NCBI RefSeq assembly: GCF_002091985.1
Contig: NZ_MKKX01000018.1
Span: forward strand, 374,501 to 438,500
DNA from: Rhodococcus sp. 1163
Lineage (GTDB): Bacteria; Actinomycetota; Actinomycetes; Mycobacteriales; Mycobacteriaceae
DNA length: 64,000 bases
Direction: 5' to 3'
Shown here: positions 1 to 64,000 of the stretch, in pieces
Layout of the letters: each line of letters opens with the position of its first letter
Numbering within the stretch: position 1 is the first letter of the stretch
The notes under the pieces: model-generated
Told to the model about the DNA's origin: nothing
What the model saw: the letters and a program-made list of their open reading frames with translations, nothing else
Database searches by the model: none
Translations under genes and position numbers: made by a program

Positions 1-253
1 GACCCAGCCAGCCGACATACGTGCCGAGTCCGATGAGGCCGATCTTACGAGTCTTGGGGTACGCAATGGCAGCACCGACAGCGAGTTCGGTAGCTCCGTT
101 GCGGCTGATCCAGGTCCTGGTGTCGCGAGGGAAAGGACGCTTGGTGATTCCTTCGAACGCCTCGGGAACGACGAAATGCGCGGCACCCGTCGCTGCCAAT
201 ACAATTCCGAACACCTTCGGAACGAGTCCGCCGGACTTCTTCGACTTGCTCAC
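1..253 (-). CDS. DoxX-like small membrane protein (partial, runs off the window start)
   Basis: The minus-strand frame from GTG at 253 stays open to the window edge (84 residues visible). It opens with a lysine-rich tail (VSKSKKSGG), then a hydrophobic segment (VFGIVLAATGAAHFVVP) and an ELAVGAAIAYPKTRKIG block typical of DoxX-like small membrane proteins. The GTG overlaps the TGA of the upstream MetE-family gene (GTGA, 250-253), so translation is probably coupled. Family assignment is by motif impression; the function of these proteins is mostly unknown. The C-terminus lies outside the window. Confidence 0.6.
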   Translation of the reverse strand, partial: MSKSKKSGGLVPKVFGIVLAATGAAHFVVPEAFEGITKRPFPRDTRTWISRNGATELAVGAAIAYPKTRKIGLIGLGTYVGWLG

Positions 254-2550
254 TCTGCTGTCCCCTGTTCTGCGCGTCGGCGCACCCGTCGCGCCGCTGC
301 CACCAAGTTACGCAACGACGGTTCCAGTTGCCAATACTGGCGTGTTTTGAGGCCACCGTCGGGATTGGCCCACAACCGGTCGATGTCGATCGTCGCGGCT
401 GCCTGTGTCAGTAGCTCGTCGAGTTCGTCGATGTCGGGGATACGCGCCGAACGACTCTCGTACACGCCCGGACCGACTCCATGGCTGAGGACGTTCTCCT
501 GCAAAGCACCGAGAACCCAGTCGATGGATCGTGTTGCCACGATCGCCGTGACATCGGCATCGAGGTTCTCGATCGCGTCGACCACCGACGCACGAGTGGA
601 GTACCCCAGATGCGTGTGAATCTGGGTCTCGGCCTTTGCACCCGACGTCGCCAGCCGAAACGCCTCGACCGACCAACGGAGGTATTCTTTGCGCCCCTTC
701 TCACGCGAGGGCAACAGTTCACGCAACGCCGGCTCGTCGACCTGAATGATCCCGATCCCGGCTTTCTCGAGATCGGCGATCTCGTCACGAATGGTCAGGG
801 CAACCTGGTCGGCCACCTCGTGCAGTGGGAGATCCTTCCGCACGAACGAACGGGCGAGCATGGTGACCGGTCCGGTCAGGATTGCTTTGACCGGCTTGTC
901 CGTCAACGACTGCGCGAACGCTGTCCACTCGACGCTCATCGGTTCCGGCCGGGCCACGTCGCCGTACAGAATGGGCGGACGCACGCATCGTGAACCGTAC
1001 GTCTGGACCCACCCGTTGGTCGTCGTGGCGAACCCTTCGAGCGCTTCGGCGAAGAACTGAATCATGTCGTTGCGTTCCACCTCGCCGTTCACCAAGACGT
1101 CGAGCCCGATGTCCTCCTGCAGCCGAATGACCTGCTCGATCTCGTCCTCGACGAGCGCGTGATAGTCAGCAGTATCGATACGGCCCTGTCCCAGTTCGTA
1201 TCTCGCCTGCCTCATTGCCGAAGTTTGCGGGAACGAACCGAGGGTGGTGGCGGGCACCAGCGGAAGATTCAGCTTCTTGTGCTGCGCGATCTTCCGCTCG
1301 GCGTACGGCAGTCGAACCCGCATGTCGGGCGTTACGTTGTAAACCCGGTGCCGCACCGCGTGCTTCTGCTTGAAGTGCACCTCGGTCGGCTTCTTGCGCC
1401 ACCTGTCCGACGGCCCGTCGGTGAGCGCCTTTGCCAAGGCAACGACCTCGCCGACTTTTTGCTTCGCGAACGCAAGACGATCGGCGACGTTGCCGTCGAT
1501 GTCGTACTCGCTCAGCACGTCGTACGGAACGTGCAGCAGTGTCGACGACGTCGAGACGACGAGGTCTTCGCACACCTCTTTCAATCGCTCGAGGTAGTCG
1601 AGCACGACGACGCGGTCGGCACGCCACACGGTGCGGCCGTCGATGACTCCAGCGTAGAGGCGTTTGCGTTTCATTCCGGAAATGGCGGCGAGCTCTTCCG
1701 GCTCGAGCCTGCCTGCGACGAGGTCCAGACCGATTGCCTCGATCTTGGTGGCTGCGAGAATCGGCAGCGCAGGGCCGAGAGACCCGTATTGACCTGTCAC
1801 GAGAAGTCGGGGTCGCAACGCCGTCGTCGACAGGGCGGTGTACGCGCGGTCGAGTGCTGCCAGCTCCTCGGCTGTTCGTTCAGCAGTGAATGCGGGCTCG
1901 TCCAGCTGGACGCAGGTAGCACCTCGCAGGGCAAGCAACTCGAAGAGGGCACTGTACTGCGTAAGCAGATCCCCCAGCCGATCGAGCGGGGAGAATCCTT
2001 GCGCTGCCAGAGATCCGGCCTTGGACAACAACAGCAGCGATACCGGGCCGAGCACAACGGGGCGCAGTTCGATACCGCGGGCCTTCGCCCGATCGAACTC
2101 ATCGAGCAGGCTCTCCGCGTGCAGTGAGAACGGCGTCGACTCGTCGATCTCGGGTTGGCGGTAGAAGTAATTGGAGTCGAAATACCGCACCAGCTCCAGC
2201 GGCGGGAGATCAGGCTTGCCGCGAGCAACGGTGAAGTAGAAATCGAGCGGATGCATCTCCCCTTCGAGCGGGGCGAAGCGCGTCGGAACTGCCCCGAAAA
2301 GCAATGCGTCGTCGAGGACATGATCGTAGAAGGAGAAGGTGTTTCCGGGGACTTGCGTCAACCCGGTTGCATGGAGTTCGTCCCAGGTGTCTTCCTGAAG
2401 GGAACGACCTACGGACTGGAGTGCGGCGCGGGCGGCAGGCGTCGACCTACCGTTCCAGTAGGTCTCGAGTGCGCGCTTCAATTCTCGCCGCGGGCCGATT
2501 CTCGGGTATCCCAGGATGCTCGAACCGAATTCGGCTGCGCTACTCGCCAC
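250..2550 (-). CDS. metE: MetE-family (cobalamin-independent methionine synthase) protein lacking zinc ligands
   Basis: 766 aa, the usual MetE length, with both (beta/alpha)8 halves. The N-terminal half opens GSSILGYPRIGPRRELK; the C-terminal half carries TTLGSFPQT, GEVERNDM, GWVQTYGSRCVRPP and IIQVDEPALRE. Canonical MetE transfers methyl from 5-methyl-tetrahydropteroyl-triglutamate to homocysteine using zinc held by His, Cys, Glu and Cys. Here the His remains (H647 in IHTH) but the Cys two residues on is Gly649, the Glu is Val671 (DADVTAIVATRS) and the second Cys is Gly732 (NPDGGLKTR). Canonical zinc catalysis is therefore doubtful despite an intact reading frame. GTG at 2550 was chosen because GGAAGG precedes it and the family N-terminus starts there. 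It follows fadB2 on the same strand after a hairpin. No B12 riboswitch fits in the 93-bp gap. Confidence 0.85.
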   Translation of the reverse strand: MASSAAEFGSSILGYPRIGPRRELKRALETYWNGRSTPAARAALQSVGRSLQEDTWDELHATGLTQVPGNTFSFYDHVLDDALLFGAVPTRFAPLEGEMHPLDFYFTVARGKPDLPPLELVRYFDSNYFYRQPEIDESTPFSLHAESLLDEFDRAKARGIELRPVVLGPVSLLLLSKAGSLAAQGFSPLDRLGDLLTQYSALFELLALRGATCVQLDEPAFTAERTAEELAALDRAYTALSTTALRPRLLVTGQYGSLGPALPILAATKIEAIGLDLVAGRLEPEELAAISGMKRKRLYAGVIDGRTVWRADRVVVLDYLERLKEVCEDLVVSTSSTLLHVPYDVLSEYDIDGNVADRLAFAKQKVGEVVALAKALTDGPSDRWRKKPTEVHFKQKHAVRHRVYNVTPDMRVRLPYAERKIAQHKKLNLPLVPATTLGSFPQTSAMRQARYELGQGRIDTADYHALVEDEIEQVIRLQEDIGLDVLVNGEVERNDMIQFFAEALEGFATTTNGWVQTYGSRCVRPPILYGDVARPEPMSVEWTAFAQSLTDKPVKAILTGPVTMLARSFVRKDLPLHEVADQVALTIRDEIADLEKAGIGIIQVDEPALRELLPSREKGRKEYLRWSVEAFRLATSGAKAETQIHTHLGYSTRASVVDAIENLDADVTAIVATRSIDWVLGALQENVLSHGVGPGVYESRSARIPDIDELDELLTQAAATIDIDRLWANPDGGLKTRQYWQLEPSLRNLVAAARRVRRRAEQGTAE

Positions 2551-2588
2551 GAAAGGGTTCCTTCCAGTGAGGGTGCAACGGCAGACGC

Positions 2589-2624
2589 GAGTGGGAATAC
2601 GTTGCCGACAACGTATTCCCACTC
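2589..2624. repeat. Perfect 16-bp hairpin between fadB2 and metE (REP-like family 1)
   Basis: GAGTGGGAATACGTTG (2589-2604) is repeated as its exact reverse complement at 2609-2624 around a CCGA loop. It lies after the fadB2 stop and before the metE ribosome-binding site, so it can act as terminator, attenuator or mRNA stabiliser. No T-run follows on either strand. Its right arm read on the minus strand (GCGCAGGTGAGTGGGAAT) matches the hairpin at 10421-10479 almost base for base, suggesting a dispersed repeat family. Confidence 0.8.
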
Positions 2625-2643
2625 ACCTGCGCGAAGCGCCTAC

Positions 2644-3528
2644 CTATTTTGCGAAACGACCGTTCTCGTACTGGTAGAAACCTGATCCGGTCTTCTTGCC
2701 GACCAGCCCTGCCTCGACCATACGTAGCAGAAGCGGCGGGGCGGAGAACAACGGTTCCTTGAACTCTTCGTACATCGAGTCGGCAATCGACTTGACGGTG
2801 TCGAGTCCGACGAGGTCGGCCAATGCCAAGGGCCCCATGGGATGTGCGAGGCCCAGCACTGTCGCTTTGTCCACGTCTTCCTTGGTGGCGAACCCGGACT
2901 CGACCATGCGAATAGCCGAGAGCAGGTACGGCACCAGGAGCGCGTTGACGACGAAACCCGAACGGTCTGCAGACCGGACGACCTGCTTGCCGAGTACTTC
3001 GCTGGCGAATTTCTCCGCACGCTCGGCGACAGCCTGGCTTGTCTTGAGAGTGGTGACGAGCTCGACGAGCGGGAGCACCGGCACCGGGTTGAAGAAATGC
3101 ATACCGACGACACGATCCGGTGACTTGGTCGCAATTCCCAGCTTCATGATGGGGATCGACGACGTGTTGGACGCGAGTACTGCATTCGGGTCCGTCACCA
3201 CCGAATCGAGCTCGGCAAAAATGTCGGCCTTGATCTTCTCGTCCTCGAGAACGGCCTCGACAACGAGCTGACGGTCGGCGAAGTCACTGAGGTCGGAGGT
3301 GAACCGCAACCGCCAGGCTGCCTGCTCACGTTCTCGCTCGGTGATCTTGCCGCTGCTGACACCACGGTCCAACGACCGCAGGATGCGTGCGCGTCCTGCA
3401 GCCGTCAGCTCACGTGTCTGTTCGTAGACCAGCACGTCGACGTGTGCGCGTGCGCACACCTCGGCAATTCCGGCACCCATCTGCCCGATGCCGATAACGC
3501 CGACTCGCTGAATTTTCTCGCTGGTCAC
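2644..3528 (-). CDS. fadB2: 3-hydroxybutyryl-CoA dehydrogenase
   Basis: 294 aa, normal for single-domain 3-hydroxyacyl-CoA dehydrogenases. It has an N-terminal Rossmann fold with the NAD-binding GIGQMGAGIA loop (about 13-22), VVEAVLED, the catalytic region SNTSSIPI and GMHFFNPVPVLPLVELV (active-site His and Glu), and the C-terminal dimerisation domain with SGFVVNALLVPYL and GPLALADLVGLD. It catalyses NAD(P)-linked interconversion of 3-hydroxybutyryl-CoA and acetoacetyl-CoA in fatty-acid, butyrate or PHB metabolism. It lies 44 bp downstream of aceA on the same strand, so the two are probably co-transcribed, as expected for growth on fatty acids or acetate. Confidence 0.92.
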   Translation of the reverse strand: MTSEKIQRVGVIGIGQMGAGIAEVCARAHVDVLVYEQTRELTAAGRARILRSLDRGVSSGKITEREREQAAWRLRFTSDLSDFADRQLVVEAVLEDEKIKADIFAELDSVVTDPNAVLASNTSSIPIMKLGIATKSPDRVVGMHFFNPVPVLPLVELVTTLKTSQAVAERAEKFASEVLGKQVVRSADRSGFVVNALLVPYLLSAIRMVESGFATKEDVDKATVLGLAHPMGPLALADLVGLDTVKSIADSMYEEFKEPLFSAPPLLLRMVEAGLVGKKTGSGFYQYENGRFAK

Positions 3529-3572
3529 GTCAGCTCCTTGGCCTTACTGGTCGTTCGAGTCGGACGTGGCGA

Positions 3573-4862
3573 TCAGTGGAACTGGCCCTCTTCGGTGGAG
3601 CCCTTCAGCGCTGCGGTCGAGGTGTTCGGGTCGACCGTGGTGGCGATGGTGTCGAAGTAGCCTGCGCCGACCTCACGCTGGTGCTTGACGGCGGTGAAGC
3701 CACGCTCTTCGGCAGCCTTGAACTCGCGCTCCTGCAGGTCGACGAACGCCGTCATGCCTTCGCGGGCGTAACCGTGGGCCAGGTCGAACATGCCGTAGTT
3801 GAGCGAGTGGAATCCGGCGAGGGTGATGAACTGGAACTTGAAGCCCATCGCGCCGAGCTCCTTCTGGAACTTGGCGATGGTCGCATCGTCCAGGTGCGCC
3901 TTCCAGTTGAACGAAGGCGAGCAGTTGTAGGCGAGCATCTGGTCCGGGAATTCGCTACGAACCGACTCGGAGAAGCGCTTGGCAACCTCGAGGTCAGGAA
4001 CGCCGGTCTCCATCCAGATGAGGTCCGCGTACGGTGCGTAAGCCTTCGCACGAGCGATGCACGGCTCGATGCCGTTCTTGACGCCGTAGAAACCTTCTGC
4101 GGTGCGGGTTCCGTCGAGGAACTCCACGTCGCGCTCGTCCACATCGGACGTGATGAGGGTTGCGGCCTCGGCGTCGGTGCGGGCGATGATGACCGAGGGG
4201 ACATCGGCGACGTCGGACGCGAGGCGAGCCGAGGTCAGGGTACGGATGTGCTGCTGGGTCGGGATGAGCACCTTGCCACCGAGGTGGCCGCACTTCTTCT
4301 CCGAAGCGAGCTGATCCTCCCAGTGCACACCTGCGGCACCGGCAGCGATCATGGCCTTCTGCAGCTCGTAAGCGTTCAGCGCGCCACCGAATCCTGCTTC
4401 GGCGTCGGCGACCACTGGGGCGAGCCAGTTGCTGACCGAGGTGTCACCCTCGACCTTGGCGATCTCGTCGGCGCGCAGCAGTGCGTTGTTGATGCGGCGA
4501 ACGACGGTCGGCACCGAGTTGGCCGGGTAGAGGCTCTGGTCCGGGTACGTGTGGCCCGAGAGGTTGGCGTCGCCGGCAACCTGCCAGCCGGAGAGGTAGA
4601 TGGCTTTCAGGCCGGCGCGAACCTGCTGCACGGCCTGGTTGCCGGTGAGTGCACCGAGCGAGTTGATGTAGTCCTCGTTGGTCACGAGGTCCCACAGGAT
4701 CTCGGAGCCGCGGCGGGCAAGTGTTGCTTCCTCTACCACGGTGCCCTGCAGCTTGGAAACCTGTTCTGCGGTGAAATTACGCGTCACGCCCTTCCAGCGA
4801 GGGTTGGTGTCCCAATCCTGCTGGATCTCGGCGGTGGTCTTCGGGGTGCCGGTGGTCGACAT
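3573..4862 (-). CDS. aceA: Isocitrate lyase
   Basis: 429 aa, the size of the prokaryotic ICL1 type. It cleaves isocitrate to glyoxylate and succinate in the glyoxylate shunt, needed on acetate and fatty acids. The catalytic signature KKCGHLGGK lies at 189-197 (Cys191 nucleophile); [31 protein letters not shown] and the NCSPSFNWK substrate loop are all present. The ATG at 4862 gives the familiar start [17 protein letters not shown]. The gene heads an aceA-fadB2 unit. The upstream region holds a RamB-like box and a GlxR/CRP-like site, and the ramB regulator lies about 1 kb away on the opposite strand. Confidence 0.97.
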
Positions 4863-5023
4863 CGGAGCTCCAGTCTCTTCTCATCTTCTCGGCCTGCGTC
4901 GAAAGGAATTCTTCACATCGTTGCCAGGCCCTTCGGGTGTACTCCAAAACAATGGCACACCCAAAAATGCCCGTCCACCTGTTGCTAGTGCCAATCTTGG
5001 CTAGCTTTTCAACACCCGTTGCT

Positions 5024-5037
5024 AAGTTTGCAAAGTT
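5024..5037 (-). promoter_or_regulatory. RamB-like operator upstream of aceA
   Basis: On the minus strand the site reads AACTTTGCAAACTT, containing the AACTTTGCAAA core of the RamB motif described in Corynebacterium glutamicum. RamB is known to control isocitrate lyase genes in corynebacteria and mycobacteria, and a ramB homologue is encoded at 5851-7263. Binding is inferred from motif match and context. Confidence 0.65.
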
Positions 5038-5209
5038 CCAGCCGACGCGAACCCTCGCCGAACGGACAGGCTGGTTACCGGCCAGTAGGCCGAAACCGCA
5101 GGCTACGAACGCAATTTGAGAAACTCCCACCGGATGCCTTACCGGACGTTTGTACTGTTTGATTGCGGGCGTCTGAATCGAAACAGTGACGAAGTCGATT
5201 TGTTAGTGG

Positions 5210-5225
5210 TGTGAGCGTAATCACA
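5210..5225. promoter_or_regulatory. CRP/GlxR-type binding site
   Basis: TGTGAGCGTAATCACA is a perfect match to the TGTGA-N6-TCACA palindrome bound by Crp and by GlxR of corynebacteria. It lies about 350 bp upstream of the aceA start and just past the stop of the SPW-like gene. GlxR control of glyoxylate-cycle genes is known in C. glutamicum; assignment to aceA here is inference. Confidence 0.6.
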
Positions 5226-5263
5226 GCAGGATGGAGACTGGCCCATGCATTCCCTGCTAGAAA

Positions 5264-5677
5264 TCAGCTCCGCACGCGATCCCGAGCAGCCGGCTGCGAG
5301 AGAGAGGATGCGATCAATCGACTCGCTTCCGGGGCTCGACGCGTGCTGGAGACCACCCCGAGTACACCGAGCGACGCAATGAGGACGCCGCCGACGATGG
5401 CGAACATGTCGGTCACCAACAGATCCGCGGGGAACGCGAGAATCAGCGGCGAGAGCGCCAGCGTCACCCCGAGGACCACGTGCGCCCAGTGGCTCGATCT
5501 CGACGCACTGGACATCGCCCAGAGAGCAGTGCCTGCCGACAGCATGCCGAGGATGAGGATGGCGCCGGACACCCCGGTGTCTCCATCGACGGGAAGCCAA
5601 ATGGTGGACGTCACGAGGACCACTCCGGTAATCAGGACGATGGCGTCGCGTACAACTTCGTTCGTGTGGTCCGACAT
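5264..5677 (-). CDS. Four-helix membrane protein, SPW-repeat-like
   Basis: 137 aa from ATG at 5677, preceded by GAGGGAG at good spacing. A hydrophilic start (MSDHTNEVVRD) is followed by four hydrophobic segments: AIVLITGVVLVTSTIWL, GAILILGMLSAGTALW, VVLGVTLALSPLILAF and MFAIVGGVLIASLGVLGVV. The layout of two similar helix pairs with an LSPLI turn resembles SPW-repeat proteins of actinobacteria, whose function is unknown. It ends in a polar tail rich in Ser and Arg. It lies between aceA and ramB on the minus strand. Confidence 0.6.
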   Translation of the reverse strand: MSDHTNEVVRDAIVLITGVVLVTSTIWLPVDGDTGVSGAILILGMLSAGTALWAMSSASRSSHWAHVVLGVTLALSPLILAFPADLLVTDMFAIVGGVLIASLGVLGVVSSTRRAPEASRLIASSLSQPAARDRVRS

Positions 5678-5838
5678 CTGCAGACTCCCTCTTGTTCGCG
5701 GCTGAATCTTTGGTTCGAAGGCTGAAATCAACTCCCATTCCGGTATACGCCGAGATGCGACTTCGGGGTCGTTACATCACCGAATCGTGACCCGCGAGCG
5801 ACCGAGGCGAACGTTGTTAAGCACTGTCTTCACAGGCG

Positions 5839-5844
5839 TAGCCT
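5839..5844 (+). promoter_or_regulatory. Putative -10 element for a leaderless ramB transcript
   Basis: TAGCCT ends 6 nt before the ATG of ramB and no Shine-Dalgarno sequence precedes that ATG. This spacing is typical of leaderless mRNAs, which are common in actinobacteria. Motif impression only. Confidence 0.35.
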
Positions 5845-5850
5845 GGGCGC

Positions 5851-7263
5851 ATGTCCAAAACGTTCGTCGGCGTGCGGCTGCGGCAGCTTCGGTCCGAGCG
5901 CAAGATGAGCCAGGTTGCACTGGCTGGTCAGCTCGAGATCTCGGCGAGCTATCTCAACCAGATCGAACACGACGTCCGCCCACTGACAGTGCCCGTGCTG
6001 CTTCGTATTTCCGAGGTTTTCGGTGTCGATACCTCGTTCTTCTCCTCCGAGGACGACACCAGACTCGTCGCCGAGCTTCGAGAGGTCGCACTGGATCAGG
6101 ACATGGGCATCGCTGCCGACGCTCACGAGATCGCACAGATGGTCTCTTCTCATCCGCAGTTGGCTCGGGCGATGGTGAACATGCACCGCCGGTACCGCAA
6201 TACGACGGCTCAGCTCGCGGCCGCCACCGACGAGCGATTCAGCGACGGCAGTGGCAGCGGTTCCATCAGCAAACCGCACGAAGAAGTACGCGACTACTTC
6301 TACCAACGGCAGAACTATTTACATGAATTGGATACCGCCGCAGAGGAGTTGACCTCTCGGATCCGATTCCACCGCGCCGACGTCGGCGGTGAGATCGCCC
6401 GCCGACTCGAAACGGTCCACGAGGTACAGATCGTCAATCGAATCGACCTCGGCGAGAATGTTCTGCACCGGTTCGATCCGCGTACCCGGGTCCTGGAAAT
6501 TTCCACGCACCTCTCGGGCGGGCAGAAGGTTTTCAAGTACGCGGCAGAGTTGGCCTACCTCGAATGTGCCGATCTCTTGGACAGAATGGTCGAAGAGGGC
6601 GGTTTCACGAGCGAACAATCGAAGAAGCTCGCGATCCTCGGGTTCGCCAATTATTTCGCTGCTGCCACAGTTCTTCCGTATCGCCAGTTCCATGATGTGG
6701 CCGAGGAATTTCGCTACGACATCGAGCGATTGTCGGCCTTCTTCTCGGTCAGCTACGAGACCGTCTGCCACCGCCTTTCGACGCTTCAACGGCCCAAGCT
6801 TCGTGGAGTTCCATTCTCTTTCGTCCGTGTCGACCGTGCCGGAAATATGTCCAAGAGACAATCGGCGACCGGTTTTCACTTTTCTTCCAGCGGCGGTACG
6901 TGCCCACTGTGGAATGTGTACGAAACCTTCGCCTACCCGGGCAAGATCATGACGCAGATCGCCGAGATGCCGGACGGGCGTAGCTACCTGTGGATTGCCC
7001 GCACGGTCGAGCGACGGGCCGCGCGCTACGGCCAGCCGACCAAGACGTTCGCCATCGGCTTGGGGTGCGAGCTCCGGCATGCAACTCGGTTGGTCTACGC
7101 CGATGGGCTCGATCTACATGGTTCGGCTGTCGCCACCCCGATCGGCGCGGGTTGCCGAGTGTGCGAGCGCTCGAACTGCCCGCAACGTGCCTTCCCCCCG
7201 CTCGGCAAAGACCTCGATATCGATGAGCATCGGAGCTCGGTCTCGCCGTATCGCGTTCGGTGA
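5851..7263 (+). CDS. ramB: RamB-family acetate-metabolism regulator
   Basis: 470 aa, the usual RamB length. An XRE-type helix-turn-helix occupies about residues 5-62 (LRQLRSERKMSQVALA, then ISASYLNQIEHD). The middle is the ImmA/IrrE-related and short-chain fatty-acyl regulator region (FANYFAAATVLPYRQFHD, SYETVCHRLSTLQRP). The C-terminal part carries conserved cysteines: GGTCPLWN (Cys351) and GAGCRVCERSNCPQRAFPP. RamB proteins control isocitrate lyase and other acetate genes in corynebacteria and mycobacteria. The divergent aceA gene and its RamB-like box fit that role. Confidence 0.92.
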   Translation: MSKTFVGVRLRQLRSERKMSQVALAGQLEISASYLNQIEHDVRPLTVPVLLRISEVFGVDTSFFSSEDDTRLVAELREVALDQDMGIAADAHEIAQMVSSHPQLARAMVNMHRRYRNTTAQLAAATDERFSDGSGSGSISKPHEEVRDYFYQRQNYLHELDTAAEELTSRIRFHRADVGGEIARRLETVHEVQIVNRIDLGENVLHRFDPRTRVLEISTHLSGGQKVFKYAAELAYLECADLLDRMVEEGGFTSEQSKKLAILGFANYFAAATVLPYRQFHDVAEEFRYDIERLSAFFSVSYETVCHRLSTLQRPKLRGVPFSFVRVDRAGNMSKRQSATGFHFSSSGGTCPLWNVYETFAYPGKIMTQIAEMPDGRSYLWIARTVERRAARYGQPTKTFAIGLGCELRHATRLVYADGLDLHGSAVATPIGAGCRVCERSNCPQRAFPPLGKDLDIDEHRSSVSPYRVR

Positions 7264-8070
7264 TGATCATCGATTCGGCGCTTTCTCGGGTTCGCTTCCC
7301 CTTGCGCAGCGTCGCGCCCGCCGCAGCGAAGGCCGCGACCCGGCGGACGAGTGTCGGCGGCGCCGCCGGTTTGCCCTCCCACAGGCGGTACAGCGTGGAC
7401 ATGCTCAGAAACAACCTTTCCGGTGAGCCCCACTTCGAGAAAGACAAAAATTCCGGGGACGCCATCATGTTGCGGGCGGCATGGACCGATTCGACTCCCG
7501 CATCGAAGTGTTGGCGTCCGGCCGCGTCCACCCACGTCCAATAAGCACGGAGCTCGAGCACCTCGTCGAGGCCACAGATCGGGCCGTGGCCCGGAACGTA
7601 GACCTCCGCATCGAGCGCGATCAGATGATCGAGGGCATCCACCCAATTCGGGAGTGGGCCGTGCCGAAGTATCGGGGTCGATCCGATGAACAGCACATCG
7701 CCTGCGAACACCACGCCTGCGTCCGGTACGTGGGCGATCAGGTCTCCCGCGGTGTGTGCCGGGCCGAGATATCGCAACTGGACCTGACGTGTCCCTACGT
7801 CGATCCGCTCGGTCACTTCGAACGTCTGATCTGGCAGTCTCGGCAGCTTGCGTGGGAACCGTGCTCCTCCACGAACTGTGTTCATGTAGGTTCCGACGTC
7901 GCCGATGCCACCCGCTTCGCCCATCGGGTGTCCCACACGGTGTCGATCACCATCGACGCCGCACCTGGGTCGACGATCAGCCCGGTATTCGTCTGACCCC
8001 AACTCCCCGGTGGTCGCAGGAACGCCCACACCCCGTCGGCGATCTGTTTCAGTCCTTCACCGGCACTCAT
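7264..8070 (-). pseudogene. Broken metallo-beta-lactamase-fold hydrolase gene
   Basis: The reading begins at ATG 8070 (MSAGEGLKQIADGVWAFLRP, then NTGLIVDPGAASMVIDTVWD) but stops near 7882. A second minus-strand frame continues the protein with TFEVTERIDVGTRQVQLRYLG, GPAHTAGDLIAHVPDAGVVF and a VYVPGHGPICGLDEVLELRAY block. The segment that should carry the HxHxDH metal motif is absent between the two parts, so both a frameshift and an internal deletion are indicated. The second frame has no stop of its own before running antisense into ramB (to 6947), suggesting the 3' end is damaged too. A sequencing error alone would not explain the missing motif. Confidence 0.7.
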
Positions 8071-8124
8071 GGGCGAGCACGTTACCTGCGGTGAGATGCC
8101 ATAGTCGAGCATTTCCGCGGCCGG

Positions 8125-8634
8125 TCAACTGCCGTCGATCTCTTCGTTTTCGAAGCGGGCATGACGTTTGCGCATGTACCAGATCGCTGCTCCCACCGCT
8201 CCGCCGCCGAGAATCGCGCCGACGACGCCACCCGCCCATGAACTGGCCTGCGAGTACACGCTCGGCTGCAAGGCAACCAGGACGCTGACGTATCCGACTG
8301 CGAAGAGCACACCCACCACGATCGCGCGAACACGAACCAGCTTCGACGCCGTGTAGAGGTTGACTCCGCGGGCCGCCGAGTAGCCTGCAGTCGCGAAGTT
8401 GATCAGTGTCGAGACGACGAGGATGCCCAGACCGATCCAGGCTCCGGTTGTGCCCGCCGCCCACGGCAATATCGCGGCGCTGATCAGCGATACCCACGCA
8501 AAGAGCTGAAAGCCGATGGCAGAGGCCTCGTTCCACACATCGCGCTGGCGTTCGTCGTCATAGAACTCATCGTCGAGATCTCCGACGAACCGCATCGCCT
8601 TGATGAACGGACCTGCCGTGATGGATGTACTCAT
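8125..8634 (-). CDS. Membrane protein paired with an XRE regulator
   Basis: 169 aa from the ATG at 8634, chosen over 8640 because GGAG sits 8 nt upstream. A soluble acidic N-terminus (FVGDLDDEFYDDERQRDVWNE) precedes four likely transmembrane segments: FQLFAWVSLISAAILPW, IGLGILVVSTLINFA, VRAIVVGVLFAVGYVSVLVA and WAGGVVGAILGGGAVGAAIW. It ends in a basic/acidic tail (MRKRHARFENEEIDGS). It starts 12 bp after the stop of the XRE gene, so they form a bicistronic unit, an arrangement known for small XRE regulators with membrane partners. No specific function is recognised. Confidence 0.7.
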   Translation of the reverse strand: MSTSITAGPFIKAMRFVGDLDDEFYDDERQRDVWNEASAIGFQLFAWVSLISAAILPWAAGTTGAWIGLGILVVSTLINFATAGYSAARGVNLYTASKLVRVRAIVVGVLFAVGYVSVLVALQPSVYSQASSWAGGVVGAILGGGAVGAAIWYMRKRHARFENEEIDGS

Positions 8635-8646
8635 GGTCATCGCTCC

Positions 8647-8880
8647 TCATGTCTCCGGTTGTGCCGCGGGCACTTCGCCTGTCGCGAAAAGTGTTTCGAC
8701 GGTGGTGTTCAATGCTGCGGCCAGCTCGAGCGCCAAATAGACACTGGGGGCATAGTCGCCTCCTTCGACGGAGACGATGCTCTGCCTACTGACTCCACAT
8801 GCTCTACCCAGCTCCGCCTGGGTGAGCCGGGCCGCTTTTCGGTGTTCACGCACCGTGTTGGTCCTGAGTGCGGCAGCCAT
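8647..8880 (-). CDS. Small XRE-family transcriptional regulator
   Basis: 77 aa from ATG 8880. Nearly the whole protein is a Cro/C1-type helix-turn-helix: VREHRKAARLTQAELGRACG, VSRQSIVSVEGGDYAPSVYL, ALELAAALNTTVETLF. It has the size and VSRQSIVSVE recognition helix of the YozG-like regulators that control an adjacent membrane-protein gene. A TTG at 8892 would add four residues. Two direct copies of CGATGACAAGT lie just upstream, probably its own operator. Confidence 0.85.
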   Translation of the reverse strand: MAAALRTNTVREHRKAARLTQAELGRACGVSRQSIVSVEGGDYAPSVYLALELAAALNTTVETLFATGEVPAAQPET

Positions 8881-8896
8881 GACGAAAGTCAAGCGG

Positions 8897-8930
8897 ACTT
8901 GTCATCGAATGTCAACCCTACTTGTCATCG
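8897..8930 (-). promoter_or_regulatory. Direct-repeat operator upstream of the XRE gene
   Basis: ACTTGTCATCG occurs at 8897-8907 and again at 8920-8930, a 23-bp period (about two helical turns), with CAAGCGG flanking on both outer sides. On the minus strand a TTGACA lies between the copies. Position and spacing suggest autoregulation by the XRE protein or the promoter itself; this is inference. Confidence 0.5.
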
Positions 8931-9014
8931 CCAAGCGGCAAGCCACATCCATTTCTGCAGGGTTCGACATCGCCGAAGCCCTTCCCCTCGGACGAATCAT
9001 CCACGCGCCGAGAA

Positions 9015-9032
9015 GTTAACAGCGGCGTAACG
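9015..9032 (+). promoter_or_regulatory. GlnR-like box upstream of urtA
   Basis: GTTAACAGCGGCGTAACG contains AC (9019-9020), nine bases, then AC (9030-9031), the AC-N9-AC pattern described for GlnR, the global nitrogen regulator of mycobacteria and relatives. It lies about 105 bp before urtA, a nitrogen-scavenging transporter, which is the expected target type. The rest of the 8931-9135 gap shows no ORF. Confidence 0.5.
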
Positions 9033-9135
9033 GACGAAATAGAGCCGTCACCGGGCAACATATCCGCGCAATACTTCCCCTTTACTGTCTGCAATCGCGA
9101 ATACAACTCCGTATACAAGCGAAAGGGCGTCAAAG

Positions 9136-10410
9136 ATGCCTGCAGTTTCCTCGAGCAAGATGGCCACACGTGTACTGGTTGCTCCTCTCGCTCTGGCCAT
9201 GGTCGGTTTGGCGCTCACCTCGTGCGGTAGCAAAGCCGGTGACACCACCTCAGCTGACGGCGCGGCAGCAGCCGAATCCTGTGTCGACACATCCGGCGAC
9301 ACCATCAAGGTCGGCTCGCTCAACTCGCTCTCCGGAACCATGGCGATCAGCGAAGTGACGGTGCGTGATTCGATCGCCCTGGCCATCGAAGAGATCAACG
9401 CATCAGGTGGAGTCGACGGCAAGCAGATCCAGGTCGTCGCCGAGGACGGCGCGTCCGAGCCCACAATGTTCGCCGAGAAGGCCGAGAAGCTGATCAGCAG
9501 TGACTGTGTCGCAGCCGTTTTCGGCGGTTGGACGTCGTCGAGCCGTAAGGCGATGTTGCCGGTGTTCGAGGACAACGACGCGCTGCTCTACTACCCCGTC
9601 CAGTACGAGGGCCTCGAGTCCTCGGACAACATCTTCTATACCGGTGCAACCACGAATCAGCAGATCATCCCCGCACTCGATTACCTGAAGGAAAAGGGCG
9701 TCAAGTCTCTGTATCTGGTCGGTAGCGACTATGTATTCCCGCAGACCGCCAACCGTGAGATCAAGGCTTACGCAGCTGCCAACGGTATCGAGATCAAGGG
9801 TGAGGACTACACCCCGCTCGGTTCGACCGACTTCTCCACTATCGTGAACAAAGTCCGCTCCGCCGACGCCGATGCCGTGTTCAACACTCTCAACGGTGAT
9901 TCCAATGTCGCTTTCTTCCGCGAATACACCAACGCGGGCCTCAAAGCTGCTGACATGCCGGTCCTCTCGGTATCCATTGCCGAGGAAGAAGTTGCCGGAA
10001 TCGGCGCGCAGAACATCGAAGGCCAGTTGACCGCGTGGAACTACTACCAGACTGTCGACAGTCCGGAAAACAAGAAGTTCGTCGCCGACTACAAGGCGAA
10101 ATATGGCGCGGACAAGCCCACCTCCGACCCGATGGAAGCCGCCTACACCTCGGTGTACCTGTGGAAGAACACCGTGGAGAAGGCAAACTCCTTCGCAGTC
10201 GGTGACATTCAAGCCGCAGCGGATGGCGTCAGCTTCGCCGCTCCCGAAGGTGAGGTCGTCATCGACGGCGCAAACCACCACATCTCGAAGACTGCACGTA
10301 TCGGCGAAGTCCGCCCCGACGGCCTGATCTACACCGTCTGGGAATCCCCGGCACCGATCGCACCCGATCCGTTCCTCGAGACCTACGAGTGGGCTTCCGA
10401 CCTCAACTAA
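9136..10410 (+). CDS. urtA: Urea/short-chain amide ABC transporter, substrate-binding lipoprotein
   Basis: 424 aa. The signal peptide ends in the lipobox LTSC (Cys30), so the mature protein is a membrane-anchored lipoprotein. The remainder is a type I periplasmic-binding fold with the UrtA/FmdD-type segments IKVGSLNSLSGTMAISE, FGGWTSSSRKAMLPVFE, LLYYPVQYEGLESS and FYTGATTNQQIIPALDYL. Known family members capture urea or short amides. It is the first gene of urtABCDE and is followed by a hairpin (10421-10479) before urtB, which could keep the binding protein more abundant than the permease. No urease genes are in this window. Confidence 0.93.
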   Translation: MPAVSSSKMATRVLVAPLALAMVGLALTSCGSKAGDTTSADGAAAAESCVDTSGDTIKVGSLNSLSGTMAISEVTVRDSIALAIEEINASGGVDGKQIQVVAEDGASEPTMFAEKAEKLISSDCVAAVFGGWTSSSRKAMLPVFEDNDALLYYPVQYEGLESSDNIFYTGATTNQQIIPALDYLKEKGVKSLYLVGSDYVFPQTANREIKAYAAANGIEIKGEDYTPLGSTDFSTIVNKVRSADADAVFNTLNGDSNVAFFREYTNAGLKAADMPVLSVSIAEEEVAGIGAQNIEGQLTAWNYYQTVDSPENKKFVADYKAKYGADKPTSDPMEAAYTSVYLWKNTVEKANSFAVGDIQAAADGVSFAAPEGEVVIDGANHHISKTARIGEVRPDGLIYTVWESPAPIAPDPFLETYEWASDLN

Positions 10411-10420
10411 TTCCCAGGCA

Positions 10421-10479
10421 CTCCGCGCAGATGAGTGGAAATGCAGCTAGCGAAAACATGTCCACTCATCTGTGCGGAG
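10421..10479. repeat. Inverted repeat between urtA and urtB (REP-like family 1)
   Basis: CTCCGCGCAGATGAGTGGA (10421-10439) pairs with its reverse complement at 10461-10479 with a single G-T wobble, around a 21-nt loop. It lies just after urtA and 21 bp before urtB. Likely effects are attenuation or protection of the urtA mRNA end. The arm GCGCAGATGAGTGGAAAT matches the arm of the hairpin at 2589-2624 at 16 of 18 positions. Confidence 0.75.
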
Positions 10480-10500
10480 CTGCACTGAAAAGGAGCGCTC

Positions 10501-11385
10501 ATGGATGTCGTAGTCGGGCAGCTTTTCACCGGCTTGAGTATTGGTTCGATTCTTCTGCTTGCCGCATTGGGACTCTCGCTGACCTTCGGTCAGATGGGTG
10601 TCATCAACATGGCCCATGGTGAGTTCATCATGGCCGGTTCGTACACCGCGTACGTCGTGCAGCAACTCTTCTCCACCGGCGGTGCATCGCTGTTCATCTC
10701 GCTGATCGTCGGGTTCTTCGTCGGCGGCGCCATGGGCGCCCTGCTCGAGGTTACGCTGATCCGTCGCATGTATCACCGCCCACTCGACACGCTGCTGGTG
10801 ACATTCGGTGTCGGGCTCATCCTGCAGCAATGTGCGCGCGATATCTTCGGCGCCCCCGCCGTCAACGTCGTCTCACCGGGCTGGCTGTCCGGTGGCATCG
10901 ACATCCTCGGCGCTGTCGTTCCCAAGACCCGCATCTTCATTCTGATTCTCGCCGTGATCTGTGTTCTCGCATTGTCGTTCGCCCTCGCGAAAACCCCGAT
11001 GGGTCGACGCATCCGCGCGGTCGTGCAGAACCGGGACCTGGCCGAGACGTCGGGCATCTCGAGCCGTCGGACCGATATTTCGACGTTCTTCATCGGGTCC
11101 GGCCTCGCCGGTGTCGCCGGTGTCGCGTTGACGCTGATCGGTTCGACGAGCTCTACCGTCGGGCAGAGCTACCTGATCGACGCATTCCTCGTGGTCGTCG
11201 TCGGCGGACTCGGCCAGATCAAGGGTGCGGTCATCGCAGCGTTCGCGCTCGGCATCCTCAATTCGTTCATCGAGTACAGCACGACAGCCTCGATCGCCAA
11301 GGTAATCGTGTTCGTGCTGATCGTGTTCTTCCTTCAAGCCCGCCCACAGGGTCTGTTCGCGGTCAAGACAAGGAGTTTGGTATGA
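10501..11385 (+). CDS. urtB: Urea/amide ABC transporter permease UrtB
   Basis: 294 aa inner-membrane permease of the LivH type with about eight hydrophobic segments. Family landmarks are LSIGSILLLAALGLSLTFGQMGVINMAHGEFIMAGSY at the N-terminus, LVTFGVGLILQQ, TPMGRRIRAVVQNRDLAETSGI (the cytoplasmic EAA-like loop contacting the ATPases) and GGLGQIKGAVIAAF. AAAAGGAG precedes the ATG. Its TGA overlaps the urtC ATG (ATGA at 11382-11385). Confidence 0.93.
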   Translation: MDVVVGQLFTGLSIGSILLLAALGLSLTFGQMGVINMAHGEFIMAGSYTAYVVQQLFSTGGASLFISLIVGFFVGGAMGALLEVTLIRRMYHRPLDTLLVTFGVGLILQQCARDIFGAPAVNVVSPGWLSGGIDILGAVVPKTRIFILILAVICVLALSFALAKTPMGRRIRAVVQNRDLAETSGISSRRTDISTFFIGSGLAGVAGVALTLIGSTSSTVGQSYLIDAFLVVVVGGLGQIKGAVIAAFALGILNSFIEYSTTASIAKVIVFVLIVFFLQARPQGLFAVKTRSLV

Positions 11386-12473
11386 GCACCTTCGTCCAGC
11401 AGCGCCGCGCATGGCTGGGATTCGCCCTCGCCGCCGTCCTCCTGTTCGCGGTCGCACCGGCCGTTCTCAGCGAGTTCCGGCTCAACCTTCTCGGCAAGTT
11501 CATCTGCTACGCCATCGTTGCGGTCGGTATCGGATTGGCCTGGGGCCGTGGCGGAATGCTCACGCTCGGCCAGGGAGTGTTCTTCGGGCTCGGCGCTTAC
11601 ATCATGGCCATGCATCTGAAGATCTCCGACGCCGACCTACGCGGCGACGCGGTGCCGGACTTCATGTCCATCGCCGGGATTCGCGAACTGCCTTCGTATT
11701 GGGTTCCGTTCGCTTCGCCGTTGGTGACGATTCTCGGGATTCTGTTCATCCCGGCTATCGTCGCGCTCGTTCTCGGCCTCGGTGTCTTCAAACGACGCGT
11801 CAAGGGGGCGTACTTCGCGATCCTGAGCCAGGCTCTCGCTGCTGCATTCGCAATTCTGTTGGTGGGTCAGCAGACCACGGGTGGGTCCAACGGGCTCAAC
11901 AGATTCCGGACGTTCTTCGGGTTCGATCTCAAGGATCCGGCCAACAAGCAGATGCTGTTCTTCATCGCGGCCGGTGTGCTGCTGGCGGTCGTCGCCATCA
12001 CTCGGCAGCTCATGTATTCGCGCTACGGGGAACTGCTCGTCGCGGTCCGCGATCAGGAAGAACGAGTGCGCTTCCTGGGGTACGACCCCGCCAATGTGAA
12101 GATCGTCGCCTACGTGAGTGCGGCATTCTTCGCCGGCCTCGCCGGGGCGCTCTTCGTGCCGATCGTCGGCATAGTCTCCCCCAACGACGTCGGCATCGTT
12201 CCCTCCATCGCGTTCCTCATCGGTGTGGCGATCGGCGGACGCAGCACGCTGCTGGGACCGGTTCTCGGCGCACTCGGTGTGGCCTGGGCGCAGACAACTC
12301 TGTCGGAACAATTTCCGTCAGGCTGGACCTACGCTCAGGGACTGATGTTCATCGTCGTGGTCGGGTTCTTCCCCGCAGGCATCGCAGGCTTGTTCGCTCT
12401 CCGAAGTCGCAAGAAAGCTGCAGACGAACCCGGTGCCGTCATCGATGTCGAAGAGAAGGAGCTCGTCACATGA
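11382..12473 (+). CDS. urtC: Urea/amide ABC transporter permease UrtC
   Basis: 363 aa from the ATG overlapping the urtB stop. A LivM-type permease with about ten membrane segments. Landmarks are CYAIVAVGIGLAWGRGGMLT, LGQGVFFGLGAYIMAMHL, YFAILSQALAAAFAIL, GSNGLNRF and AVRDQEERVRFLGYDPANVK. It forms the channel with UrtB. The C-terminal tail is acidic (VIDVEEKELVT). It overlaps urtD by the ATGA at 12470-12473. Confidence 0.93.
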   Translation: MSTFVQQRRAWLGFALAAVLLFAVAPAVLSEFRLNLLGKFICYAIVAVGIGLAWGRGGMLTLGQGVFFGLGAYIMAMHLKISDADLRGDAVPDFMSIAGIRELPSYWVPFASPLVTILGILFIPAIVALVLGLGVFKRRVKGAYFAILSQALAAAFAILLVGQQTTGGSNGLNRFRTFFGFDLKDPANKQMLFFIAAGVLLAVVAITRQLMYSRYGELLVAVRDQEERVRFLGYDPANVKIVAYVSAAFFAGLAGALFVPIVGIVSPNDVGIVPSIAFLIGVAIGGRSTLLGPVLGALGVAWAQTTLSEQFPSGWTYAQGLMFIVVVGFFPAGIAGLFALRSRKKAADEPGAVIDVEEKELVT

Positions 12474-13318
12474 CTCACCTCGACAACCATCAGCCGACTT
12501 TCGGTGGCAACGCCGGTATGTCGAGCCAGTACCTCGAAGTACGCGGGCTTACCGTGAGTTTCGACGGATTCAAGGCCAACACCGACGTAGACCTGACGCT
12601 CATGCAGGGCGATCTGCGGTTCCTCATCGGACCGAACGGTGCCGGCAAGACCACCCTGATCGACGCCATCACCGGACTGGTACCGGCAACCGGGTCGATC
12701 ACCAAGTCCGGCGTCGAACTGCTCGGTAAGAAGGTGCACCAGATCGCCAGACTCGGCGTCGGACGAACGTTCCAGACTGCCAGCATCTTCGAACAGCTCA
12801 CCGTCCTGCAGAACCTCGACATCGCAGCCGGGGCAGGACGTTCGATCATGACCATGTTGCGCCGCCGCAGTGCGGTCTCGCCCGAGATCGAGGAGGCGCT
12901 CGAGACCATCGGTCTGACCGAAGCAAGGAACAAGCCGGCGGGCATTCTTGCCCATGGTCAGAAGCAGTGGCTCGAAATCGGAATGCTGTTGGTGCAGAAC
13001 GCCGATGTACTGCTTCTCGACGAACCGGTTGCCGGGATGAGCCATGACGAACGCGAGCAGACCGGCGAATTGCTTCGTCGGATCGGCGGCGAACGGACCG
13101 TCGTCGTCGTCGAGCACGACATGGACTTCATGCGAGCATTCGCGACGTCGGTGACAGTTCTTGCCGCTGGGCGCATCCTGTCCGAAGGCACCGTCGCCGA
13201 GGTACAGGCCGACCCCAAGGTTCAAGAGGTCTACCTCGGTACCGCTGCCGCGGGCGGCGAACTCGATCAGATTGCACAGGACATCGCCGACGCCACACCA
13301 GGAGGCAAGCATGCTTGA
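12470..13318 (+). CDS. urtD: Urea/amide ABC transporter ATP-binding protein UrtD
   Basis: 282 aa, the usual size for UrtD. It has Walker A GPNGAGKTTL, a Q-loop region (GVGRTFQTASIFEQ), the UrtD-type signature ILAHGQKQWLEIGMLL, Walker B VLLLDEPVAGMS and the switch His in VVVVEHDMDFM. A roughly 20-residue extension precedes the core (MTHLDNHQPTFGG). It starts inside the urtC stop and overlaps urtE by 8 bp, showing tight coupling of the five-gene operon. Confidence 0.93.
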   Translation: MTHLDNHQPTFGGNAGMSSQYLEVRGLTVSFDGFKANTDVDLTLMQGDLRFLIGPNGAGKTTLIDAITGLVPATGSITKSGVELLGKKVHQIARLGVGRTFQTASIFEQLTVLQNLDIAAGAGRSIMTMLRRRSAVSPEIEEALETIGLTEARNKPAGILAHGQKQWLEIGMLLVQNADVLLLDEPVAGMSHDEREQTGELLRRIGGERTVVVVEHDMDFMRAFATSVTVLAAGRILSEGTVAEVQADPKVQEVYLGTAAAGGELDQIAQDIADATPGGKHA

Positions 13319-14003
13319 ACTCATCGACGTGCGTACCGGTTACGGCCGCAGCGAGGTCGTCCATGGGGCGTCACTCACCGTCCCCGCCGACGGCGTGGCC
13401 GCGGTCATGGGCCACAACGGTGCAGGCAAGACGACTCTGCTCCGAGCCGCCGTCGGCCTGCTCGCGGTCAACTCGGGGAAGGTCCTCTTCGATGGCGAGG
13501 ACGTCAGCTCGCTACGCCCCAGCGCTCGCGTCGCACGCGGTCTTGCCTATGTCCCGCAGGGCCAGCAGTCGTTCGGCCAGTTGACCACGGCCGAGAATCT
13601 GCAGGTCGTCGCCGATGGCCGTAAGCGAGGTAAGGCGTTGATCGGTGAGGCCCTCGACCTGTTTCCCGCGTTGAAGGAACTGCTCACCAGGCGTGCGGGT
13701 CTGCTGTCCGGTGGTCAACGTCAGCAGTTGGCGATTGCCCGTGCACTCATCACCGAGCCGAAGATGCTCATCCTCGACGAGCCGACCGAGGGCATTCAGC
13801 CCTCCGTCGTCGCCGAGATCGAACGCACGATTCTCGATCTCACCCGCCGCGGCGGGCTCGGGGTGTTGCTGGTGGAGCAACATATCGGATTCGCGCTCGA
13901 ATCTGCCCAGAATTACTACATTCTCGAGGCCGGGCGAATCACGTCCACCGGCCCGGGCGGTAGCGAGTCCGAAGCCGATGTACGCGCAGCCATGGCGATC
14001 TGA
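13311..14003 (+). CDS. urtE: Urea/amide ABC transporter ATP-binding protein UrtE
   Basis: 230 aa, LivF-like. It has Walker A GHNGAGKTTLL, RGLAYVPQGQQSFGQLT, signature LLSGGQRQQLAIARAL, Walker B MLILDEPTEGIQPS and LLVEQHIGFALE. It begins at ATG 13311, 8 bp before the end of urtD, with GGAGG just upstream. It pairs with UrtD to power the UrtBC channel. The GntR gene follows after 11 bp and may belong to the same transcript. Confidence 0.93.
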   Translation: MLELIDVRTGYGRSEVVHGASLTVPADGVAAVMGHNGAGKTTLLRAAVGLLAVNSGKVLFDGEDVSSLRPSARVARGLAYVPQGQQSFGQLTTAENLQVVADGRKRGKALIGEALDLFPALKELLTRRAGLLSGGQRQQLAIARALITEPKMLILDEPTEGIQPSVVAEIERTILDLTRRGGLGVLLVEQHIGFALESAQNYYILEAGRITSTGPGGSESEADVRAAMAI

Positions 14004-14014
14004 CCGGTACTTCC

Positions 14015-14692
14015 ATGCCGCGCAAGGACCTTCGCGACAAGGTGTATCTGTCGCTACGACGTGACCTCGTGTCGGGAGCGATTCCGGCAACCGAAAGACT
14101 CGGCGAGCAACGCCTGGCCGAGCGGTACAGCGTCTCGCGCACACCGGTGCGTGAGGCGCTCGCACGGCTGCTCGCAGACGGCCTGGTTCTCCGCGGCCAC
14201 GACGGATTGCACGCGTATCGACCACACGTGGACGATCTCGCCGGGCTCTACGAGCTCCGACAGACGCTGGAAATTCGCGGCATCGTCCGCGCCATCGACG
14301 ACGCGACGCTTCATCACGACGCACCGGTGATCGTCACCGAGCTCGAACTGTGGAGACGGGCACGAGAGGCCCATCCCACCGACATCACCGAAGTCGTGTC
14401 GATGGACGAGCAATTTCACACGACATTGTTGAGCGCGTCCGGGAATCCTGCGTTGACCGTCGCGCTGTGCGCCGTCAATGCCAAGGTCAGGCCGGTACGG
14501 TTGGTGGGATCGATGACCCACCAGGACATCCGATCTCGAGTCGAGGAGCACATCACGATCGGTGAGGCGGTCCTCGAAGGAAAGCTCGACGAGGCGAGGA
14601 CCGCGCTGCTCGCGCACATTTCCTCGCACGAGAAAACTGTCATCGCTCGAGCCGAACAAGCGGCGTCGATGGCGGGGGCGCTGCGAATCTGA
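14015..14692 (+). CDS. GntR-family regulator (FCD type)
   Basis: 225 aa. The N-terminal winged helix-turn-helix (RDKVYLSLRRDLVSGAIPA, then LAERYSVSRTPVREALARL) is followed by an all-helical FCD effector domain with ELRQTLEIRGIVRAIDD, VVSMDEQFHTTLLSASGNP and EHITIGEAVLEGKLDEA. FCD regulators sense small carboxylates or amino-acid derivatives. It sits between urtE (11 bp upstream) and the amidohydrolase, whose promoter region carries two palindromes that could be its operators. The ligand is unknown. Confidence 0.85.
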   Translation: MPRKDLRDKVYLSLRRDLVSGAIPATERLGEQRLAERYSVSRTPVREALARLLADGLVLRGHDGLHAYRPHVDDLAGLYELRQTLEIRGIVRAIDDATLHHDAPVIVTELELWRRAREAHPTDITEVVSMDEQFHTTLLSASGNPALTVALCAVNAKVRPVRLVGSMTHQDIRSRVEEHITIGEAVLEGKLDEARTALLAHISSHEKTVIARAEQAASMAGALRI

Positions 14693-14702
14693 AGCGTCGT
14701 AT

Positions 14703-14761
14703 TTTGGTCTCGACCAAACATTGCGAGCGTTCACTCTCTAAGTTATGGTTGGAACAACCAT
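14703..14761. promoter_or_regulatory. Two palindromes upstream of the amidohydrolase operon
   Basis: TTTGGTCTCGACCAAA (14703-14718) is a perfect palindrome and ATGGTTGGAACAACCAT (14745-14761) is a second perfect dyad with a 3-bp centre. Both share a TGGT/ACCA half-site like those of GntR/FCD regulators. The second lies only 15 bp before the amidohydrolase ATG, so binding there would block transcription or translation start. The assignment to the neighbouring GntR or TetR protein is inference. Confidence 0.55.
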
Positions 14762-14776
14762 GGTGATGGAGGTCAC

Positions 14777-16564
14777 ATGAACGAGTACCTGCCCTACGAC
14801 ACAGTGCTGACCGGCGGGACGGTCTACGACGGCAGCGGTGGGCTGGGGGTAGTTCGCAACGTAGGAATCTCGGACGGCATCGTGCGCGCGATCACGACCG
14901 AACCGCTCGCGGTCGGTCCGAGTACCGATGTCATCGACGCGACGGGACAGTGGGTCATGCCCGGTTTCGTCGACGTACACACCCATTACGACGCGGAGGT
15001 CCTGGTCGGACCAGGACTGACCGAGTCGGTTCGACACGGCGTCACCACGGTCCTGCTGGGGAACTGCTCGTTGTCGACGTTGTACTCCACTCCCGTCGAC
15101 ATCGCCGACCTGTTCAGCCGAGTCGAGGCGCTACCGCGCGAGCATGTGCTGAAGGCCGTCGATGCACACAAGACGTGGACGAATCCGAACGAGTACATCG
15201 ACGCGCTCGAGAGACTCCCCCTCGGGCCCAACATCGCGGCGCTGGTGGGGCATTCGGACCTGCGTGCCCACGTGATGGGGTTGGACCGGGCGACCGACCA
15301 CAGCCAGAAACCGACACGTGAAGAATTCTCGGCGATGGCCGATGCGCTGACCACTGCCCTGGACGCCGGGCTTCTCGGCATGTCCACCATGACCAACCCC
15401 TGGGACAAACTCGACGGTGACAGATACCGTTCGCGGTCACTGCCGTCTTCGTACGCGCGTTGGAAGGAATTCCGCGCACTGCACAAGATTCTGCGCCGAC
15501 GCGGCCGTCTGCTTCAGAGCATCCCGAATCTCAACACCAAATACGACATGATCTTCTTCCTCGGCAGCGCAACGGGACTGGGCCGGACTCCGCTCAAGAT
15601 CTCGCTTCTGGCTGCCGCCGATGCCAAAGCATCCCCCTGGATTCACCACATCTTCGGGCCGCTCGCACAACTGGTGAACGGACCCGGGCGCGGACAGTTC
15701 CGATGGCAACACCTGCCCACTACGTTCGACGTCTACTCCGACGGGATCGACCTCGTCGTCTTCGAAGAGTTCGGATCCGGCCGCGCAGCTCTGCATCTCC
15801 GAGAGGAATTGGGCCGCAACGACTTGCTGTCCGACGAGGCCTACCGCCGCTGGTTCCGCGCCGACTTCGAGAAGAAATTCAGCTCACGGGTATGGCACCG
15901 AGACTTCGCCGATGCCCAGATCACCGAATGCCCGGATGCCTCGGTCGTCGGTAAGAACATCGCCGAGGTTGCGGCCGAACGCGGCATCCACGTGGTCGAC
16001 GCATTCCTCGACCTCGTCGTCGAGCATGGCCGAAAACTGCGCTGGCACACCACTATCGCCAATCACCGACGGAAGCAGATGGACAAGCTCATCACCAGGC
16101 CGGGCGTCACCGTCGGGTTCTCCGACGCCGGGGCGCACCTACGGAACATGGCGTTCTACAACTTCGGGATCCGGTTGCTGCATCGTGTGCACGGCGCCCG
16201 CGGAGATCGACGGCCGTTCATGTCCGTGGAGAATGCCGTGTACAAGCTCAGTGGCGAGCTCGCAGAATTCTACGGCGTCGACGCAGGACACCTGAGGGTG
16301 GGTGACCGCGCCGATGTGGTCGTCATCGATCCGGCTGGCCTCGACGACGAGGTCCTCGCGTATCGCGAGGAGACGATGCCCGAGTTCGGTGGTTTGAGCC
16401 GGATGGTCAACCGGAACGATCAGGCCGTCACCGCGACGCTGATCGCCGGGCGGATCGTCTACCGTGAGGGTGAATTCGCGCCATGGTTCGGCGTATCGGA
16501 ACGCGCTGGTAGCTTCCTGCGCGCCGGTACCACCACGGCACCGCATCCACGAGAGCGAGTATGA
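14777..16564 (+). CDS. Amidohydrolase, N-acyl-D-amino-acid deacylase family
   Basis: 595 aa, longer than the roughly 480-residue classical D-aminoacylases. It has the amidohydrolase metal motif VDVHTHYDAEVL, GVTTVLLGNCSLST, HSDLRAHVMG, and the late metal/substrate block GFSDAGAHLRNMAFYN, then a C-terminal beta-domain (GDRADVVVIDPAGLDD). The family hydrolyses N-acyl-D-amino acids or related cyclic amides; the substrate is unknown. GGAGG lies 5 nt before the ATG. It is the first gene of an operon with the TetR (ATGA overlap) and a hydrolase. Its position beside urt suggests nitrogen release from amides, which is speculative. Confidence 0.8.
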   Translation: MNEYLPYDTVLTGGTVYDGSGGLGVVRNVGISDGIVRAITTEPLAVGPSTDVIDATGQWVMPGFVDVHTHYDAEVLVGPGLTESVRHGVTTVLLGNCSLSTLYSTPVDIADLFSRVEALPREHVLKAVDAHKTWTNPNEYIDALERLPLGPNIAALVGHSDLRAHVMGLDRATDHSQKPTREEFSAMADALTTALDAGLLGMSTMTNPWDKLDGDRYRSRSLPSSYARWKEFRALHKILRRRGRLLQSIPNLNTKYDMIFFLGSATGLGRTPLKISLLAAADAKASPWIHHIFGPLAQLVNGPGRGQFRWQHLPTTFDVYSDGIDLVVFEEFGSGRAALHLREELGRNDLLSDEAYRRWFRADFEKKFSSRVWHRDFADAQITECPDASVVGKNIAEVAAERGIHVVDAFLDLVVEHGRKLRWHTTIANHRRKQMDKLITRPGVTVGFSDAGAHLRNMAFYNFGIRLLHRVHGARGDRRPFMSVENAVYKLSGELAEFYGVDAGHLRVGDRADVVVIDPAGLDDEVLAYREETMPEFGGLSRMVNRNDQAVTATLIAGRIVYREGEFAPWFGVSERAGSFLRAGTTTAPHPRERV

Positions 16565-17166
16565 GCAGAACTCAGCAGGAACGACGTACCGAGACGATCG
16601 GGAAGCTGCTCGATGCAGCGATCGTGTCACTGTGCGAAAATGGCTATGCTGCAACGACGGTGATCGAGATCGTCTCCCGTGCGGGGGTGTCCTCGGGTGC
16701 GTTGTTTCGGCATTTCCCCACACGCCTCGACATCGTCGTCGCTGCTGCGGACGAAGTGCGGCGGCGACAGTTCGAGGAGTTTCGAACCGGTCTCGCGATC
16801 TTCGGTACGGCGTCCGTCGAGCATTGTCTGCTCCTCCTGCGTGCGGCGTGCCGAGCCCCGATAAACGGTGCCTGGTACGAGCTCCTCATTGCCGCTCGGA
16901 GTGATACCGAGCTGCGGGAACGATTGATTCCCTTCACTGTTCGCTACCACGAGCAAATTTCCGCGCTTGCCCGCACGCTTCCGGTCGCAGGCACCATCCC
17001 ACCCGCCCAACTCGATACGGTCATTTTCACCGTGGTGCACCTACTCGACGGCGAAGCGCTCTCGGCGATCGTGCATCCGCAGCCCGAGCAGGAGGAGTTG
17101 CGATTGCAGCTCATCGCCGGGCTACTCCGAGGCGAGTCCATCTACAAACGGGGCGAGGCCGTGTGA
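16561..17166 (+). CDS. TetR-family regulator
   Basis: 201 aa. A standard N-terminal helix-turn-helix: TIGKLLDAAIVSLCENGYAA, TTVIEIVSRAGVSSGALFRH, FPTRLDIVVAAADEV. The C-terminal ligand domain is unspecific. The ATG overlaps the amidohydrolase stop and the TGA overlaps the next GTG, so it is translated within the operon. It probably regulates the operon itself or a related pathway. Confidence 0.85.
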   Translation: MSRTQQERRTETIGKLLDAAIVSLCENGYAATTVIEIVSRAGVSSGALFRHFPTRLDIVVAAADEVRRRQFEEFRTGLAIFGTASVEHCLLLLRAACRAPINGAWYELLIAARSDTELRERLIPFTVRYHEQISALARTLPVAGTIPPAQLDTVIFTVVHLLDGEALSAIVHPQPEQEELRLQLIAGLLRGESIYKRGEAV

Positions 17167-17993
17167 AGACCTGGACAGTCGATTCTGTCGGAGCCCGTAT
17201 CGCGGTGTACGAGTACGGAGATCCGCTGGCATCCTCGACCGTGCTTCTTGTTCACGGCTATCCGGACGATCATCGATTCTTCGAGCCGATGATCCGTGTG
17301 CTGGGACAGCGCGTGCGGATCGTTGCCTACGACACCCGCGGCGGCGGGGCCACCACCCTCGACGATCCGGACTCTCTCGAGAGCTACACCCTGGCTCACT
17401 TGACCGAGGATACGTTCGCCGTGGTCGATTCGATCCCCCACCGGAGTGGACCCCTGCACGTGTTCGCACACGACTGGGGTTCGGTTCAGATGTGGGAAAC
17501 AATGGCCGCACCCCGTGCTGCATCGACTTTTGCGTCGTTCGTATCGGTGTCCGGCCCGAGCCTGGACCACCTGCGTGAGGTCTCTCGTGCCCGCGCAGTT
17601 TCGCCCCGACAGTGGTCATCGATGGCAACGCAACTCCTACGGTCCTGGTACATCTGGAGTTTCCACATTCCGGTTCTTCGCCGGTTCGTACCATCGATGA
17701 TGGTATCGATCGGCAACGAGGAAGCCCCGGAACCAGAGCGCCGGAACCAACAACGCGGAATCGCGCTGTATCGTGCGAATATTCTCCGCCGTCTCCTCTC
17801 CGGACCGGATCCGAGGTGCGAGGTGCCCACCACTGTCGTCGTTCCACTCCATGACCGGTTTCTCTCCGCCGACCTTGCCGACGGACTCGAGCGCTGGATA
17901 CCGGACCTACATGTGATGACAGTCGACGGCGAACATTGGTGGCCGTACACCCACCCGGCAGATGCAGCCGAGGTGGTGCTGTCGCTGCAGTAA
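17163..17993 (+). CDS. Alpha/beta hydrolase, epoxide-hydrolase-like
   Basis: 276 aa from GTG 17163 (GTGA overlap with the TetR gene). It has an alpha/beta-hydrolase core with the oxyanion segment LLVHGYPDDHRFFEPM, the nucleophile elbow HVFAHDWGSVQMWE and a late His in VDGEHWWPYTHPADAAE. The elbow residue is Asp, as in epoxide hydrolases and haloalkane dehalogenases, rather than Ser. A mixed helical cap follows the elbow. Last gene of the amidohydrolase operon. The substrate is unknown. Confidence 0.75.
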   Translation: MKTWTVDSVGARIAVYEYGDPLASSTVLLVHGYPDDHRFFEPMIRVLGQRVRIVAYDTRGGGATTLDDPDSLESYTLAHLTEDTFAVVDSIPHRSGPLHVFAHDWGSVQMWETMAAPRAASTFASFVSVSGPSLDHLREVSRARAVSPRQWSSMATQLLRSWYIWSFHIPVLRRFVPSMMVSIGNEEAPEPERRNQQRGIALYRANILRRLLSGPDPRCEVPTTVVVPLHDRFLSADLADGLERWIPDLHVMTVDGEHWWPYTHPADAAEVVLSLQ

Positions 17994-18085
17994 CGGTCGG
18001 CTGGTTACGTACATCGATTGTCCGCTAGCACCGATTGCTCTTTTCCGATGGTGCACAGCGGAAACCGCAGGTAGCGTGAGAAGGC

Positions 18086-18619
18086 GTGAGCTCACCGCGC
18101 ATTGCATCCGGAACGTTCAAGGACCTCGGCCCCATCAACTGGGCCTTGTGGCGCGTCCTGTCGAAGGCTGCGGGCGCGCCCAACGCGCATCTTTTCAGTA
18201 CCTTGGGACGCACCCGCGGACTTTTTCGGGGCTGGTTGTTCTACAGCGGGAAGCTGATGCCGGGCGGCCGGATCTCACGCAAGGACACGGAAGTGGTGAT
18301 CAACCGCGTCGCACACGTACGTGACTGCGGGTACGAGATGGACCATCACCGCCGAATCGGCAGGCGCGTCGGAGTGACCGAAACCCTTCTCGCACAAGTA
18401 AAGGAAGGGCCCGCAGCAGTCGGTCTCGGTGATCGCTATCGAGCGATACTCACCGCGACCGACGAACTACTGGCCACCAAGAACCTCTCGGACGAAACCT
18501 GGTCAGCCTTGGCACGCGAGTTCGACGAACGCCAGCTGATCGAATTCCTGTTGTTGGTCGGGCAGTACGACAGCTTGGCGACGACCATCGAAACTCTGCG
18601 AATAGAACGCGACTTCTGA
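18086..18619 (+). CDS. Carboxymuconolactone decarboxylase/AhpD-like protein
   Basis: 177 aa. An all-helical CMD-type domain with the segment SRKDTEVVINRVAHVRDCGYEMDHHRRIG, a typical AhpD-core position. Only one cysteine is present (in RDCGYEMDHH); the CxxC pair of peroxidatic AhpD proteins is missing, so disulfide reductase chemistry is unlikely. The GTG start has little room for a Shine-Dalgarno sequence, and TAGCGT lies 8 nt upstream, so the message may be leaderless. Related single-Cys proteins are common in actinobacteria and of unknown role. It converges on the SDR gene. Confidence 0.75.
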   Translation: MSSPRIASGTFKDLGPINWALWRVLSKAAGAPNAHLFSTLGRTRGLFRGWLFYSGKLMPGGRISRKDTEVVINRVAHVRDCGYEMDHHRRIGRRVGVTETLLAQVKEGPAAVGLGDRYRAILTATDELLATKNLSDETWSALAREFDERQLIEFLLLVGQYDSLATTIETLRIERDF

Positions 18620-18636
18620 AAAGAGATTCGCTGGAG

Positions 18637-19488
18637 CTAGCCCTTGTTCGACCCGAACCTGGCGCCGGTAGCTCGCCCAATCCTGTTGAGCGGGGCCAAA
18701 ATATCCTGATACCGTGGCCCCACTACGCGAGGGATCAGATCGAACAGTCGCGCATCCGGGCCGATGAGGATGCGCGGCTTGTTGCGCTCGACGCCGCCGA
18801 GGATCACCTTGGCGGCACGTGTGGGCGAGGTGACGGCGATCTGCTCGAAGCGTCGCACGACGGCGTCGTGATCTCCCAGATCTGCCATTCCTCGTGCGTT
18901 GGCAACGATGTTCGTCTTGATTCCGCCAGGATGGACACAGCTGACGCCGACGGGATGGCGAGCGACTTTCATTTCCTGGCGCAGCGCCTCGGTGAAACCG
19001 CGCACCGCGAACTTTGCCGAGTTGTATGCGCTCTGACCGGGGATGCCCATCAACCCGAACACGCTCGACACATTCACCAGGTGACCTTCACCGGACTCGA
19101 TGAGCGCAGGCAGAAATGCTTTGGAGCCGTTGACGACTCCCCAGAAATCAATGTTCATGACCCACTCGAAATCGTCCCAGGTCATATCCAGAACATCCGC
19201 GCCGAGCGCAACCCCTGCGTTGTTGACCACGAGGTTGACGCGTCCGAATTCGCTGATGACCGCATCGGCATGGAAATACATTGCCGCGCGATCGGAGACG
19301 TCCAACTGGTAGGACACTGTGCGTGCACCGATCTTCTCGCACAACACGACCGTCTCCGTGAGTGCTTCGCCGTCGATGTCCGAGAGCGCCAGCCTGGCGC
19401 CGCGGTGCGCCAGATCGAGGGCGAGCGCGCGGCCGATCCCCGATCCGGCCCCGGTGACGACGGCAACCTTGTTGTCGAAACTTCTCAT
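18637..19488 (-). CDS. Short-chain dehydrogenase/reductase
   Basis: 283 aa from ATG 19488 (MRSFDNKVAVVTG). A classical SDR: cofactor loop TGAGSGIGRALALDL, VVNNAGVALGA, catalytic Ser in VNVSSVFGLMG and YxxxK in QSAYNSAKFAVRGF. DIDGEAL after the second strand suggests NAD(H) preference. The C-terminal region (LFDLIPRVVGPRYQDILAPL) resembles the roughly 280-aa SDRs of mycobacteria and rhodococci linked to lipid metabolism. The substrate is unknown. Confidence 0.85.
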   Translation of the reverse strand: MRSFDNKVAVVTGAGSGIGRALALDLAHRGARLALSDIDGEALTETVVLCEKIGARTVSYQLDVSDRAAMYFHADAVISEFGRVNLVVNNAGVALGADVLDMTWDDFEWVMNIDFWGVVNGSKAFLPALIESGEGHLVNVSSVFGLMGIPGQSAYNSAKFAVRGFTEALRQEMKVARHPVGVSCVHPGGIKTNIVANARGMADLGDHDAVVRRFEQIAVTSPTRAAKVILGGVERNKPRILIGPDARLFDLIPRVVGPRYQDILAPLNRIGRATGARFGSNKG

Positions 19489-19591
19489 CGGTGTACTTCT
19501 TTCGCCTCGGTCGTATCGTCCTGGCCACGACCAACATCGGCCGGAAAGCCCATACTGCCATGCAAGGACGAGTCCGGACAGGGCATGAAAA

Positions 19592-19631
19592 AAGCTCGTT
19601 CGTCTTGTGCGCACACAAGACGAACGAGCTT
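19592..19631 (-). terminator. Rho-independent terminator of lpd
   Basis: An 18-bp perfect stem (AAGCTCGTTCGTCTTGTG at 19592-19609 and its complement at 19614-19631) with a 4-nt loop. Read on the minus strand it is followed directly by a run of T, 18 bp after the lpd stop codon. Confidence 0.92.
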
Positions 19632-19648
19632 CGTAACTGCTTGGAGGG

Positions 19649-21064
19649 TCAGAAGTTGATCATGTGTCCTGCGAGGCCGTGAATGGCCTCCTGCAATGCC
19701 TCGGACAACGTCGGATGTGTATGGACGTTGCGAGCGAGCTCGTTGACGGTCAGGTCCCATTTCTGGGCCAACGTCAGTTCCGGCAGTAGCTCGGACACGT
19801 CGGGGCCGATGAGGTGACCACCGAGAAGTTCGCCGTGCTCGGTGTCCGCGATCAGCTTGACGAAACCGGTAGCGTCGCCCAGCCCGTGGGCTTTGCCGTT
19901 GGCTGCGAACGGGAAGTTCGCGACCTTGATGTCGGAGCCACGGGCCTGTGCTTCTTCACGAGCCTGATCTTCGGTGAGTCCGAAGCTGGCGACCTGCGGC
20001 TGGCAGAACGTCGCACGCGGCATCATGCGGTAGTCCTCGATCGGCAGCGTCTCCGCGCCGGCGATGGTCTCCGCCGCCACGACGCCCTGAGCCTCGGCCA
20101 CGTGAGCGAGCTGCAGCTTGGCGGTGACGTCCCCGATTGCGTAGATGTGCGGGACGTTGGTCTTCATCGTGCTGGTGATGCCGATGGCACCGCGATCAGT
20201 GAGCTCGACACCGGTCGTCTCGAGACCGAACCCTTCGACGCGAGGGGCGAAGCCTACGGACTGCATCACCTTGTCGACGGTGACGGTTTCGACGTCGCCG
20301 GACTTGTTGTTCTTGAACTTGACGGTCACCTTGGAGCCGTCGTCGTCGATGCTCTGTACAGCGGCACCGGTGACGATACGGACGCCGAGCTTCTTGTACT
20401 GCTTCTCGATTTCCTTGGAGATGTCGGCGTCCTCGTTGGGGAGCGCGCGATCGAGGTACTCGACGATGGTGACATCGACACCGTAGTTCTTCATGATGTA
20501 GCCGAACTCCATGCCGATGGCGCCTGCACCGACGATGAGCATCGAACCCGGGAGTTCACGGGTCATGATCTGCTCTTCGTACGTGACGACGTTCTCGCTC
20601 AGCGACGTTCCCGGCAGCAGTTTGGTGGTGCTGCCGGTGGAGATGATGGCGTTGTCGAAGGTGATCGTCTCGGTGCCGCCCTTGGTCAACTCCACCTCGA
20701 TGGTGTTCGCATCGGTGAAGGTGCCCTGGCCGTCGAACTCGGGGATCTTGTTCTTCTTCATCAAGAAGTGAATTCCCTTGACGCGCCCCTCCGCGACCTT
20801 GCGGCTGCGGTCGAAGGCTGCGCCGAAGTCGAAGCTCGCTTCGCCCGAGATACCGAACAACTTGGCTTCTTTTGTGAAGAGGTGCGCAAGTTCGGCATTG
20901 CGGAGAAGCGCCTTCGAGGGAATGCAGCCCACGTTGAGGCAGACACCGCCCCAGTACTTCTTCTCGATGATGGCAGTGCTCAGTCCGAGTTGTGCCGCGC
21001 GGATAGCAGCGACGTACCCACCGGGACCGGCTCCGAGGACAACGACGTCATAGTGTGAGGTCAC
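19649..21064 (-). CDS. lpd: Dihydrolipoyl dehydrogenase (E3)
   Basis: 471 aa from GTG 21064 ([19 protein letters not shown]). FAD-binding GAGPGGY, redox disulfide [19 protein letters not shown]-binding [11 protein letters not shown], second FAD motif HIYAIGDVT and the C-terminal catalytic [13 protein letters not shown] are all present. E3 reoxidises lipoamide in the pyruvate and 2-oxoglutarate dehydrogenase complexes and, in mycobacteria, in peroxide defence. It is encoded alone, as in Mycobacterium, and ends in a strong terminator. Confidence 0.96.
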
Positions 21065-21113
21065 GATTCCCCAGCTTAGTCGCGTACGGATTCCCTGTCT
21101 CGAGACGGTCGGG

Positions 21114-22073
21114 TTACCTGCCGGTAGCAGCCTGTGTCGCCTCTGCGACCCGCCGGAAGTTCCCACCGAACACGGCGTCGACGGCGTTGTCGTCGAAACC
21201 ACGACCACGCAGCACCGCGGGCAGGGTCAGCGTTCCTTCCGGCGGAACCCACTGCAGCGGCCCCCAACGCGTGTACATCTCCGAGAACGCCTCGGGGTGA
21301 ATTCTCAGCTCGTGATCGAAATCCTCGTGGTCGAACGAATAGTCCGAGCCGATACCCACGTGCTCGATGCCGAGCAACTCCACGCCGTACTCGATGTGGT
21401 CCGCCATCGCCTGCACCCGTTTGCCATCGTCCTCGGGCGCGTTGACGCCGAGGAAGATGCCTACACCGTTGATCCCCACGACGCCTGTAGTGCGTGCGCA
21501 TTCCAGCGCCTGCTCATCGGTGATGTTCCGCGGATGCTGCCACAGTGCAGCAAAATTCGAGTGACTGTAGATCATCGGGTGCTCGGTGCAACGTGCCACG
21601 TCGAGCCCGGTCGAGACCGAGCAGTGCGAACCGTCGACGAGCATCCCCACACGATTCATCTCGTGAACCACGTCCCTCCCGTACGCCGTCAGACCCGTGT
21701 CCTCGACGTCGAGGCATCCCCCTCCGGCCGCATTGGCGTGGTTGTAGGTCGGAAGCATGGAACGCACACCGAGGCCGTGGAAGTAGCGAATGTTGTCGAG
21801 ATCGCCCTCGAGTGGACCGGAATCCTCCAGGTCGAATGCCAGGGTGATCAGCTCGACAGCTTCGGGTTCGTCCACCGCGTCGACCATGCGAAAACGCCCG
21901 TCGGCGAGGGCTTTACGACGGAAATCCTGTGCCAGCGCAGTCACGACTGCTTTGGAATGCGGCGAGAAGCCGACGTTGACGGACACGTACGACCCGAGCG
22001 GGTAGCGAGCCAATTCCGTGATGTCCGCAGTGGGCACCAGCGGCAGACAGCAGTGCTGTTCCCACAGATTCAT
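21114..22073 (-). CDS. Membrane dipeptidase-like protein (M19)
   Basis: 319 aa from ATG 22073, preceded by AGGAAGGA. The renal-dipeptidase fold is recognisable from [61 protein letters not shown] and [15 protein letters not shown]. The N-terminal metal motif, HxD in classical M19 enzymes, reads WEQHCCLPL here, so the Asp ligand is replaced by Cys. Length is slightly below the usual 330-400. Related bacterial proteins are annotated as dipeptidases but the substrate is unproven. Divergent from the S9 peptidase. Confidence 0.75.
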
Positions 22074-22121
22074 ATCCGGCGATCCTTCCTCGAACACCAC
22101 GACCCCGACACGAGAGTGAGC

Positions 22122-22138
22122 ACCGGCACGTGTCCGGT
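22122..22138. promoter_or_regulatory. Dyad in the dipeptidase/S9 peptidase divergent promoter region
   Basis: ACCGGCACGTGTCCGGT is a 5+5 inverted repeat centred on CACGTG, midway between the two divergent start codons (22073 and 22180). It could coordinate the two peptidase genes. No factor is suggested. Confidence 0.3.
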
Positions 22139-22179
22139 CACCGTGGGAGGGACAGTACCTACGAGGGTACAAATAGGGC

Positions 22180-24210
22180 ATGAGCAACACCTCTGATCCG
22201 TACCTGTGGCTCGAAGAGGTCACCGACGAGCGCGCATTGGACTGGGTACGCACCCGTAATGCCGCCACCACCGCCGCGTTGGCCGGCCCAGAATTCGACG
22301 CGATGAAAGCCCGCGTGCGCGAGGTCCTCGACACCGACGCACGAATCCCGTACGCGCGGCGGCGCGGTGAGTACCTGTACAACTTCTGGCGCGACGCCGA
22401 GCACATCCGAGGACTGTGGCGTCGGACCACGATGACGGAATACCGCAAGGACTCGCCCGAGTGGGACATCCTGCTCGACCTGGACGCCGTCGCCGAGACC
22501 GAAGGCGAGAACTGGGTGTGGAGCGGTGCGCAGGTGCTGCGTCCCGATCAGCACCTCGCGTTGGTCACGATGTCCCGCGGCGGCGCCGACGCGTCGATCG
22601 TCCGCGAATTCGACTTGCGGACGCGCACGTTCCGCGACCCGTCGGGCGGCGGATTCTTCGTTTCCGAAGCCAAGACCGACATCGGGTACATCGACGCCGA
22701 CACCGTCTATGTAGGAACCGACTTCGGTGCAGGTTCGCTCACCGACTCGGGATATCCGCGTGTCGCCAAGCGGTGGACCCGCGGCACCCCACTTGCCGAG
22801 GCCGAAACCGTGTACGAGGGAACGGCGAACGACATCTCGATTTCGGCGTGGCACGACCGGACTCCCGGATTCGAACGTGACTTCGTGCAACGCGCGACGG
22901 ACTTCTTCAACGCCGAGTTGTATCTGCTCGATGGCACAGCCCTGACGCTGATCGATACACCGACCGATGCGACGACTTCGGTCCACAAGCAGTGGCTACT
23001 GGTCCGCACGATGACCGAGTGGACGATCGGCGACAAGACGTATCCGTCGGGCGCCCTATTGGCCGCGAACTTCGAGAGCTTCCTCGCCGGGGACCGCGAG
23101 ATGACCGTACTGTTCTCGCCCGACGCACACCGCTCCCTGCATCAGTTCGCTTGGACCGAGAACCACTTGCTCGTCGTCACGCTCGTAGACGTGCGCAGCG
23201 AGTTCCGAGTACTCACTCCTGGCGCTGATGCCTGGGACGATCAGCCCCTGCTCGGCCTACCGGATTCGACCTCCACCGAGATCGTCGGCACCGACGCGGA
23301 GGAGAACGGTGACGAGTTCTTTCTGTCGTCGAGTGGTTATCTGACGCCTGCCACGCTGCTGTTCGGCACAGTCGGCGGCGACCTCGAAGTCCTCAAACAG
23401 GCGCCGTCGTTCTTCGACACCGATTCGATGGCCGTCACCCAGTATTTTGCGACTTCACTCGACGGCACTTCCGTGCCCTACTTCGTGGTCCGCAAGGAAG
23501 GCATGGGCCCCGGGCCGACGATGCTCTACGGCTACGGAGGATTCGAGATCTCGATGACGCCGTCGTACAGCGGTGCAACCGGTCTGGCCTGGCTCGAGCA
23601 GGGCGGCACGTACGTAGTGGCCAACATCCGAGGCGGCGGCGAGTACGGCCCCGAATGGCATACCCAGGTGCTGCGCGCAGGCCGACACAAGGTCCACGAA
23701 GATTTTGCGGCCGTGGCAAAGGATCTGGTGGAGCGCGAGATCACCACCCCCAGCCAGCTCAGCGCTCAGGGAGGAAGCAACGGCGGACTCCTGATCGGAA
23801 TCATGCTGACCAGATACCCCGAACTGTTCGGCGCTCTGGTCTGCCAGGTACCACTGCTGGACATGAAGCGATACCACCTACTGCTGGCAGGGGCGTCGTG
23901 GGTGGCGGAATACGGCGACCCGGACGACCCCGACGAGTGGGCATTCATCTCCGAATACTCGCCGTACCAGAACATCGTGGCACCGGACGAGAGACGCTAT
24001 CCGCCGATCCTCATTGCGACCTCGACACGCGACGACCGGGTGCACCCCGGTCATGCCCGCAAAATGGCCGCGCGGCTCGAAGAACTGGGCCAGCCCGTCA
24101 CCTACTTCGAGAACATCGAAGGCGGGCACGGCGGCGCTGCGGACAACGCTCAGCTGGCCTTCAAGACGGCACTGTCCTTCCGATTCCTGTGGAACGCGCT
24201 ACGGCCCTGA
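22180..24210 (+). CDS. Prolyl oligopeptidase-family serine peptidase (S9)
   Basis: 676 aa, the family size. An N-terminal seven-bladed propeller domain is followed by an alpha/beta-hydrolase domain with Ser533 in AQGGSNGGLLIG, the Asp in TSTRDDRVHPGHA (about 618) and His650 in IEGGHGGAA. YGYGGFEISMTPSYSG is the typical entry to the catalytic domain. No signal peptide is seen, so it is probably cytoplasmic and cleaves short peptides after proline or basic residues. The ATG is 106 bp from the divergent dipeptidase gene, suggesting a shared peptide-turnover role. Confidence 0.9.
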   Translation: MSNTSDPYLWLEEVTDERALDWVRTRNAATTAALAGPEFDAMKARVREVLDTDARIPYARRRGEYLYNFWRDAEHIRGLWRRTTMTEYRKDSPEWDILLDLDAVAETEGENWVWSGAQVLRPDQHLALVTMSRGGADASIVREFDLRTRTFRDPSGGGFFVSEAKTDIGYIDADTVYVGTDFGAGSLTDSGYPRVAKRWTRGTPLAEAETVYEGTANDISISAWHDRTPGFERDFVQRATDFFNAELYLLDGTALTLIDTPTDATTSVHKQWLLVRTMTEWTIGDKTYPSGALLAANFESFLAGDREMTVLFSPDAHRSLHQFAWTENHLLVVTLVDVRSEFRVLTPGADAWDDQPLLGLPDSTSTEIVGTDAEENGDEFFLSSSGYLTPATLLFGTVGGDLEVLKQAPSFFDTDSMAVTQYFATSLDGTSVPYFVVRKEGMGPGPTMLYGYGGFEISMTPSYSGATGLAWLEQGGTYVVANIRGGGEYGPEWHTQVLRAGRHKVHEDFAAVAKDLVEREITTPSQLSAQGGSNGGLLIGIMLTRYPELFGALVCQVPLLDMKRYHLLLAGASWVAEYGDPDDPDEWAFISEYSPYQNIVAPDERRYPPILIATSTRDDRVHPGHARKMAARLEELGQPVTYFENIEGGHGGAADNAQLAFKTALSFRFLWNALRP

Positions 24211-24228
24211 CGTCGGCGACAGGAACTT

Positions 24229-25062
24229 TCAGCGATGTATCCACGAGCTCACGAGGTCCGCGACGGCCGTTGGATTCCGAATCCAGCCGTTGTGGCCGAG
24301 TGACTCGGCGACATGCGCGGCGGTGACGTCGGCGTTGGCGAGTTTGTCGACCAAGTTCTTCATCGACCCGGGCGGCGCCACCTCGTCCCCTTCGATCGTG
24401 ATCGTCAGGACCGGTAGCTTCAGTCGGCGCATCCGCTCCTCGTAGTCCATATCTGCGCCGGACGGCTCGATCAGTCCGGTCCGGGCGAATTTGGACCAGT
24501 CTTCGATCAGCACACGCGACTGCCGCCCGAAACCACCGACACCGACGCGATCCCCTGGCCAGAAGCCGGCAATGCTGCTCGTCAACGCCATGGCTGCGGC
24601 GCCGAACAGCAATGGAACACCGCGCACGGTTCCGAAGCCTCGGTGGTACGGCGACCCCGAGGCCACCAAGATCAGCCCGGCCAGGCGACCGCGGATTCGA
24701 GCTGCATACATCGACCCGAGTTGGCCACCCATGCTGTGGCCCAGAAGATAGGGAGTGGCGGCCGGAAATTCCTCGCGCACCACCTCGAAGATGGCAGGAA
24801 AGTCCACCGATACCAGTTCCTGATAGCCGTACTTGCTGGCGGAACTGGGTTTGGGGACGCTGTCGCCTTGTCCGCGGAGATCACCGACAGCGGCGTGGAA
24901 ACCGCGGGCGACCAGGGCTTCGGCGAACAGGCGGTAGTAGCCGCCCGGAATTCCGAGACCCGGCATGATCACCACGACCGGCGCATCGTCCGGTCCGTCG
25001 GCCGGAAAAAGCGATACCGGCACTGTCGAACCGTCGGGCATCTGTATGGGAACGGTGTGCAC
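24229..25062 (-). CDS. Alpha/beta hydrolase, serine type
   Basis: 277 aa with a serine-hydrolase core: VVVIMPGLGIPGGYYRLFAE (oxyanion region), LRGQGDS, nucleophile elbow LLGHSMGGQLGSMYA, VLTITIEGDEVAPPGS (acid) and His in LGHNGWI. The cap contains a short hydrophobic stretch (GVPLLFGAAAMALTSSIAGFW). Such proteins are broadly esterase- or lipase-like; the substrate is unknown. It converges on the S9 gene, 18 bp apart. Confidence 0.8.
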   Translation of the reverse strand: MHTVPIQMPDGSTVPVSLFPADGPDDAPVVVIMPGLGIPGGYYRLFAEALVARGFHAAVGDLRGQGDSVPKPSSASKYGYQELVSVDFPAIFEVVREEFPAATPYLLGHSMGGQLGSMYAARIRGRLAGLILVASGSPYHRGFGTVRGVPLLFGAAAMALTSSIAGFWPGDRVGVGGFGRQSRVLIEDWSKFARTGLIEPSGADMDYEERMRRLKLPVLTITIEGDEVAPPGSMKNLVDKLANADVTAAHVAESLGHNGWIRNPTAVADLVSSWIHR

Positions 25063-25099
25063 CGACCCAGACTAGGGCGTGCGTCGCCGGACAGACCGA

Positions 25100-25133
25100 T
25101 GGCCGGTACCCCAGTATTGCGGGGTACCGGCCA
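25100..25133 (-). terminator. Hairpin terminator after the small-peptide genes
   Basis: TGGCCGGTACCCC (25100-25112) pairs perfectly with GGGGTACCGGCCA (25121-25133), with an 8-nt loop. It lies 12 bp beyond the stop of the 32-aa gene on the minus strand. No T-tract follows, so it may be a stabilising or Rho-assisted terminator. Confidence 0.7.
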
Positions 25134-25145
25134 TAGTCGAAAGAT

Positions 25146-25244
25146 TTAGAGGGCTGCGGCAGGCGCAGTGTCCGAGCTACCCGATGCTGCTCCGAGAAGC
25201 TTGGCCAGCAGACCGAAAATTCCAGCAAGTTCGGCGGATCCCAT
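25146..25244 (-). CDS. 32-aa peptide with MGSA start (unannotated small gene)
   Basis: A 33-codon frame, ATG 25244 to TAA. An optimal GAAGGAG lies 9 nt upstream of the ATG. The peptide starts MGSAELAGIFGLLAKLLGAA, a hydrophobic or amphipathic helix, and ends in a Ser/Thr/Ala-rich tail (SGSSDTAPAAAL). It has no signal peptide. It shares the MGSA start, size class and orientation with the 37-aa gene 217 bp upstream and is followed by a perfect hairpin. Mycolic-acid bacteria are known to export such leaderless small peptides, for example the cell-wall porins PorA/PorH of Corynebacterium, some O-mycoloylated on Ser; that role here is only an analogy. Confidence 0.6.
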   Translation of the reverse strand: MGSAELAGIFGLLAKLLGAASGSSDTAPAAAL

Positions 25245-25348
25245 ATAAGAACTCCTTCGTGAGAGGAAATGGATCAGAGATTCTGCGACGGTAATCACAA
25301 AACGGTCTCTGTAGCGGTATGTCTACCTCACGAGATCACATCTTGTAC

Positions 25349-25368
25349 GTCGAAATCTGAAATTCGAC
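25349..25368. promoter_or_regulatory. Dyad upstream of the 32-aa peptide gene
   Basis: GTCGAA (25349-25354) and TTCGAC (25363-25368) form an inverted repeat with an 8-bp AT-rich centre inside the 217-bp gap between the two small-peptide genes. The gap is long enough for a separate promoter. Candidate operator only. Confidence 0.3.
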
Positions 25369-25461
25369 TCACACTGAATTGCTGACGTCACTTATCGGAC
25401 GCGTTCTCGATGCCACCGTAACCGCCCCCGACTGCGATTACAGCGTGCACCGTGAACAAAA

Positions 25462-25575
25462 TCAGGCAGCGCTACCGGATGTCAGTACGCCTACGATCTG
25501 GTCCACGATCGACTCGACGAGCCCGTCGAGAACGCCCGAGAAAATGTCACTGATGAACCCTGCTGCTGAACCCAT
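25462..25575 (-). CDS. 37-aa acidic amphipathic peptide with MGSA start (unannotated small gene)
   Basis: A 38-codon frame, ATG 25575 to TGA, preceded by CAGGAG 7 nt upstream. It starts MGSAAGFISDIFSGVLDGLV, continues ESIVDQIVGVLTSG and ends SAA. Hydrophobic residues recur every 3-4 positions and Asp/Glu (D10, D17, E21, D25) line one face, giving an acidic amphipathic helix of about 28 residues. The in-frame extension to 25662 has no plausible start and runs over a leader hairpin. It is likely a sister of the 32-aa gene downstream. The function is unknown; small corynebacterial cell-wall porins have a similar size and character. Confidence 0.6.
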   Translation of the reverse strand: MGSAAGFISDIFSGVLDGLVESIVDQIVGVLTSGSAA

Positions 25576-25909
25576 GAAATCTCCTGTACTAGTCATTTGG
25601 AACAGCCGTAGAAAGTACGACCTGATGTCGTTCCTACCGCACTCGGCAGTGCGGCGCAGCATTGAGTGGTCGTGTCGAATTCTTACGCCCTCATCGGTAC
25701 CCGTACAACATTTATTTCACTCGGGACAATGCGCAAACCACACGAATAAACGCCTTTGGACGTCCATTCGGGCATGAGGTTTTTTATCCGAAAGGTGTCT
25801 TGACTCTTGATCGAGGGGTTGGGCACCGCGCACAACGTAGGCAACTTCAGGGTGAAGATGGGTGGACTTCCCGATGTGCAAAGACATCCACATCGAGAGA
25901 CTTGTCGGC
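25576..25909. promoter_or_regulatory. Divergent intergenic region between the 37-aa peptide gene and the PspC gene
   Basis: 334 bp without a convincing ORF and visibly more AT-rich than its surroundings (for example around 25706-25790). A perfect hairpin CCGCACT/AGTGCGG (25637-25654) lies in the presumed 5' leader of the 37-aa gene. The region should hold divergent promoters. No exact consensus was identified. Confidence 0.45.
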
Positions 25910-26110
25910 ATGACTTCCACCAACCCACCCAAAGAATTCGTCCGCTCCGACTCGCAGAAGATGGTCGCAGGTGTGTGCGGCGGCATCGGCGAGTACTTCG
26001 GCATCGACGCCAACCTCGTCCGAGTCCTGACCGTGCTCGGCACTGTCGTCTCGGGCGGAACCGTCGCGCTGATCTACCTTGCCGCGTGGATGCTCATGCC
26101 GAGCAGATAA
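25910..26110 (+). CDS. PspC-domain membrane protein
   Basis: 66 aa from the ATG at 25910 (MTSTNPPKEFVRSDSQKMVAG), which fits the family start better than the upstream ATG at 25862. It consists of one PspC domain: VAGVCGGIGEYFGIDANLVRV, then a transmembrane helix, VSGGTVALIYLAAWMLMP. Single-domain PspC proteins are common envelope-stress-related membrane proteins in actinobacteria. It ends 26 bp before the converging PIG-L gene. Confidence 0.85.
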   Translation: MTSTNPPKEFVRSDSQKMVAGVCGGIGEYFGIDANLVRVLTVLGTVVSGGTVALIYLAAWMLMPSR

Positions 26111-26136
26111 TCGGTCCCTGACTTCGTGCGAGAAGC

Positions 26137-26891
26137 TTACGTAACCGCGACTACCTGAAACGCCTCCGCAAGTCGACCTTCGGGCAGCCCTGCCTGCGAC
26201 GCGGCCGCACCCGCGAACCCACGCAACAGTGCGTCGAGCTCGTGGATATGCCCGGTTTGACTGCGATGGGCCCGCAACGCGGCCACCTTGGAATCGAACG
26301 TTGCCGTGATGTCGACGGCCCTGTTGTTGTGCGGTCCACCCATGATCCACAGTTGGTGCGCCGACCATGCCTGCAGACCTTCGTCCGCGAGCAGCTCCGG
26401 GTGCGCGAACGGGTTTCTGGCATCGGGGTACACGGCGGCGAAGGCGGCCTCACCCGCCGCCCGATGATCGGGGTGCGAGGCACCCACCCTGCTCCAATCG
26501 AACTCCGGTGACTGGATCAGCACCCGCTGTGGGCGAACCCTCCTGATTGCCCGACTGAACCCTTTGCGCAGCTCCATCGTCGGGTACAGCGCGCCGTCGT
26601 CGAACCGGAGGAACTCCACGTCGTGCACACCGACCGCAGCCGCAGCGGCCTGCTGTTCGGCTTCGCGCATCGCCGCCATCGCCTCGCGCGGAATGTCTTC
26701 GAATCCGCCGGCGTCGCCCGAGGTGGCCAGGCAATAACTGACCACGATTCCGCGCTCGGTCCAGCCGGCGACCGTGCCGGCCGCACCGAAGTCGACGTCG
26801 TCGGGGTGGGCGGCCAACACCAGGACACGCTCGACATCACGGTCGGCATCAGGACTGTCGGACTGGGGAGCTGGCGTCGAGTCGGCTGTCA

Positions 26892-26892
<1 letters not shown>
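26137..26892 (-). CDS. PIG-L family deacetylase
   Basis: 251 aa. The LmbE-like metal motif AAHPDDVDFGAAGT, then ATSGDAGGF, FLRFDDGAL and the second metal motif SHPDHRAAGEAAF are all present. The family removes acetyl groups from N-acetylglucosaminyl compounds, for example in mycothiol biosynthesis and mycothiol-conjugate cleavage (MshB, Mca). This protein lacks obvious Mca-specific features, so the substrate is open. Its ATG overlaps the acnA stop by one base (TGATG), indicating coupled translation with aconitase. Confidence 0.8.
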
Positions 26893-29693
<2,801 letters not shown>

Positions 29694-29804
29694 TTACCGT
29701 AGGCTGGTTCAAGGGTCGGCCGTCGAGATGGCTTCTGTCAATAGTCGCCGGAGCTCGCCCTAAAGGCATCCACCACAACTACTGCGGCACATCGTATTCG
29801 ACGT

Positions 29805-30548
29805 TCACCTTCGCCGAGGTATCGTGTCGACCTTGTCCCAGCCACGACGGCGTTCACGGGATCCTTCGTGCGCATCACGGCTGCGGTAGATGATGTATGG
29901 CCGAAAGAGATATCCCAACGGGGCGGTGAATACGTGCACCAATCGGGTGAAAGGCCATACCGCGAAAAGACTGATGGCGGCCAGCGCATGAAATTGGAAG
30001 CTGAACGGGGCATGCGCCATCAATTCGGGCTGCGGGTCGAAGAAGAAGATGCCACGGAACCAGACGGACACACCTTCGCGGTAGTTGTATTCTCCGACGA
30101 CGCCGGACCCGGTGTTGACCAGGCCGCCCAGGATCACCAGGGTGAGCATGAGATACATCAGCTTGTCCATCCTGGTCGTCGCCCCCATAACGGCCTTGGT
30201 GAAGCGCCGACGATAAAGCAGACCTGCCAAGCCGACGAGGGTGAATACACCGGCCACGATGCCCACCGTGACCGCCATGAAGTGGTAGATGTTCTCCGAA
30301 ATCCCGACGGCCTCGGTCCAGCTTTCGGGAATGCCCAGGCCCATTACATGTCCGAGGAATACGGCAAGAATGCCGAAGTGGAACATCGGGTTCGCCCAGC
30401 GCAGAATGCGGCTTTCGTACATCTGACTCGATCGGGAAGTCCAGCCGAACTTGTCGTAGCGATAGCGCCAGATGTGGCCGAGAACAAAAATGGTCAGGCA
30501 GATGTAAGGGAAGATCAACCACAGGAACACATCCCGGACATTGTCCAT
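29805..30548 (-). CDS. narI: Respiratory nitrate reductase gamma subunit (cytochrome b)
   Basis: 247 aa from ATG 30548, one base inside the narJ stop (TGATG), with GGAGG upstream. Five transmembrane segments are visible, starting DVFLWLIFPYICLTIFVLGHIWRYRYDKFGW. Heme-ligand histidines are in the first helix (LGHIW), HFGILAVFLGHVMGLGIPESWTE and the later FQFHALAAISLFAVWPFTRLVH. NarI takes electrons from menaquinol and passes them to NarGH. Last gene of narGHJI; acnA starts 123 bp downstream on the same strand. Confidence 0.93.
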   Translation of the reverse strand: MDNVRDVFLWLIFPYICLTIFVLGHIWRYRYDKFGWTSRSSQMYESRILRWANPMFHFGILAVFLGHVMGLGIPESWTEAVGISENIYHFMAVTVGIVAGVFTLVGLAGLLYRRRFTKAVMGATTRMDKLMYLMLTLVILGGLVNTGSGVVGEYNYREGVSVWFRGIFFFDPQPELMAHAPFSFQFHALAAISLFAVWPFTRLVHVFTAPLGYLFRPYIIYRSRDAHEGSRERRRGWDKVDTIPRRR

Positions 30549-31204
30549 CATGCACCTCCAGGCATCGGTAGCAAATCGGGCGAACCATAGGGATCGAGAC
30601 CCACCTGCTCGTCTTCCGGCCCCTCGGCGATCAATCGTTCGACAGCTTCGTGATCCTTGCCTTTGAGCGGGGGCAAGGTGGCGCACACTGCCTCCATCGC
30701 CCCGCTCCACGGCGATTCGATGTCGCGTAGATGCAGGCGGAGCAACTCCAGGCCGGCGCGATTGTCCAATATAATCTTCAGACCCGCCCGCTGATCGGTC
30801 GTAGCGGCGAATTCCAATACGACACAGAGATGATCGGGTAGTTGATCCTCGGCAAGCATCAGCCCCGCCTTGGTGTAGACCTGCTTGATACGCAGCAGCG
30901 CGAGCCCGCGTTTTCGAGTCTCTCCGTTCGAGAAGTAGGTCAAGAACAGGCAGCCGCGCCTGCGAGTGTCGAAGGTGTCGACGTAGTCGGTCTCGGACTC
31001 CGGTAGCGGCCGAGTGCGTAGGTGATCGATCGTTTCCTGCAGTCCCGTACCGAGTTTCGCCGGCAGGGTGGCAGCGACTCGGCCGAGAAGGTCGAGATGA
31101 GACATCAGGTGCGCGTCCGGGTAATCCATCAGCATCGAGGCGGACTGCCAGGTGCGGGTGAGTTCGTCGGTGGAATATCTGAGTTTGGGCACGCGTGGGG
31201 TCAT
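30548..31204 (-). CDS. narJ: Nitrate reductase assembly chaperone
   Basis: 218 aa, all-helical TorD/NarJ type. The characteristic DYVDTFDTRRRGCLFLTYFSNGETRKRG segment is present, followed by DQLPDHLCVVLEFAA. It inserts the molybdenum cofactor and holds NarGH for membrane attachment; it is not part of the mature enzyme. It overlaps narH by one base and narI by one base. Confidence 0.93.
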   Translation of the reverse strand: MTPRVPKLRYSTDELTRTWQSASMLMDYPDAHLMSHLDLLGRVAATLPAKLGTGLQETIDHLRTRPLPESETDYVDTFDTRRRGCLFLTYFSNGETRKRGLALLRIKQVYTKAGLMLAEDQLPDHLCVVLEFAATTDQRAGLKIILDNRAGLELLRLHLRDIESPWSGAMEAVCATLPPLKGKDHEAVERLIAEGPEDEQVGLDPYGSPDLLPMPGGA

Positions 31205-32856
31205 TACCGGTGCTCCGTCTCCGCCGACTCGGACGATCCGGCAACCTCAGGGAAAAGCCCATCGGGGGTGCCCTGCCCATTCCAGTCCATCAGGTTGATC
31301 CGCACACCCGCCGGGCGTCCCGGCCCTGCCGGTGAACCGACACCAGGATCGGCACCCATACCGGGGTCGCCACCGAACGAGCCGTCCATCCCGCCCATCC
31401 CGGGCCCACCCTCGACGTCGAGGGAACACTCGGTGGCGATGTTCTCGAGCTTGTGGGCGTCCTCGTAATGGGCCGCCGGTACGACGTATCGCTCGTCGTA
31501 CTTTGCGATGGCGAGCAGACGGTACATGTCCATCATTTCTTGCCCGGTCATCCCGACGGACTCGGGGATGGATTCGTCTACCTCCCAACCCATATTGATA
31601 TCGCGCATGAACGAACGCATCGCGGCAAGCTTGCGGAGCACCATGTCCACCGGAGCGGTATCCCCTGCCGTGAACAACCCGGCGAGATACTCGATAGGGA
31701 TCCGCAGGGAGTCTATGGCAGCGAACAGGTTTCCCTTCCGTTCGGCGTCCTCACCGGTTTCGCGGACTGCATCCACAACCGGAGACAGCGGCGGTATGTA
31801 CCAGACCATCGGCATCGTTCGGAATTCCGGATGCAACGGAAGCGCGACCTCGTATTCGTTGATCAACGCCCAAATGGGCGAGCGTTGCGCACTTTCGATC
31901 CAGTCGTCGGGGATATCGGCACGCTGCGCCTGTCGAACAACTTCCGGATCGTTCGGGTCGAGAAAGACGTTGCGTTGGGCTTGCAGCAGGTCGTGTTCGT
32001 CGGTCACCGAGGCCGCATCGAGCACCCGGTCTGCGTCGTACAACATCAGTCCGAGATACCGCAGCCGTCCCACGCACGTTTCGGAACAGATTGTGGGCTG
32101 GCCGATCTCGATACGCGGGTAGCAGAAAGTACATTTCTCGACCTTGCCGGTCTTGTGGTTGAAGTACATCTTCTTGTACGGGCAGCCGCTGACGCATTGC
32201 CGCCAGCCACGGCAGCGATCCTGGTCGACGAGGACGATGCCGTCCTCTACTCGCTTGTATATCGCCCCGGTGGGACACGACGCCACGCAGGACGGATTGA
32301 GGCAGTGTTCACAAATACGTGGCAGGTAGAACATGAATGCCTGCTCGTACTCGAATTTGATCTTGTTGCCGATCTGCTGGAGTATCGGATCGTTGTGCCC
32401 GTGCTCGACCGACCCGGCAAGGTCGTCGTCCCAGTTCGAGGACCAGGTGACTTTCGTATTCTCACCGGTCAGCAAGGATTTGGGCCGTGCTACCGGCATA
32501 TGATCCTGAGCCGGGGCGGTGGTGAGGTTCTCGTAGTCGTAGGTCCACGGCTCGTAATAGTCGTTGATGCCGGGCAGATTGGGGTTGGCGAAGATGGTGG
32601 CGAGGTTCTTCAGTCGACCGCCTGCCTTCAGCTTCAGCCGGCCACGCTTGTCGAGTGTCCAGCCACCTTTCCACTTCTCCTGATCTTCGTAGGTGCGCGG
32701 ATAACCTTGGCCGGGCCGCGTCTCCACATTGTTGAACCAGACGTGTTCGGCGCCGGTGCGATTGGTCCACACCTGCTTGCACGTGACCGAGCACGTGTGG
32801 CACCCGATGCACTTGTCCAAATTCATGACCATCGCCATCTGAGCCATTACTCGCAT
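31204..32856 (-). CDS. narH: Respiratory nitrate reductase beta subunit
   Basis: 550 aa iron-sulfur subunit. Cysteine groups: CIGCHTCSVTCK at the N-terminus, CEHCLNPSCVASCPTGA, CRGWRQCVSGCPYKK (the Trp-containing group that makes the [3Fe-4S] cluster) and CTFCYPRIEIGQPTICSETC. It relays electrons from NarI to NarG at the cytoplasmic face. The C-terminus carries an extra Gly/Pro-rich stretch (GGPGMGGMDG, GADPGVGSPAGPGRPAG) beyond the usual core. The ATG overlaps the narG stop (TGATG) with GGAGG upstream. Confidence 0.95.
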   Translation of the reverse strand: MRVMAQMAMVMNLDKCIGCHTCSVTCKQVWTNRTGAEHVWFNNVETRPGQGYPRTYEDQEKWKGGWTLDKRGRLKLKAGGRLKNLATIFANPNLPGINDYYEPWTYDYENLTTAPAQDHMPVARPKSLLTGENTKVTWSSNWDDDLAGSVEHGHNDPILQQIGNKIKFEYEQAFMFYLPRICEHCLNPSCVASCPTGAIYKRVEDGIVLVDQDRCRGWRQCVSGCPYKKMYFNHKTGKVEKCTFCYPRIEIGQPTICSETCVGRLRYLGLMLYDADRVLDAASVTDEHDLLQAQRNVFLDPNDPEVVRQAQRADIPDDWIESAQRSPIWALINEYEVALPLHPEFRTMPMVWYIPPLSPVVDAVRETGEDAERKGNLFAAIDSLRIPIEYLAGLFTAGDTAPVDMVLRKLAAMRSFMRDINMGWEVDESIPESVGMTGQEMMDMYRLLAIAKYDERYVVPAAHYEDAHKLENIATECSLDVEGGPGMGGMDGSFGGDPGMGADPGVGSPAGPGRPAGVRINLMDWNGQGTPDGLFPEVAGSSESAETEHR

Positions 32857-35800
32857 CAGTACTCCACCTCCTGATTACGACGGCGGATCACGGTGACTTC
32901 GTCGCGTTGATTGCCGGTAGGTCCCATGTAGTTGAAGGCGTACGTCTGTTGGGCGTATCCGCCGATCATGTGCGTGGGTTTGATCATGAGCCTGGTGAGC
33001 GAGTTGTGATTACCGCCGCGCTGGCCGGTCGTCTCCGAAATCGGTGTGTCGATGAGGCGGTCCTGCGAGTGATACATGAAGACAGTGCCTTCGGGCATCC
33101 GATGCGAGATGATGGCACGCGCGTCGACCACACCGTTGCGGTTGACGGCTTCGATCCACTCGTTGTCTCGCACACCGATCTTCTCCGCATCCTGCGGGCT
33201 CATCCAGATTCCTGGCCCGCCGCGGAACAGCGAGAGCATGAGCAAATTGTCTTGGTATTCGGAATGAATCGACCACTTGTTGTGCGGCGTCAAGTATCGG
33301 ACCGAGACCCCGTGGTCGGGCGTCGCTCCGATCTCCGGTTCGTCGAAGAGTGCGGTCATGTTCAGCGGTGGCCGGAAGGTGGGCAGCCCTTCGCCCAGCT
33401 CGGTCATCCAATCGTGATCGAGGTAGAAGTGCTGACGACCGGTCAGCGTGTGCCACGGTTTTTCCCGTTCGACATTGATCGTGAACGGCGAGTATCTACG
33501 GCCGCCGGTCTCGGATCCGGACCATTCGGGTGAGGTGATCACCGGAACCGGGCCGTGTTGGGTATCGGAGAACGTGATGCGCTTGCCCTCGTTTTCGGAG
33601 GCCAGGTCGTGCAGCATTCTGCCGGTGCGCTTTTCGAGTGTCTTGAAGCCCTGAGTGGCGAGCCTTCCATTGGTGGTGCCGGACAGGGCCAGGATCATCT
33701 CGCAGGCCTGGATGTCACGGAGAATATCGGGACGGCCATCGGCCGGACCACCGCGCACGACACCGTTCTTCTCTTTGAGATCAGCGATTTCTCGGCTCAG
33801 ATCGAAGGTGACTCCCTTGGTGGTCGCACCCAAGGTGTCCAGCAACGGCCCGACGGCGCGCATCTTGTCACCGATCGCCGTGTAGTCCCGCTCGACTTCG
33901 ATAATTTTGGGCATCGTGACGCCGGGCTCCGGTTCGCATTCTCCGTACTTCCAGTCGCGGACCTTGCCGTGCGGTGCTGCCATCGCATCCGGGGTGTCGT
34001 GGGTCAGGGGTGCGGCGACCACATCGGTTTGCGTACCGAGGTGACGCACCGCGAGCTTGCTGAATACCTGGGAAATCTGTTGCCAGGCATCCCAATCGGT
34101 ACGCGACTGCCACGGCGGGGAGATCGCGGGATTGAAAGAGTTGACGAACGGATGCATATCCGTCGTCGACAGGTCGTGTTTTTCGTACCAGGTTGCGGCC
34201 GGCAGGACGATGTCCGAGAGCAGCGTCGAACTCGTCATCCGGAAATCGAGGGTCGTCAGGAGATCGAGCTTGCCGATGGGCGCCTCGTCGTGCCAGCGAA
34301 CGTCCTGCGGTCGGAAGCGCTGCGCAGTCTCCCGGGCGCTGACGGTGTGTGACGTGCCGAGGAGGTGATTGAGAAAGTACTCGTTTCCTTTCGCCGAGGA
34401 ACCGAACAGATTCGACCGCCACAACGACAGAACCCGCGGAAAGTTCTCCGGCGCATCAGGATCCTCGGCCGCGAACTTCAGCCGCCCGGCCTTCAACTCC
34501 TCGACGACATAGTCCTTGGCCGACTCCCCCTTCTGCTCGGCCTGCGCACCGATCACCAAGGGATTTCGATCGAATGTGGGGTAGGACGGCATCCAGCCCA
34601 GACGCGCGGACTGTGCGATCACGTCGGCAGTCGTCTTGCCCGCCAGTTGGCCTTTGCCGGTCTGTGCCGTCAGCGTGTCGGCACCGAATTGGTCATAGCG
34701 GAACTGGTCGGTATGCAGGTACCAGTAGGCCGTCTGCACCATGTTTCTCGGCGGTCGTACCCAGTCCAGGGCATTGGCCAACTGGTTGTACCCGGTCAGC
34801 GGACGGACCTTTTCCTGGCCGACGTAATGCGCCCAACCGCCACCGTTCACGCCCTGGCATCCCGTGATCGTCGTCATCGTCAGGAAGGTCCGATAGATGG
34901 TGTCGGAATGGAACCAATGATTGGTGCCCGCACCCATCAGAATCATCGACCGACCCTTGGAGTCCTCGGCGTTCTGGGCGAACTCGCGGCCGATCCGTTC
35001 GGCAGCGTCCGCGGAGACTCCGGTGATCGCAGCTTGCCACGCGGGCGTGTAGGGGGATTCTGCGTCGTCGTAACCGCTGGGCCAACTCCCGGGTAGTTCG
35101 GGTCTACCAACGCCGTACTGGGCGAGCATCAGGTCGAATACCGTGGTGACGAGCCGCCCTGCCACGCGGCGTACCGGTACACCGCGTCGAATCACGCCGA
35201 CCTTGCCCTGGCCTGCATTGCCCTGGCCTGCATCGAAGCGCGGCATATCGATCGGAACGTACTGATCCGCGCCGTCGATCAGCGACAGTGTCGGATCGAT
35301 GTCGCCGAGATCGAGGTTCCACTTGCCCTCGCCGGTTTCACCGTAGCGATGGCCCAGCGTGCCAGGGGGCACGACGAGCCGGTTGGTTCTCGCGTCGACC
35401 ATGACCGTCTTGAACTCGGAGTTCTCCTGCTCGCTCACGATCTCGTCGGTGAGGTCCGAGGCGGTCAAGAACTTTCCGGCGGTATAGGTGACCTCGCCCT
35501 CCGGATCGTGTGTTTCGTCGAGAGTGACAAGAAACGGCAGATCCGTGAACTTCTTGACGTACTCGGTGAAGTAGGGAGTCTGCCGGTCGACGTAGAACTC
35601 TTTGAGGATCACGTGTCCCATGGCCATCGCCAGAGCACCATCGGTACCGGGCTCGGCAGGGAGCCACTCGTCGGCGAACTTGGTGCTGTCGGCGAAGTCC
35701 GGTGAGACGACGATGACTTTCTGTCCGCGGTAACGGGCTTCGATCATCCAGTGCGCGTCCGGTGTCCGGGTGACCGGCACGTTGGTACCCCAGATGATCA

Positions 35801-36575
35801 GGTAGCTCGAATCCCACCAGTCCCCGGATTCGGGGACGTCCGTTTGATCCCCGAACATCTGAGGGGAAGCGACCGGCATGTCCGCGTACCAGTCGTAGAA
35901 GCTCAGCATCGATCCCCCGATGAGGTTCACGAAGCGGGCACCGGACGCGTGCGAGACCATCGACATCGCGGGAATGGGAGAAAACCCGGCGACGCGGTCG
36001 GGGCCCCATTTTCGGATCGTGTGCACGTGCGCCGCCGCCACTATCTCGATGGCCTCGTCCCACGTGGCACGCACCAAGCCACCCTTGCCTCGCGCGCGCT
36101 TGTAGCGTGCGGCGCGCTCAGGATCCTCGGTCACGTCTGCCCAGGCGAGCACTGGATCTTTCAACCGGGACTTCGCTTCCCGGTACATCTCGAGCAGTAC
36201 CCCACGAATGTAGGGATACCGGGTTCGCGTCGGCGAGTAGGTGTACCAGGAGAAGGAGGCACCGCGAGGACACCCGCGCGGCTCGTACTCAGGCTTGTCC
36301 GGTCCGGCAGTCGGATAGTCGACGGCCTGGGTCTCCCACGTGATGATGCCGTCCTTGACGTAGACGTTCCAGGAGCACGATCCGGTGCAATTCACCCCGT
36401 GGGTCGACCGGACCACTTTGTCGTGACTCCAACGATCCCGGTAGAACGAATCGCCCGAACGTCCCCCGATCGCGAGCAGCGTCCGCCCATCGGCAGAAAC
36501 AGGCTGGTTGCTTCGAAAGAATCGACGAGTCTTGATCAAAGCATCTGTCAATCCACTGTTGATGGTGGCGCTCAT
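32856..36575 (-). CDS. narG: Respiratory nitrate reductase alpha (catalytic) subunit
   Basis: 1239 aa from ATG 36575 (GGGAGGA upstream). The FS0 cluster motif is H59-X3-C63-X3-C67-X34-C102 (HGVNCTGSCSW, then RGCPRG), the His-containing form typical of NarG. Bis-MGD binding segments follow, including GFSPIPAMSMVSHASGARFV, YLIIWGTNVPVTRTPDAHW and SDIVLPAATWYEKHDLSTTD. It reduces nitrate to nitrite at the cytoplasmic side. No Tat signal is obvious; it is anchored through NarI. The TDT-family channel gene lies 49 bp upstream. Confidence 0.96.
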   Translation of the reverse strand: MSATINSGLTDALIKTRRFFRSNQPVSADGRTLLAIGGRSGDSFYRDRWSHDKVVRSTHGVNCTGSCSWNVYVKDGIITWETQAVDYPTAGPDKPEYEPRGCPRGASFSWYTYSPTRTRYPYIRGVLLEMYREAKSRLKDPVLAWADVTEDPERAARYKRARGKGGLVRATWDEAIEIVAAAHVHTIRKWGPDRVAGFSPIPAMSMVSHASGARFVNLIGGSMLSFYDWYADMPVASPQMFGDQTDVPESGDWWDSSYLIIWGTNVPVTRTPDAHWMIEARYRGQKVIVVSPDFADSTKFADEWLPAEPGTDGALAMAMGHVILKEFYVDRQTPYFTEYVKKFTDLPFLVTLDETHDPEGEVTYTAGKFLTASDLTDEIVSEQENSEFKTVMVDARTNRLVVPPGTLGHRYGETGEGKWNLDLGDIDPTLSLIDGADQYVPIDMPRFDAGQGNAGQGKVGVIRRGVPVRRVAGRLVTTVFDLMLAQYGVGRPELPGSWPSGYDDAESPYTPAWQAAITGVSADAAERIGREFAQNAEDSKGRSMILMGAGTNHWFHSDTIYRTFLTMTTITGCQGVNGGGWAHYVGQEKVRPLTGYNQLANALDWVRPPRNMVQTAYWYLHTDQFRYDQFGADTLTAQTGKGQLAGKTTADVIAQSARLGWMPSYPTFDRNPLVIGAQAEQKGESAKDYVVEELKAGRLKFAAEDPDAPENFPRVLSLWRSNLFGSSAKGNEYFLNHLLGTSHTVSARETAQRFRPQDVRWHDEAPIGKLDLLTTLDFRMTSSTLLSDIVLPAATWYEKHDLSTTDMHPFVNSFNPAISPPWQSRTDWDAWQQISQVFSKLAVRHLGTQTDVVAAPLTHDTPDAMAAPHGKVRDWKYGECEPEPGVTMPKIIEVERDYTAIGDKMRAVGPLLDTLGATTKGVTFDLSREIADLKEKNGVVRGGPADGRPDILRDIQACEMILALSGTTNGRLATQGFKTLEKRTGRMLHDLASENEGKRITFSDTQHGPVPVITSPEWSGSETGGRRYSPFTINVEREKPWHTLTGRQHFYLDHDWMTELGEGLPTFRPPLNMTALFDEPEIGATPDHGVSVRYLTPHNKWSIHSEYQDNLLMLSLFRGGPGIWMSPQDAEKIGVRDNEWIEAVNRNGVVDARAIISHRMPEGTVFMYHSQDRLIDTPISETTGQRGGNHNSLTRLMIKPTHMIGGYAQQTYAFNYMGPTGNQRDEVTVIRRRNQEVEY

Positions 36576-36624
36576 GAAAGTCCTCCCGAGAATTGGAGTA
36601 GCGAGGCAAGACAAGCCGAAACCT

Positions 36625-37686
36625 TCAGGGGTGAACCACCAATCGGTCGACGAGATGCCAGATCATCGCCAGGAAAACGATCGACCACGCACCCAACGCA
36701 ACCCAGGACACCGCGTCGCCGACGACTTCCATCATGGATAAGTTGTCCGCCTGGCCCAGGTAGTGCGAGGCGACGCCGTACATCCCGAGAGGGAAGATGA
36801 TGCTCCACAGAGTCGCGTCGTAGACCAGCGGAACTCGATTCTTGACATGCCGCCACCACGCCGCGGCGAACAGGACTGGGATGAGCCAAGTTCCGAAGGA
36901 CCAGAACATCACCGCAGTGCCACCGATCAGGCCGCGGGTGGCATCGACCATAGGGGCATCGGCCATTTGAACGATGCGGGCGCCTGCGAGGACGGTGATA
37001 GCGGTTGCGCCCATCGCAACCCAATAGACCGGAGTGAGGTCGACCGGGTTCAGCGGATAGAGCAGCAGCCTCGCCGCGACCAGAATCGCTACGCCCGCAT
37101 AGAGAAAAGCGCCGACGGACCAGGAGAACACGGCCACCAGTGCGAGTTCGTTCCTACCGGTTGTGACCACAGGTTCGAGGGCAGCAGCGAGCACGGCAAC
37201 GGATTGACAGGCAACCACCCAGATGAACCAGGTGCCGTTCGCGCCCATGAGTGCCGGGCGAATCGACGGATTCAGTATCGCCGTCGAGGGCACCACGTAT
37301 CCGAGCACGAACCAACTCAGCGCCCCGAGAGCCAGGAACCCCAGGGCCACCGTGTGCACTCCCCCGGCGGCGAAGCGGGTGCCCAGGACGTCTGTGGCGG
37401 CGACGAAGGTGAAGAATCCGAATCCGCGTCGCGGATCGGTGAAATCCGCGCGCAGCAGAGACCCGAAGCGCAGTAACCGCCAGCAGTGCAGCACCACCAA
37501 AACTACCCAGGCGAGAACCCCGATCACGAACAGCGCCGAGGAGATGAGCGGCTGGTCGTTGTTCTTCATCGCGACGGAGATGATTCCGGTGGCCATGACC
37601 AACGCGAAGTAACCCGGGTTGAGAGTCGAGACGGCACCTCGAACGGCGGTTACCGTGCGCCCGCCGCCACTCCGCACCGTCACCAC
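36625..37686 (-). CDS. TDT-family (TehA/SLAC1-like) channel protein upstream of narG
   Basis: 353 aa, about ten transmembrane helices with the repeated helical-hairpin plan of the tellurite-resistance/dicarboxylate transporter (SLAC1/TehA) family. It opens LNPGYFALVMATGIISVAM and includes TWFIWVVACQSVAVLA and LWSIIFPLGMYGVASHYLG. Family members are anion channels (nitrate and chloride in SLAC1, C4-dicarboxylates in Mae1). Its position 49 bp before narG, where narK is often found, suggests nitrate or nitrite movement; this is inference. The start is GTG 37686 without a clear Shine-Dalgarno sequence. Confidence 0.8.
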   Translation of the reverse strand: MVTVRSGGGRTVTAVRGAVSTLNPGYFALVMATGIISVAMKNNDQPLISSALFVIGVLAWVVLVVLHCWRLLRFGSLLRADFTDPRRGFGFFTFVAATDVLGTRFAAGGVHTVALGFLALGALSWFVLGYVVPSTAILNPSIRPALMGANGTWFIWVVACQSVAVLAAALEPVVTTGRNELALVAVFSWSVGAFLYAGVAILVAARLLLYPLNPVDLTPVYWVAMGATAITVLAGARIVQMADAPMVDATRGLIGGTAVMFWSFGTWLIPVLFAAAWWRHVKNRVPLVYDATLWSIIFPLGMYGVASHYLGQADNLSMMEVVGDAVSWVALGAWSIVFLAMIWHLVDRLVVHP

Positions 37687-37762
37687 GTGTTACCGATTCG
37701 CCGGTCCATGACGCCCCGAGATGCTCGCTGTGCCATTCGGAATCCTCACCTATGACATGCCA

Positions 37763-37789
37763 GCCAGTGCACTGGCGTTGCACAGTGCA
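37763..37789 (-). promoter_or_regulatory. Tandem palindromes upstream of the TDT-narGHJI operon
   Basis: GCCAGTGCACTGGC (37763-37776) is a perfect 14-bp palindrome and TGCACAGTGCA (37779-37789) is a perfect 11-bp one; both contain GTGCA/TGCAC half-sites. They lie about 77-100 bp before the TDT start. The repeated half-site suggests cooperative binding of a regulator. No known nar regulator motif (FNR or NarL type) is matched. Confidence 0.45.
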
Positions 37790-37880
37790 CGCTACGCCGG
37801 ATACACCCGGATTCGATGCACAACGCCGATCGACCAAGCGGGACTATATATCTGAAGCCTGCGACACGCCGAATCCACCG

Positions 37881-38159
37881 CTAAGCCCGCTCGGAAGCAT
37901 CGAATTCGCGGACGTTGGCGTCGAGGATCGCGGCCTGCTGTTCGGAATCGGGACCGGATCCACGGAAGGCGTGCAGCTGCGCTTCGTCGGCCCAACGCTC
38001 GTACACGTTGATCCGTCGCTCGTCGAACAGGTCCGCAGCGATCGCGAAGTCCTCGCATCCTTCGGACTCGCGCGCGAGCCGAACCACCTCGACACAACCC
38101 TGCAGATACCGATCTCTTTCGTTCGGATCGACAGTCAGATACCCAGCAACAATGATCAT
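37881..38159 (-). CDS. Antibiotic biosynthesis monooxygenase (ABM) domain protein
   Basis: 92 aa from ATG 38159 (MIIVAGYLTVDPNERDRYLQ). A single dimeric ferredoxin-like ABM domain with GCEDFAIAADLFDERRINVYERW and DEAQLHAFRGSGPD. Such small proteins are cofactor-free monooxygenases, heme-degrading enzymes or of unknown role; no heme-binding signature is clear. It lies 67 bp downstream of zwf on the same strand. Confidence 0.8.
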   Translation of the reverse strand: MIIVAGYLTVDPNERDRYLQGCVEVVRLARESEGCEDFAIAADLFDERRINVYERWADEAQLHAFRGSGPDSEQQAAILDANVREFDASERA

Positions 38160-38226
38160 GAGCCTCAGACCTCGACGGAGAGCAAAACTCATCGCCCCAA
38201 CGAACCCGACACGGCCGAGGAATGCG

Positions 38227-39624
38227 TCAGTGCACCAACCATCCGCACGGCGCCGCGAGATCGGCAGATCCCTCCGGACCCATCGACCCCTCCGCGTACG
38301 GCTTCACCTCGGGTGGATCGTTCAACAGCGGTGCCGCCACTTCCCAGACGTGTGCAAGCCCGTCGGGGCGAGTGAACAACGAACGATCACCGTTGAGCAC
38401 GTCGAGAATCAGGCGTGAGTACGGCGACAGTGGGTCGGCGTTGGGAACGGACGGCAACGGCAGAGACAGATGCCCGACGGACAGATCGAAGTCCGGTCCC
38501 GGCTCCTTCACCGTCATCGCCATATCGATCGAACCGCTGCCGGACAAGTCGAAGGACAGCACCGCGCCGTCGTCCGGGAGATCGGTCAGCGGGCTGTTCT
38601 CCGGCTTCCGGAACACCAGAGACACACGCTGAGCACTGACTCCCAACATCTTTCCGGTTCGAAGCAAGAACGGCACGCCGCGCCATCGATCGGTGTCGAC
38701 CCACAGCTTGGCTGCGACGAACGTGTCCACGGTCGAATCGTCGGCGACACCCTCGACGTCGCGATAGCCGTCGTACTGGCCGAGTACGACCTCGGCCGTG
38801 TCGATCGGACGGAAGCATCCGATGACCGTTTCCCGCGCGGATTGCAGATCGTCGGCAGCCAAGGACGCAGGCGGTTCCATCGCGATCTCGGCGGCGACCT
38901 GAAAGAGGTGAGTCACCAACATGTCGAGCACGGCCCCGGTGCTGTCGTAAAATTCGGCTCGGTCGTCGATGTTCAGGGTCTCGGGGACGTCGATCTGCAC
39001 CTGGGCCACGTGTTCGGCATTCCAGATGCCGTCGATCATGCCGTTCGCGAACCGCAGGACGTGCAAATTCTGGGTCGCTTCCTTGCCGAGGAAATGGTCG
39101 ATTCGGTAGACCTGCTTCTCGTCGAGAACCTCGTGCACCACCTTGTCGAGCTCTTCGAAAGCCTGCTGCGACGTGCCGAACGGCTTCTCGTAGACCACCC
39201 GTGCACCATCGGCGAGGTCGTGCGCGCCGAGGGCCTTGGTGTAGTCCTGAAACGTGCTCGGCGGCAATGCAATGTAGTGCACCAACTGCGCGTTCTCGCC
39301 CACCTCGTCCTTGGCCGACGCCACCGCCTCCGGTAGCGCACCCGGGTCTTCGACGGTGAATCCGTTGCCTGCGAATCGGATCCGTTTCGCGAACTCGTCC
39401 CAGTCCTTGCTGCCGAGTTCGGAGCCGAATTCCTTCAACGCTCCGTGGACGTGGTCGCGGAACTCGTCGTCGGCGGTGTCGTGACGACCGTTGCCGATGA
39501 GCAGCCACTTCTCGGGCAGCAGTCCCTCGACATGGAGTTGGTAGAACGAGGGCAGGACCATGCGCTTCGCGAGGTCACCGGTCGCACCGAACAGGACGAA
39601 TATCGTAGGTTGCAAAGTCGCCAT
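38227..39624 (-). CDS. zwf: Glucose-6-phosphate dehydrogenase
   Basis: 465 aa if started at MATLQPTIFV (39624); an upstream ATG at 39636 is in frame. NADP-binding GATGDLAKR is at 13-21, VVYEKPFG at 143-150 and the active-site RIDHFLGKE at 174-182. It oxidises glucose-6-phosphate to 6-phosphogluconolactone. The length matches the shorter mycobacterial Zwf type rather than the roughly 510-aa enzyme encoded with opcA, and no opcA, tal or tkt is nearby, so this is probably a second isozyme. Confidence 0.92.
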   Translation of the reverse strand: MATLQPTIFVLFGATGDLAKRMVLPSFYQLHVEGLLPEKWLLIGNGRHDTADDEFRDHVHGALKEFGSELGSKDWDEFAKRIRFAGNGFTVEDPGALPEAVASAKDEVGENAQLVHYIALPPSTFQDYTKALGAHDLADGARVVYEKPFGTSQQAFEELDKVVHEVLDEKQVYRIDHFLGKEATQNLHVLRFANGMIDGIWNAEHVAQVQIDVPETLNIDDRAEFYDSTGAVLDMLVTHLFQVAAEIAMEPPASLAADDLQSARETVIGCFRPIDTAEVVLGQYDGYRDVEGVADDSTVDTFVAAKLWVDTDRWRGVPFLLRTGKMLGVSAQRVSLVFRKPENSPLTDLPDDGAVLSFDLSGSGSIDMAMTVKEPGPDFDLSVGHLSLPLPSVPNADPLSPYSRLILDVLNGDRSLFTRPDGLAHVWEVAAPLLNDPPEVKPYAEGSMGPEGSADLAAPCGWLVH

Positions 39625-39674
39625 GGATTCCATCATGCCCGCACCGATCGTGCGGTGTGGTTAAAGTCGATCTG

Positions 39675-40277
39675 GTGACACGATCGAAATTCCACGGCGA
39701 GATCTACGGGATGGGCACATCCTCGGGCACACGCATCGTCGTCGGCAACTGGACGCGGTCTCCGCTCGGCACCTTCACCGACGTCATGGTCGAGTTCGAG
39801 AACGGCCACCGCCTACTCTTGGCCCCTGATGACGAGGTGCGTGAATTCGTCTCGGCCACATACACATTCGACGAGACGATTCTCACGCCGGTGTCGTTCG
39901 AGCGCCTGCCGGACGGATCGAGGGAAGTGCAGGCAGGTCGACTGGACCTGCGAATCCAGACCGGCCGAATCACACCGCTCGGCGTGCTGCTGAAGCTCGT
40001 CCCCACGGCCATCTCGACCGCCCCGTGGTTCTGCACTCTGACCGACCCCATCGCCCGAGTGGCGCTCCGCGGCGTGAGGACCCGCGGCAGCGCCGGCGGT
40101 GGGCGCCGCGAGTACTACGGGGCTCACACCCAATACCGCGTCACCGCAGTCGAGGCGTCGTGGGACGGAAAGAATCTCGGCTCACTGACCCGCGTCACGC
40201 CACCGGTCCGATTCGGATTCGGTTCCACACCCCAGGCCCCGAGCGTCACCTACATCACCACCACCATCGACGACTGA
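39675..40277 (+). CDS. Conserved hypothetical protein
   Basis: About 200 aa from GTG 39675; GTG 39657 is an alternative start. A soluble, beta-rich protein without membrane segments or signal peptide: KFHGEIYGMGTSSGTRIVVG, GTFTDVMVEFENGHRLLLAP, VTYITTTIDD at the end. I do not recognise a domain. Similar-looking proteins are common in rhodococci and mycobacteria. It is divergent from zwf, 50 bp apart, and ends 4 bp before the converging pncA stop. Confidence 0.65.
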   Translation: MTRSKFHGEIYGMGTSSGTRIVVGNWTRSPLGTFTDVMVEFENGHRLLLAPDDEVREFVSATYTFDETILTPVSFERLPDGSREVQAGRLDLRIQTGRITPLGVLLKLVPTAISTAPWFCTLTDPIARVALRGVRTRGSAGGGRREYYGAHTQYRVTAVEASWDGKNLGSLTRVTPPVRFGFGSTPQAPSVTYITTTIDD

Positions 40278-40281
40278 CTCG

Positions 40282-40854
40282 TCAGACCAGCACTGCACCC
40301 GCGGCGACGAGCTCGGTCAGTGCCTTCTCCGAAGACTCGGGAGCAACACCGGCGATCAGATCGGTGAGAATACGTACCTTCAGCCCGAGAGCGATCGCGT
40401 CGAGAGCCGAAGCTCGCACGCAGTAGTCGGTAGCCAGTCCGACGACGTCGAGATCGGTCACCTCGTTGCCTCGCAGCACCTCCGGCAACGTGACGCCCTC
40501 GTCGGTGATGCCTTCGAAAGCCGAGTACGACGGCCTCCCCTGACCCTTGTAGACGTGCACGTCCACCGATCCGATGACGAACTCGCCGTGGTACTCCGAC
40601 CCGACCGTGTCCGCGACGCAGTGCATGGGCCACGTGTCGACGAAGTTGGGCACCTCATCGGTCGCGAAGTGGCCACCGTTGTCGCCGAGAGCGTCGTGCC
40701 AGTCACGCGAGGCCACGATGACGTCGTACTCGTCGCCCTTCTTCGCCAGCAACTCACTGACCTTGCGTGCTACTTCGCCGCCGCCCTCGATGCCGAGGGC
40801 GCCGCCCTCGGTGAAATCGTTCTGTACATCCACTACCAACAAAGCACGAGTCAT
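40282..40854 (-). CDS. pncA: Nicotinamidase/pyrazinamidase
   Basis: 190 aa. The isochorismatase-type triad is complete: Asp9 (VVDVQNDF), Lys103 (VYKGQG) and Cys145 (ATDYCVRASA). Metal ligands match the mycobacterial pattern: D51 and H53 in SRDWHD, H62 (GGHF) and H78 (WPMHC). It deamidates nicotinamide to nicotinate for NAD salvage; mycobacterial orthologues activate pyrazinamide. Its ATG is only 32 bp from the divergent MOSC gene. Confidence 0.94.
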   Translation of the reverse strand: MTRALLVVDVQNDFTEGGALGIEGGGEVARKVSELLAKKGDEYDVIVASRDWHDALGDNGGHFATDEVPNFVDTWPMHCVADTVGSEYHGEFVIGSVDVHVYKGQGRPSYSAFEGITDEGVTLPEVLRGNEVTDLDVVGLATDYCVRASALDAIALGLKVRILTDLIAGVAPESSEKALTELVAAGAVLV

Positions 40855-40886
40855 GGTGACCAGTATCCTCTGAACGTGAGATGGGC
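40855..40886. promoter_or_regulatory. Compact divergent promoter between pncA and the MOSC gene
   Basis: The 32-bp gap contains TATCCT (40863-40868 region, plus strand); the complementary strand reads GATACT over the same bases, so the two divergent -10 elements would overlap. No Shine-Dalgarno sequence fits well on either side, which points to very short or leaderless transcripts. Motif impression only. Confidence 0.35.
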
Positions 40887-41672
40887 ATGAACGCGACAGT
40901 GACCGAATTGATGTGCTACCCGGTGAAGGGATGCGCGGGCCTGTCGCTCAGCACCGCGTCGATGACGTTCCGGGGGCTCGAACACGATCGCGAGTTCATG
41001 ATCGTCGGTGCAGACGGATCGTTCCGCAGTCAACGCAGCGATCCTGTCCTCGCCGTCGTCCATCCCTCGATCGTCGACGACGTCCTTACCCTGTCGCACG
41101 CCGATTTCGGATCGATCACCGTCGAGGTGAATCGGCATTCCCGGCTACGAGATGTCACGATGTTCGACGAACCGTTTCAGGGCATCGACCAGGGCGACGA
41201 CGTTGCACGTTGGCTCGGTGAAATCCTCGGCGAGGAGTGCCGACTGGTCAGGATCACCTCGACTGCCCCTAGCTTCGCGGACAGCACGGCAGTCCACATC
41301 CTGTCCGATGCGTCGATGCGCGGCCTGAACGCTCGGCTCGACGCACCGATTCCGTTCGATCGGTTCCGGCCCAACATCGTCGTCACCGGCTGGGCGGATG
41401 CGCACCGGGAGGACCTGGTACGCCGCGCTTCCGTCGGCGCCTGCGAACTCGCGTTCGACAAGATTGCCATCCGGTGCGCCGTCACGACCGTCGAGCAGAC
41501 AACCGGCATTCGCACCGGCCCCGAACCACTGCGTACCCTCGCCGCCTACCGCCGCGGCCCCACCAAAGGCGTCGTCTTCGGTGCGAAGTTCTCGGTGAAG
41601 ACCGTCGGCCGGGTGTCGGTCGGGGACGAGTTCACCGTTCTCGAGGAGGAATCTTCGGGTCTCGATCGCTAG
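40887..41672 (+). CDS. MOSC-domain protein (YcbX/mARC-like)
   Basis: 261 aa from ATG 40887; ATG 40881 is possible. An N-terminal MOSC beta-barrel domain (TELMCYPVKGCAGLSLSTA, LEHDREFMIVG) is followed by the MOSC domain with FRPNIVVTG, and the conserved cysteine expected to hold the molybdenum cofactor in KIAIRCAVTTVEQTTG. Relatives YcbX and mARC reduce N-hydroxylated compounds. Its 3' end overlaps the converging cytochrome b gene by 41 bp. Confidence 0.85.
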   Translation: MNATVTELMCYPVKGCAGLSLSTASMTFRGLEHDREFMIVGADGSFRSQRSDPVLAVVHPSIVDDVLTLSHADFGSITVEVNRHSRLRDVTMFDEPFQGIDQGDDVARWLGEILGEECRLVRITSTAPSFADSTAVHILSDASMRGLNARLDAPIPFDRFRPNIVVTGWADAHREDLVRRASVGACELAFDKIAIRCAVTTVEQTTGIRTGPEPLRTLAAYRRGPTKGVVFGAKFSVKTVGRVSVGDEFTVLEEESSGLDR

Positions 41673-42291
41673 TCACGGGCCGCTCTGCTGCCTTGACTTC
41701 GCGAGCCCATTCCGGATGCTCGTTCTCGGCCCACGCGCGCAGAACCGACCCGCCGCGCATACCGCGCATCGCTTCGGAATCCTTGAACGCGTAGAAGATG
41801 TGGCCTACGACGAGAAGCCCGAAGGCGAGAGCGAACCAGTCGTGTACGAACGTCGCTCCTGTCCGCCAGTTCAGCGGACTCCACTCCGGAAAGAACATCA
41901 CCGTCCCCGTGAGCAGCAGTACCGCGATCGATCCACCACTCAACCCGCCGTTGAGCTTCTGGCCGGCATTGAACTTTCCGACGCCCACTGCCCGGAGCCG
42001 ACGAGCCTTGGACTGCAACCACTTCCAGTCATCGTCGACGAACCGGTTGAGGCGCTGCAGATCCAGCCGATAGGCCCGCGAGAGAAGACCGAGAATCAGC
42101 GGTATCGGGATACCGAAACCTGAATAGACGTGCACCACTTCGACCAAGTGCCGATTGCCGACGAGGACTGCCAACGAACCGTTGTACAGAATCGCCGCCG
42201 TCGCAATGCATACGAGGGTCAGCACGCCGACGGACCAGTGCACCCAACGTTCGATTCGGTGGAAGCGCAGCAGTTCAGCTCGTGGCGTCAT
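41632..42291 (-). CDS. Cytochrome b/b6-type membrane subunit
   Basis: 219 aa from ATG 42291 (MTPRAELLRFHRIERWVHWS). Four transmembrane helices with likely heme ligands: H11/H18 at the start, LVEVVHVYSGFG, FVHDWFALAFG and VVGHIFYAFKD. The layout resembles FdnI or Ni/Fe-hydrogenase-type diheme cytochrome b. It starts inside the SUOX gene end (17-bp overlap), so the two should form an exported Mo-enzyme and its membrane electron donor or acceptor. Confidence 0.82.
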   Translation of the reverse strand: MTPRAELLRFHRIERWVHWSVGVLTLVCIATAAILYNGSLAVLVGNRHLVEVVHVYSGFGIPIPLILGLLSRAYRLDLQRLNRFVDDDWKWLQSKARRLRAVGVGKFNAGQKLNGGLSGGSIAVLLLTGTVMFFPEWSPLNWRTGATFVHDWFALAFGLLVVGHIFYAFKDSEAMRGMRGGSVLRAWAENEHPEWAREVKAAERPVTSDRDPKIPPRER

Positions 42292-43000
42292 CGTCACGTC
42301 CGTTCGACGCGCCGACCCAGCCGTCGATCGAGTATCCCCGCGGCTCCCAGTAACCGGGCACCACATCCGAAGTCAACTCGATTCCGCCGAGCCATTTCAG
42401 ACTCTTGTAGCCGTACATCGGTGCAACGTAGAGCCGAACTGGACCGCCATGATCATGAGTGACCGGGCCGCCGAGCATGGTGAGGGCGAGAATGACGTCG
42501 TCGCGACGTGCTTGCTCCAGCGTCAAGCTCTCGGTGTAAGTGCCGTCGAACGAGGTGAATCGGACTGCCGTCGCATCGGCCGTCGGCGAGGCTGCATCGA
42601 GGATCTCCGACAGGCGCACGCCGCTCCACGGAACCTGTGGAACACGCCATCCGGTCACGCATTGGAAGTCTCGCACCAGAGACGTCTGGGGCATTGCCCG
42701 CAAATCCTGTAGTCCGAGAGTGCGTGGTGTTGCTACCAAACCACCGACAGTCAATTGGTAGCTGCTCTCGTCCTTGCGCGGTGCACCCGTGGTCACCGAA
42801 TAGAATCGAAAGTTGTTGCCCAGCGGGATCAGGCCGACCAGTCCGGTGGGATCGTGGTTACCGATCGGGCCCATCACGGTTGCGAGCCCATTTTGAATGG
42901 CGCCACCGCCCAGAATTCCTGCCGCGCCGGCGACGACCAGTCCGAGGAAGAGGCGTCGACCTACCGGTGCACCGGGAATATCGGGATCGTTGCGACGCAT
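42275..43000 (-). CDS. Sulfite oxidase-like (SUOX) molybdopterin oxidoreductase
   Basis: 241 aa from ATG 43000 (GTGGAG upstream); GTG 43015 is an alternative. The N-terminus has GRRLFLGLVVAGAAGILGG, a twin-arginine-like signal or membrane anchor. The SUOX-fold core contains DFQCVTGWRVPQVPWSGVRL with the Mo-ligating Cys114, then DGTYTESLTLEQA and GGPVRLYVAPMYGYKSLKWL. It resembles the MsrP/YedY group. Physiological substrates of such actinobacterial proteins are unknown. Coupled to a cytochrome b gene. Confidence 0.85.
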   Translation of the reverse strand: MRRNDPDIPGAPVGRRLFLGLVVAGAAGILGGGAIQNGLATVMGPIGNHDPTGLVGLIPLGNNFRFYSVTTGAPRKDESSYQLTVGGLVATPRTLGLQDLRAMPQTSLVRDFQCVTGWRVPQVPWSGVRLSEILDAASPTADATAVRFTSFDGTYTESLTLEQARRDDVILALTMLGGPVTHDHGGPVRLYVAPMYGYKSLKWLGGIELTSDVVPGYWEPRGYSIDGWVGASNGRDDDATS

Positions 43001-43018
43001 CACTCCACTGTCCACGAA

Positions 43019-43885
43019 TTACCGATCGCGTGTCGCTATCTGCACGGCAAGCAGAATTCGCGCCTGACCAGCTCGCAATGTTGAGAACAGTGCGCCCGCG
43101 TCGACGAGGTCTGCACCGCCACCTCCGCCGCCGTAGCTGGGTTCGACAGAGCCGAGCGGAACCCGCGTCGTAACCACGACGGGGATCCCTGCGGCCGTGG
43201 CGCGCTGCACCGCCGCCACGACCATGCTGTTCGTGTTCCCCGAACCGAGAGCCTGCAGCACGAGCCCCTGACTTCCGGCGCTGAGATAAGCGTCGATGGC
43301 GACCGCATCCACACCTGGGTACAGCGCAACGATGTCGACTCTGGTGTCCGAAATTTTCTGCCGGTCGAAGACGGTGCGTTCCTGCGCCGATCCGAAAAAT
43401 GCGTCCAGGTCCGATGTATGCCATTTCATCAACCCCCGCGCAGACAGAGTTCTGCCTCCGAAGGAAACGAGGACTCCCTTTCCCCGGTTACTCGGATTCC
43501 GCACAGCTTCGATCGCTGCTGTGACGTTGTCGGGCCCATCGGGCTCGCTGTGATCCGACGTCCGCTGCGCACCGGTGAACACCACCGGCCTCGGATCATC
43601 GTGGAACAGGTCGACGAGAAGTGCCGTCTCCTCCATCGTGTCCGTACCGTGCAGAACCACGGCACCGACGCAGTCCGGATCGGTCAGCGCGTTCCCGACA
43701 GCGTCGGCAACGGCATCCATGTCGGCGAAATCGAACGCTGAACTGTCCTTGGACATGACCTCACGAACCTCGACATCAGCGGCCAACGAGAACCCGAGCG
43801 GATCACTGCCCGGACGGCTGATGCCGTTCTCGTCACGGCTACTGGCAATGGTTCCGCCAGTGGTCAGCAGGGCGATGCGAGACAC
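43019..43885 (-). CDS. L-asparaginase
   Basis: 288 aa, slightly shorter than the 320-350 aa of typical type I/II enzymes. The two catalytic motifs are present: LLTTGGTIASSRDE at the N-terminus and VVLHGTDTMEETALLVD. A Gly-rich run (YGGGGGGADL) lies near the end. It hydrolyses asparagine to aspartate and ammonia; no signal peptide is seen, so cytoplasmic. It is probably co-transcribed with the LigD-like gene (55 bp upstream) and the SUOX gene (18 bp downstream). Confidence 0.9.
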   Translation of the reverse strand: MSRIALLTTGGTIASSRDENGISRPGSDPLGFSLAADVEVREVMSKDSSAFDFADMDAVADAVGNALTDPDCVGAVVLHGTDTMEETALLVDLFHDDPRPVVFTGAQRTSDHSEPDGPDNVTAAIEAVRNPSNRGKGVLVSFGGRTLSARGLMKWHTSDLDAFFGSAQERTVFDRQKISDTRVDIVALYPGVDAVAIDAYLSAGSQGLVLQALGSGNTNSMVVAAVQRATAAGIPVVVTTRVPLGSVEPSYGGGGGGADLVDAGALFSTLRAGQARILLAVQIATRDR

Positions 43886-43940
43886 AGAAGTGATACCTCT
43901 CGTTCGGGTGAGGGCGTGCGAATCTTGGGTCGATTCCGGG

Positions 43941-44897
43941 TTATTCCTCCGGCTCCTTCAATCCCTCCCGCTCGTCACTTTCGGCCCATTCCAAGAGTGG
44001 ATCAATGGAGAACACGGCGTCGTCGATGCCCTCGTGCAGGTCGCCCAGTTCGGCGAACCTCGCCGGGACGGTGAACATCGTGAATGCCTGTGGATCGACA
44101 TCGCCCAACTCGCCCCAGGAAATCGGCGTCGAGACAGTTGCTTCCGGGTTTCCACGTACCGAGTAGGCGCTCGCGATCGTGTGGTCGCGGGCATTCTGGT
44201 TGTAATCGACAAACAGTTTCTTCGGGTCACGGTCCTTGCGCCACCAGGTGGTCGTCACGTCTTCGGGTGCCCGGCGCTCGACTTCCCGCGCGAAAGCCAG
44301 TGCGGCCCTTCGCACATCCTTGAAACCCCAGTCCGGCTGAATCCGCACGTAGACGTGAAGGCCATGTCCGCCAGAGGTTTTCGGCCAGCCGACGGCTCCG
44401 AGGTCCTCCAACACTTCCTGCACGACACCTGCGACGCGACGAACTCGGTCAAACGGACAGTCCGGCATCGGATCGAGGTCGATACGCCATTCATCGGGCT
44501 TCTCGACGTCGGCCCGACGGCTGTTCCACGGATGAAACTCGACCGTCGACATCTGCACAGCCCACGCCACATGCGCCAACTCGGTCACGCACAGCTCGTC
44601 GGCGGTGCGGTTGTAGCGCGGAAATTTCACGCGCACGGTCTCGAGCCACGGCGGCGCACCGTGGGGCACTCGCTTCTGGTGGACCTTCTCCCCTGCGAGG
44701 CCACTCGGAAAGCGGTGCATCATGCAGGGACGTTCACGTAGAGCGCGGACGATTCCATCTCCGACGCTCAGGTAATAGTTCACCAAGTCGAGCTTGGTCG
44801 CCCCACTCTCGGGGAAGTACACGCGATCGGGGTTGGAGATGCGCACCGTACGTTCGCCCACCTCGAGTTCGATCGACGGTGATGCTGCGCGGGCCAT
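43941..44897 (-). CDS. LigD polymerase-domain (AEP primase-polymerase) protein, stand-alone
   Basis: 318 aa from ATG 44897. It is the archaeo-eukaryotic primase domain of LigD without ligase or nuclease domains: TKLDLVNYYLSVGDGIVRAL, catalytic WRIDLDPMPDCPF (DxD), SGGHGLHVYVRI, FVDYNQNARDHTIASAYSVR. In mycobacteria stand-alone paralogues act with or beside the Ku-LigD end-joining pathway and in excision repair. No ku or ligase gene is present in this window. Confidence 0.9.
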   Translation of the reverse strand: MARAASPSIELEVGERTVRISNPDRVYFPESGATKLDLVNYYLSVGDGIVRALRERPCMMHRFPSGLAGEKVHQKRVPHGAPPWLETVRVKFPRYNRTADELCVTELAHVAWAVQMSTVEFHPWNSRRADVEKPDEWRIDLDPMPDCPFDRVRRVAGVVQEVLEDLGAVGWPKTSGGHGLHVYVRIQPDWGFKDVRRAALAFAREVERRAPEDVTTTWWRKDRDPKKLFVDYNQNARDHTIASAYSVRGNPEATVSTPISWGELGDVDPQAFTMFTVPARFAELGDLHEGIDDAVFSIDPLLEWAESDEREGLKEPEE

Positions 44898-44911
44898 GCT
44901 CGAAAGCCTAG

Positions 44912-44936
44912 GTGCAGCTCCACCGCATCGCTGCAC
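44912..44936. promoter_or_regulatory. Inverted repeat upstream of the LigD-like gene
   Basis: GTGCAGC (44912-44918) and GCTGCAC (44930-44936) form a 7-bp dyad with an 11-bp spacer, 14 bp before the LigD-like ATG. Possible operator or leader hairpin; no factor suggested. Confidence 0.3.
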
Positions 44937-44952
44937 TTTCTCTGCGCACACG

Positions 44953-44987
44953 AAAAAGCCCGACTCCACGAGGGAGTCGGGCTTTTT
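44953..44987. terminator. Bidirectional Rho-independent terminator after groEL
   Basis: AAAAAGCCCGACTCC (44953-44967) and GGAGTCGGGCTTTTT (44973-44987) form a perfect 15-bp stem with a 5-nt loop, with A- and T-runs on both sides. It lies 25 bp beyond the groEL stop. Confidence 0.93.
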
Positions 44988-45012
44988 CAGCGGTAAAGCT
45001 GGGGGAACGGAC

Positions 45013-46779
<1,767 letters not shown>

Positions 46780-46806
46780 CTAGCACTCGACCATGGCGAG
46801 TGCAAG
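46780..46806. promoter_or_regulatory. CIRCE element 2 (HrcA operator)
   Basis: CTAGCACTC-N9-GAGTGCAAG, again with a 9-bp spacer, 8 bp from the first element. Tandem CIRCE copies upstream of groEL are known in actinobacteria. The remaining bases to the DoxX gene at 47001 show no ORF. Confidence 0.85.
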
Positions 46807-47000
46807 GTCGACGGGCACTACATGGTCGATTTGCTGGCCCGACTTGCTCAGCGTTCGCTCAGGGCGCACCCGCCCAAGGTCGACGGCGGACAGAAACTCA
46901 TGCTCACAACTCTCCCCCGGACCGCCGCCGTCGACCCTATTCTTGTTCTCGACAACGGACGCCCGGTGAGAACTCGGGCGACACAATAGATTGGGCACCG

Positions 47001-47348
47001 ATGTTCATCGCAACAGTCGCAGTATCGATTTTCCTCGCTGTATCGCTGACCTTCTCGGCGGTCGGAAAGTTGACCAAGAACCCCAAGGTCATCCCCATCA
47101 TGGAACAGGTCGGTGTGCCTGCCGACAAGATCCCCTGGCTTGCCTACATCGAAATTCTCGGCGCGATCGGACTGATCCTCGGACTGTTCGTCTGGCCCAT
47201 CGGGGTCGCCGCCGCAGTCGGAGTGATCCTGTACTTCGTGGGCGCGGTCATCGCTCACCTCCGAGTGAAGGACAGCGGTTTCGGTCCCGCTGCATTCCTC
47301 GGCGCTGTCGCCATTGCCGCGCTGGTTCTGCGCCTGCTGTCCGCGTGA
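47001..47348 (+). CDS. DoxX-family membrane protein
   Basis: 115 aa from ATG 47001 (MFIATVAVSIFLAVSLTFSA). Four hydrophobic segments and the family pattern GKLTKNPKVIPIMEQVGVP, LAYIEILGAIGLILGLF, IGVAAAVGVILYFVGAVIAH. Function is unknown; some DoxX proteins take part in oxidative-stress membrane complexes. Divergent from groEL across the CIRCE region; longer upstream starts would read through those operators and are rejected. Confidence 0.85.
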   Translation: MFIATVAVSIFLAVSLTFSAVGKLTKNPKVIPIMEQVGVPADKIPWLAYIEILGAIGLILGLFVWPIGVAAAVGVILYFVGAVIAHLRVKDSGFGPAAFLGAVAIAALVLRLLSA

Positions 47349-47371
47349 GCAGTCGGTTGCCGGCAGGTCCG

Positions 47372-48049
47372 TTACGAACCGGACGAAACGATGATGGGGA
47401 CCATGACGGCAGCCATGACCGCGACATTGACATCCTCCACTGCTTTTCGGACCGCTGAACTGGCCCAATCGCCCTCGGCAATCTCTTTGGCGCGCTTCTT
47501 TGCAGCCTTCTTGTCCACTCCCGCTGGCAATATCTTGGGGATGGCATCGATGGCCGACACCAGCGAAATCAACACCGAAATCTCAGGGGCCGGTGTCGTG
47601 CCGTCGACGATCGCGCTACCGACCCCCTGACGCGCCCAATTCTTGCGAGTCACCTCGCGCGCCGGCCAGGACACCGTAGGGAAGAGCCCGAGCACCTTGT
47701 CGTGACGTTCGAGAACCAAACCCTGCTGGGCGAGTCTGGAACCCACTTCCTTGTTCAAATTCCTCTGAAGTTTCTCGATCACACGCTGCGGCTTCAGCCG
47801 ACCGTTTCGAGCGCCGATCAAGGCATGCGCACGGGCGAGGAGGGGATCAGAGGGCGCAGGCCCCGTCACCACGAGCCGTCCCGCCTTGAAGGACTCATTC
47901 TTCTCCGTGATGCGAACGCAACCCTCGACAGCCAATTCCAGAACGACCGCACCGGCCAGCACGCGGGGAAATTTGGTGCTGTCGACAATCGGCTTACCGG
48001 TGACATCGTCTACCAGCAGCAGGAACAGGTCCTCGGCGATCAACGTCAT
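47372..48049 (-). CDS. GPP34/GOLPH3-family protein
   Basis: 225 aa. It begins MTLIAEDLFLLLVDDVTGKP and continues LAGAVVLELAVEGCVRITEK, the GOLPH3/VPS74 fold known from eukaryotic PI4P-binding Golgi proteins and widespread in actinobacteria with unknown function. A C-terminal helix (AVEDVNVAVMAAVMVPIIV) could associate with the membrane. It converges on the DoxX gene, 23 bp apart. Confidence 0.85.
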   Translation of the reverse strand: MTLIAEDLFLLLVDDVTGKPIVDSTKFPRVLAGAVVLELAVEGCVRITEKNESFKAGRLVVTGPAPSDPLLARAHALIGARNGRLKPQRVIEKLQRNLNKEVGSRLAQQGLVLERHDKVLGLFPTVSWPAREVTRKNWARQGVGSAIVDGTTPAPEISVLISLVSAIDAIPKILPAGVDKKAAKKRAKEIAEGDWASSAVRKAVEDVNVAVMAAVMVPIIVSSGS

Positions 48050-48186
48050 ACGCCGAGGTTACCGAGTACCCATGGATTAGTAGGTCCTGCTCTTGTTCTC
48101 GGCAGCCGGGTCAGTTCAGCAACTGCTGCCAGTTCGACGGCACCAGACCCACCGGGAACCACGTGCGCAGGCCTTCTGGCCGAAGA

Positions 48187-48342
48187 TCAGATCTGGCCAC
48201 GTCTTATCAAGTCGATTTCCCGTGGTGTCAGCAGCCGTTCCAACTGCTCACTCGGCCACTTACGGGGCCGCCCACTCATCCGGGCAGACTCGAGCAGTGG
48301 CACATCCGCGCTGGTACGTCGCAACATCGAATGAAGGTTCAC
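48187..48342 (-). CDS. Possible 51-aa gene in the 48050-48458 gap
   Basis: The 409-bp gap between the GPP34 and DUF1206 genes has one frame that looks coding: GTG 48342 (GGAG 9 nt upstream) to TGA 48187. It contains SGRPRKWPSEQLERLLTPRE then IDLIRRGQI, with a basic N-terminal half and an amphipathic end, a style seen in small actinobacterial proteins. It could equally be the relic of a larger gene. Nothing else in the gap looks coding. Confidence 0.3.
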   Translation of the reverse strand: MNLHSMLRRTSADVPLLESARMSGRPRKWPSEQLERLLTPREIDLIRRGQI

Positions 48343-48458
48343 GATCGATCACTCCGTCGAACTGATTTGGCTGATTCCTCGTTTGTTCTATCGCCAGTGT
48401 TCGCCCCTTGTTACCCGTTGTGTGTGAGGCGCGCTGAGGCGTTTCGGATCCGTCGACC

Positions 48459-49319
48459 ATGGGTAAGGTCCAGCCGAACGGGAAGCCACAATCGATCGGG
48501 GCCACAAAGTTGAGTAAGACCGGGGATTCATCTGCATCCGACGTCGTCGAGTCGATACAGGACAATGGCGCATTCGAGAAGGCCGCACGCGCCGGCCATT
48601 TCGTCAGTGGCCTGCTCCATATTCTCATCGGCTACATCGCCATCAGGTTGGCGTTCGGGCAAGGTGGAAACGCAGACCAATCCGGCGCGCTCGCCGAGCT
48701 CGGCGAGAAGCCCGGCGGAGCCATCGCTCTGTGGGTTGCCTTCGTCGCCTTCGTGGCACTGGCTCTGTGGCGGGTCGTCGAAGCCATCGTCGGTAAGAAG
48801 TCCGACGACGATTCCGGCAGCGTGATGGACCGATTGAAGGCCGCATCGCTCGCGCTCGTCTACATCGTCTTCGCGTGGACGACCTTCGGGTTTGCCAGCG
48901 GATCCGGCAAGTCGAGTGGCAAGCAGAACGCATCCATGACGGCAGACTTGATGGGTAACGGCTTCGGCAAGTTCGTTCTCGTCGTCGTCGGACTCGTCAT
49001 CATCGGCGTCGGCGGCTACCACGTCTACAAGGGCGTATCCAAGAACTTCCTCGACGACCTGGAGGGCTACACCGGCAAAACCGTCGAGCGCCTCGGGATC
49101 GTGGGTTACTGCGCCAAGGGCATCGCCCTGATCGGTGTAGGAGCGCTCGTCATAGCTGCTGTCTTCACCTCGGACCCGAGCAAGGCGACGGGAATGGACG
49201 GCGCGCTGAAGACCCTCGGCCAACAGCCGTTCGGTCAGGTGTTGTTGATCGTGGCAGGCGTGGGCATCGCGCTGTACGGGCTGTACTCCTTCGTGCTCGC
49301 ACGGTACGCACGGATGTAG
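48459..49319 (+). CDS. DUF1206 membrane protein
   Basis: 286 aa with six transmembrane helices as three similar helix pairs, each starting with a GhhxxGxxxxxxG-like segment: ARAGHFVSGLLHILIGYIAI, RLKAASLALVYIVFAWTTFG and LGIVGYCAKGIALIGVGALV. The repeated layout is diagnostic of DUF1206 (function unknown). The N-terminal roughly 35 residues are polar and the exact start is uncertain (TTG at about 48510 is possible). Confidence 0.85.
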   Translation: MGKVQPNGKPQSIGATKLSKTGDSSASDVVESIQDNGAFEKAARAGHFVSGLLHILIGYIAIRLAFGQGGNADQSGALAELGEKPGGAIALWVAFVAFVALALWRVVEAIVGKKSDDDSGSVMDRLKAASLALVYIVFAWTTFGFASGSGKSSGKQNASMTADLMGNGFGKFVLVVVGLVIIGVGGYHVYKGVSKNFLDDLEGYTGKTVERLGIVGYCAKGIALIGVGALVIAAVFTSDPSKATGMDGALKTLGQQPFGQVLLIVAGVGIALYGLYSFVLARYARM

Positions 49320-49336
49320 TAACTCGGCTGTCGATA

Positions 49337-49411
49337 TGGGCATGGCGTTCCAGTTGCACCTCTACCAGGCGGGAAGCCGTCTCCTTCGAGCGCAATCGGA
49401 ACACCATGCCC
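49337..49411. repeat. 75-bp palindromic unit, left copy (family 2)
   Basis: Begins TGGGCATGGCGTTCCAGTT and ends AATCGGAACACCATGCCC, so the ends are 14-bp inverted repeats with one mismatch. The right copy at 50341-50415 has the same length (75 bp) and nearly identical ends but a diverged interior. It lies 17 bp after the DUF1206 stop and before the DUF559 gene. Confidence 0.8.
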
Positions 49412-49494
49412 GCGGTTGTCCACAATCCGCACCTCCATCCACAGGGTTTCTGTTGCCCCAGCTCACGTCGATCGAACGCGTTCGGACGTCGGCG

Positions 49495-50340
49495 ATGCTC
49501 ACCGCCGTGCATCCCCACGGAATCGCCACCCGTAGCCAACTTCTCGCCGCGGGCATACCCAACAGCACCATCACCCGCAGATACGAACGCGTGCTGCCTG
49601 GGATCTACAGCGCCGACCAGCCGACCACCATCGCGCGCTGCTACGCCGTCACCTTGTGGCAGCCGAACGCACTGCTCAGTCACCGAACGGCAGCATGGCT
49701 GTACGGGTGGGTGGACGAGCATTCGATGATCGAAGCGACGCTGCCCGCGACATCCAAGGCTCGAACTCCCTGCTGGCTCAGGATGTATCGCCGAGACCTG
49801 CCCGCATCCGACACCACCGAGGTCGTGCGGCTCCCCGTCGTCGCCCGCGAACGAACGCTGATCGATTGCATCGCCGTGATGACACCGGAGGCCGTCGCTC
49901 GAATCGTCGACGAACGCCTCGCAACAGACATCCATGCGCAAGACATCGCCGCGAAAATTCGAAGTACCCCCAGACGTCGCGGCAACTCCCGCGCGTCCGG
50001 TCAGCTTCGCAGTGCCGCGTCGGGATTTGCCTCGGAGCCCGAACGCGTACTTGATCGCGCGCTCATTGCATGCGGTCTCCGGCTCGCAACCAACCATTGG
50101 GTTGGCAATTACGTATGCGACTTCGTCGACGAACTCGCACGGGTCGTCGTCGAGGTGGACGGCCGTGAGTTCCATAGCGCGCCCGAGGTGTTCAGCAAGG
50201 ATCGGCGTCGGCAGAACGATCTGGTCCTCGACGGTTGGCTCGTACTGAGATTTTCGGCGTTCGATGTGATGGCGAACCCGGAAAAGACTGCCCGTCAGAT
50301 CGCCGGGGTGGTGCGCAGGCGCCGGCGTTCACGAAATTGA
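49495..50340 (+). CDS. DUF559 endonuclease-like protein with AbiEi-type N-terminal domain
   Basis: 281 aa from ATG 49495; an upstream frame exists from 49336 but would translate the 75-bp repeat. The N-terminal part (GIATRSQLLAAGIPNSTITR, RYERVLPGIYSADQP, LLSHRTAAWLYGW) resembles the winged-helix AbiEi antitoxin-type domain. The C-terminal part is a DUF559 PD-(D/E)XK-like fold: YVCDFVDELARVVVEVDG, DRRRQNDLVLDGWLVLRFSA. Such proteins are numerous in rhodococci and mycobacteria, function unproven. The gene is exactly framed by two 75-bp palindromic units; its TGA abuts the right unit. Confidence 0.8.
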   Translation: MLTAVHPHGIATRSQLLAAGIPNSTITRRYERVLPGIYSADQPTTIARCYAVTLWQPNALLSHRTAAWLYGWVDEHSMIEATLPATSKARTPCWLRMYRRDLPASDTTEVVRLPVVARERTLIDCIAVMTPEAVARIVDERLATDIHAQDIAAKIRSTPRRRGNSRASGQLRSAASGFASEPERVLDRALIACGLRLATNHWVGNYVCDFVDELARVVVEVDGREFHSAPEVFSKDRRRQNDLVLDGWLVLRFSAFDVMANPEKTARQIAGVVRRRRRSRN

Positions 50341-50415
50341 TGGGCATGGTGTTCCAGTTACGTCCTCCCCGAACGAAATCCCGCTTCGTGTGTGCAGAAT
50401 CGGAACACCATGCCC
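50341..50415. repeat. 75-bp palindromic unit, right copy (family 2)
   Basis: Begins TGGGCATGGTGTTCCAGTT immediately after the DUF559 stop codon and ends GAATCGGAACACCATGCCC; the terminal 14 bases are a perfect inverted repeat. Same length and orientation as the copy at 49337-49411. A small internal dyad (ACGAA/TTCGT) is present. It could double as the gene's transcription terminator. Confidence 0.8.
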
Positions 50416-50484
50416 ACACCCCGGTATACGATCCTGCCCAACTGCGTGTGACGCCCGGTTGCACTCATCATCACGGAGGTATAT

Positions 50485-50940
50485 GTGAGCAAGACACTCG
50501 AAGCCACGATCGACATCGACGCCAACCCTGAGCAGGTATGGAAAATAATCTCCGACCTGAAGCGGATGGGCGAGTGGAGTCCGCAGTGCAAGCTCATGAA
50601 GGTCTTCGGCGGAGATGTTCGACGCGGCACCACCACCCTCAACATCAACCGCAAGGGACTTCTCGTCTGGCCGACCAGGTCGAAGGTGATCGAATTCGAA
50701 CCGAACAAGAAGATCGCATTCCGCGTCCTGGACAACAAGACGATCTGGTCGTATTCACTGACCCCGAACGGGACCGGCACCTCGGTCGTCGAAAAGCGCG
50801 AAGCGCCGAGCGGCACCACCGCAATTTCGTCGTTCCTGGTCAAGAACGTGCTCGGCGGTAGCGATCGATTCGACATCGAATTGGTCGACGGCATGAACAA
50901 GACCCTCCAGCGCATCAAAGCGGAAACCGAAAAGGGCTGA
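50485..50940 (+). CDS. SRPBCC-family protein
   Basis: 151 aa from GTG 50485 with CACGGAGG upstream. A START/polyketide-cyclase-like fold: LEATIDIDANPEQVWKIISD, GEWSPQC, KVIEFEPNKKIAFRVLD, and a long C-terminal helix (FDIELVDGMNKTLQRIKAE). Such proteins bind hydrophobic ligands; the ligand here is unknown. Confidence 0.85.
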   Translation: MSKTLEATIDIDANPEQVWKIISDLKRMGEWSPQCKLMKVFGGDVRRGTTTLNINRKGLLVWPTRSKVIEFEPNKKIAFRVLDNKTIWSYSLTPNGTGTSVVEKREAPSGTTAISSFLVKNVLGGSDRFDIELVDGMNKTLQRIKAETEKG

Positions 50941-51015
50941 CATGTTTGGTTGGTGATTCGCCTGGGAATGCTGGTTGAGCACTATCCACGGCTTATTAGC
51001 AAGAGGGGGCACCAA

Positions 51016-51285
51016 ATGTTGGGCCTAGGAATCATCGGCTGGATCATCATCGGCGGTCTCGCCGGATGGATCGGCAGCAAGCTCATGAAGACCGACGCCT
51101 CGATGGGCATCATCTTGAACATCGTCGTCGGAATCATCGGCGGACTACTCGGTGGCTGGCTACTGAAGGTATTCGGAGTCGACGTCGAAGGCGGCGGACT
51201 CATCTTCAGCTTCATCACCTGCCTGCTGGGCGCAGTCATCCTCTTGTTCCTCGTCAAGTTGGTCATGGGCCGTAGCAGGGTCTGA
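51016..51285 (+). CDS. GlsB/YeaQ/YmgE-family stress-response membrane protein
   Basis: 89 aa from ATG 51016 (GAGGGGG upstream). Three transmembrane helices with the family pattern [59 protein letters not shown]. Members are transglycosylase-associated or general-stress membrane proteins of uncertain function. Followed by a strong hairpin. Confidence 0.9.
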
Positions 51286-51300
51286 TCGACTCACACTTAC

Positions 51301-51344
51301 CGACTGCCGGGGCTTCCACGTACTGTGTGAGGCCCCGGCAGTCG
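51301..51344 (+). terminator. Hairpin terminator after the GlsB/YeaQ gene
   Basis: CGACTGCCGGGGC (51301-51313) pairs perfectly with GCCCCGGCAGTCG (51332-51344) across an 18-nt loop, 15 bp after the stop codon. No long T-run follows. Confidence 0.75.
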
Positions 51345-51386
51345 TCTGTGCCGAGGCCTTGTATATCAACAGTCATAAGGAGCGAA

Positions 51387-52103
51387 GTGGCACGCCGTCC
51401 CACCCCGATCGGTCAACCGCCCCGAACTGGGGTCGCGCACGTCGTCGACCTGGTCCGAGAGACAGTCCCGCCCCTGCACCCGGCAGGGCTACCGTTCGTC
51501 GCAGGCCCCCTTGCGGTGGCCGTCCTCGGCCGTAAGTACAAGTGGGTTCGGCTTGCCGGCCTCACAGCAGCGGGAGCCTGCGCCACATTCTTTCGGCATC
51601 CGAGCCGCGTTCCACCGAACCGCCCCGGCGTCGTAGTCGCTCCGGCAGACGGGCTGGTGACACTCGTCGATACAGCAGTGCCTCCTACCGAGCTCAGCCT
51701 CGGTAGCGATCCGGTGCCGCGCGTCAGCATCTTCCTGTCCGTCCTCGACGTCCACGTGCAGCGTGTCCCTGTCGGTGGCGAGGTGCTCGAGGTCGTGCAC
51801 CGCAGCGGACAGTTCAAGTCTGCCGATCTAGCCGAAGCCAGCGAGGTCAACGAGCGAAACAGCATGCTTATCCGCACCCCTGCAGGTCAGAACATCGCAG
51901 TTGTGCAGATCGCCGGACTCATCGCCAGGCGCATCATCAACAACGCCAAGATCGGCGACAAGCTCACCATCGGCGACACCTACGGTTTGATCCGATTCGG
52001 CTCGCGCGTGGACACCTACTTCCCACTGGGCACCAAGCTGCTCGTCGAGCGTGGACAACGCGCAGTCGGCGCAGAAACTGTGCTCGCCGAGCTTTCCCAG
52101 TAA
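51387..52103 (+). CDS. psd: Phosphatidylserine decarboxylase proenzyme
   Basis: 238 aa from GTG 51387 with AAGGAG upstream. A short archaeal/actinobacterial-type Psd. Landmarks: [36 protein letters not shown] and the self-cleavage site [11 protein letters not shown] (Gly205-Ser206), where the new Ser becomes the pyruvoyl cofactor. It converts phosphatidylserine to phosphatidylethanolamine at the membrane. pssA follows after 11 bp, so the two successive pathway steps are one operon. Confidence 0.94.
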
Positions 52104-52114
52104 GGGTCCGGGCG

Positions 52115-52972
52115 ATGATCACCAGACGCTCGCGGCCACCTGCTGCCGTCAGACTTCTGCCGTCGGTCGTGACAATTCTCGCGCTGTGCGCGGGTCTGTC
52201 CGCAGTCAAATTCGCACTGAGCGATCAGCTGGGTGTTGCACTGGCCATGATCGGAGCGGCCGCGGTCCTCGATGCCCTGGACGGACGCATCGCGCGTCTC
52301 CTCGACGCGACGAGCAAGATCGGTGCCGAACTGGACTCGCTGGCCGACGCGATCTCGTTCGGTGTGGCCCCTGCGCTCGTGTTGTACGTGACGCTGCTCG
52401 ACGGCAGTAGCTTCGGCTGGATCGTCGCACTGACCTATGCAGTGGCCATGGTTCTGCGGCTCGCGCGTTTCAATACCCTGCTGGACAACGACACCCCGAC
52501 CTACGCCGCGGAGTATTTCACCGGTGTTCCTGCTCCGGCGGGGGCGCTCATCGTGCTGGCGCCGATTGCGGCATTCGAAGAGTGGGGCGACGGCTGGTGG
52601 GCGTCGTTCTACGTAGTCATCGGATGGACACTGTTCACTGCAGCGCTGGCTGTGAGCCGGATTCCCACGCTCGCACTCAAGACCGTGTCGGTGCCACCGC
52701 GGATGGCGGCGGCACTCCTGATCATGGTGGCGTTGACCGCTGCTGCACTGATCACCTATCCGTTGATCCTGTTGATGGTGCTCGTGTTGGTCTACCTCGC
52801 GCACATCCCGTTCGCCATTCGCTCCCAAAGATGGGTTGCCGCGCGGCCGTACACGTGGGATGCCAAGCCGTCCGAGCGCCGGGCCGAGCGCCGGGCGATT
52901 CGTCGCGCGCCGAACACCGCGCGTAGGTCCTCCGCCCGTCTGGGTCTTCGGCGGCCGCGGAGCCCGAGGTGA
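52115..52972 (+). CDS. pssA: CDP-diacylglycerol-serine O-phosphatidyltransferase
   Basis: 285 aa integral membrane enzyme. The CDP-alcohol phosphatidyltransferase motif is perfect: D53-x2-D56-G57-x2-A60-R61-x8-G70-x3-D74-x3-D78 (DALDGRIAR, then GAELDSLAD). About seven hydrophobic segments and a basic, Arg-rich tail (RAERRAIRRAPNTARRSSAR). It makes phosphatidylserine for Psd. The TGA overlaps the GTG of the AAA ATPase gene. Confidence 0.94.
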   Translation: MITRRSRPPAAVRLLPSVVTILALCAGLSAVKFALSDQLGVALAMIGAAAVLDALDGRIARLLDATSKIGAELDSLADAISFGVAPALVLYVTLLDGSSFGWIVALTYAVAMVLRLARFNTLLDNDTPTYAAEYFTGVPAPAGALIVLAPIAAFEEWGDGWWASFYVVIGWTLFTAALAVSRIPTLALKTVSVPPRMAAALLIMVALTAAALITYPLILLMVLVLVYLAHIPFAIRSQRWVAARPYTWDAKPSERRAERRAIRRAPNTARRSSARLGLRRPRSPR

Positions 52973-55107
52973 GTACCCCCGAACTCGTCCTGACCGCACG
53001 CCTGAACACCTCGGCAGCCGATGCCCGTCGCGGCGTGGTGCGACTGCACCCAGAGGTGCTCGCTGCACTCGGCATTCGGGAGTGGGACGCAGTAGCACTC
53101 ATCGGTTCTCGTCGGACGGCAGCGGTTGCAGGACGGGCACCGGAGGGCACCCCGCAGGGCACGGCTTTGCTCGACGACGTCACGCTGTCCAACACCGGAA
53201 TCAAAGAAGATGGTTCGGTAGCCATCGCCCCGGTGACCGTCTATGGGGCGAAGTCCGTTCGACTCTCCGGGTCAGCTCTCGCCGCGGGGTCGATCTCCGA
53301 TACCACCCTCCGCCAAGCACTGCTGGGCAAGATTGTGACCGTCGGCGACACGGTGTCACTGCTCCCCCGCGACCTGGGACCGGGAACCAGTTCCAGCGCT
53401 GCCACGCAAGCACTCTCGCGCACCTTCGGTGTTGCATGGACTACCGAACTTCTGACCGTCTCCGCCGTCGAACCATCCGGAGGACCGGTGAGCGTTCAGC
53501 CCAACTCCGCCGTCGGATGGGGGCAGGGCCGACCACCGACCGTCCCCGAGGTGATCCCGGCGATTCCGCCCGCCGAACTCGTGGGAGTGTCGGTCCACCA
53601 GGCGAAGTTACTCGAATGGCTTCGCCTCGCTCTCGACGAGTCCGAATTGCTCGCCAAGCTCGGTGCATCACCGCACCTCGGAGTTCTCGTGACCGGCCCG
53701 GCAGGCGTCGGGAAGGCAACGCTGGCGCGCGCCGTACTTTCCGGACGTACTGTCGCCGAACTCGACGGTCCTTCGATCGGCGCACTGGAGGCATCCGAGC
53801 GAGTGGATGCGGTCGCTGCTGCCATCGACAGCCTGGCAGGCAAAGGTGTACTGCTGGTCACCGATATCGACGCTCTCCTACCCTCGGTCCCCGAGCCTGC
53901 GTCGACGCTGATCCTCGATCATCTGCGGCGGGCCGTCGCCACCGAGGGGATCGCGTTCGTCGCCACTACTGCTCATCCCGAGAGCACGGACAGTCGAGTG
54001 CGCGCCCAGGATGTCTGCGACCGCCAGTTGACTCTGACCCTTCCGGACAGCGCGGGCCGCAAGGCGCTGCTGGAGCACCTACTCCGCAAAGTCCCGACAG
54101 ACGCCCTCGAACTGAATGAAGTAGCTTCACGGACACCAGGTTTCGTCGTCGGCGATCTAGCAGCACTGGTGCGCGAAGCCGCACTACGTGCAGCGTCTCG
54201 GGCCAGTGACAACAAGAGCGATCCCGTCATCGTGCAGTCCGACCTTCTCGCCGCACTCGAGGTGATCCGACCGCTGTCACGTTCGGGCACAGAGGAGCTC
54301 GCAATCGGCACCATCACCCTGGACGACGTCGGGGACATGGTGGAGACCAAACAGGCACTGACCGAAGCGGTGCTGTGGCCATTGCAGCATCCCGATTCTT
54401 TTGCGCGGCTGGGCATCGATCCCCCGCGCGGGGTATTGCTCTACGGGCCACCCGGGTGCGGCAAGACCTTCCTCGTGCGCGCACTGGCCAGCTCCGGTCA
54501 ACTCAGCGTCCACGCAGTCAAGGGCGCCGAGCTGATGGACAAGTGGGTCGGATCCTCAGAAAAGGCTGTGCGCGAGCTGTTTCAGCGCGCCCGAGACTCC
54601 GCCCCGTCGCTGATCTTCTTGGACGAGGTCGACGCATTGGCGCCGCGACGCGGTCAGGGTTCGGACTCGGGCGTCGGCGATCGCGTCGTGGCGGCGTTGC
54701 TGACCGAACTGGACGGCGTCGAACCGCTGCGCGACGTGGTCGTGCTGGGCGCAACCAACCGGCCCGATCTGATCGATCCGGCACTACTTCGCCCAGGCCG
54801 CCTCGAGCGCCTGGTCTTCGTGCCACCGCCGGATGCCGACGCCCGCAAGGACATTCTGAAAGCGTCGGGAAAGTCGGTTCCGCTCGCTGCCGACGTCGAT
54901 CTCGACGCGCTTGCGGAGGGACTCGACGGATATTCGGCTGCGGACTGTGCAGCACTCCTGCGCGAAGCAGCGTTGACCGCGATGCGTCGGTCGATGGATG
55001 CCGCGGACGTCACGGCTGCCGACGTCGAGGCTGCCCGAAAGACGGTGCGCCCCTCACTCGATGCAGCACAAGTTGCGCATTTGAAGGCCTACAGCGCTAC
55101 GCGCTAG
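52969..55107 (+). CDS. CDC48-like two-domain AAA ATPase
   Basis: 712 aa from GTG 52969 (GTGA overlap with pssA). The N-domain is about 1-170, a VCP/CDC48-like double-psi barrel (VLTARLNTSAADARRGVVRL, LPRDLGP). D1 (about 200-430) has Walker A GPAGVGKA at 243-250, with Ala in place of Thr/Ser, and a weak Walker B LLVTDID. D2 (about 450-700) is canonical: GPPGCGKT (493-500), LIFLDEVDAL (548-557), GATNRPDLIDPALLRPGRLE. Only D2 should hydrolyse ATP. The psd-pssA-AAA order is shared with mycobacteria. Function (protein unfolding or remodelling) is unproven there. Confidence 0.9.
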   Translation: MSTPELVLTARLNTSAADARRGVVRLHPEVLAALGIREWDAVALIGSRRTAAVAGRAPEGTPQGTALLDDVTLSNTGIKEDGSVAIAPVTVYGAKSVRLSGSALAAGSISDTTLRQALLGKIVTVGDTVSLLPRDLGPGTSSSAATQALSRTFGVAWTTELLTVSAVEPSGGPVSVQPNSAVGWGQGRPPTVPEVIPAIPPAELVGVSVHQAKLLEWLRLALDESELLAKLGASPHLGVLVTGPAGVGKATLARAVLSGRTVAELDGPSIGALEASERVDAVAAAIDSLAGKGVLLVTDIDALLPSVPEPASTLILDHLRRAVATEGIAFVATTAHPESTDSRVRAQDVCDRQLTLTLPDSAGRKALLEHLLRKVPTDALELNEVASRTPGFVVGDLAALVREAALRAASRASDNKSDPVIVQSDLLAALEVIRPLSRSGTEELAIGTITLDDVGDMVETKQALTEAVLWPLQHPDSFARLGIDPPRGVLLYGPPGCGKTFLVRALASSGQLSVHAVKGAELMDKWVGSSEKAVRELFQRARDSAPSLIFLDEVDALAPRRGQGSDSGVGDRVVAALLTELDGVEPLRDVVVLGATNRPDLIDPALLRPGRLERLVFVPPPDADARKDILKASGKSVPLAADVDLDALAEGLDGYSAADCAALLREAALTAMRRSMDAADVTAADVEAARKTVRPSLDAAQVAHLKAYSATR

Positions 55108-55130
55108 CGGGATGGCCATGTCCATCCCGC
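55107..55130. terminator. Convergent terminator hairpin
   Basis: GCGGGATGG (55107-55115) and CCATCCCGC (55122-55130) form a perfect 9-bp stem with a 6-nt loop between the converging AAA ATPase and PEP mutase-like genes. It lacks a T-tract. Confidence 0.7.
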
Positions 55131-55142
55131 CGGCGAGGAGCC

Positions 55143-55895
55143 TCACTTCCAGCGCGCGAGGATGCCTTCTGCATGCTTGCCGAGCGAGGCTTGGAACAGT
55201 GGCCCGAAGCTGATGCGGCCGACGCCTAGTTCAGCGAAGTGCGCCAGGTCGCCGTCCACCGGGTGTGCGATCGCGTTGATCGGGAGCGGCAGTTCGGATG
55301 CGAGACGCTTGTAGTCGGCGTCGTTGTGGAATCCGACGGGGTAGAGCGAGTCGGCCCCTGCGGCGGCAGCGAGCTTGAGGCGTGCAATGGCCCGGTCGAC
55401 ACGGTCGCTTTCGTCACCGACCTGCTTGACGAACAGGTCGGTGCGGGCATTGATCACCACATGTACGTCGGTTGCGTCCGATGCAGCGCGCAGCGCGCCG
55501 ACGAAATCGGCATGCTCCTGTGCTTCACGCAGTCGGCCACCTTCACTGTGGACGGTGTCTTCGATGTTGAGGCCTACGGCGCCTGCCGAGATGAGACCAT
55601 CGATGAGCCGCCTGGGGTCCTGCCCATAGCCTGCTTCGATGTCGACGGAGAGCGGCGCGTCCACGGCAGCGGTGATCTGTGAGACGCGGGTGAGAAGTTC
55701 TTCGAAGGTGATTCCTTCGTTGTCCGGCTTGCCGAGTGAGTCGGACACGGGATGGCTGCCGACGGTGAGCGCGGTGAACCCGGCCGAGACGGCGAGGTTC
55801 GCAGACCACGCATCCCACACGGTCGGGAGTACGACGGGATTGCCTGGCTTGTGAAGTTCGAGGAGTGTGGTGGCCTTCTGGGACAGGTTCGTCAT
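55143..55895 (-). CDS. Isocitrate lyase/PEP mutase-superfamily protein
   Basis: 250 aa from ATG 55895 with AGGAG 8 nt upstream. Family motifs: PTVWDAWSANLAVSAGFTAL, SVDIEAGYGQDP, GLNIEDTVHSEGGRL, VINARTDLF. The short loop lacks the KKCGH of true isocitrate lyase, placing it in the PEP mutase/oxaloacetase-like branch that cleaves or forms C-C or C-P bonds at small oxo-acids. The substrate is unknown. Likely cytoplasmic and Mg-dependent. Confidence 0.85.
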   Translation of the reverse strand: MTNLSQKATTLLELHKPGNPVVLPTVWDAWSANLAVSAGFTALTVGSHPVSDSLGKPDNEGITFEELLTRVSQITAAVDAPLSVDIEAGYGQDPRRLIDGLISAGAVGLNIEDTVHSEGGRLREAQEHADFVGALRAASDATDVHVVINARTDLFVKQVGDESDRVDRAIARLKLAAAAGADSLYPVGFHNDADYKRLASELPLPINAIAHPVDGDLAHFAELGVGRISFGPLFQASLGKHAEGILARWK

Positions 55896-55965
55896 GGGTG
55901 TGGCTCCTATACCGATCGGGAGAACGTGCGTTCTCACTCCAACGTACCCGAAGGGCCGATTGCCC

Positions 55966-56379
55966 TCAATCGATCAGATCGAGTTCACGCATTCGGTCGA
56001 AGACCAGCATCGACCCGGGTGCGACATCGGGCATCGCCGCATACTCGTCGCGGGTGAAGTACCGGATTTCCGCAATCTCGCTGGTCGCGACCGGCTCCGA
56101 CGCCAACTCGGCCAGAAAGCAATTCATCCGCAATCCGGTGCCCTGTGGGTGCCCCCAGGCCGCACACTCGAAGACTCCGAGCAACTCCAACGAACCGTCG
56201 AGGACGGCTGCATCGAGTTCCTCACGGACCTCACGATGCAGCGCGTCCTCGGCGCTCTCACCCGGATCGATCTTTCCGCCGGCCATGTAGAACACCGACT
56301 TTCCTGCCGACCTGGCCTGGATCATCCGACGATCCCGCACGAACGCCAGCGCAGCAGTTCTGATCACATTTCCACTCAC
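55966..56379 (-). CDS. Nudix hydrolase
   Basis: 137 aa from GTG 56379. The Nudix box GX5EX7REUXEE runs from Gly35 to Glu54 (GGKIDPGESAEDAL, HREVREEL); the usual final Gly is Ala. It hydrolyses a nucleoside diphosphate linked to another moiety; the substrate cannot be told from sequence. It sits downstream of the ArsR-SRPBCC pair on the same strand. Confidence 0.88.
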   Translation of the reverse strand: MSGNVIRTAALAFVRDRRMIQARSAGKSVFYMAGGKIDPGESAEDALHREVREELDAAVLDGSLELLGVFECAAWGHPQGTGLRMNCFLAELASEPVATSEIAEIRYFTRDEYAAMPDVAPGSMLVFDRMRELDLID

Positions 56380-56417
56380 GTTCTACCCATCCCACTCATG
56401 CCATCACAAACGAGCCG

Positions 56418-56894
56418 TCACAGACTGGCCAGAATCTCGTCGAGACGTTCGTAACCCTCCTCGACGCCTTGCGCCATGCCGCTTTCTACCATTCCATCGC
56501 GCCCTTCCTGCGACGGATACACACTGTGGGCTTCGATGCGCGATCGACCGTTCCCGAGATCGACGAAGGTGATCGATTCGATACTCACGACATCGGGGTA
56601 GCCCTCGAATTCGAAGGTCTGGATCGCGAATTCGTTCTCCCGCACCACATGAAAAACACCTCTGAAGGTGTACTCCTCACCTTCTGGGTCGGTGTGCGCA
56701 TATCGGTAGCTGCCGCCCGACTCGAATTCGTACTTCTCTATCTTCATGTCGTAGCCGCGCGGTCCGAGCCACTGCTCGAGCAGTTCCGGTTCCTTGTGTG
56801 CACGGAAGACGGATGCGACGGGCGCGTCGAACTCGCGGCTGATGTCGATGAACGGGACGCCCTCGGGGACGGAGATGGTGACAGGATTACTCAT
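56418..56894 (-). CDS. SRPBCC (AHSA1-like) protein, partner of an ArsR regulator
   Basis: 158 aa. AHSA1/START-like fold: FIDISREFDAPVASVFRAH, PELLEQWLGPRGYDM, GGSYRYAHTDPEGEEYTFRG, and the C-terminal helix MVESGMAQGVEEGYERLDEIL. ArsR-SRPBCC gene pairs are a common bacterial module in which the SRPBCC protein probably binds a small hydrophobic ligand. The ATG lies 8 bp inside the ArsR gene end, showing translational coupling. Confidence 0.88.
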   Translation of the reverse strand: MSNPVTISVPEGVPFIDISREFDAPVASVFRAHKEPELLEQWLGPRGYDMKIEKYEFESGGSYRYAHTDPEGEEYTFRGVFHVVRENEFAIQTFEFEGYPDVVSIESITFVDLGNGRSRIEAHSVYPSQEGRDGMVESGMAQGVEEGYERLDEILASL

Positions 56895-57243
56895 CGGGTT
56901 CCTCCTTCATGTTTGCCAGCAGCGAATCGAGCCGCCGGAATTGTTGTTCATGGATGGTTCGGTACCGGTCGATCCACGCGGTCATTTCCTCCAGGTGCGC
57001 AGCATCGAGATGGACCGGTCTGCGCTGGGCATCTCGGGATCGAGTGACCAGCCCGGCTGACTCCAGTACCGCGATGTGCTTCGAGACGGCCTGCTTGCTG
57101 ATGTCGAACGGCTCGGCAAGATCGTTGACGGTCCGCGGGCCGCCACTGAGCCGAGCGACGATTGCGCGTCGAACCGGATCGGCAAGGGCCATGAAAGCTT
57201 TGTCCAACCGGTCCTCGGCATCGTCACCGTTCTTGATGATCAA
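56887..57243 (-). CDS. ArsR-family regulator
   Basis: 118 aa from TTG 57243, the only in-frame start near the AAGGAG; the ATG just upstream is out of frame. Winged helix: KAFMALADPVRRAIVARLSG, RTVNDLAEPFDISKQAVSKH, IAVLESAGLVTRSRDAQRRP. It has no metal-binding cysteines, so it belongs to the metal-independent ArsR group that accompanies SRPBCC genes. Probably an autorepressor. Confidence 0.88.
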   Translation of the reverse strand: MIIKNGDDAEDRLDKAFMALADPVRRAIVARLSGGPRTVNDLAEPFDISKQAVSKHIAVLESAGLVTRSRDAQRRPVHLDAAHLEEMTAWIDRYRTIHEQQFRRLDSLLANMKEEPDE

Positions 57244-57254
57244 CCATCTCCTTT

Positions 57255-57301
57255 ATCAATTAATCTGTTGATTACAGTACTAGGGTTTCTCGAACCGTCA
57301 A
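57255..57301 (-). promoter_or_regulatory. Promoter and operator of the ArsR-SRPBCC unit
   Basis: On the minus strand TTGACG (57296-57301) and TACTGT (57274-57279) are 16 bp apart, a fair -35/-10 pair. Between the -10 and the start lies ATCAA...TTGAT (57255-57272), an AT-rich inverted repeat suited to ArsR binding. The remaining bases up to 57482 also contain the mnhA upstream region without another ORF. Confidence 0.5.
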
Positions 57302-57482
57302 GACCCCTTCTGCACCGGGTAACGGCACCACGCCCGTGCAAAGTAAGATCGAACCCAATCCATCTCGTCGGCCGCGAACACGGCTCACGAGTGTTCTCGA
57401 TAATTGCTCGACTACTCGACGCCGCCCCACGACCACCGTGTCTCCTTCTTCGGTGACACGACCCGAGACGACGGAGTAATTT

Positions 57483-60326
57483 TTGCTCGCTATCTTGTTG
57501 GCGCACACGGTCGCTGCCATGTTTGCGCCCCTTGCGGTCCGTTATTGGGGCCGCAACGCTTTCTTCCCGCTCGCACTGGTTCCGTTGGCGAGCCTCATCT
57601 GGGTTTTCGCCAACTGGAATACCGAGCAGACGCTGAGCATCCAATGGGTTCCCGGGCTGTCGATGAACTTCGACATGCGGTTCGACTCTCTTGCCGCGAT
57701 CATGTCGCTACTGGTCCTCGGCATCGGGGCGCTGATTCTGCTCTACTGTGCGCGCTACTTCGAGGACGACGAACCTCGCCTCGGCATCTTCGCTGCGGAG
57801 ATGGTCGCTTTCTCCGGCGCGATGTTCGGGCTCATCACCAGCGACAACATGTTGGTGCTGTACGTCTTTTGGGAAATCACGACAGTCCTGTCGTTCTTGC
57901 TCGTCGGCCACTACGCCGAGCGTGCCTCGTCTCGACGTGCAGCGACGCAGGCTTTGCTCGTCACCACCGCAGGCGGCCTTGCGATGCTCGTCGGCATCAT
58001 CATCCTGGGTCAGGTCGCCGGAAGCTACAGCCTCTCCACCGTCATCGCCGACGCGCCCGGCGGGTGGCTTGCGGGTGTGGCCGTCGTACTGATTCTCATC
58101 GGTGTGCTCAGCAAATCGGCCATCGTTCCGATGCACTTCTGGCTGCCAGGGGCAATGGCAGCACCGACTCCGGTCAGTGGCTATCTGCACGCTGCGGCCA
58201 TGGTCAAGGCCGGCATCTATCTCGTTGCGCGCATGGCCCCGGGTTTCGCAGACTCAGGACCCTGGCGAGCGACGGTCATCTCACTCGGTCTGGTGTCGAT
58301 GATCCTGGCGGGCTGGCGTGCGCTACGCGCCTTCGACCTCAAGCTCATCCTCGCGTTCGGTACGGTCAGCCAACTCGGATTCCTGATGGTCCTCGTCGGG
58401 ATCGGCACCGAACAAGCGATGCTCGCAGGCCTGGCCATGGTCCTGGCTCACGCCATGTTCAAAGCGACGCTGTTCATGGTCGTCGGAGTCATCGACCACA
58501 CCACCGGAACACGCGATATCCGCAAGCTCGCGCACCTCGGTAAGAAGGTGCCGATACTGGCAGGCATCGCCGCGCTCGCCGCAGCCAGCATGGCCGGACT
58601 GCCGCCTTTCCTGGGCTTCGTCGGCAAAGAAGCAGCCCTGTCGGCAGTGATCGGCACCCCTGTCCTGAATCCGACGGTCAGCGTTCTCGTCATCACCGCC
58701 ATGGTGATCGGGTCGATGCTGACAGTGACCTACAGCATCCGCTTCGTGTGGGGCGCGTTCGGCCGCAAGCAACTCAAGCGCCCCAGCCCGGCGGTGAAGA
58801 AGATGCACCAACCCGCCGCTCTCTTCCTGGCGGCTCCCGCATTCCTTGCAGTCCTCGGACTCCTCGCAGGCATCTTCTCCCCGGTCGTCGACGCCATCGT
58901 GAGCCCCTACGCCCGTACGACGCCGTCCTACGGGCAAGCGTCGTACCACCTCTCTCTGTGGCACGGATTCAATCTGCCGCTCGGACTGACGGTGATCGTC
59001 GTGAGCGGCGGTGTGGCTCTGTTCATCGCACACCGAATTTTGAACCGGCTCAAGTTCGAGCACCCACCGCTCGGCAACGCCGACCGCGTTTACGACGCCG
59101 TACTCAAGGGGATGGACACGCTGTCCATCCGATTGACCGGTTCCACCCAGCGCGGGTCGCTGCCGGTCACACAGGCAACCATCCTTCTCACCCTCGTGCT
59201 GCTGCCGATGATCGTGCTGGCCGTCGGGGACGTGCCGGGCTTGACCTTCAAGTTCTTCGACAACCCGCTGCAGATGGTCGTGGCCCTGATCATGATCGCC
59301 GGGGCACTCGGCGCGACGGTCATGCGTAACCGTCTCGCCAGCGTGCTCCTCGTCGGCGTCGCCGGATACGGCTGCGGCATCATCTTCGCCATCCACGGCG
59401 CTCCAGACCTGGCACTGACACAGTTCCTCGTCGAGACACTGACCCTCGTCGTCTTCGTTCTGGTACTACGCAAGCTGCCTGCCGAAGTCGACGACCGCGG
59501 ATCTGCCGGTTGGCGCATCCCACGTGCACTGCTGGCAATCGCCGTCGGCGCCACGGTGACGATCCTGGGCGCATTCGCGATGAACGCCCGCAACACCGAG
59601 CCGCTGTATCTGCAACTCCCCGACGCCGCCTACCTACTCGGCGACGGTAAGAACATCGTCAATGTTCTGCTGGTCGATATTCGCGCCTGGGACACCCTCG
59701 GGGAGATTTCGGTGTTGCTGGTGGCAGCCACCGGCGTCGCGAGTCTGGTGTTCCGGAACCGACGGTTCGGCACCGCCCCACGCGTGTCCGACGCCCCGGC
59801 CAGCAGTTCCGAAAGCGGAGTCGGCTCGGATACGACCTGGTTGCTCGGCGGCGATCTGATCGACCCGCGGCATCGCTCACTGATTCTCGAAGTCACCACT
59901 CGCCTGGTCTTCCCGACGATCATGGTGATGTCGGTGTACTTCTTCTTCGCCGGCCACAACGCACCCGGCGGAGGTTTCGCCGGCGGTCTGACGGCCGGTC
60001 TGGCGCTCGTACTCCGATACCTTGCCGGTGGGCGATACGAACTGGGCGAGGCGGTGCCGATCGACGCAGGCAAGATCCTCGGCCTCGGCCTCATCTTCGC
60101 TGCGGGCACTGCCGTGACTTCTTTGTTCCTCGGCGCACCGGCATTGTCCTCTGCGACACTGGAATTGACACTGCCGATCCTCGGTGACATCAAAATCGTC
60201 ACTGCCTTGTTCTTCGATCTCGGCGTCTATCTCATCGTCGTCGGTCTCGTACTCGACATACTGCGCAGTCTCGGCGCTCGTCTCGACGCCCAGGTGGAAA
60301 CGAAGAAGCAGGTGAACGCGCGATGA
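57483..60326 (+). CDS. mnhA: Na+/H+ antiporter subunit A (fused MnhA-MnhB)
   Basis: 947 aa from TTG 57483 (GGAG 8 nt upstream). The N-terminal roughly 500 residues are an NADH-dehydrogenase ND5-like proton pump (LYVFWEITTVLSFLLVGHY, SKSAIVPMHFWLPGAMAAPT, PVSGYLHAAAMVKAGIYLVA). The later part adds MbhE/MnhB-like segments (PDLALTQFLVETLTLVVFVL, VYFFFAGHNAPGGGFAGGL). The A-B fusion is usual in actinobacterial Mrp systems. With the other Mnh subunits it exchanges cytoplasmic Na+ for H+. First gene of mnhACDEFG. Confidence 0.93.
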   Translation: MLAILLAHTVAAMFAPLAVRYWGRNAFFPLALVPLASLIWVFANWNTEQTLSIQWVPGLSMNFDMRFDSLAAIMSLLVLGIGALILLYCARYFEDDEPRLGIFAAEMVAFSGAMFGLITSDNMLVLYVFWEITTVLSFLLVGHYAERASSRRAATQALLVTTAGGLAMLVGIIILGQVAGSYSLSTVIADAPGGWLAGVAVVLILIGVLSKSAIVPMHFWLPGAMAAPTPVSGYLHAAAMVKAGIYLVARMAPGFADSGPWRATVISLGLVSMILAGWRALRAFDLKLILAFGTVSQLGFLMVLVGIGTEQAMLAGLAMVLAHAMFKATLFMVVGVIDHTTGTRDIRKLAHLGKKVPILAGIAALAAASMAGLPPFLGFVGKEAALSAVIGTPVLNPTVSVLVITAMVIGSMLTVTYSIRFVWGAFGRKQLKRPSPAVKKMHQPAALFLAAPAFLAVLGLLAGIFSPVVDAIVSPYARTTPSYGQASYHLSLWHGFNLPLGLTVIVVSGGVALFIAHRILNRLKFEHPPLGNADRVYDAVLKGMDTLSIRLTGSTQRGSLPVTQATILLTLVLLPMIVLAVGDVPGLTFKFFDNPLQMVVALIMIAGALGATVMRNRLASVLLVGVAGYGCGIIFAIHGAPDLALTQFLVETLTLVVFVLVLRKLPAEVDDRGSAGWRIPRALLAIAVGATVTILGAFAMNARNTEPLYLQLPDAAYLLGDGKNIVNVLLVDIRAWDTLGEISVLLVAATGVASLVFRNRRFGTAPRVSDAPASSSESGVGSDTTWLLGGDLIDPRHRSLILEVTTRLVFPTIMVMSVYFFFAGHNAPGGGFAGGLTAGLALVLRYLAGGRYELGEAVPIDAGKILGLGLIFAAGTAVTSLFLGAPALSSATLELTLPILGDIKIVTALFFDLGVYLIVVGLVLDILRSLGARLDAQVETKKQVNAR

Positions 60327-60958
60327 CCGCAAATCTCGGCATGCTGATCATCGTCGGAGTACTCGTCTCATGCGGGGTGTATCTACTCCTCGAGCGCTCG
60401 ATCACCAAGATGCTTCTCGGGCTGCTTCTGGTCGGCAACGGGGTCAACATCCTGATCCTCACCGTCGGCGGCCCCCCGGGTAGCCCACCGATCGTGGGGC
60501 GCGAGACGACCATTTACGAAGAGATGGCAGATCCGTTGGCGCAGGCGATGATTCTGACGGCGATCGTCATCACGATGGGCATTGCCGCGTTCGTGTTGGC
60601 ATTGGCGTACCGCTCCTTCACGCTCAACACCAAGGACGACGTCGAGAACGACCCGGAGGACACCAAGGTCTCCAAGCGTCGATCGGTCGCCGACGCACCG
60701 GACCGCGACCGCTCCGACGACCCCGTCACCGGCGAGCCGAGTTTCAGCGGCGACGCCTTCGACTCGCAGGGAAACCCGATACCCATCGACGAATTGAAGA
60801 ATATCGAAGATCTCGAATGTTACGAGGACCTGCACGAAGGCGATTTCGACGATGACGACGACGAACCCGAGGTACAAGGTCTGGACGGGATCGACAGTGC
60901 CGTCAAAGATACGACCCCAGTAGAGAAAAGAACGAAGAAGAAGGGGGATGCGACATGA
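60323..60958 (+). CDS. mnhC: Na+/H+ antiporter subunit C with long acidic C-terminal tail
   Basis: 211 aa, against about 110-125 for typical MnhC. The first roughly 100 residues are the NuoK-like subunit: three helices with SCGVYLLLERSITKMLLGLL, LVGNGVNILILTVGG and DPLAQAMILTAIVITMGIAA. Residues about 104-211 are a hydrophilic, strongly acidic extension (GDFDDDDDEPEV) with a basic end (EKRTKKKGDAT), predicted cytoplasmic and disordered. ATGA overlaps join it to mnhA and mnhD. Confidence 0.9.
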   Translation: MTANLGMLIIVGVLVSCGVYLLLERSITKMLLGLLLVGNGVNILILTVGGPPGSPPIVGRETTIYEEMADPLAQAMILTAIVITMGIAAFVLALAYRSFTLNTKDDVENDPEDTKVSKRRSVADAPDRDRSDDPVTGEPSFSGDAFDSQGNPIPIDELKNIEDLECYEDLHEGDFDDDDDEPEVQGLDGIDSAVKDTTPVEKRTKKKGDAT

Positions 60959-62583
60959 CCATCCCCGCGGGCACAACCGACATTCTCACCCCTCTCCCCG
61001 TCCTCATCCCGATGATTGCCGCGGCCTTGACTCTCGTCCTCGGCCGTCGTCCACGCGCACAGCGTTTCATTACCGTCGTCGCGTTGACCGCTGTCGTCCT
61101 GGTCTCCGGTGCACTTCTGTATCTTGCCGATCGAGACGGAGCCACTGCTCTGCAGGTCGGTGGCTGGGATTCGCCCATCGGAATCTCGCTGGTGGTCGAT
61201 CGGTTGGCCGCGATGATGCTGTTGGTCAGCTCGATCGTGTTGCTCGCCGTGATGGTGTACTCGATCGGACAGGGTATTCGTGACGGCAGCGAGAACCAGC
61301 CGGTATCGATTTTCCTGCCCACATATCTGGCGTTGACGGCGGGAATCTGCAACGCTTTTCTCGCGGGCGACTTGTTCAATCTGTATGTCGGATTCGAGGT
61401 TCTGCTCGCCGCCTCGTTCGTGCTGTTGACCCTCGGTGCCAGCGCGGACCGCGTCCGCGCTGGCGTCTCGTACGTCATGGTCTCGATGGTGTCTTCGTTG
61501 ATCTTCCTGGTGGGAATCGGGCTCGTCTATGCCGCCACCGGCACGCTCAATCTTGCTCACATGGCGACGCGTCTGGAAGACATCCCCTCCGGAACCAGGA
61601 CTGCGATCTTCGCCGTCCTCCTCGTTGCCTTCGGGATCAAGGCCGCGGTATTCCCGCTGTCGACATGGCTCCCCGATTCGTACCCGACGGCTCCGGCCCC
61701 GGTCACCGCGGTCTTCGCCGGCTTGCTCACCAAAGTCGGCGTGTACGCGATCATCCGGGCGCATACTCTGCTGTTTCCCGACGGCAGTCTCGACAATGTG
61801 CTCATGGTGTGTGGTCTGCTCACGATGCTGGTCGGTATTTTGGGCTCGATTGCCCAAAGCGACATCAAACGTCTGCTCTCGTTCACGCTCGTCAGTCACA
61901 TCGGATACATGATCTTCGGTGTCGCGCTGTCCACACAATCAGGGCTGTCGGGCTCGATCTACTATGTCGCGCACCACATCATCGTGCAGACGACGCTGTT
62001 CCTCGTAGTCGGACTCATCGAGCGTCAGGCCGGGTCCTCGTCGCTACGAAGGCTCGGCGGATTGGCCGCGGCGAGCCCCGTTCTGGCCATCGTCTTCCTG
62101 GTTCCGGCATTGAATCTTGGTGGCATTCCCCCGTTCTCGGGCTTCATCGGCAAGGTCGCATTGCTGCAGGCAGGTAGCGCAGACGGCAGTGTTCTCGCCT
62201 GGATCCTTGTCGCGGGTGGCACGGTCACCAGTTTGCTGACGCTCTACGTCATCGCTCGTGTCTGGACGAAGGCATTCTGGCGAGCACGGGCCGACGCACC
62301 CGAAGGGGACCTGGCCGACCACAGCCCTTCGGCGCTGCTGGATGACTCGACGGATATCGCTTTCGGTGACCGCGAGGATGTCGGACGCATGCCGGCGTTC
62401 ATGCTCATCCCGACGATAGGTCTGGTCATCGTCGGTTTGGCACTGACAGTGTTCGCGGGTCGGATCATCGACATCAGCGATCGCGCGGCAGCCGATCTAC
62501 GAGACCGCTCGGTGTACATCGACGCGGTACTCGGAGCGGAATTCGCGGGCGATCGTGCTGCCGAAGCTGCGGAGGGCAAATGA
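60955..62583 (+). CDS. mnhD: Na+/H+ antiporter subunit D
   Basis: 542 aa, NuoN/NuoM-like. About 14 transmembrane helices; LFNLYVGFEVLLAASFVLLT, KAAVFPLSTWLPDSYPTAPA, FAGLLTKVGVYAIIR and SHIGYMIFGVALS carry the proton-path Lys and Glu residues expected of the family. ATGA overlaps join it to mnhC and mnhE. Confidence 0.94.
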   Translation: MTIPAGTTDILTPLPVLIPMIAAALTLVLGRRPRAQRFITVVALTAVVLVSGALLYLADRDGATALQVGGWDSPIGISLVVDRLAAMMLLVSSIVLLAVMVYSIGQGIRDGSENQPVSIFLPTYLALTAGICNAFLAGDLFNLYVGFEVLLAASFVLLTLGASADRVRAGVSYVMVSMVSSLIFLVGIGLVYAATGTLNLAHMATRLEDIPSGTRTAIFAVLLVAFGIKAAVFPLSTWLPDSYPTAPAPVTAVFAGLLTKVGVYAIIRAHTLLFPDGSLDNVLMVCGLLTMLVGILGSIAQSDIKRLLSFTLVSHIGYMIFGVALSTQSGLSGSIYYVAHHIIVQTTLFLVVGLIERQAGSSSLRRLGGLAAASPVLAIVFLVPALNLGGIPPFSGFIGKVALLQAGSADGSVLAWILVAGGTVTSLLTLYVIARVWTKAFWRARADAPEGDLADHSPSALLDDSTDIAFGDREDVGRMPAFMLIPTIGLVIVGLALTVFAGRIIDISDRAAADLRDRSVYIDAVLGAEFAGDRAAEAAEGK

Positions 62584-63224
62584 AGTACATGAATCGCTTT
62601 CTGCTCCTGCGACTCTGGACGCTCGCCTGGCTGACCTCGGTGTGGGTCCTGTTGTGGGGCAGCCTCTCTCCAGCGAACGTGCTCAGCGGAATCGTCGTCG
62701 GTCTCGGCATCATGCTGCTCTTACCGCTCCCCAAGGTTCCCGTCGAGGGCCGCGTTCACGTCCTGTCGGTGTTCAAGCTCATCTGCGTATTCTTCTACTA
62801 CGCAATCGCATCGAGCTTCAGTGTCGCGTGGCTGGCAGTCCGGCCGAAGGCCCCTCCCATCACCGGGGTCCTGCGAGTCCGCATCGCGATCAAGTCGGAT
62901 CTGGTGCTGACACTGTGTGTGGATGCCCTCAATCTCATTCCCGGAACGATGGTTCTCGAGATCGATCAGACACGCAGGCTCGTCTACGTCCACGTCCTCG
63001 ACATGGGTAGCCAGAAAGCTGTCGATGCCTTCTACCGGTCCGTTCGACTACTCGAAAAGTTGTTGATCGCGGCATTCGAGCGCGACTCCGATTGGCAGCC
63101 GAGCCCCTTGCATTTCCAGGACTACCAGCGGTATCACGGTGTTCTCGGCGACGACATCGCAACGCCGGCGGAGGTTCGAGATGACAAGCGGATCGATGAC
63201 GAGAGAAAGGGCGACTGGTCATGA
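62580..63224 (+). CDS. mnhE: Na+/H+ antiporter subunit E
   Basis: 214 aa. Two N-terminal helices (RLWTLAWLTSVWVLLWGSL, SGIVVGLGIMLLLPLP), then VFKLICVFFYYAIASSFSVA and the conserved cytoplasmic domain (LTLCVDALNLIPGTMVLEID, YVHVLDMG). It is longer than the roughly 160-aa minimal form, with a polar C-terminal tail. ATGA overlaps on both sides. Confidence 0.92.
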   Translation: MKYMNRFLLLRLWTLAWLTSVWVLLWGSLSPANVLSGIVVGLGIMLLLPLPKVPVEGRVHVLSVFKLICVFFYYAIASSFSVAWLAVRPKAPPITGVLRVRIAIKSDLVLTLCVDALNLIPGTMVLEIDQTRRLVYVHVLDMGSQKAVDAFYRSVRLLEKLLIAAFERDSDWQPSPLHFQDYQRYHGVLGDDIATPAEVRDDKRIDDERKGDWS

Positions 63225-63478
63225 CCGTGGTTCTGGTGATCGCGGGCGTGCTGCTGGTCTCAGCAGCCGTCATCACCACCTATCGACTTCTCGACGGCCC
63301 AAGCACCCTCGATCGCCTCGTAGCGATGGACTCGATTCTGGCGGTGTCGATGTGTGGGCTGGCCCTGTGGTCGGTCCACAGCCTCGACACCACGATCGTG
63401 CCTGCCATCGTCGCGCTGTCACTGGTGAGCTTCATCGGGTCGGTCAGCGTCGCGAGATTCCGAGTGAGGGACGAATGA
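63221..63478 (+). CDS. mnhF: Na+/H+ antiporter subunit F
   Basis: 85 aa with three helices; TTYRLLDGPSTLDRLVAMDS is the family hallmark. Overlaps mnhE and mnhG by ATGA. Confidence 0.93.
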   Translation: MTVVLVIAGVLLVSAAVITTYRLLDGPSTLDRLVAMDSILAVSMCGLALWSVHSLDTTIVPAIVALSLVSFIGSVSVARFRVRDE

Positions 63479-63819
63479 ACGCAGTCTTCGAAGTAATTTC
63501 GGCTGTTCTGATTTTGATCGGGGCAATGCTGGCGTTCACCGCGGCGATCGGGATCGTCCGGTTTCCGGATACTCTTTCGCGCATGCATGCTGCGACCAAG
63601 CCGCAGGTCGTGGGACTGATTCTCGTACTGACCGGTGCCGTCATCCAACTGCGCGGCAACGTCGATATCTGGATGCTCGTGCTGGTCGGGGTGTTCACCT
63701 TGGCGACCGCTCCGGTCATCGCACATATCGTCGGTCGTGTCGCCTACCGCGAGCAGCGAGGCCGCGACGGTCTGCTGGTCGTCAACGAGATGGAGCCCGA
63801 CGAATCGGATCCTCGCTAG
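63475..63819 (+). CDS. mnhG: Na+/H+ antiporter subunit G
   Basis: 114 aa from ATG 63475, with three helices and the conserved GIVRFPDTLSRMHAATKPQV loop. Last gene of the mnh operon. Its 3' end overlaps the converging membrane-protein gene by 38 bp. Confidence 0.93.
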   Translation: MNAVFEVISAVLILIGAMLAFTAAIGIVRFPDTLSRMHAATKPQVVGLILVLTGAVIQLRGNVDIWMLVLVGVFTLATAPVIAHIVGRVAYREQRGRDGLLVVNEMEPDESDPR

Positions 63820-64000
63820 TGCTGCGTCCACCCCAGTTGGCCATCGCAGTACCGGGCGCTGCGAAGAACGTCGCGTAGAACATCACGACGACCGAGCCCA
63901 TCAGCAGCAGGACCAGGGGACCGAACACCTCGGGATACGTCGCGAACGGGACGGCCAGGTAGCGGTAGCTCGACAAGAGCACCAGCAAGGTCGCCGTCCC
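63782..64000 (-). CDS. Membrane protein, C-terminal part (runs off the window end)
   Basis: A minus-strand frame open from the window edge to TGA at 63782-63784, 72 residues visible. It has two hydrophobic stretches (TLLVLLSSYRYLAVPF and FGPLVLLLMGSVVVMFYATFF) and a polar tail (WGGRSTSEDPIRRAPSR). Not recognised. It overlaps the mnhG end by 38 bp in convergent orientation. Confidence 0.55.
   Translation of the reverse strand, partial: GTATLLVLLSSYRYLAVPFATYPEVFGPLVLLLMGSVVVMFYATFFAAPGTAMANWGGRSTSEDPIRRAPSR

Follow-up and report, generated by a model that had tools for sequence, protein, structure and literature searches.

A zinc-less clade of full-length MetE paralogues in Rhodococcus, Nocardia, and relatives with a putative role in sulphur starvation

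MetE is a textbook zinc enzyme, and the locus described here raises the question of what a full-length MetE does when three of its four zinc ligands are gone. The gene, metE' (250..2550, minus strand, GTG start at 2550), lies in a 64,000-nucleotide stretch of the genome of Rhodococcus sp. 1163 (contig NZ_MKKX01000018.1, positions 374,501 to 438,500), referred to here as the window, and encodes a paralogue of 766 aa in a frame that is open from end to end without disruption. In profile searches the Pfam models Meth_synt_1 and Meth_synt_2 both match the product over nearly its whole length, so that the two-barrel architecture (PF08267 and PF01717) is present, as a preliminary description of this DNA had claimed. 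An AlphaFold2 model of the product has the MetE fold (pLDDT 87.6), and the predicted fold is closest to that of closed C. albicans MetE (TM 0.91).

Zinc ligands were assigned by alignment to solved MetEs, and residue numbers were mapped in the same way to E. coli MetE, the ligands of which are H641, C643, E665, and C726 (PMC7857596). At these positions the window protein reads His647 (610..612), Gly649 (604..606), Val671 (538..540), and Gly732 (355..357; all on the minus strand), confirming the reported loss of three of the four ligands. To determine how widely this form occurs, we collected homologs from related genomes. Seven other genomes of the window's genus carry copies that are 84–98% identical, scanning named genomes yielded 80 loci (71–98% identical) from Rhodococcus, Nocardia, Antrihabitans, Skermania, Aldersonia, and relatives, and 33 additional loci were contributed by genera within the window's GTDB family. 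The resulting alignment set consists of 114 zinc-less proteins, that is, the window protein and those of 113 other loci, from 24 genera of one GTDB family; because some species sit in both sets, this number counts sequences rather than species. The proteins are 60–98% identical to the window protein, and when the Gly/Val/Gly positions are aligned across the clade the same three ligands are absent from all 114, which leaves only the first residue of the His, Cys, Glu, Cys set that defines a MetE. The canonical MetEs in the comparison have intact ligands in 40 of 40 cases. At the position of C643 the clade has G, T, S, P, A, N, or E but never Cys; the position of E665 is V or I in every sequence, and that of C726 is G in 113 sequences and F in one. 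Proteins with intact Cys, Glu, and Cys, which as orthologues in close relatives would have pointed to a sequencing error, form a separate canonical clade with approximately 50% identity.

The zinc-less proteins are monophyletic in the tree and sit on a long stem; however, with E. coli as sole outgroup the clade node has a local support of 0.66, and precisely where the clade branches off is therefore uncertain. Within the clade, dN/dS is 0.09–0.17 (about 0.1), indicating purifying selection. Among 251 surveyed genomes of the family, the zinc-less form is encoded in 139, which represent 24 of 31 genera, and 88 of these carriers also encode a second full-length MetE whereas 51 do not. Zinc-less relatives were not found beyond the family, the best matches in the order and the phylum (52–56% identity) all being canonical.

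Roles in homocysteine and folate contacts were taken from the structures of T. maritima MetE (PMC539065), and their transfer to E. coli numbers is our own alignment mapping. This comparison revealed two losses in addition to those described earlier. The His of the DIHSP motif (E. coli H694, T. maritima His672), a candidate proton donor, is replaced by Arg700 (451..453, minus strand; Arg in 112 of the 114 sequences). The Trp that stacks on the pterin (E. coli W561, T. maritima Trp539) is replaced by Arg567 (850..852, minus strand), this position being Arg in 103 of the 114 sequences and Trp in none. Lys117 (E. coli numbering) is also lost from the clade, with Arg in its place in 86 of 114 sequences. 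The HGE to NGE change that had been listed with the ligand losses is real in the window but local, being present in 7 of 114 clade members. The residues that hold homocysteine (Ser433, Glu484, Asp599, and Met490 in E. coli numbers) are kept in 114 of 114, including the Ser, Glu, and Asp that contact its amino and carboxyl groups. The methyl-folate site is mixed: Glu605 is kept in 92% of the clade and the glutamate-tail residues Arg17, Lys20, Arg515, and Arg518 in 99–100%, whereas Trp561 and His694 are gone. Both His of IHTH are nearly always present. Several replacement residues are themselves conserved, namely Val671, Gly732, Arg700, a Trp at E. coli position 672, and a Glu at position 692. 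Inspection of the list of clade-specific positions, as distinct from their geometry, revealed no new conserved His, Cys, Asp, or Glu that could substitute as a zinc ligand.

Domain models also separate the clade from MetE (EC 2.1.1.14). The curated TIGR01371 model has a cut-off of 929.95 bits, which the canonical paralogue from the same genome passes with 1,055 bits, whereas the window protein scores 858 bits and the clade 811–894 bits. The zinc-less proteins are annotated as metE because they pass the laxer PRK05222 model. They share with MetE both barrels, the full length, the predicted fold, the contacts to the homocysteine amino and carboxyl groups and most of those to folate, and 50–56% identity to actinobacterial canonical MetE, but differ from it by the missing ligands, DIHSP His, and pterin Trp as well as by the TIGR01371 score. 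The core methionine synthases MesA–MesD belong to the same MetE superfamily, and the MesB-like proteins of Chloroflexales also lack zinc ligands (PMC7857596); however, these proteins consist of the catalytic barrel alone, whereas the metE' product keeps the N-terminal barrel and belongs to the full-length MetE branch. We found no publication describing a zinc-less full-length MetE in the literature searched, most of which was available without subscription.

Wherever a locus extends far enough, and across the 24 genera, metE' is preceded in the same orientation by fadB2 (3-hydroxyacyl-CoA dehydrogenase; 2644..3528, minus strand) and, as second upstream neighbor, aceA (isocitrate lyase; 3573..4862, minus strand). 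The reported position behind fadB2 is thus part of a conserved aceA–fadB2 linkage and, because these genes lie upstream in every such locus, metE' has been inherited vertically at a fixed position. The coupling to a DoxX-like gene (1..253, minus strand), which overlaps the metE' stop by 4 bases, is present in the window but confined to the window's own genus (the product is 91 aa in locus L113), and we therefore dropped DoxX as a functional partner. Between fadB2 and metE' lies a long hairpin (2587..2626, minus strand), and a strong hairpin of unrelated sequence occurs here in most sampled species, which suggests that metE' is transcribed separately from fadB2. Across the gaps of the window and of loci L033-L102, very stable hairpins with unrelated stems occur in most species, and the structure seems to be kept while the sequence turns over. 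No riboswitch or other Rfam RNA reached the gathering threshold upstream of metE' in nine loci, the window hairpin giving a sub-threshold match to a miRNA model only. A zinc-type alcohol dehydrogenase gene is found near metE' on the downstream side in about 44 of 106 loci and is not a constant neighbor; it lies directly or shortly downstream in many Rhodococcus and some Nocardia, for example at 8832-9917 (minus strand) of L113.

It had been proposed that methionine synthesis must work differently in this organism if its genome has no other metE or metH. A search for both genes does not bear this out: the same assembly encodes a canonical MetE on another contig (C33), with the motifs IHTHLCYS, TSIEAARS, NPDCG, and YDIHSPR, and a MetH that matches PF02965, which would leave the paralogue free to change. 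MetH is lacking from none of the 51 genomes with the zinc-less form only (95% upper bound 5.7%), and the two clade-bearing genomes without a MetH match both have a canonical MetE. Thus, the family survey, in which few genomes are informative on this point, contains no genome with metE' as the only methionine synthase. This pattern would fit a protein that does not take the place of methionine synthase, but the co-occurrence with MetH is weak evidence because nearly all MetH-less genomes of the family belong to a genus without metE'.

An expression link comes from one published proteome, which covers one condition pair in one strain, R. qingshengii IGTS8 (PMC8557817). A protein called 'MetE' (IGTS8_peg5907) is reported there to be 190–273-fold more abundant on dibenzothiophene than on sulphate, with glucose in both arms; it is said to contain 2 cysteines and 7 methionines, is among the ten most abundant proteins of the sulphur proteome, and is induced alongside MetY in the sulphate-starved cells. 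The numbering of the IGTS8 genes (MetE 5907, AtsA1 5938, TauD 5939, ROK 5940, MshA 5948; PMC8557817) agrees with the complete genome of a close relative, in which mshA, ROK, TauD, and sulfatase genes are followed by about 26 called ORFs and then by metE', and in which about 655 kb separate the canonical metE from this locus. In the nearest group the zinc-less proteins contain 2 Cys and, with the start included, 8 Met (1–3 Cys in more distant members), whereas canonical MetEs of this group contain 4 Cys or more. Both the gene order and the number of cysteines therefore indicate that the induced protein is the orthologue of the metE' product and not the canonical MetE. The study, as far as its accessible text goes, reads this protein as a working cobalamin-independent methionine synthase to which it attributes boosted methionine synthesis, and does not mention missing zinc ligands (PMC8557817). 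In Gordonia, the main texts of sulphur studies name no methionine synthase.

That the loss of ligands in an undegraded frame points to a changed function, as the preliminary description held, agrees with losses that are fixed in a clade that is large, inherited vertically, and subject to purifying selection. Our best reading is that the metE' product is misannotated and is not a zinc-thiolate methionine synthase. Because the ligands, the candidate acid His, and the pterin Trp are gone throughout a conserved clade that keeps the amino-acid and most folate residues, we regard metE' as a probable (about 0.6) neofunctionalised MetE paralogue with a changed, zinc-free function in sulphur starvation, a reading that derives from comparison of sequences and, for the sulphur part, from the one published proteome. 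The protein would bind an alpha-amino acid, and probably also a polyglutamyl folate, between the two barrels without a metal and would work in the sulphur-starvation response. We tentatively suggest, with the odds leaning against it, that it carries a new activity of the MetE fold, in which a sulphur (or other alpha-) amino acid would be transformed in a folate-dependent reaction without a metal; with similar reserve, such an activity would let Rhodococcus, Nocardia, and relatives obtain or spare sulphur, hidden under the annotation metE. More specifically, and as no more than a guess at low odds, the likeliest chemistry would be one in which folate exchanges a methyl group with a sulphur amino acid for which thiolate activation is unnecessary, for instance the tetrahydrofolate (THF)-dependent demethylation of a sulphonium such as S-methylmethionine, and the replacement of Cys/Glu/Cys by small or hydrophobic residues would enlarge the acceptor pocket. 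In the DMSP demethylase DmdA and other THF-dependent demethylases, which have a GcvT-like fold, THF takes the methyl group from a sulphonium; given the different fold, this would be a possible functional analogy only, and we claim no sequence relation. Folate methyl chemistry of any kind is made less plausible by the absence of His694 and of the Trp that stacks on the pterin.

Several of these facts can also be read in other ways. Induction under sulphate starvation is equally expected of a methionine synthase, and the induced protein may contain few cysteines simply to spare sulphur. An isoform for low-sulphur conditions that still makes methionine, zinc-free or with a metal at a rebuilt site, would explain the strong induction together with MetY in IGTS8, the retained homocysteine and most folate contacts, and the two His of IHTH, but we consider it distinctly unlikely: no conserved replacement ligand is seen among the clade-specific positions, the C643 position varies freely, the candidate acid His and pterin Trp are lost too, and, with few relevant MetH-less genomes to judge by, no genome has it as its only methionine synthase (MetH is missing from 0 of 51). 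The constant presence of aceA and fadB2 next to the gene suggests a link to acetate or fatty-acid metabolism and not to sulphur. Accordingly, an enzyme derived from MetE might work alongside isocitrate lyase and FadB2, its substrate being a carboxylate or an acyl compound and the anion being bound by Arg567 and Arg700, new conserved residues in the cleft. This proposal is unlikely in our view, as the amino-acid pocket is untouched, the hairpin in most species suggests separate expression, and the single expression data set, in which glucose was supplied in both conditions, shows control by sulphur.

A somewhat unlikely alternative is a non-catalytic pseudoenzyme that binds homocysteine or methionine together with folate and serves as a sensor, a sink, or a partner of MetH, canonical MetE, or the glyoxylate-shunt enzymes. 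Binding residues are indeed retained while catalytic ones are lost, MetH is always present where canonical MetE is absent, and the reported rank of the IGTS8 protein in the top ten of the sulphur proteome (PMC8557817) would suit a sink; however, such a protein has no known partner, and the conservation of the substitutions at the lost positions suggests a remodeled working site rather than relaxed catalysis. A decaying pseudogene or a sequencing error would also account for the lost catalytic residues, but the chance of this is negligible, because the same losses occur in the 113 other loci, and thus in independent assemblies, all homologs are open, dN/dS is about 0.1, and the orthologue was apparently detected as an abundant protein.

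A large, old, and selected clade of full-length proteins without the zinc site of MetE implies that a new reaction, or else a new regulatory role, has arisen. In addition, metE calls become unreliable for the genomes of Rhodococcus, Nocardia, and related bacteria and for metabolic models, because the 51 of 251 family genomes with the zinc-less form only would score as making methionine without B12. Likewise, the conclusion that methionine synthesis is boosted through MetE under biodesulphurisation in IGTS8, and the proposal of a MetE knockout to improve desulphurisation, both as given in PMC8557817, appear to concern the zinc-less protein.

The survey also yielded observations on other methionine synthase-like proteins. 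The window genome encodes a third PF01717 protein (locus L003 on contig C38, 1462-2487, plus strand; about 342 aa, 85.6 bits) just downstream of an mnmA-like (tRNA thiouridylase-like) gene, and a short MetE-like protein of this sort is present in many relatives. Full-length MetE, whether canonical or zinc-less, is missing from many genomes, among them about half of those in the window's own genus, and these genomes apparently depend on MetH. Two kinds of MetH occur in the family, and in one of them the activation domain is divergent or shortened: in most genera PF02965 is matched over positions 48-258 only (about 110–130 bits), often past a stop, whereas it is matched fully (about 430 bits) in two genera (g11 and g29) and part of a third (g30).
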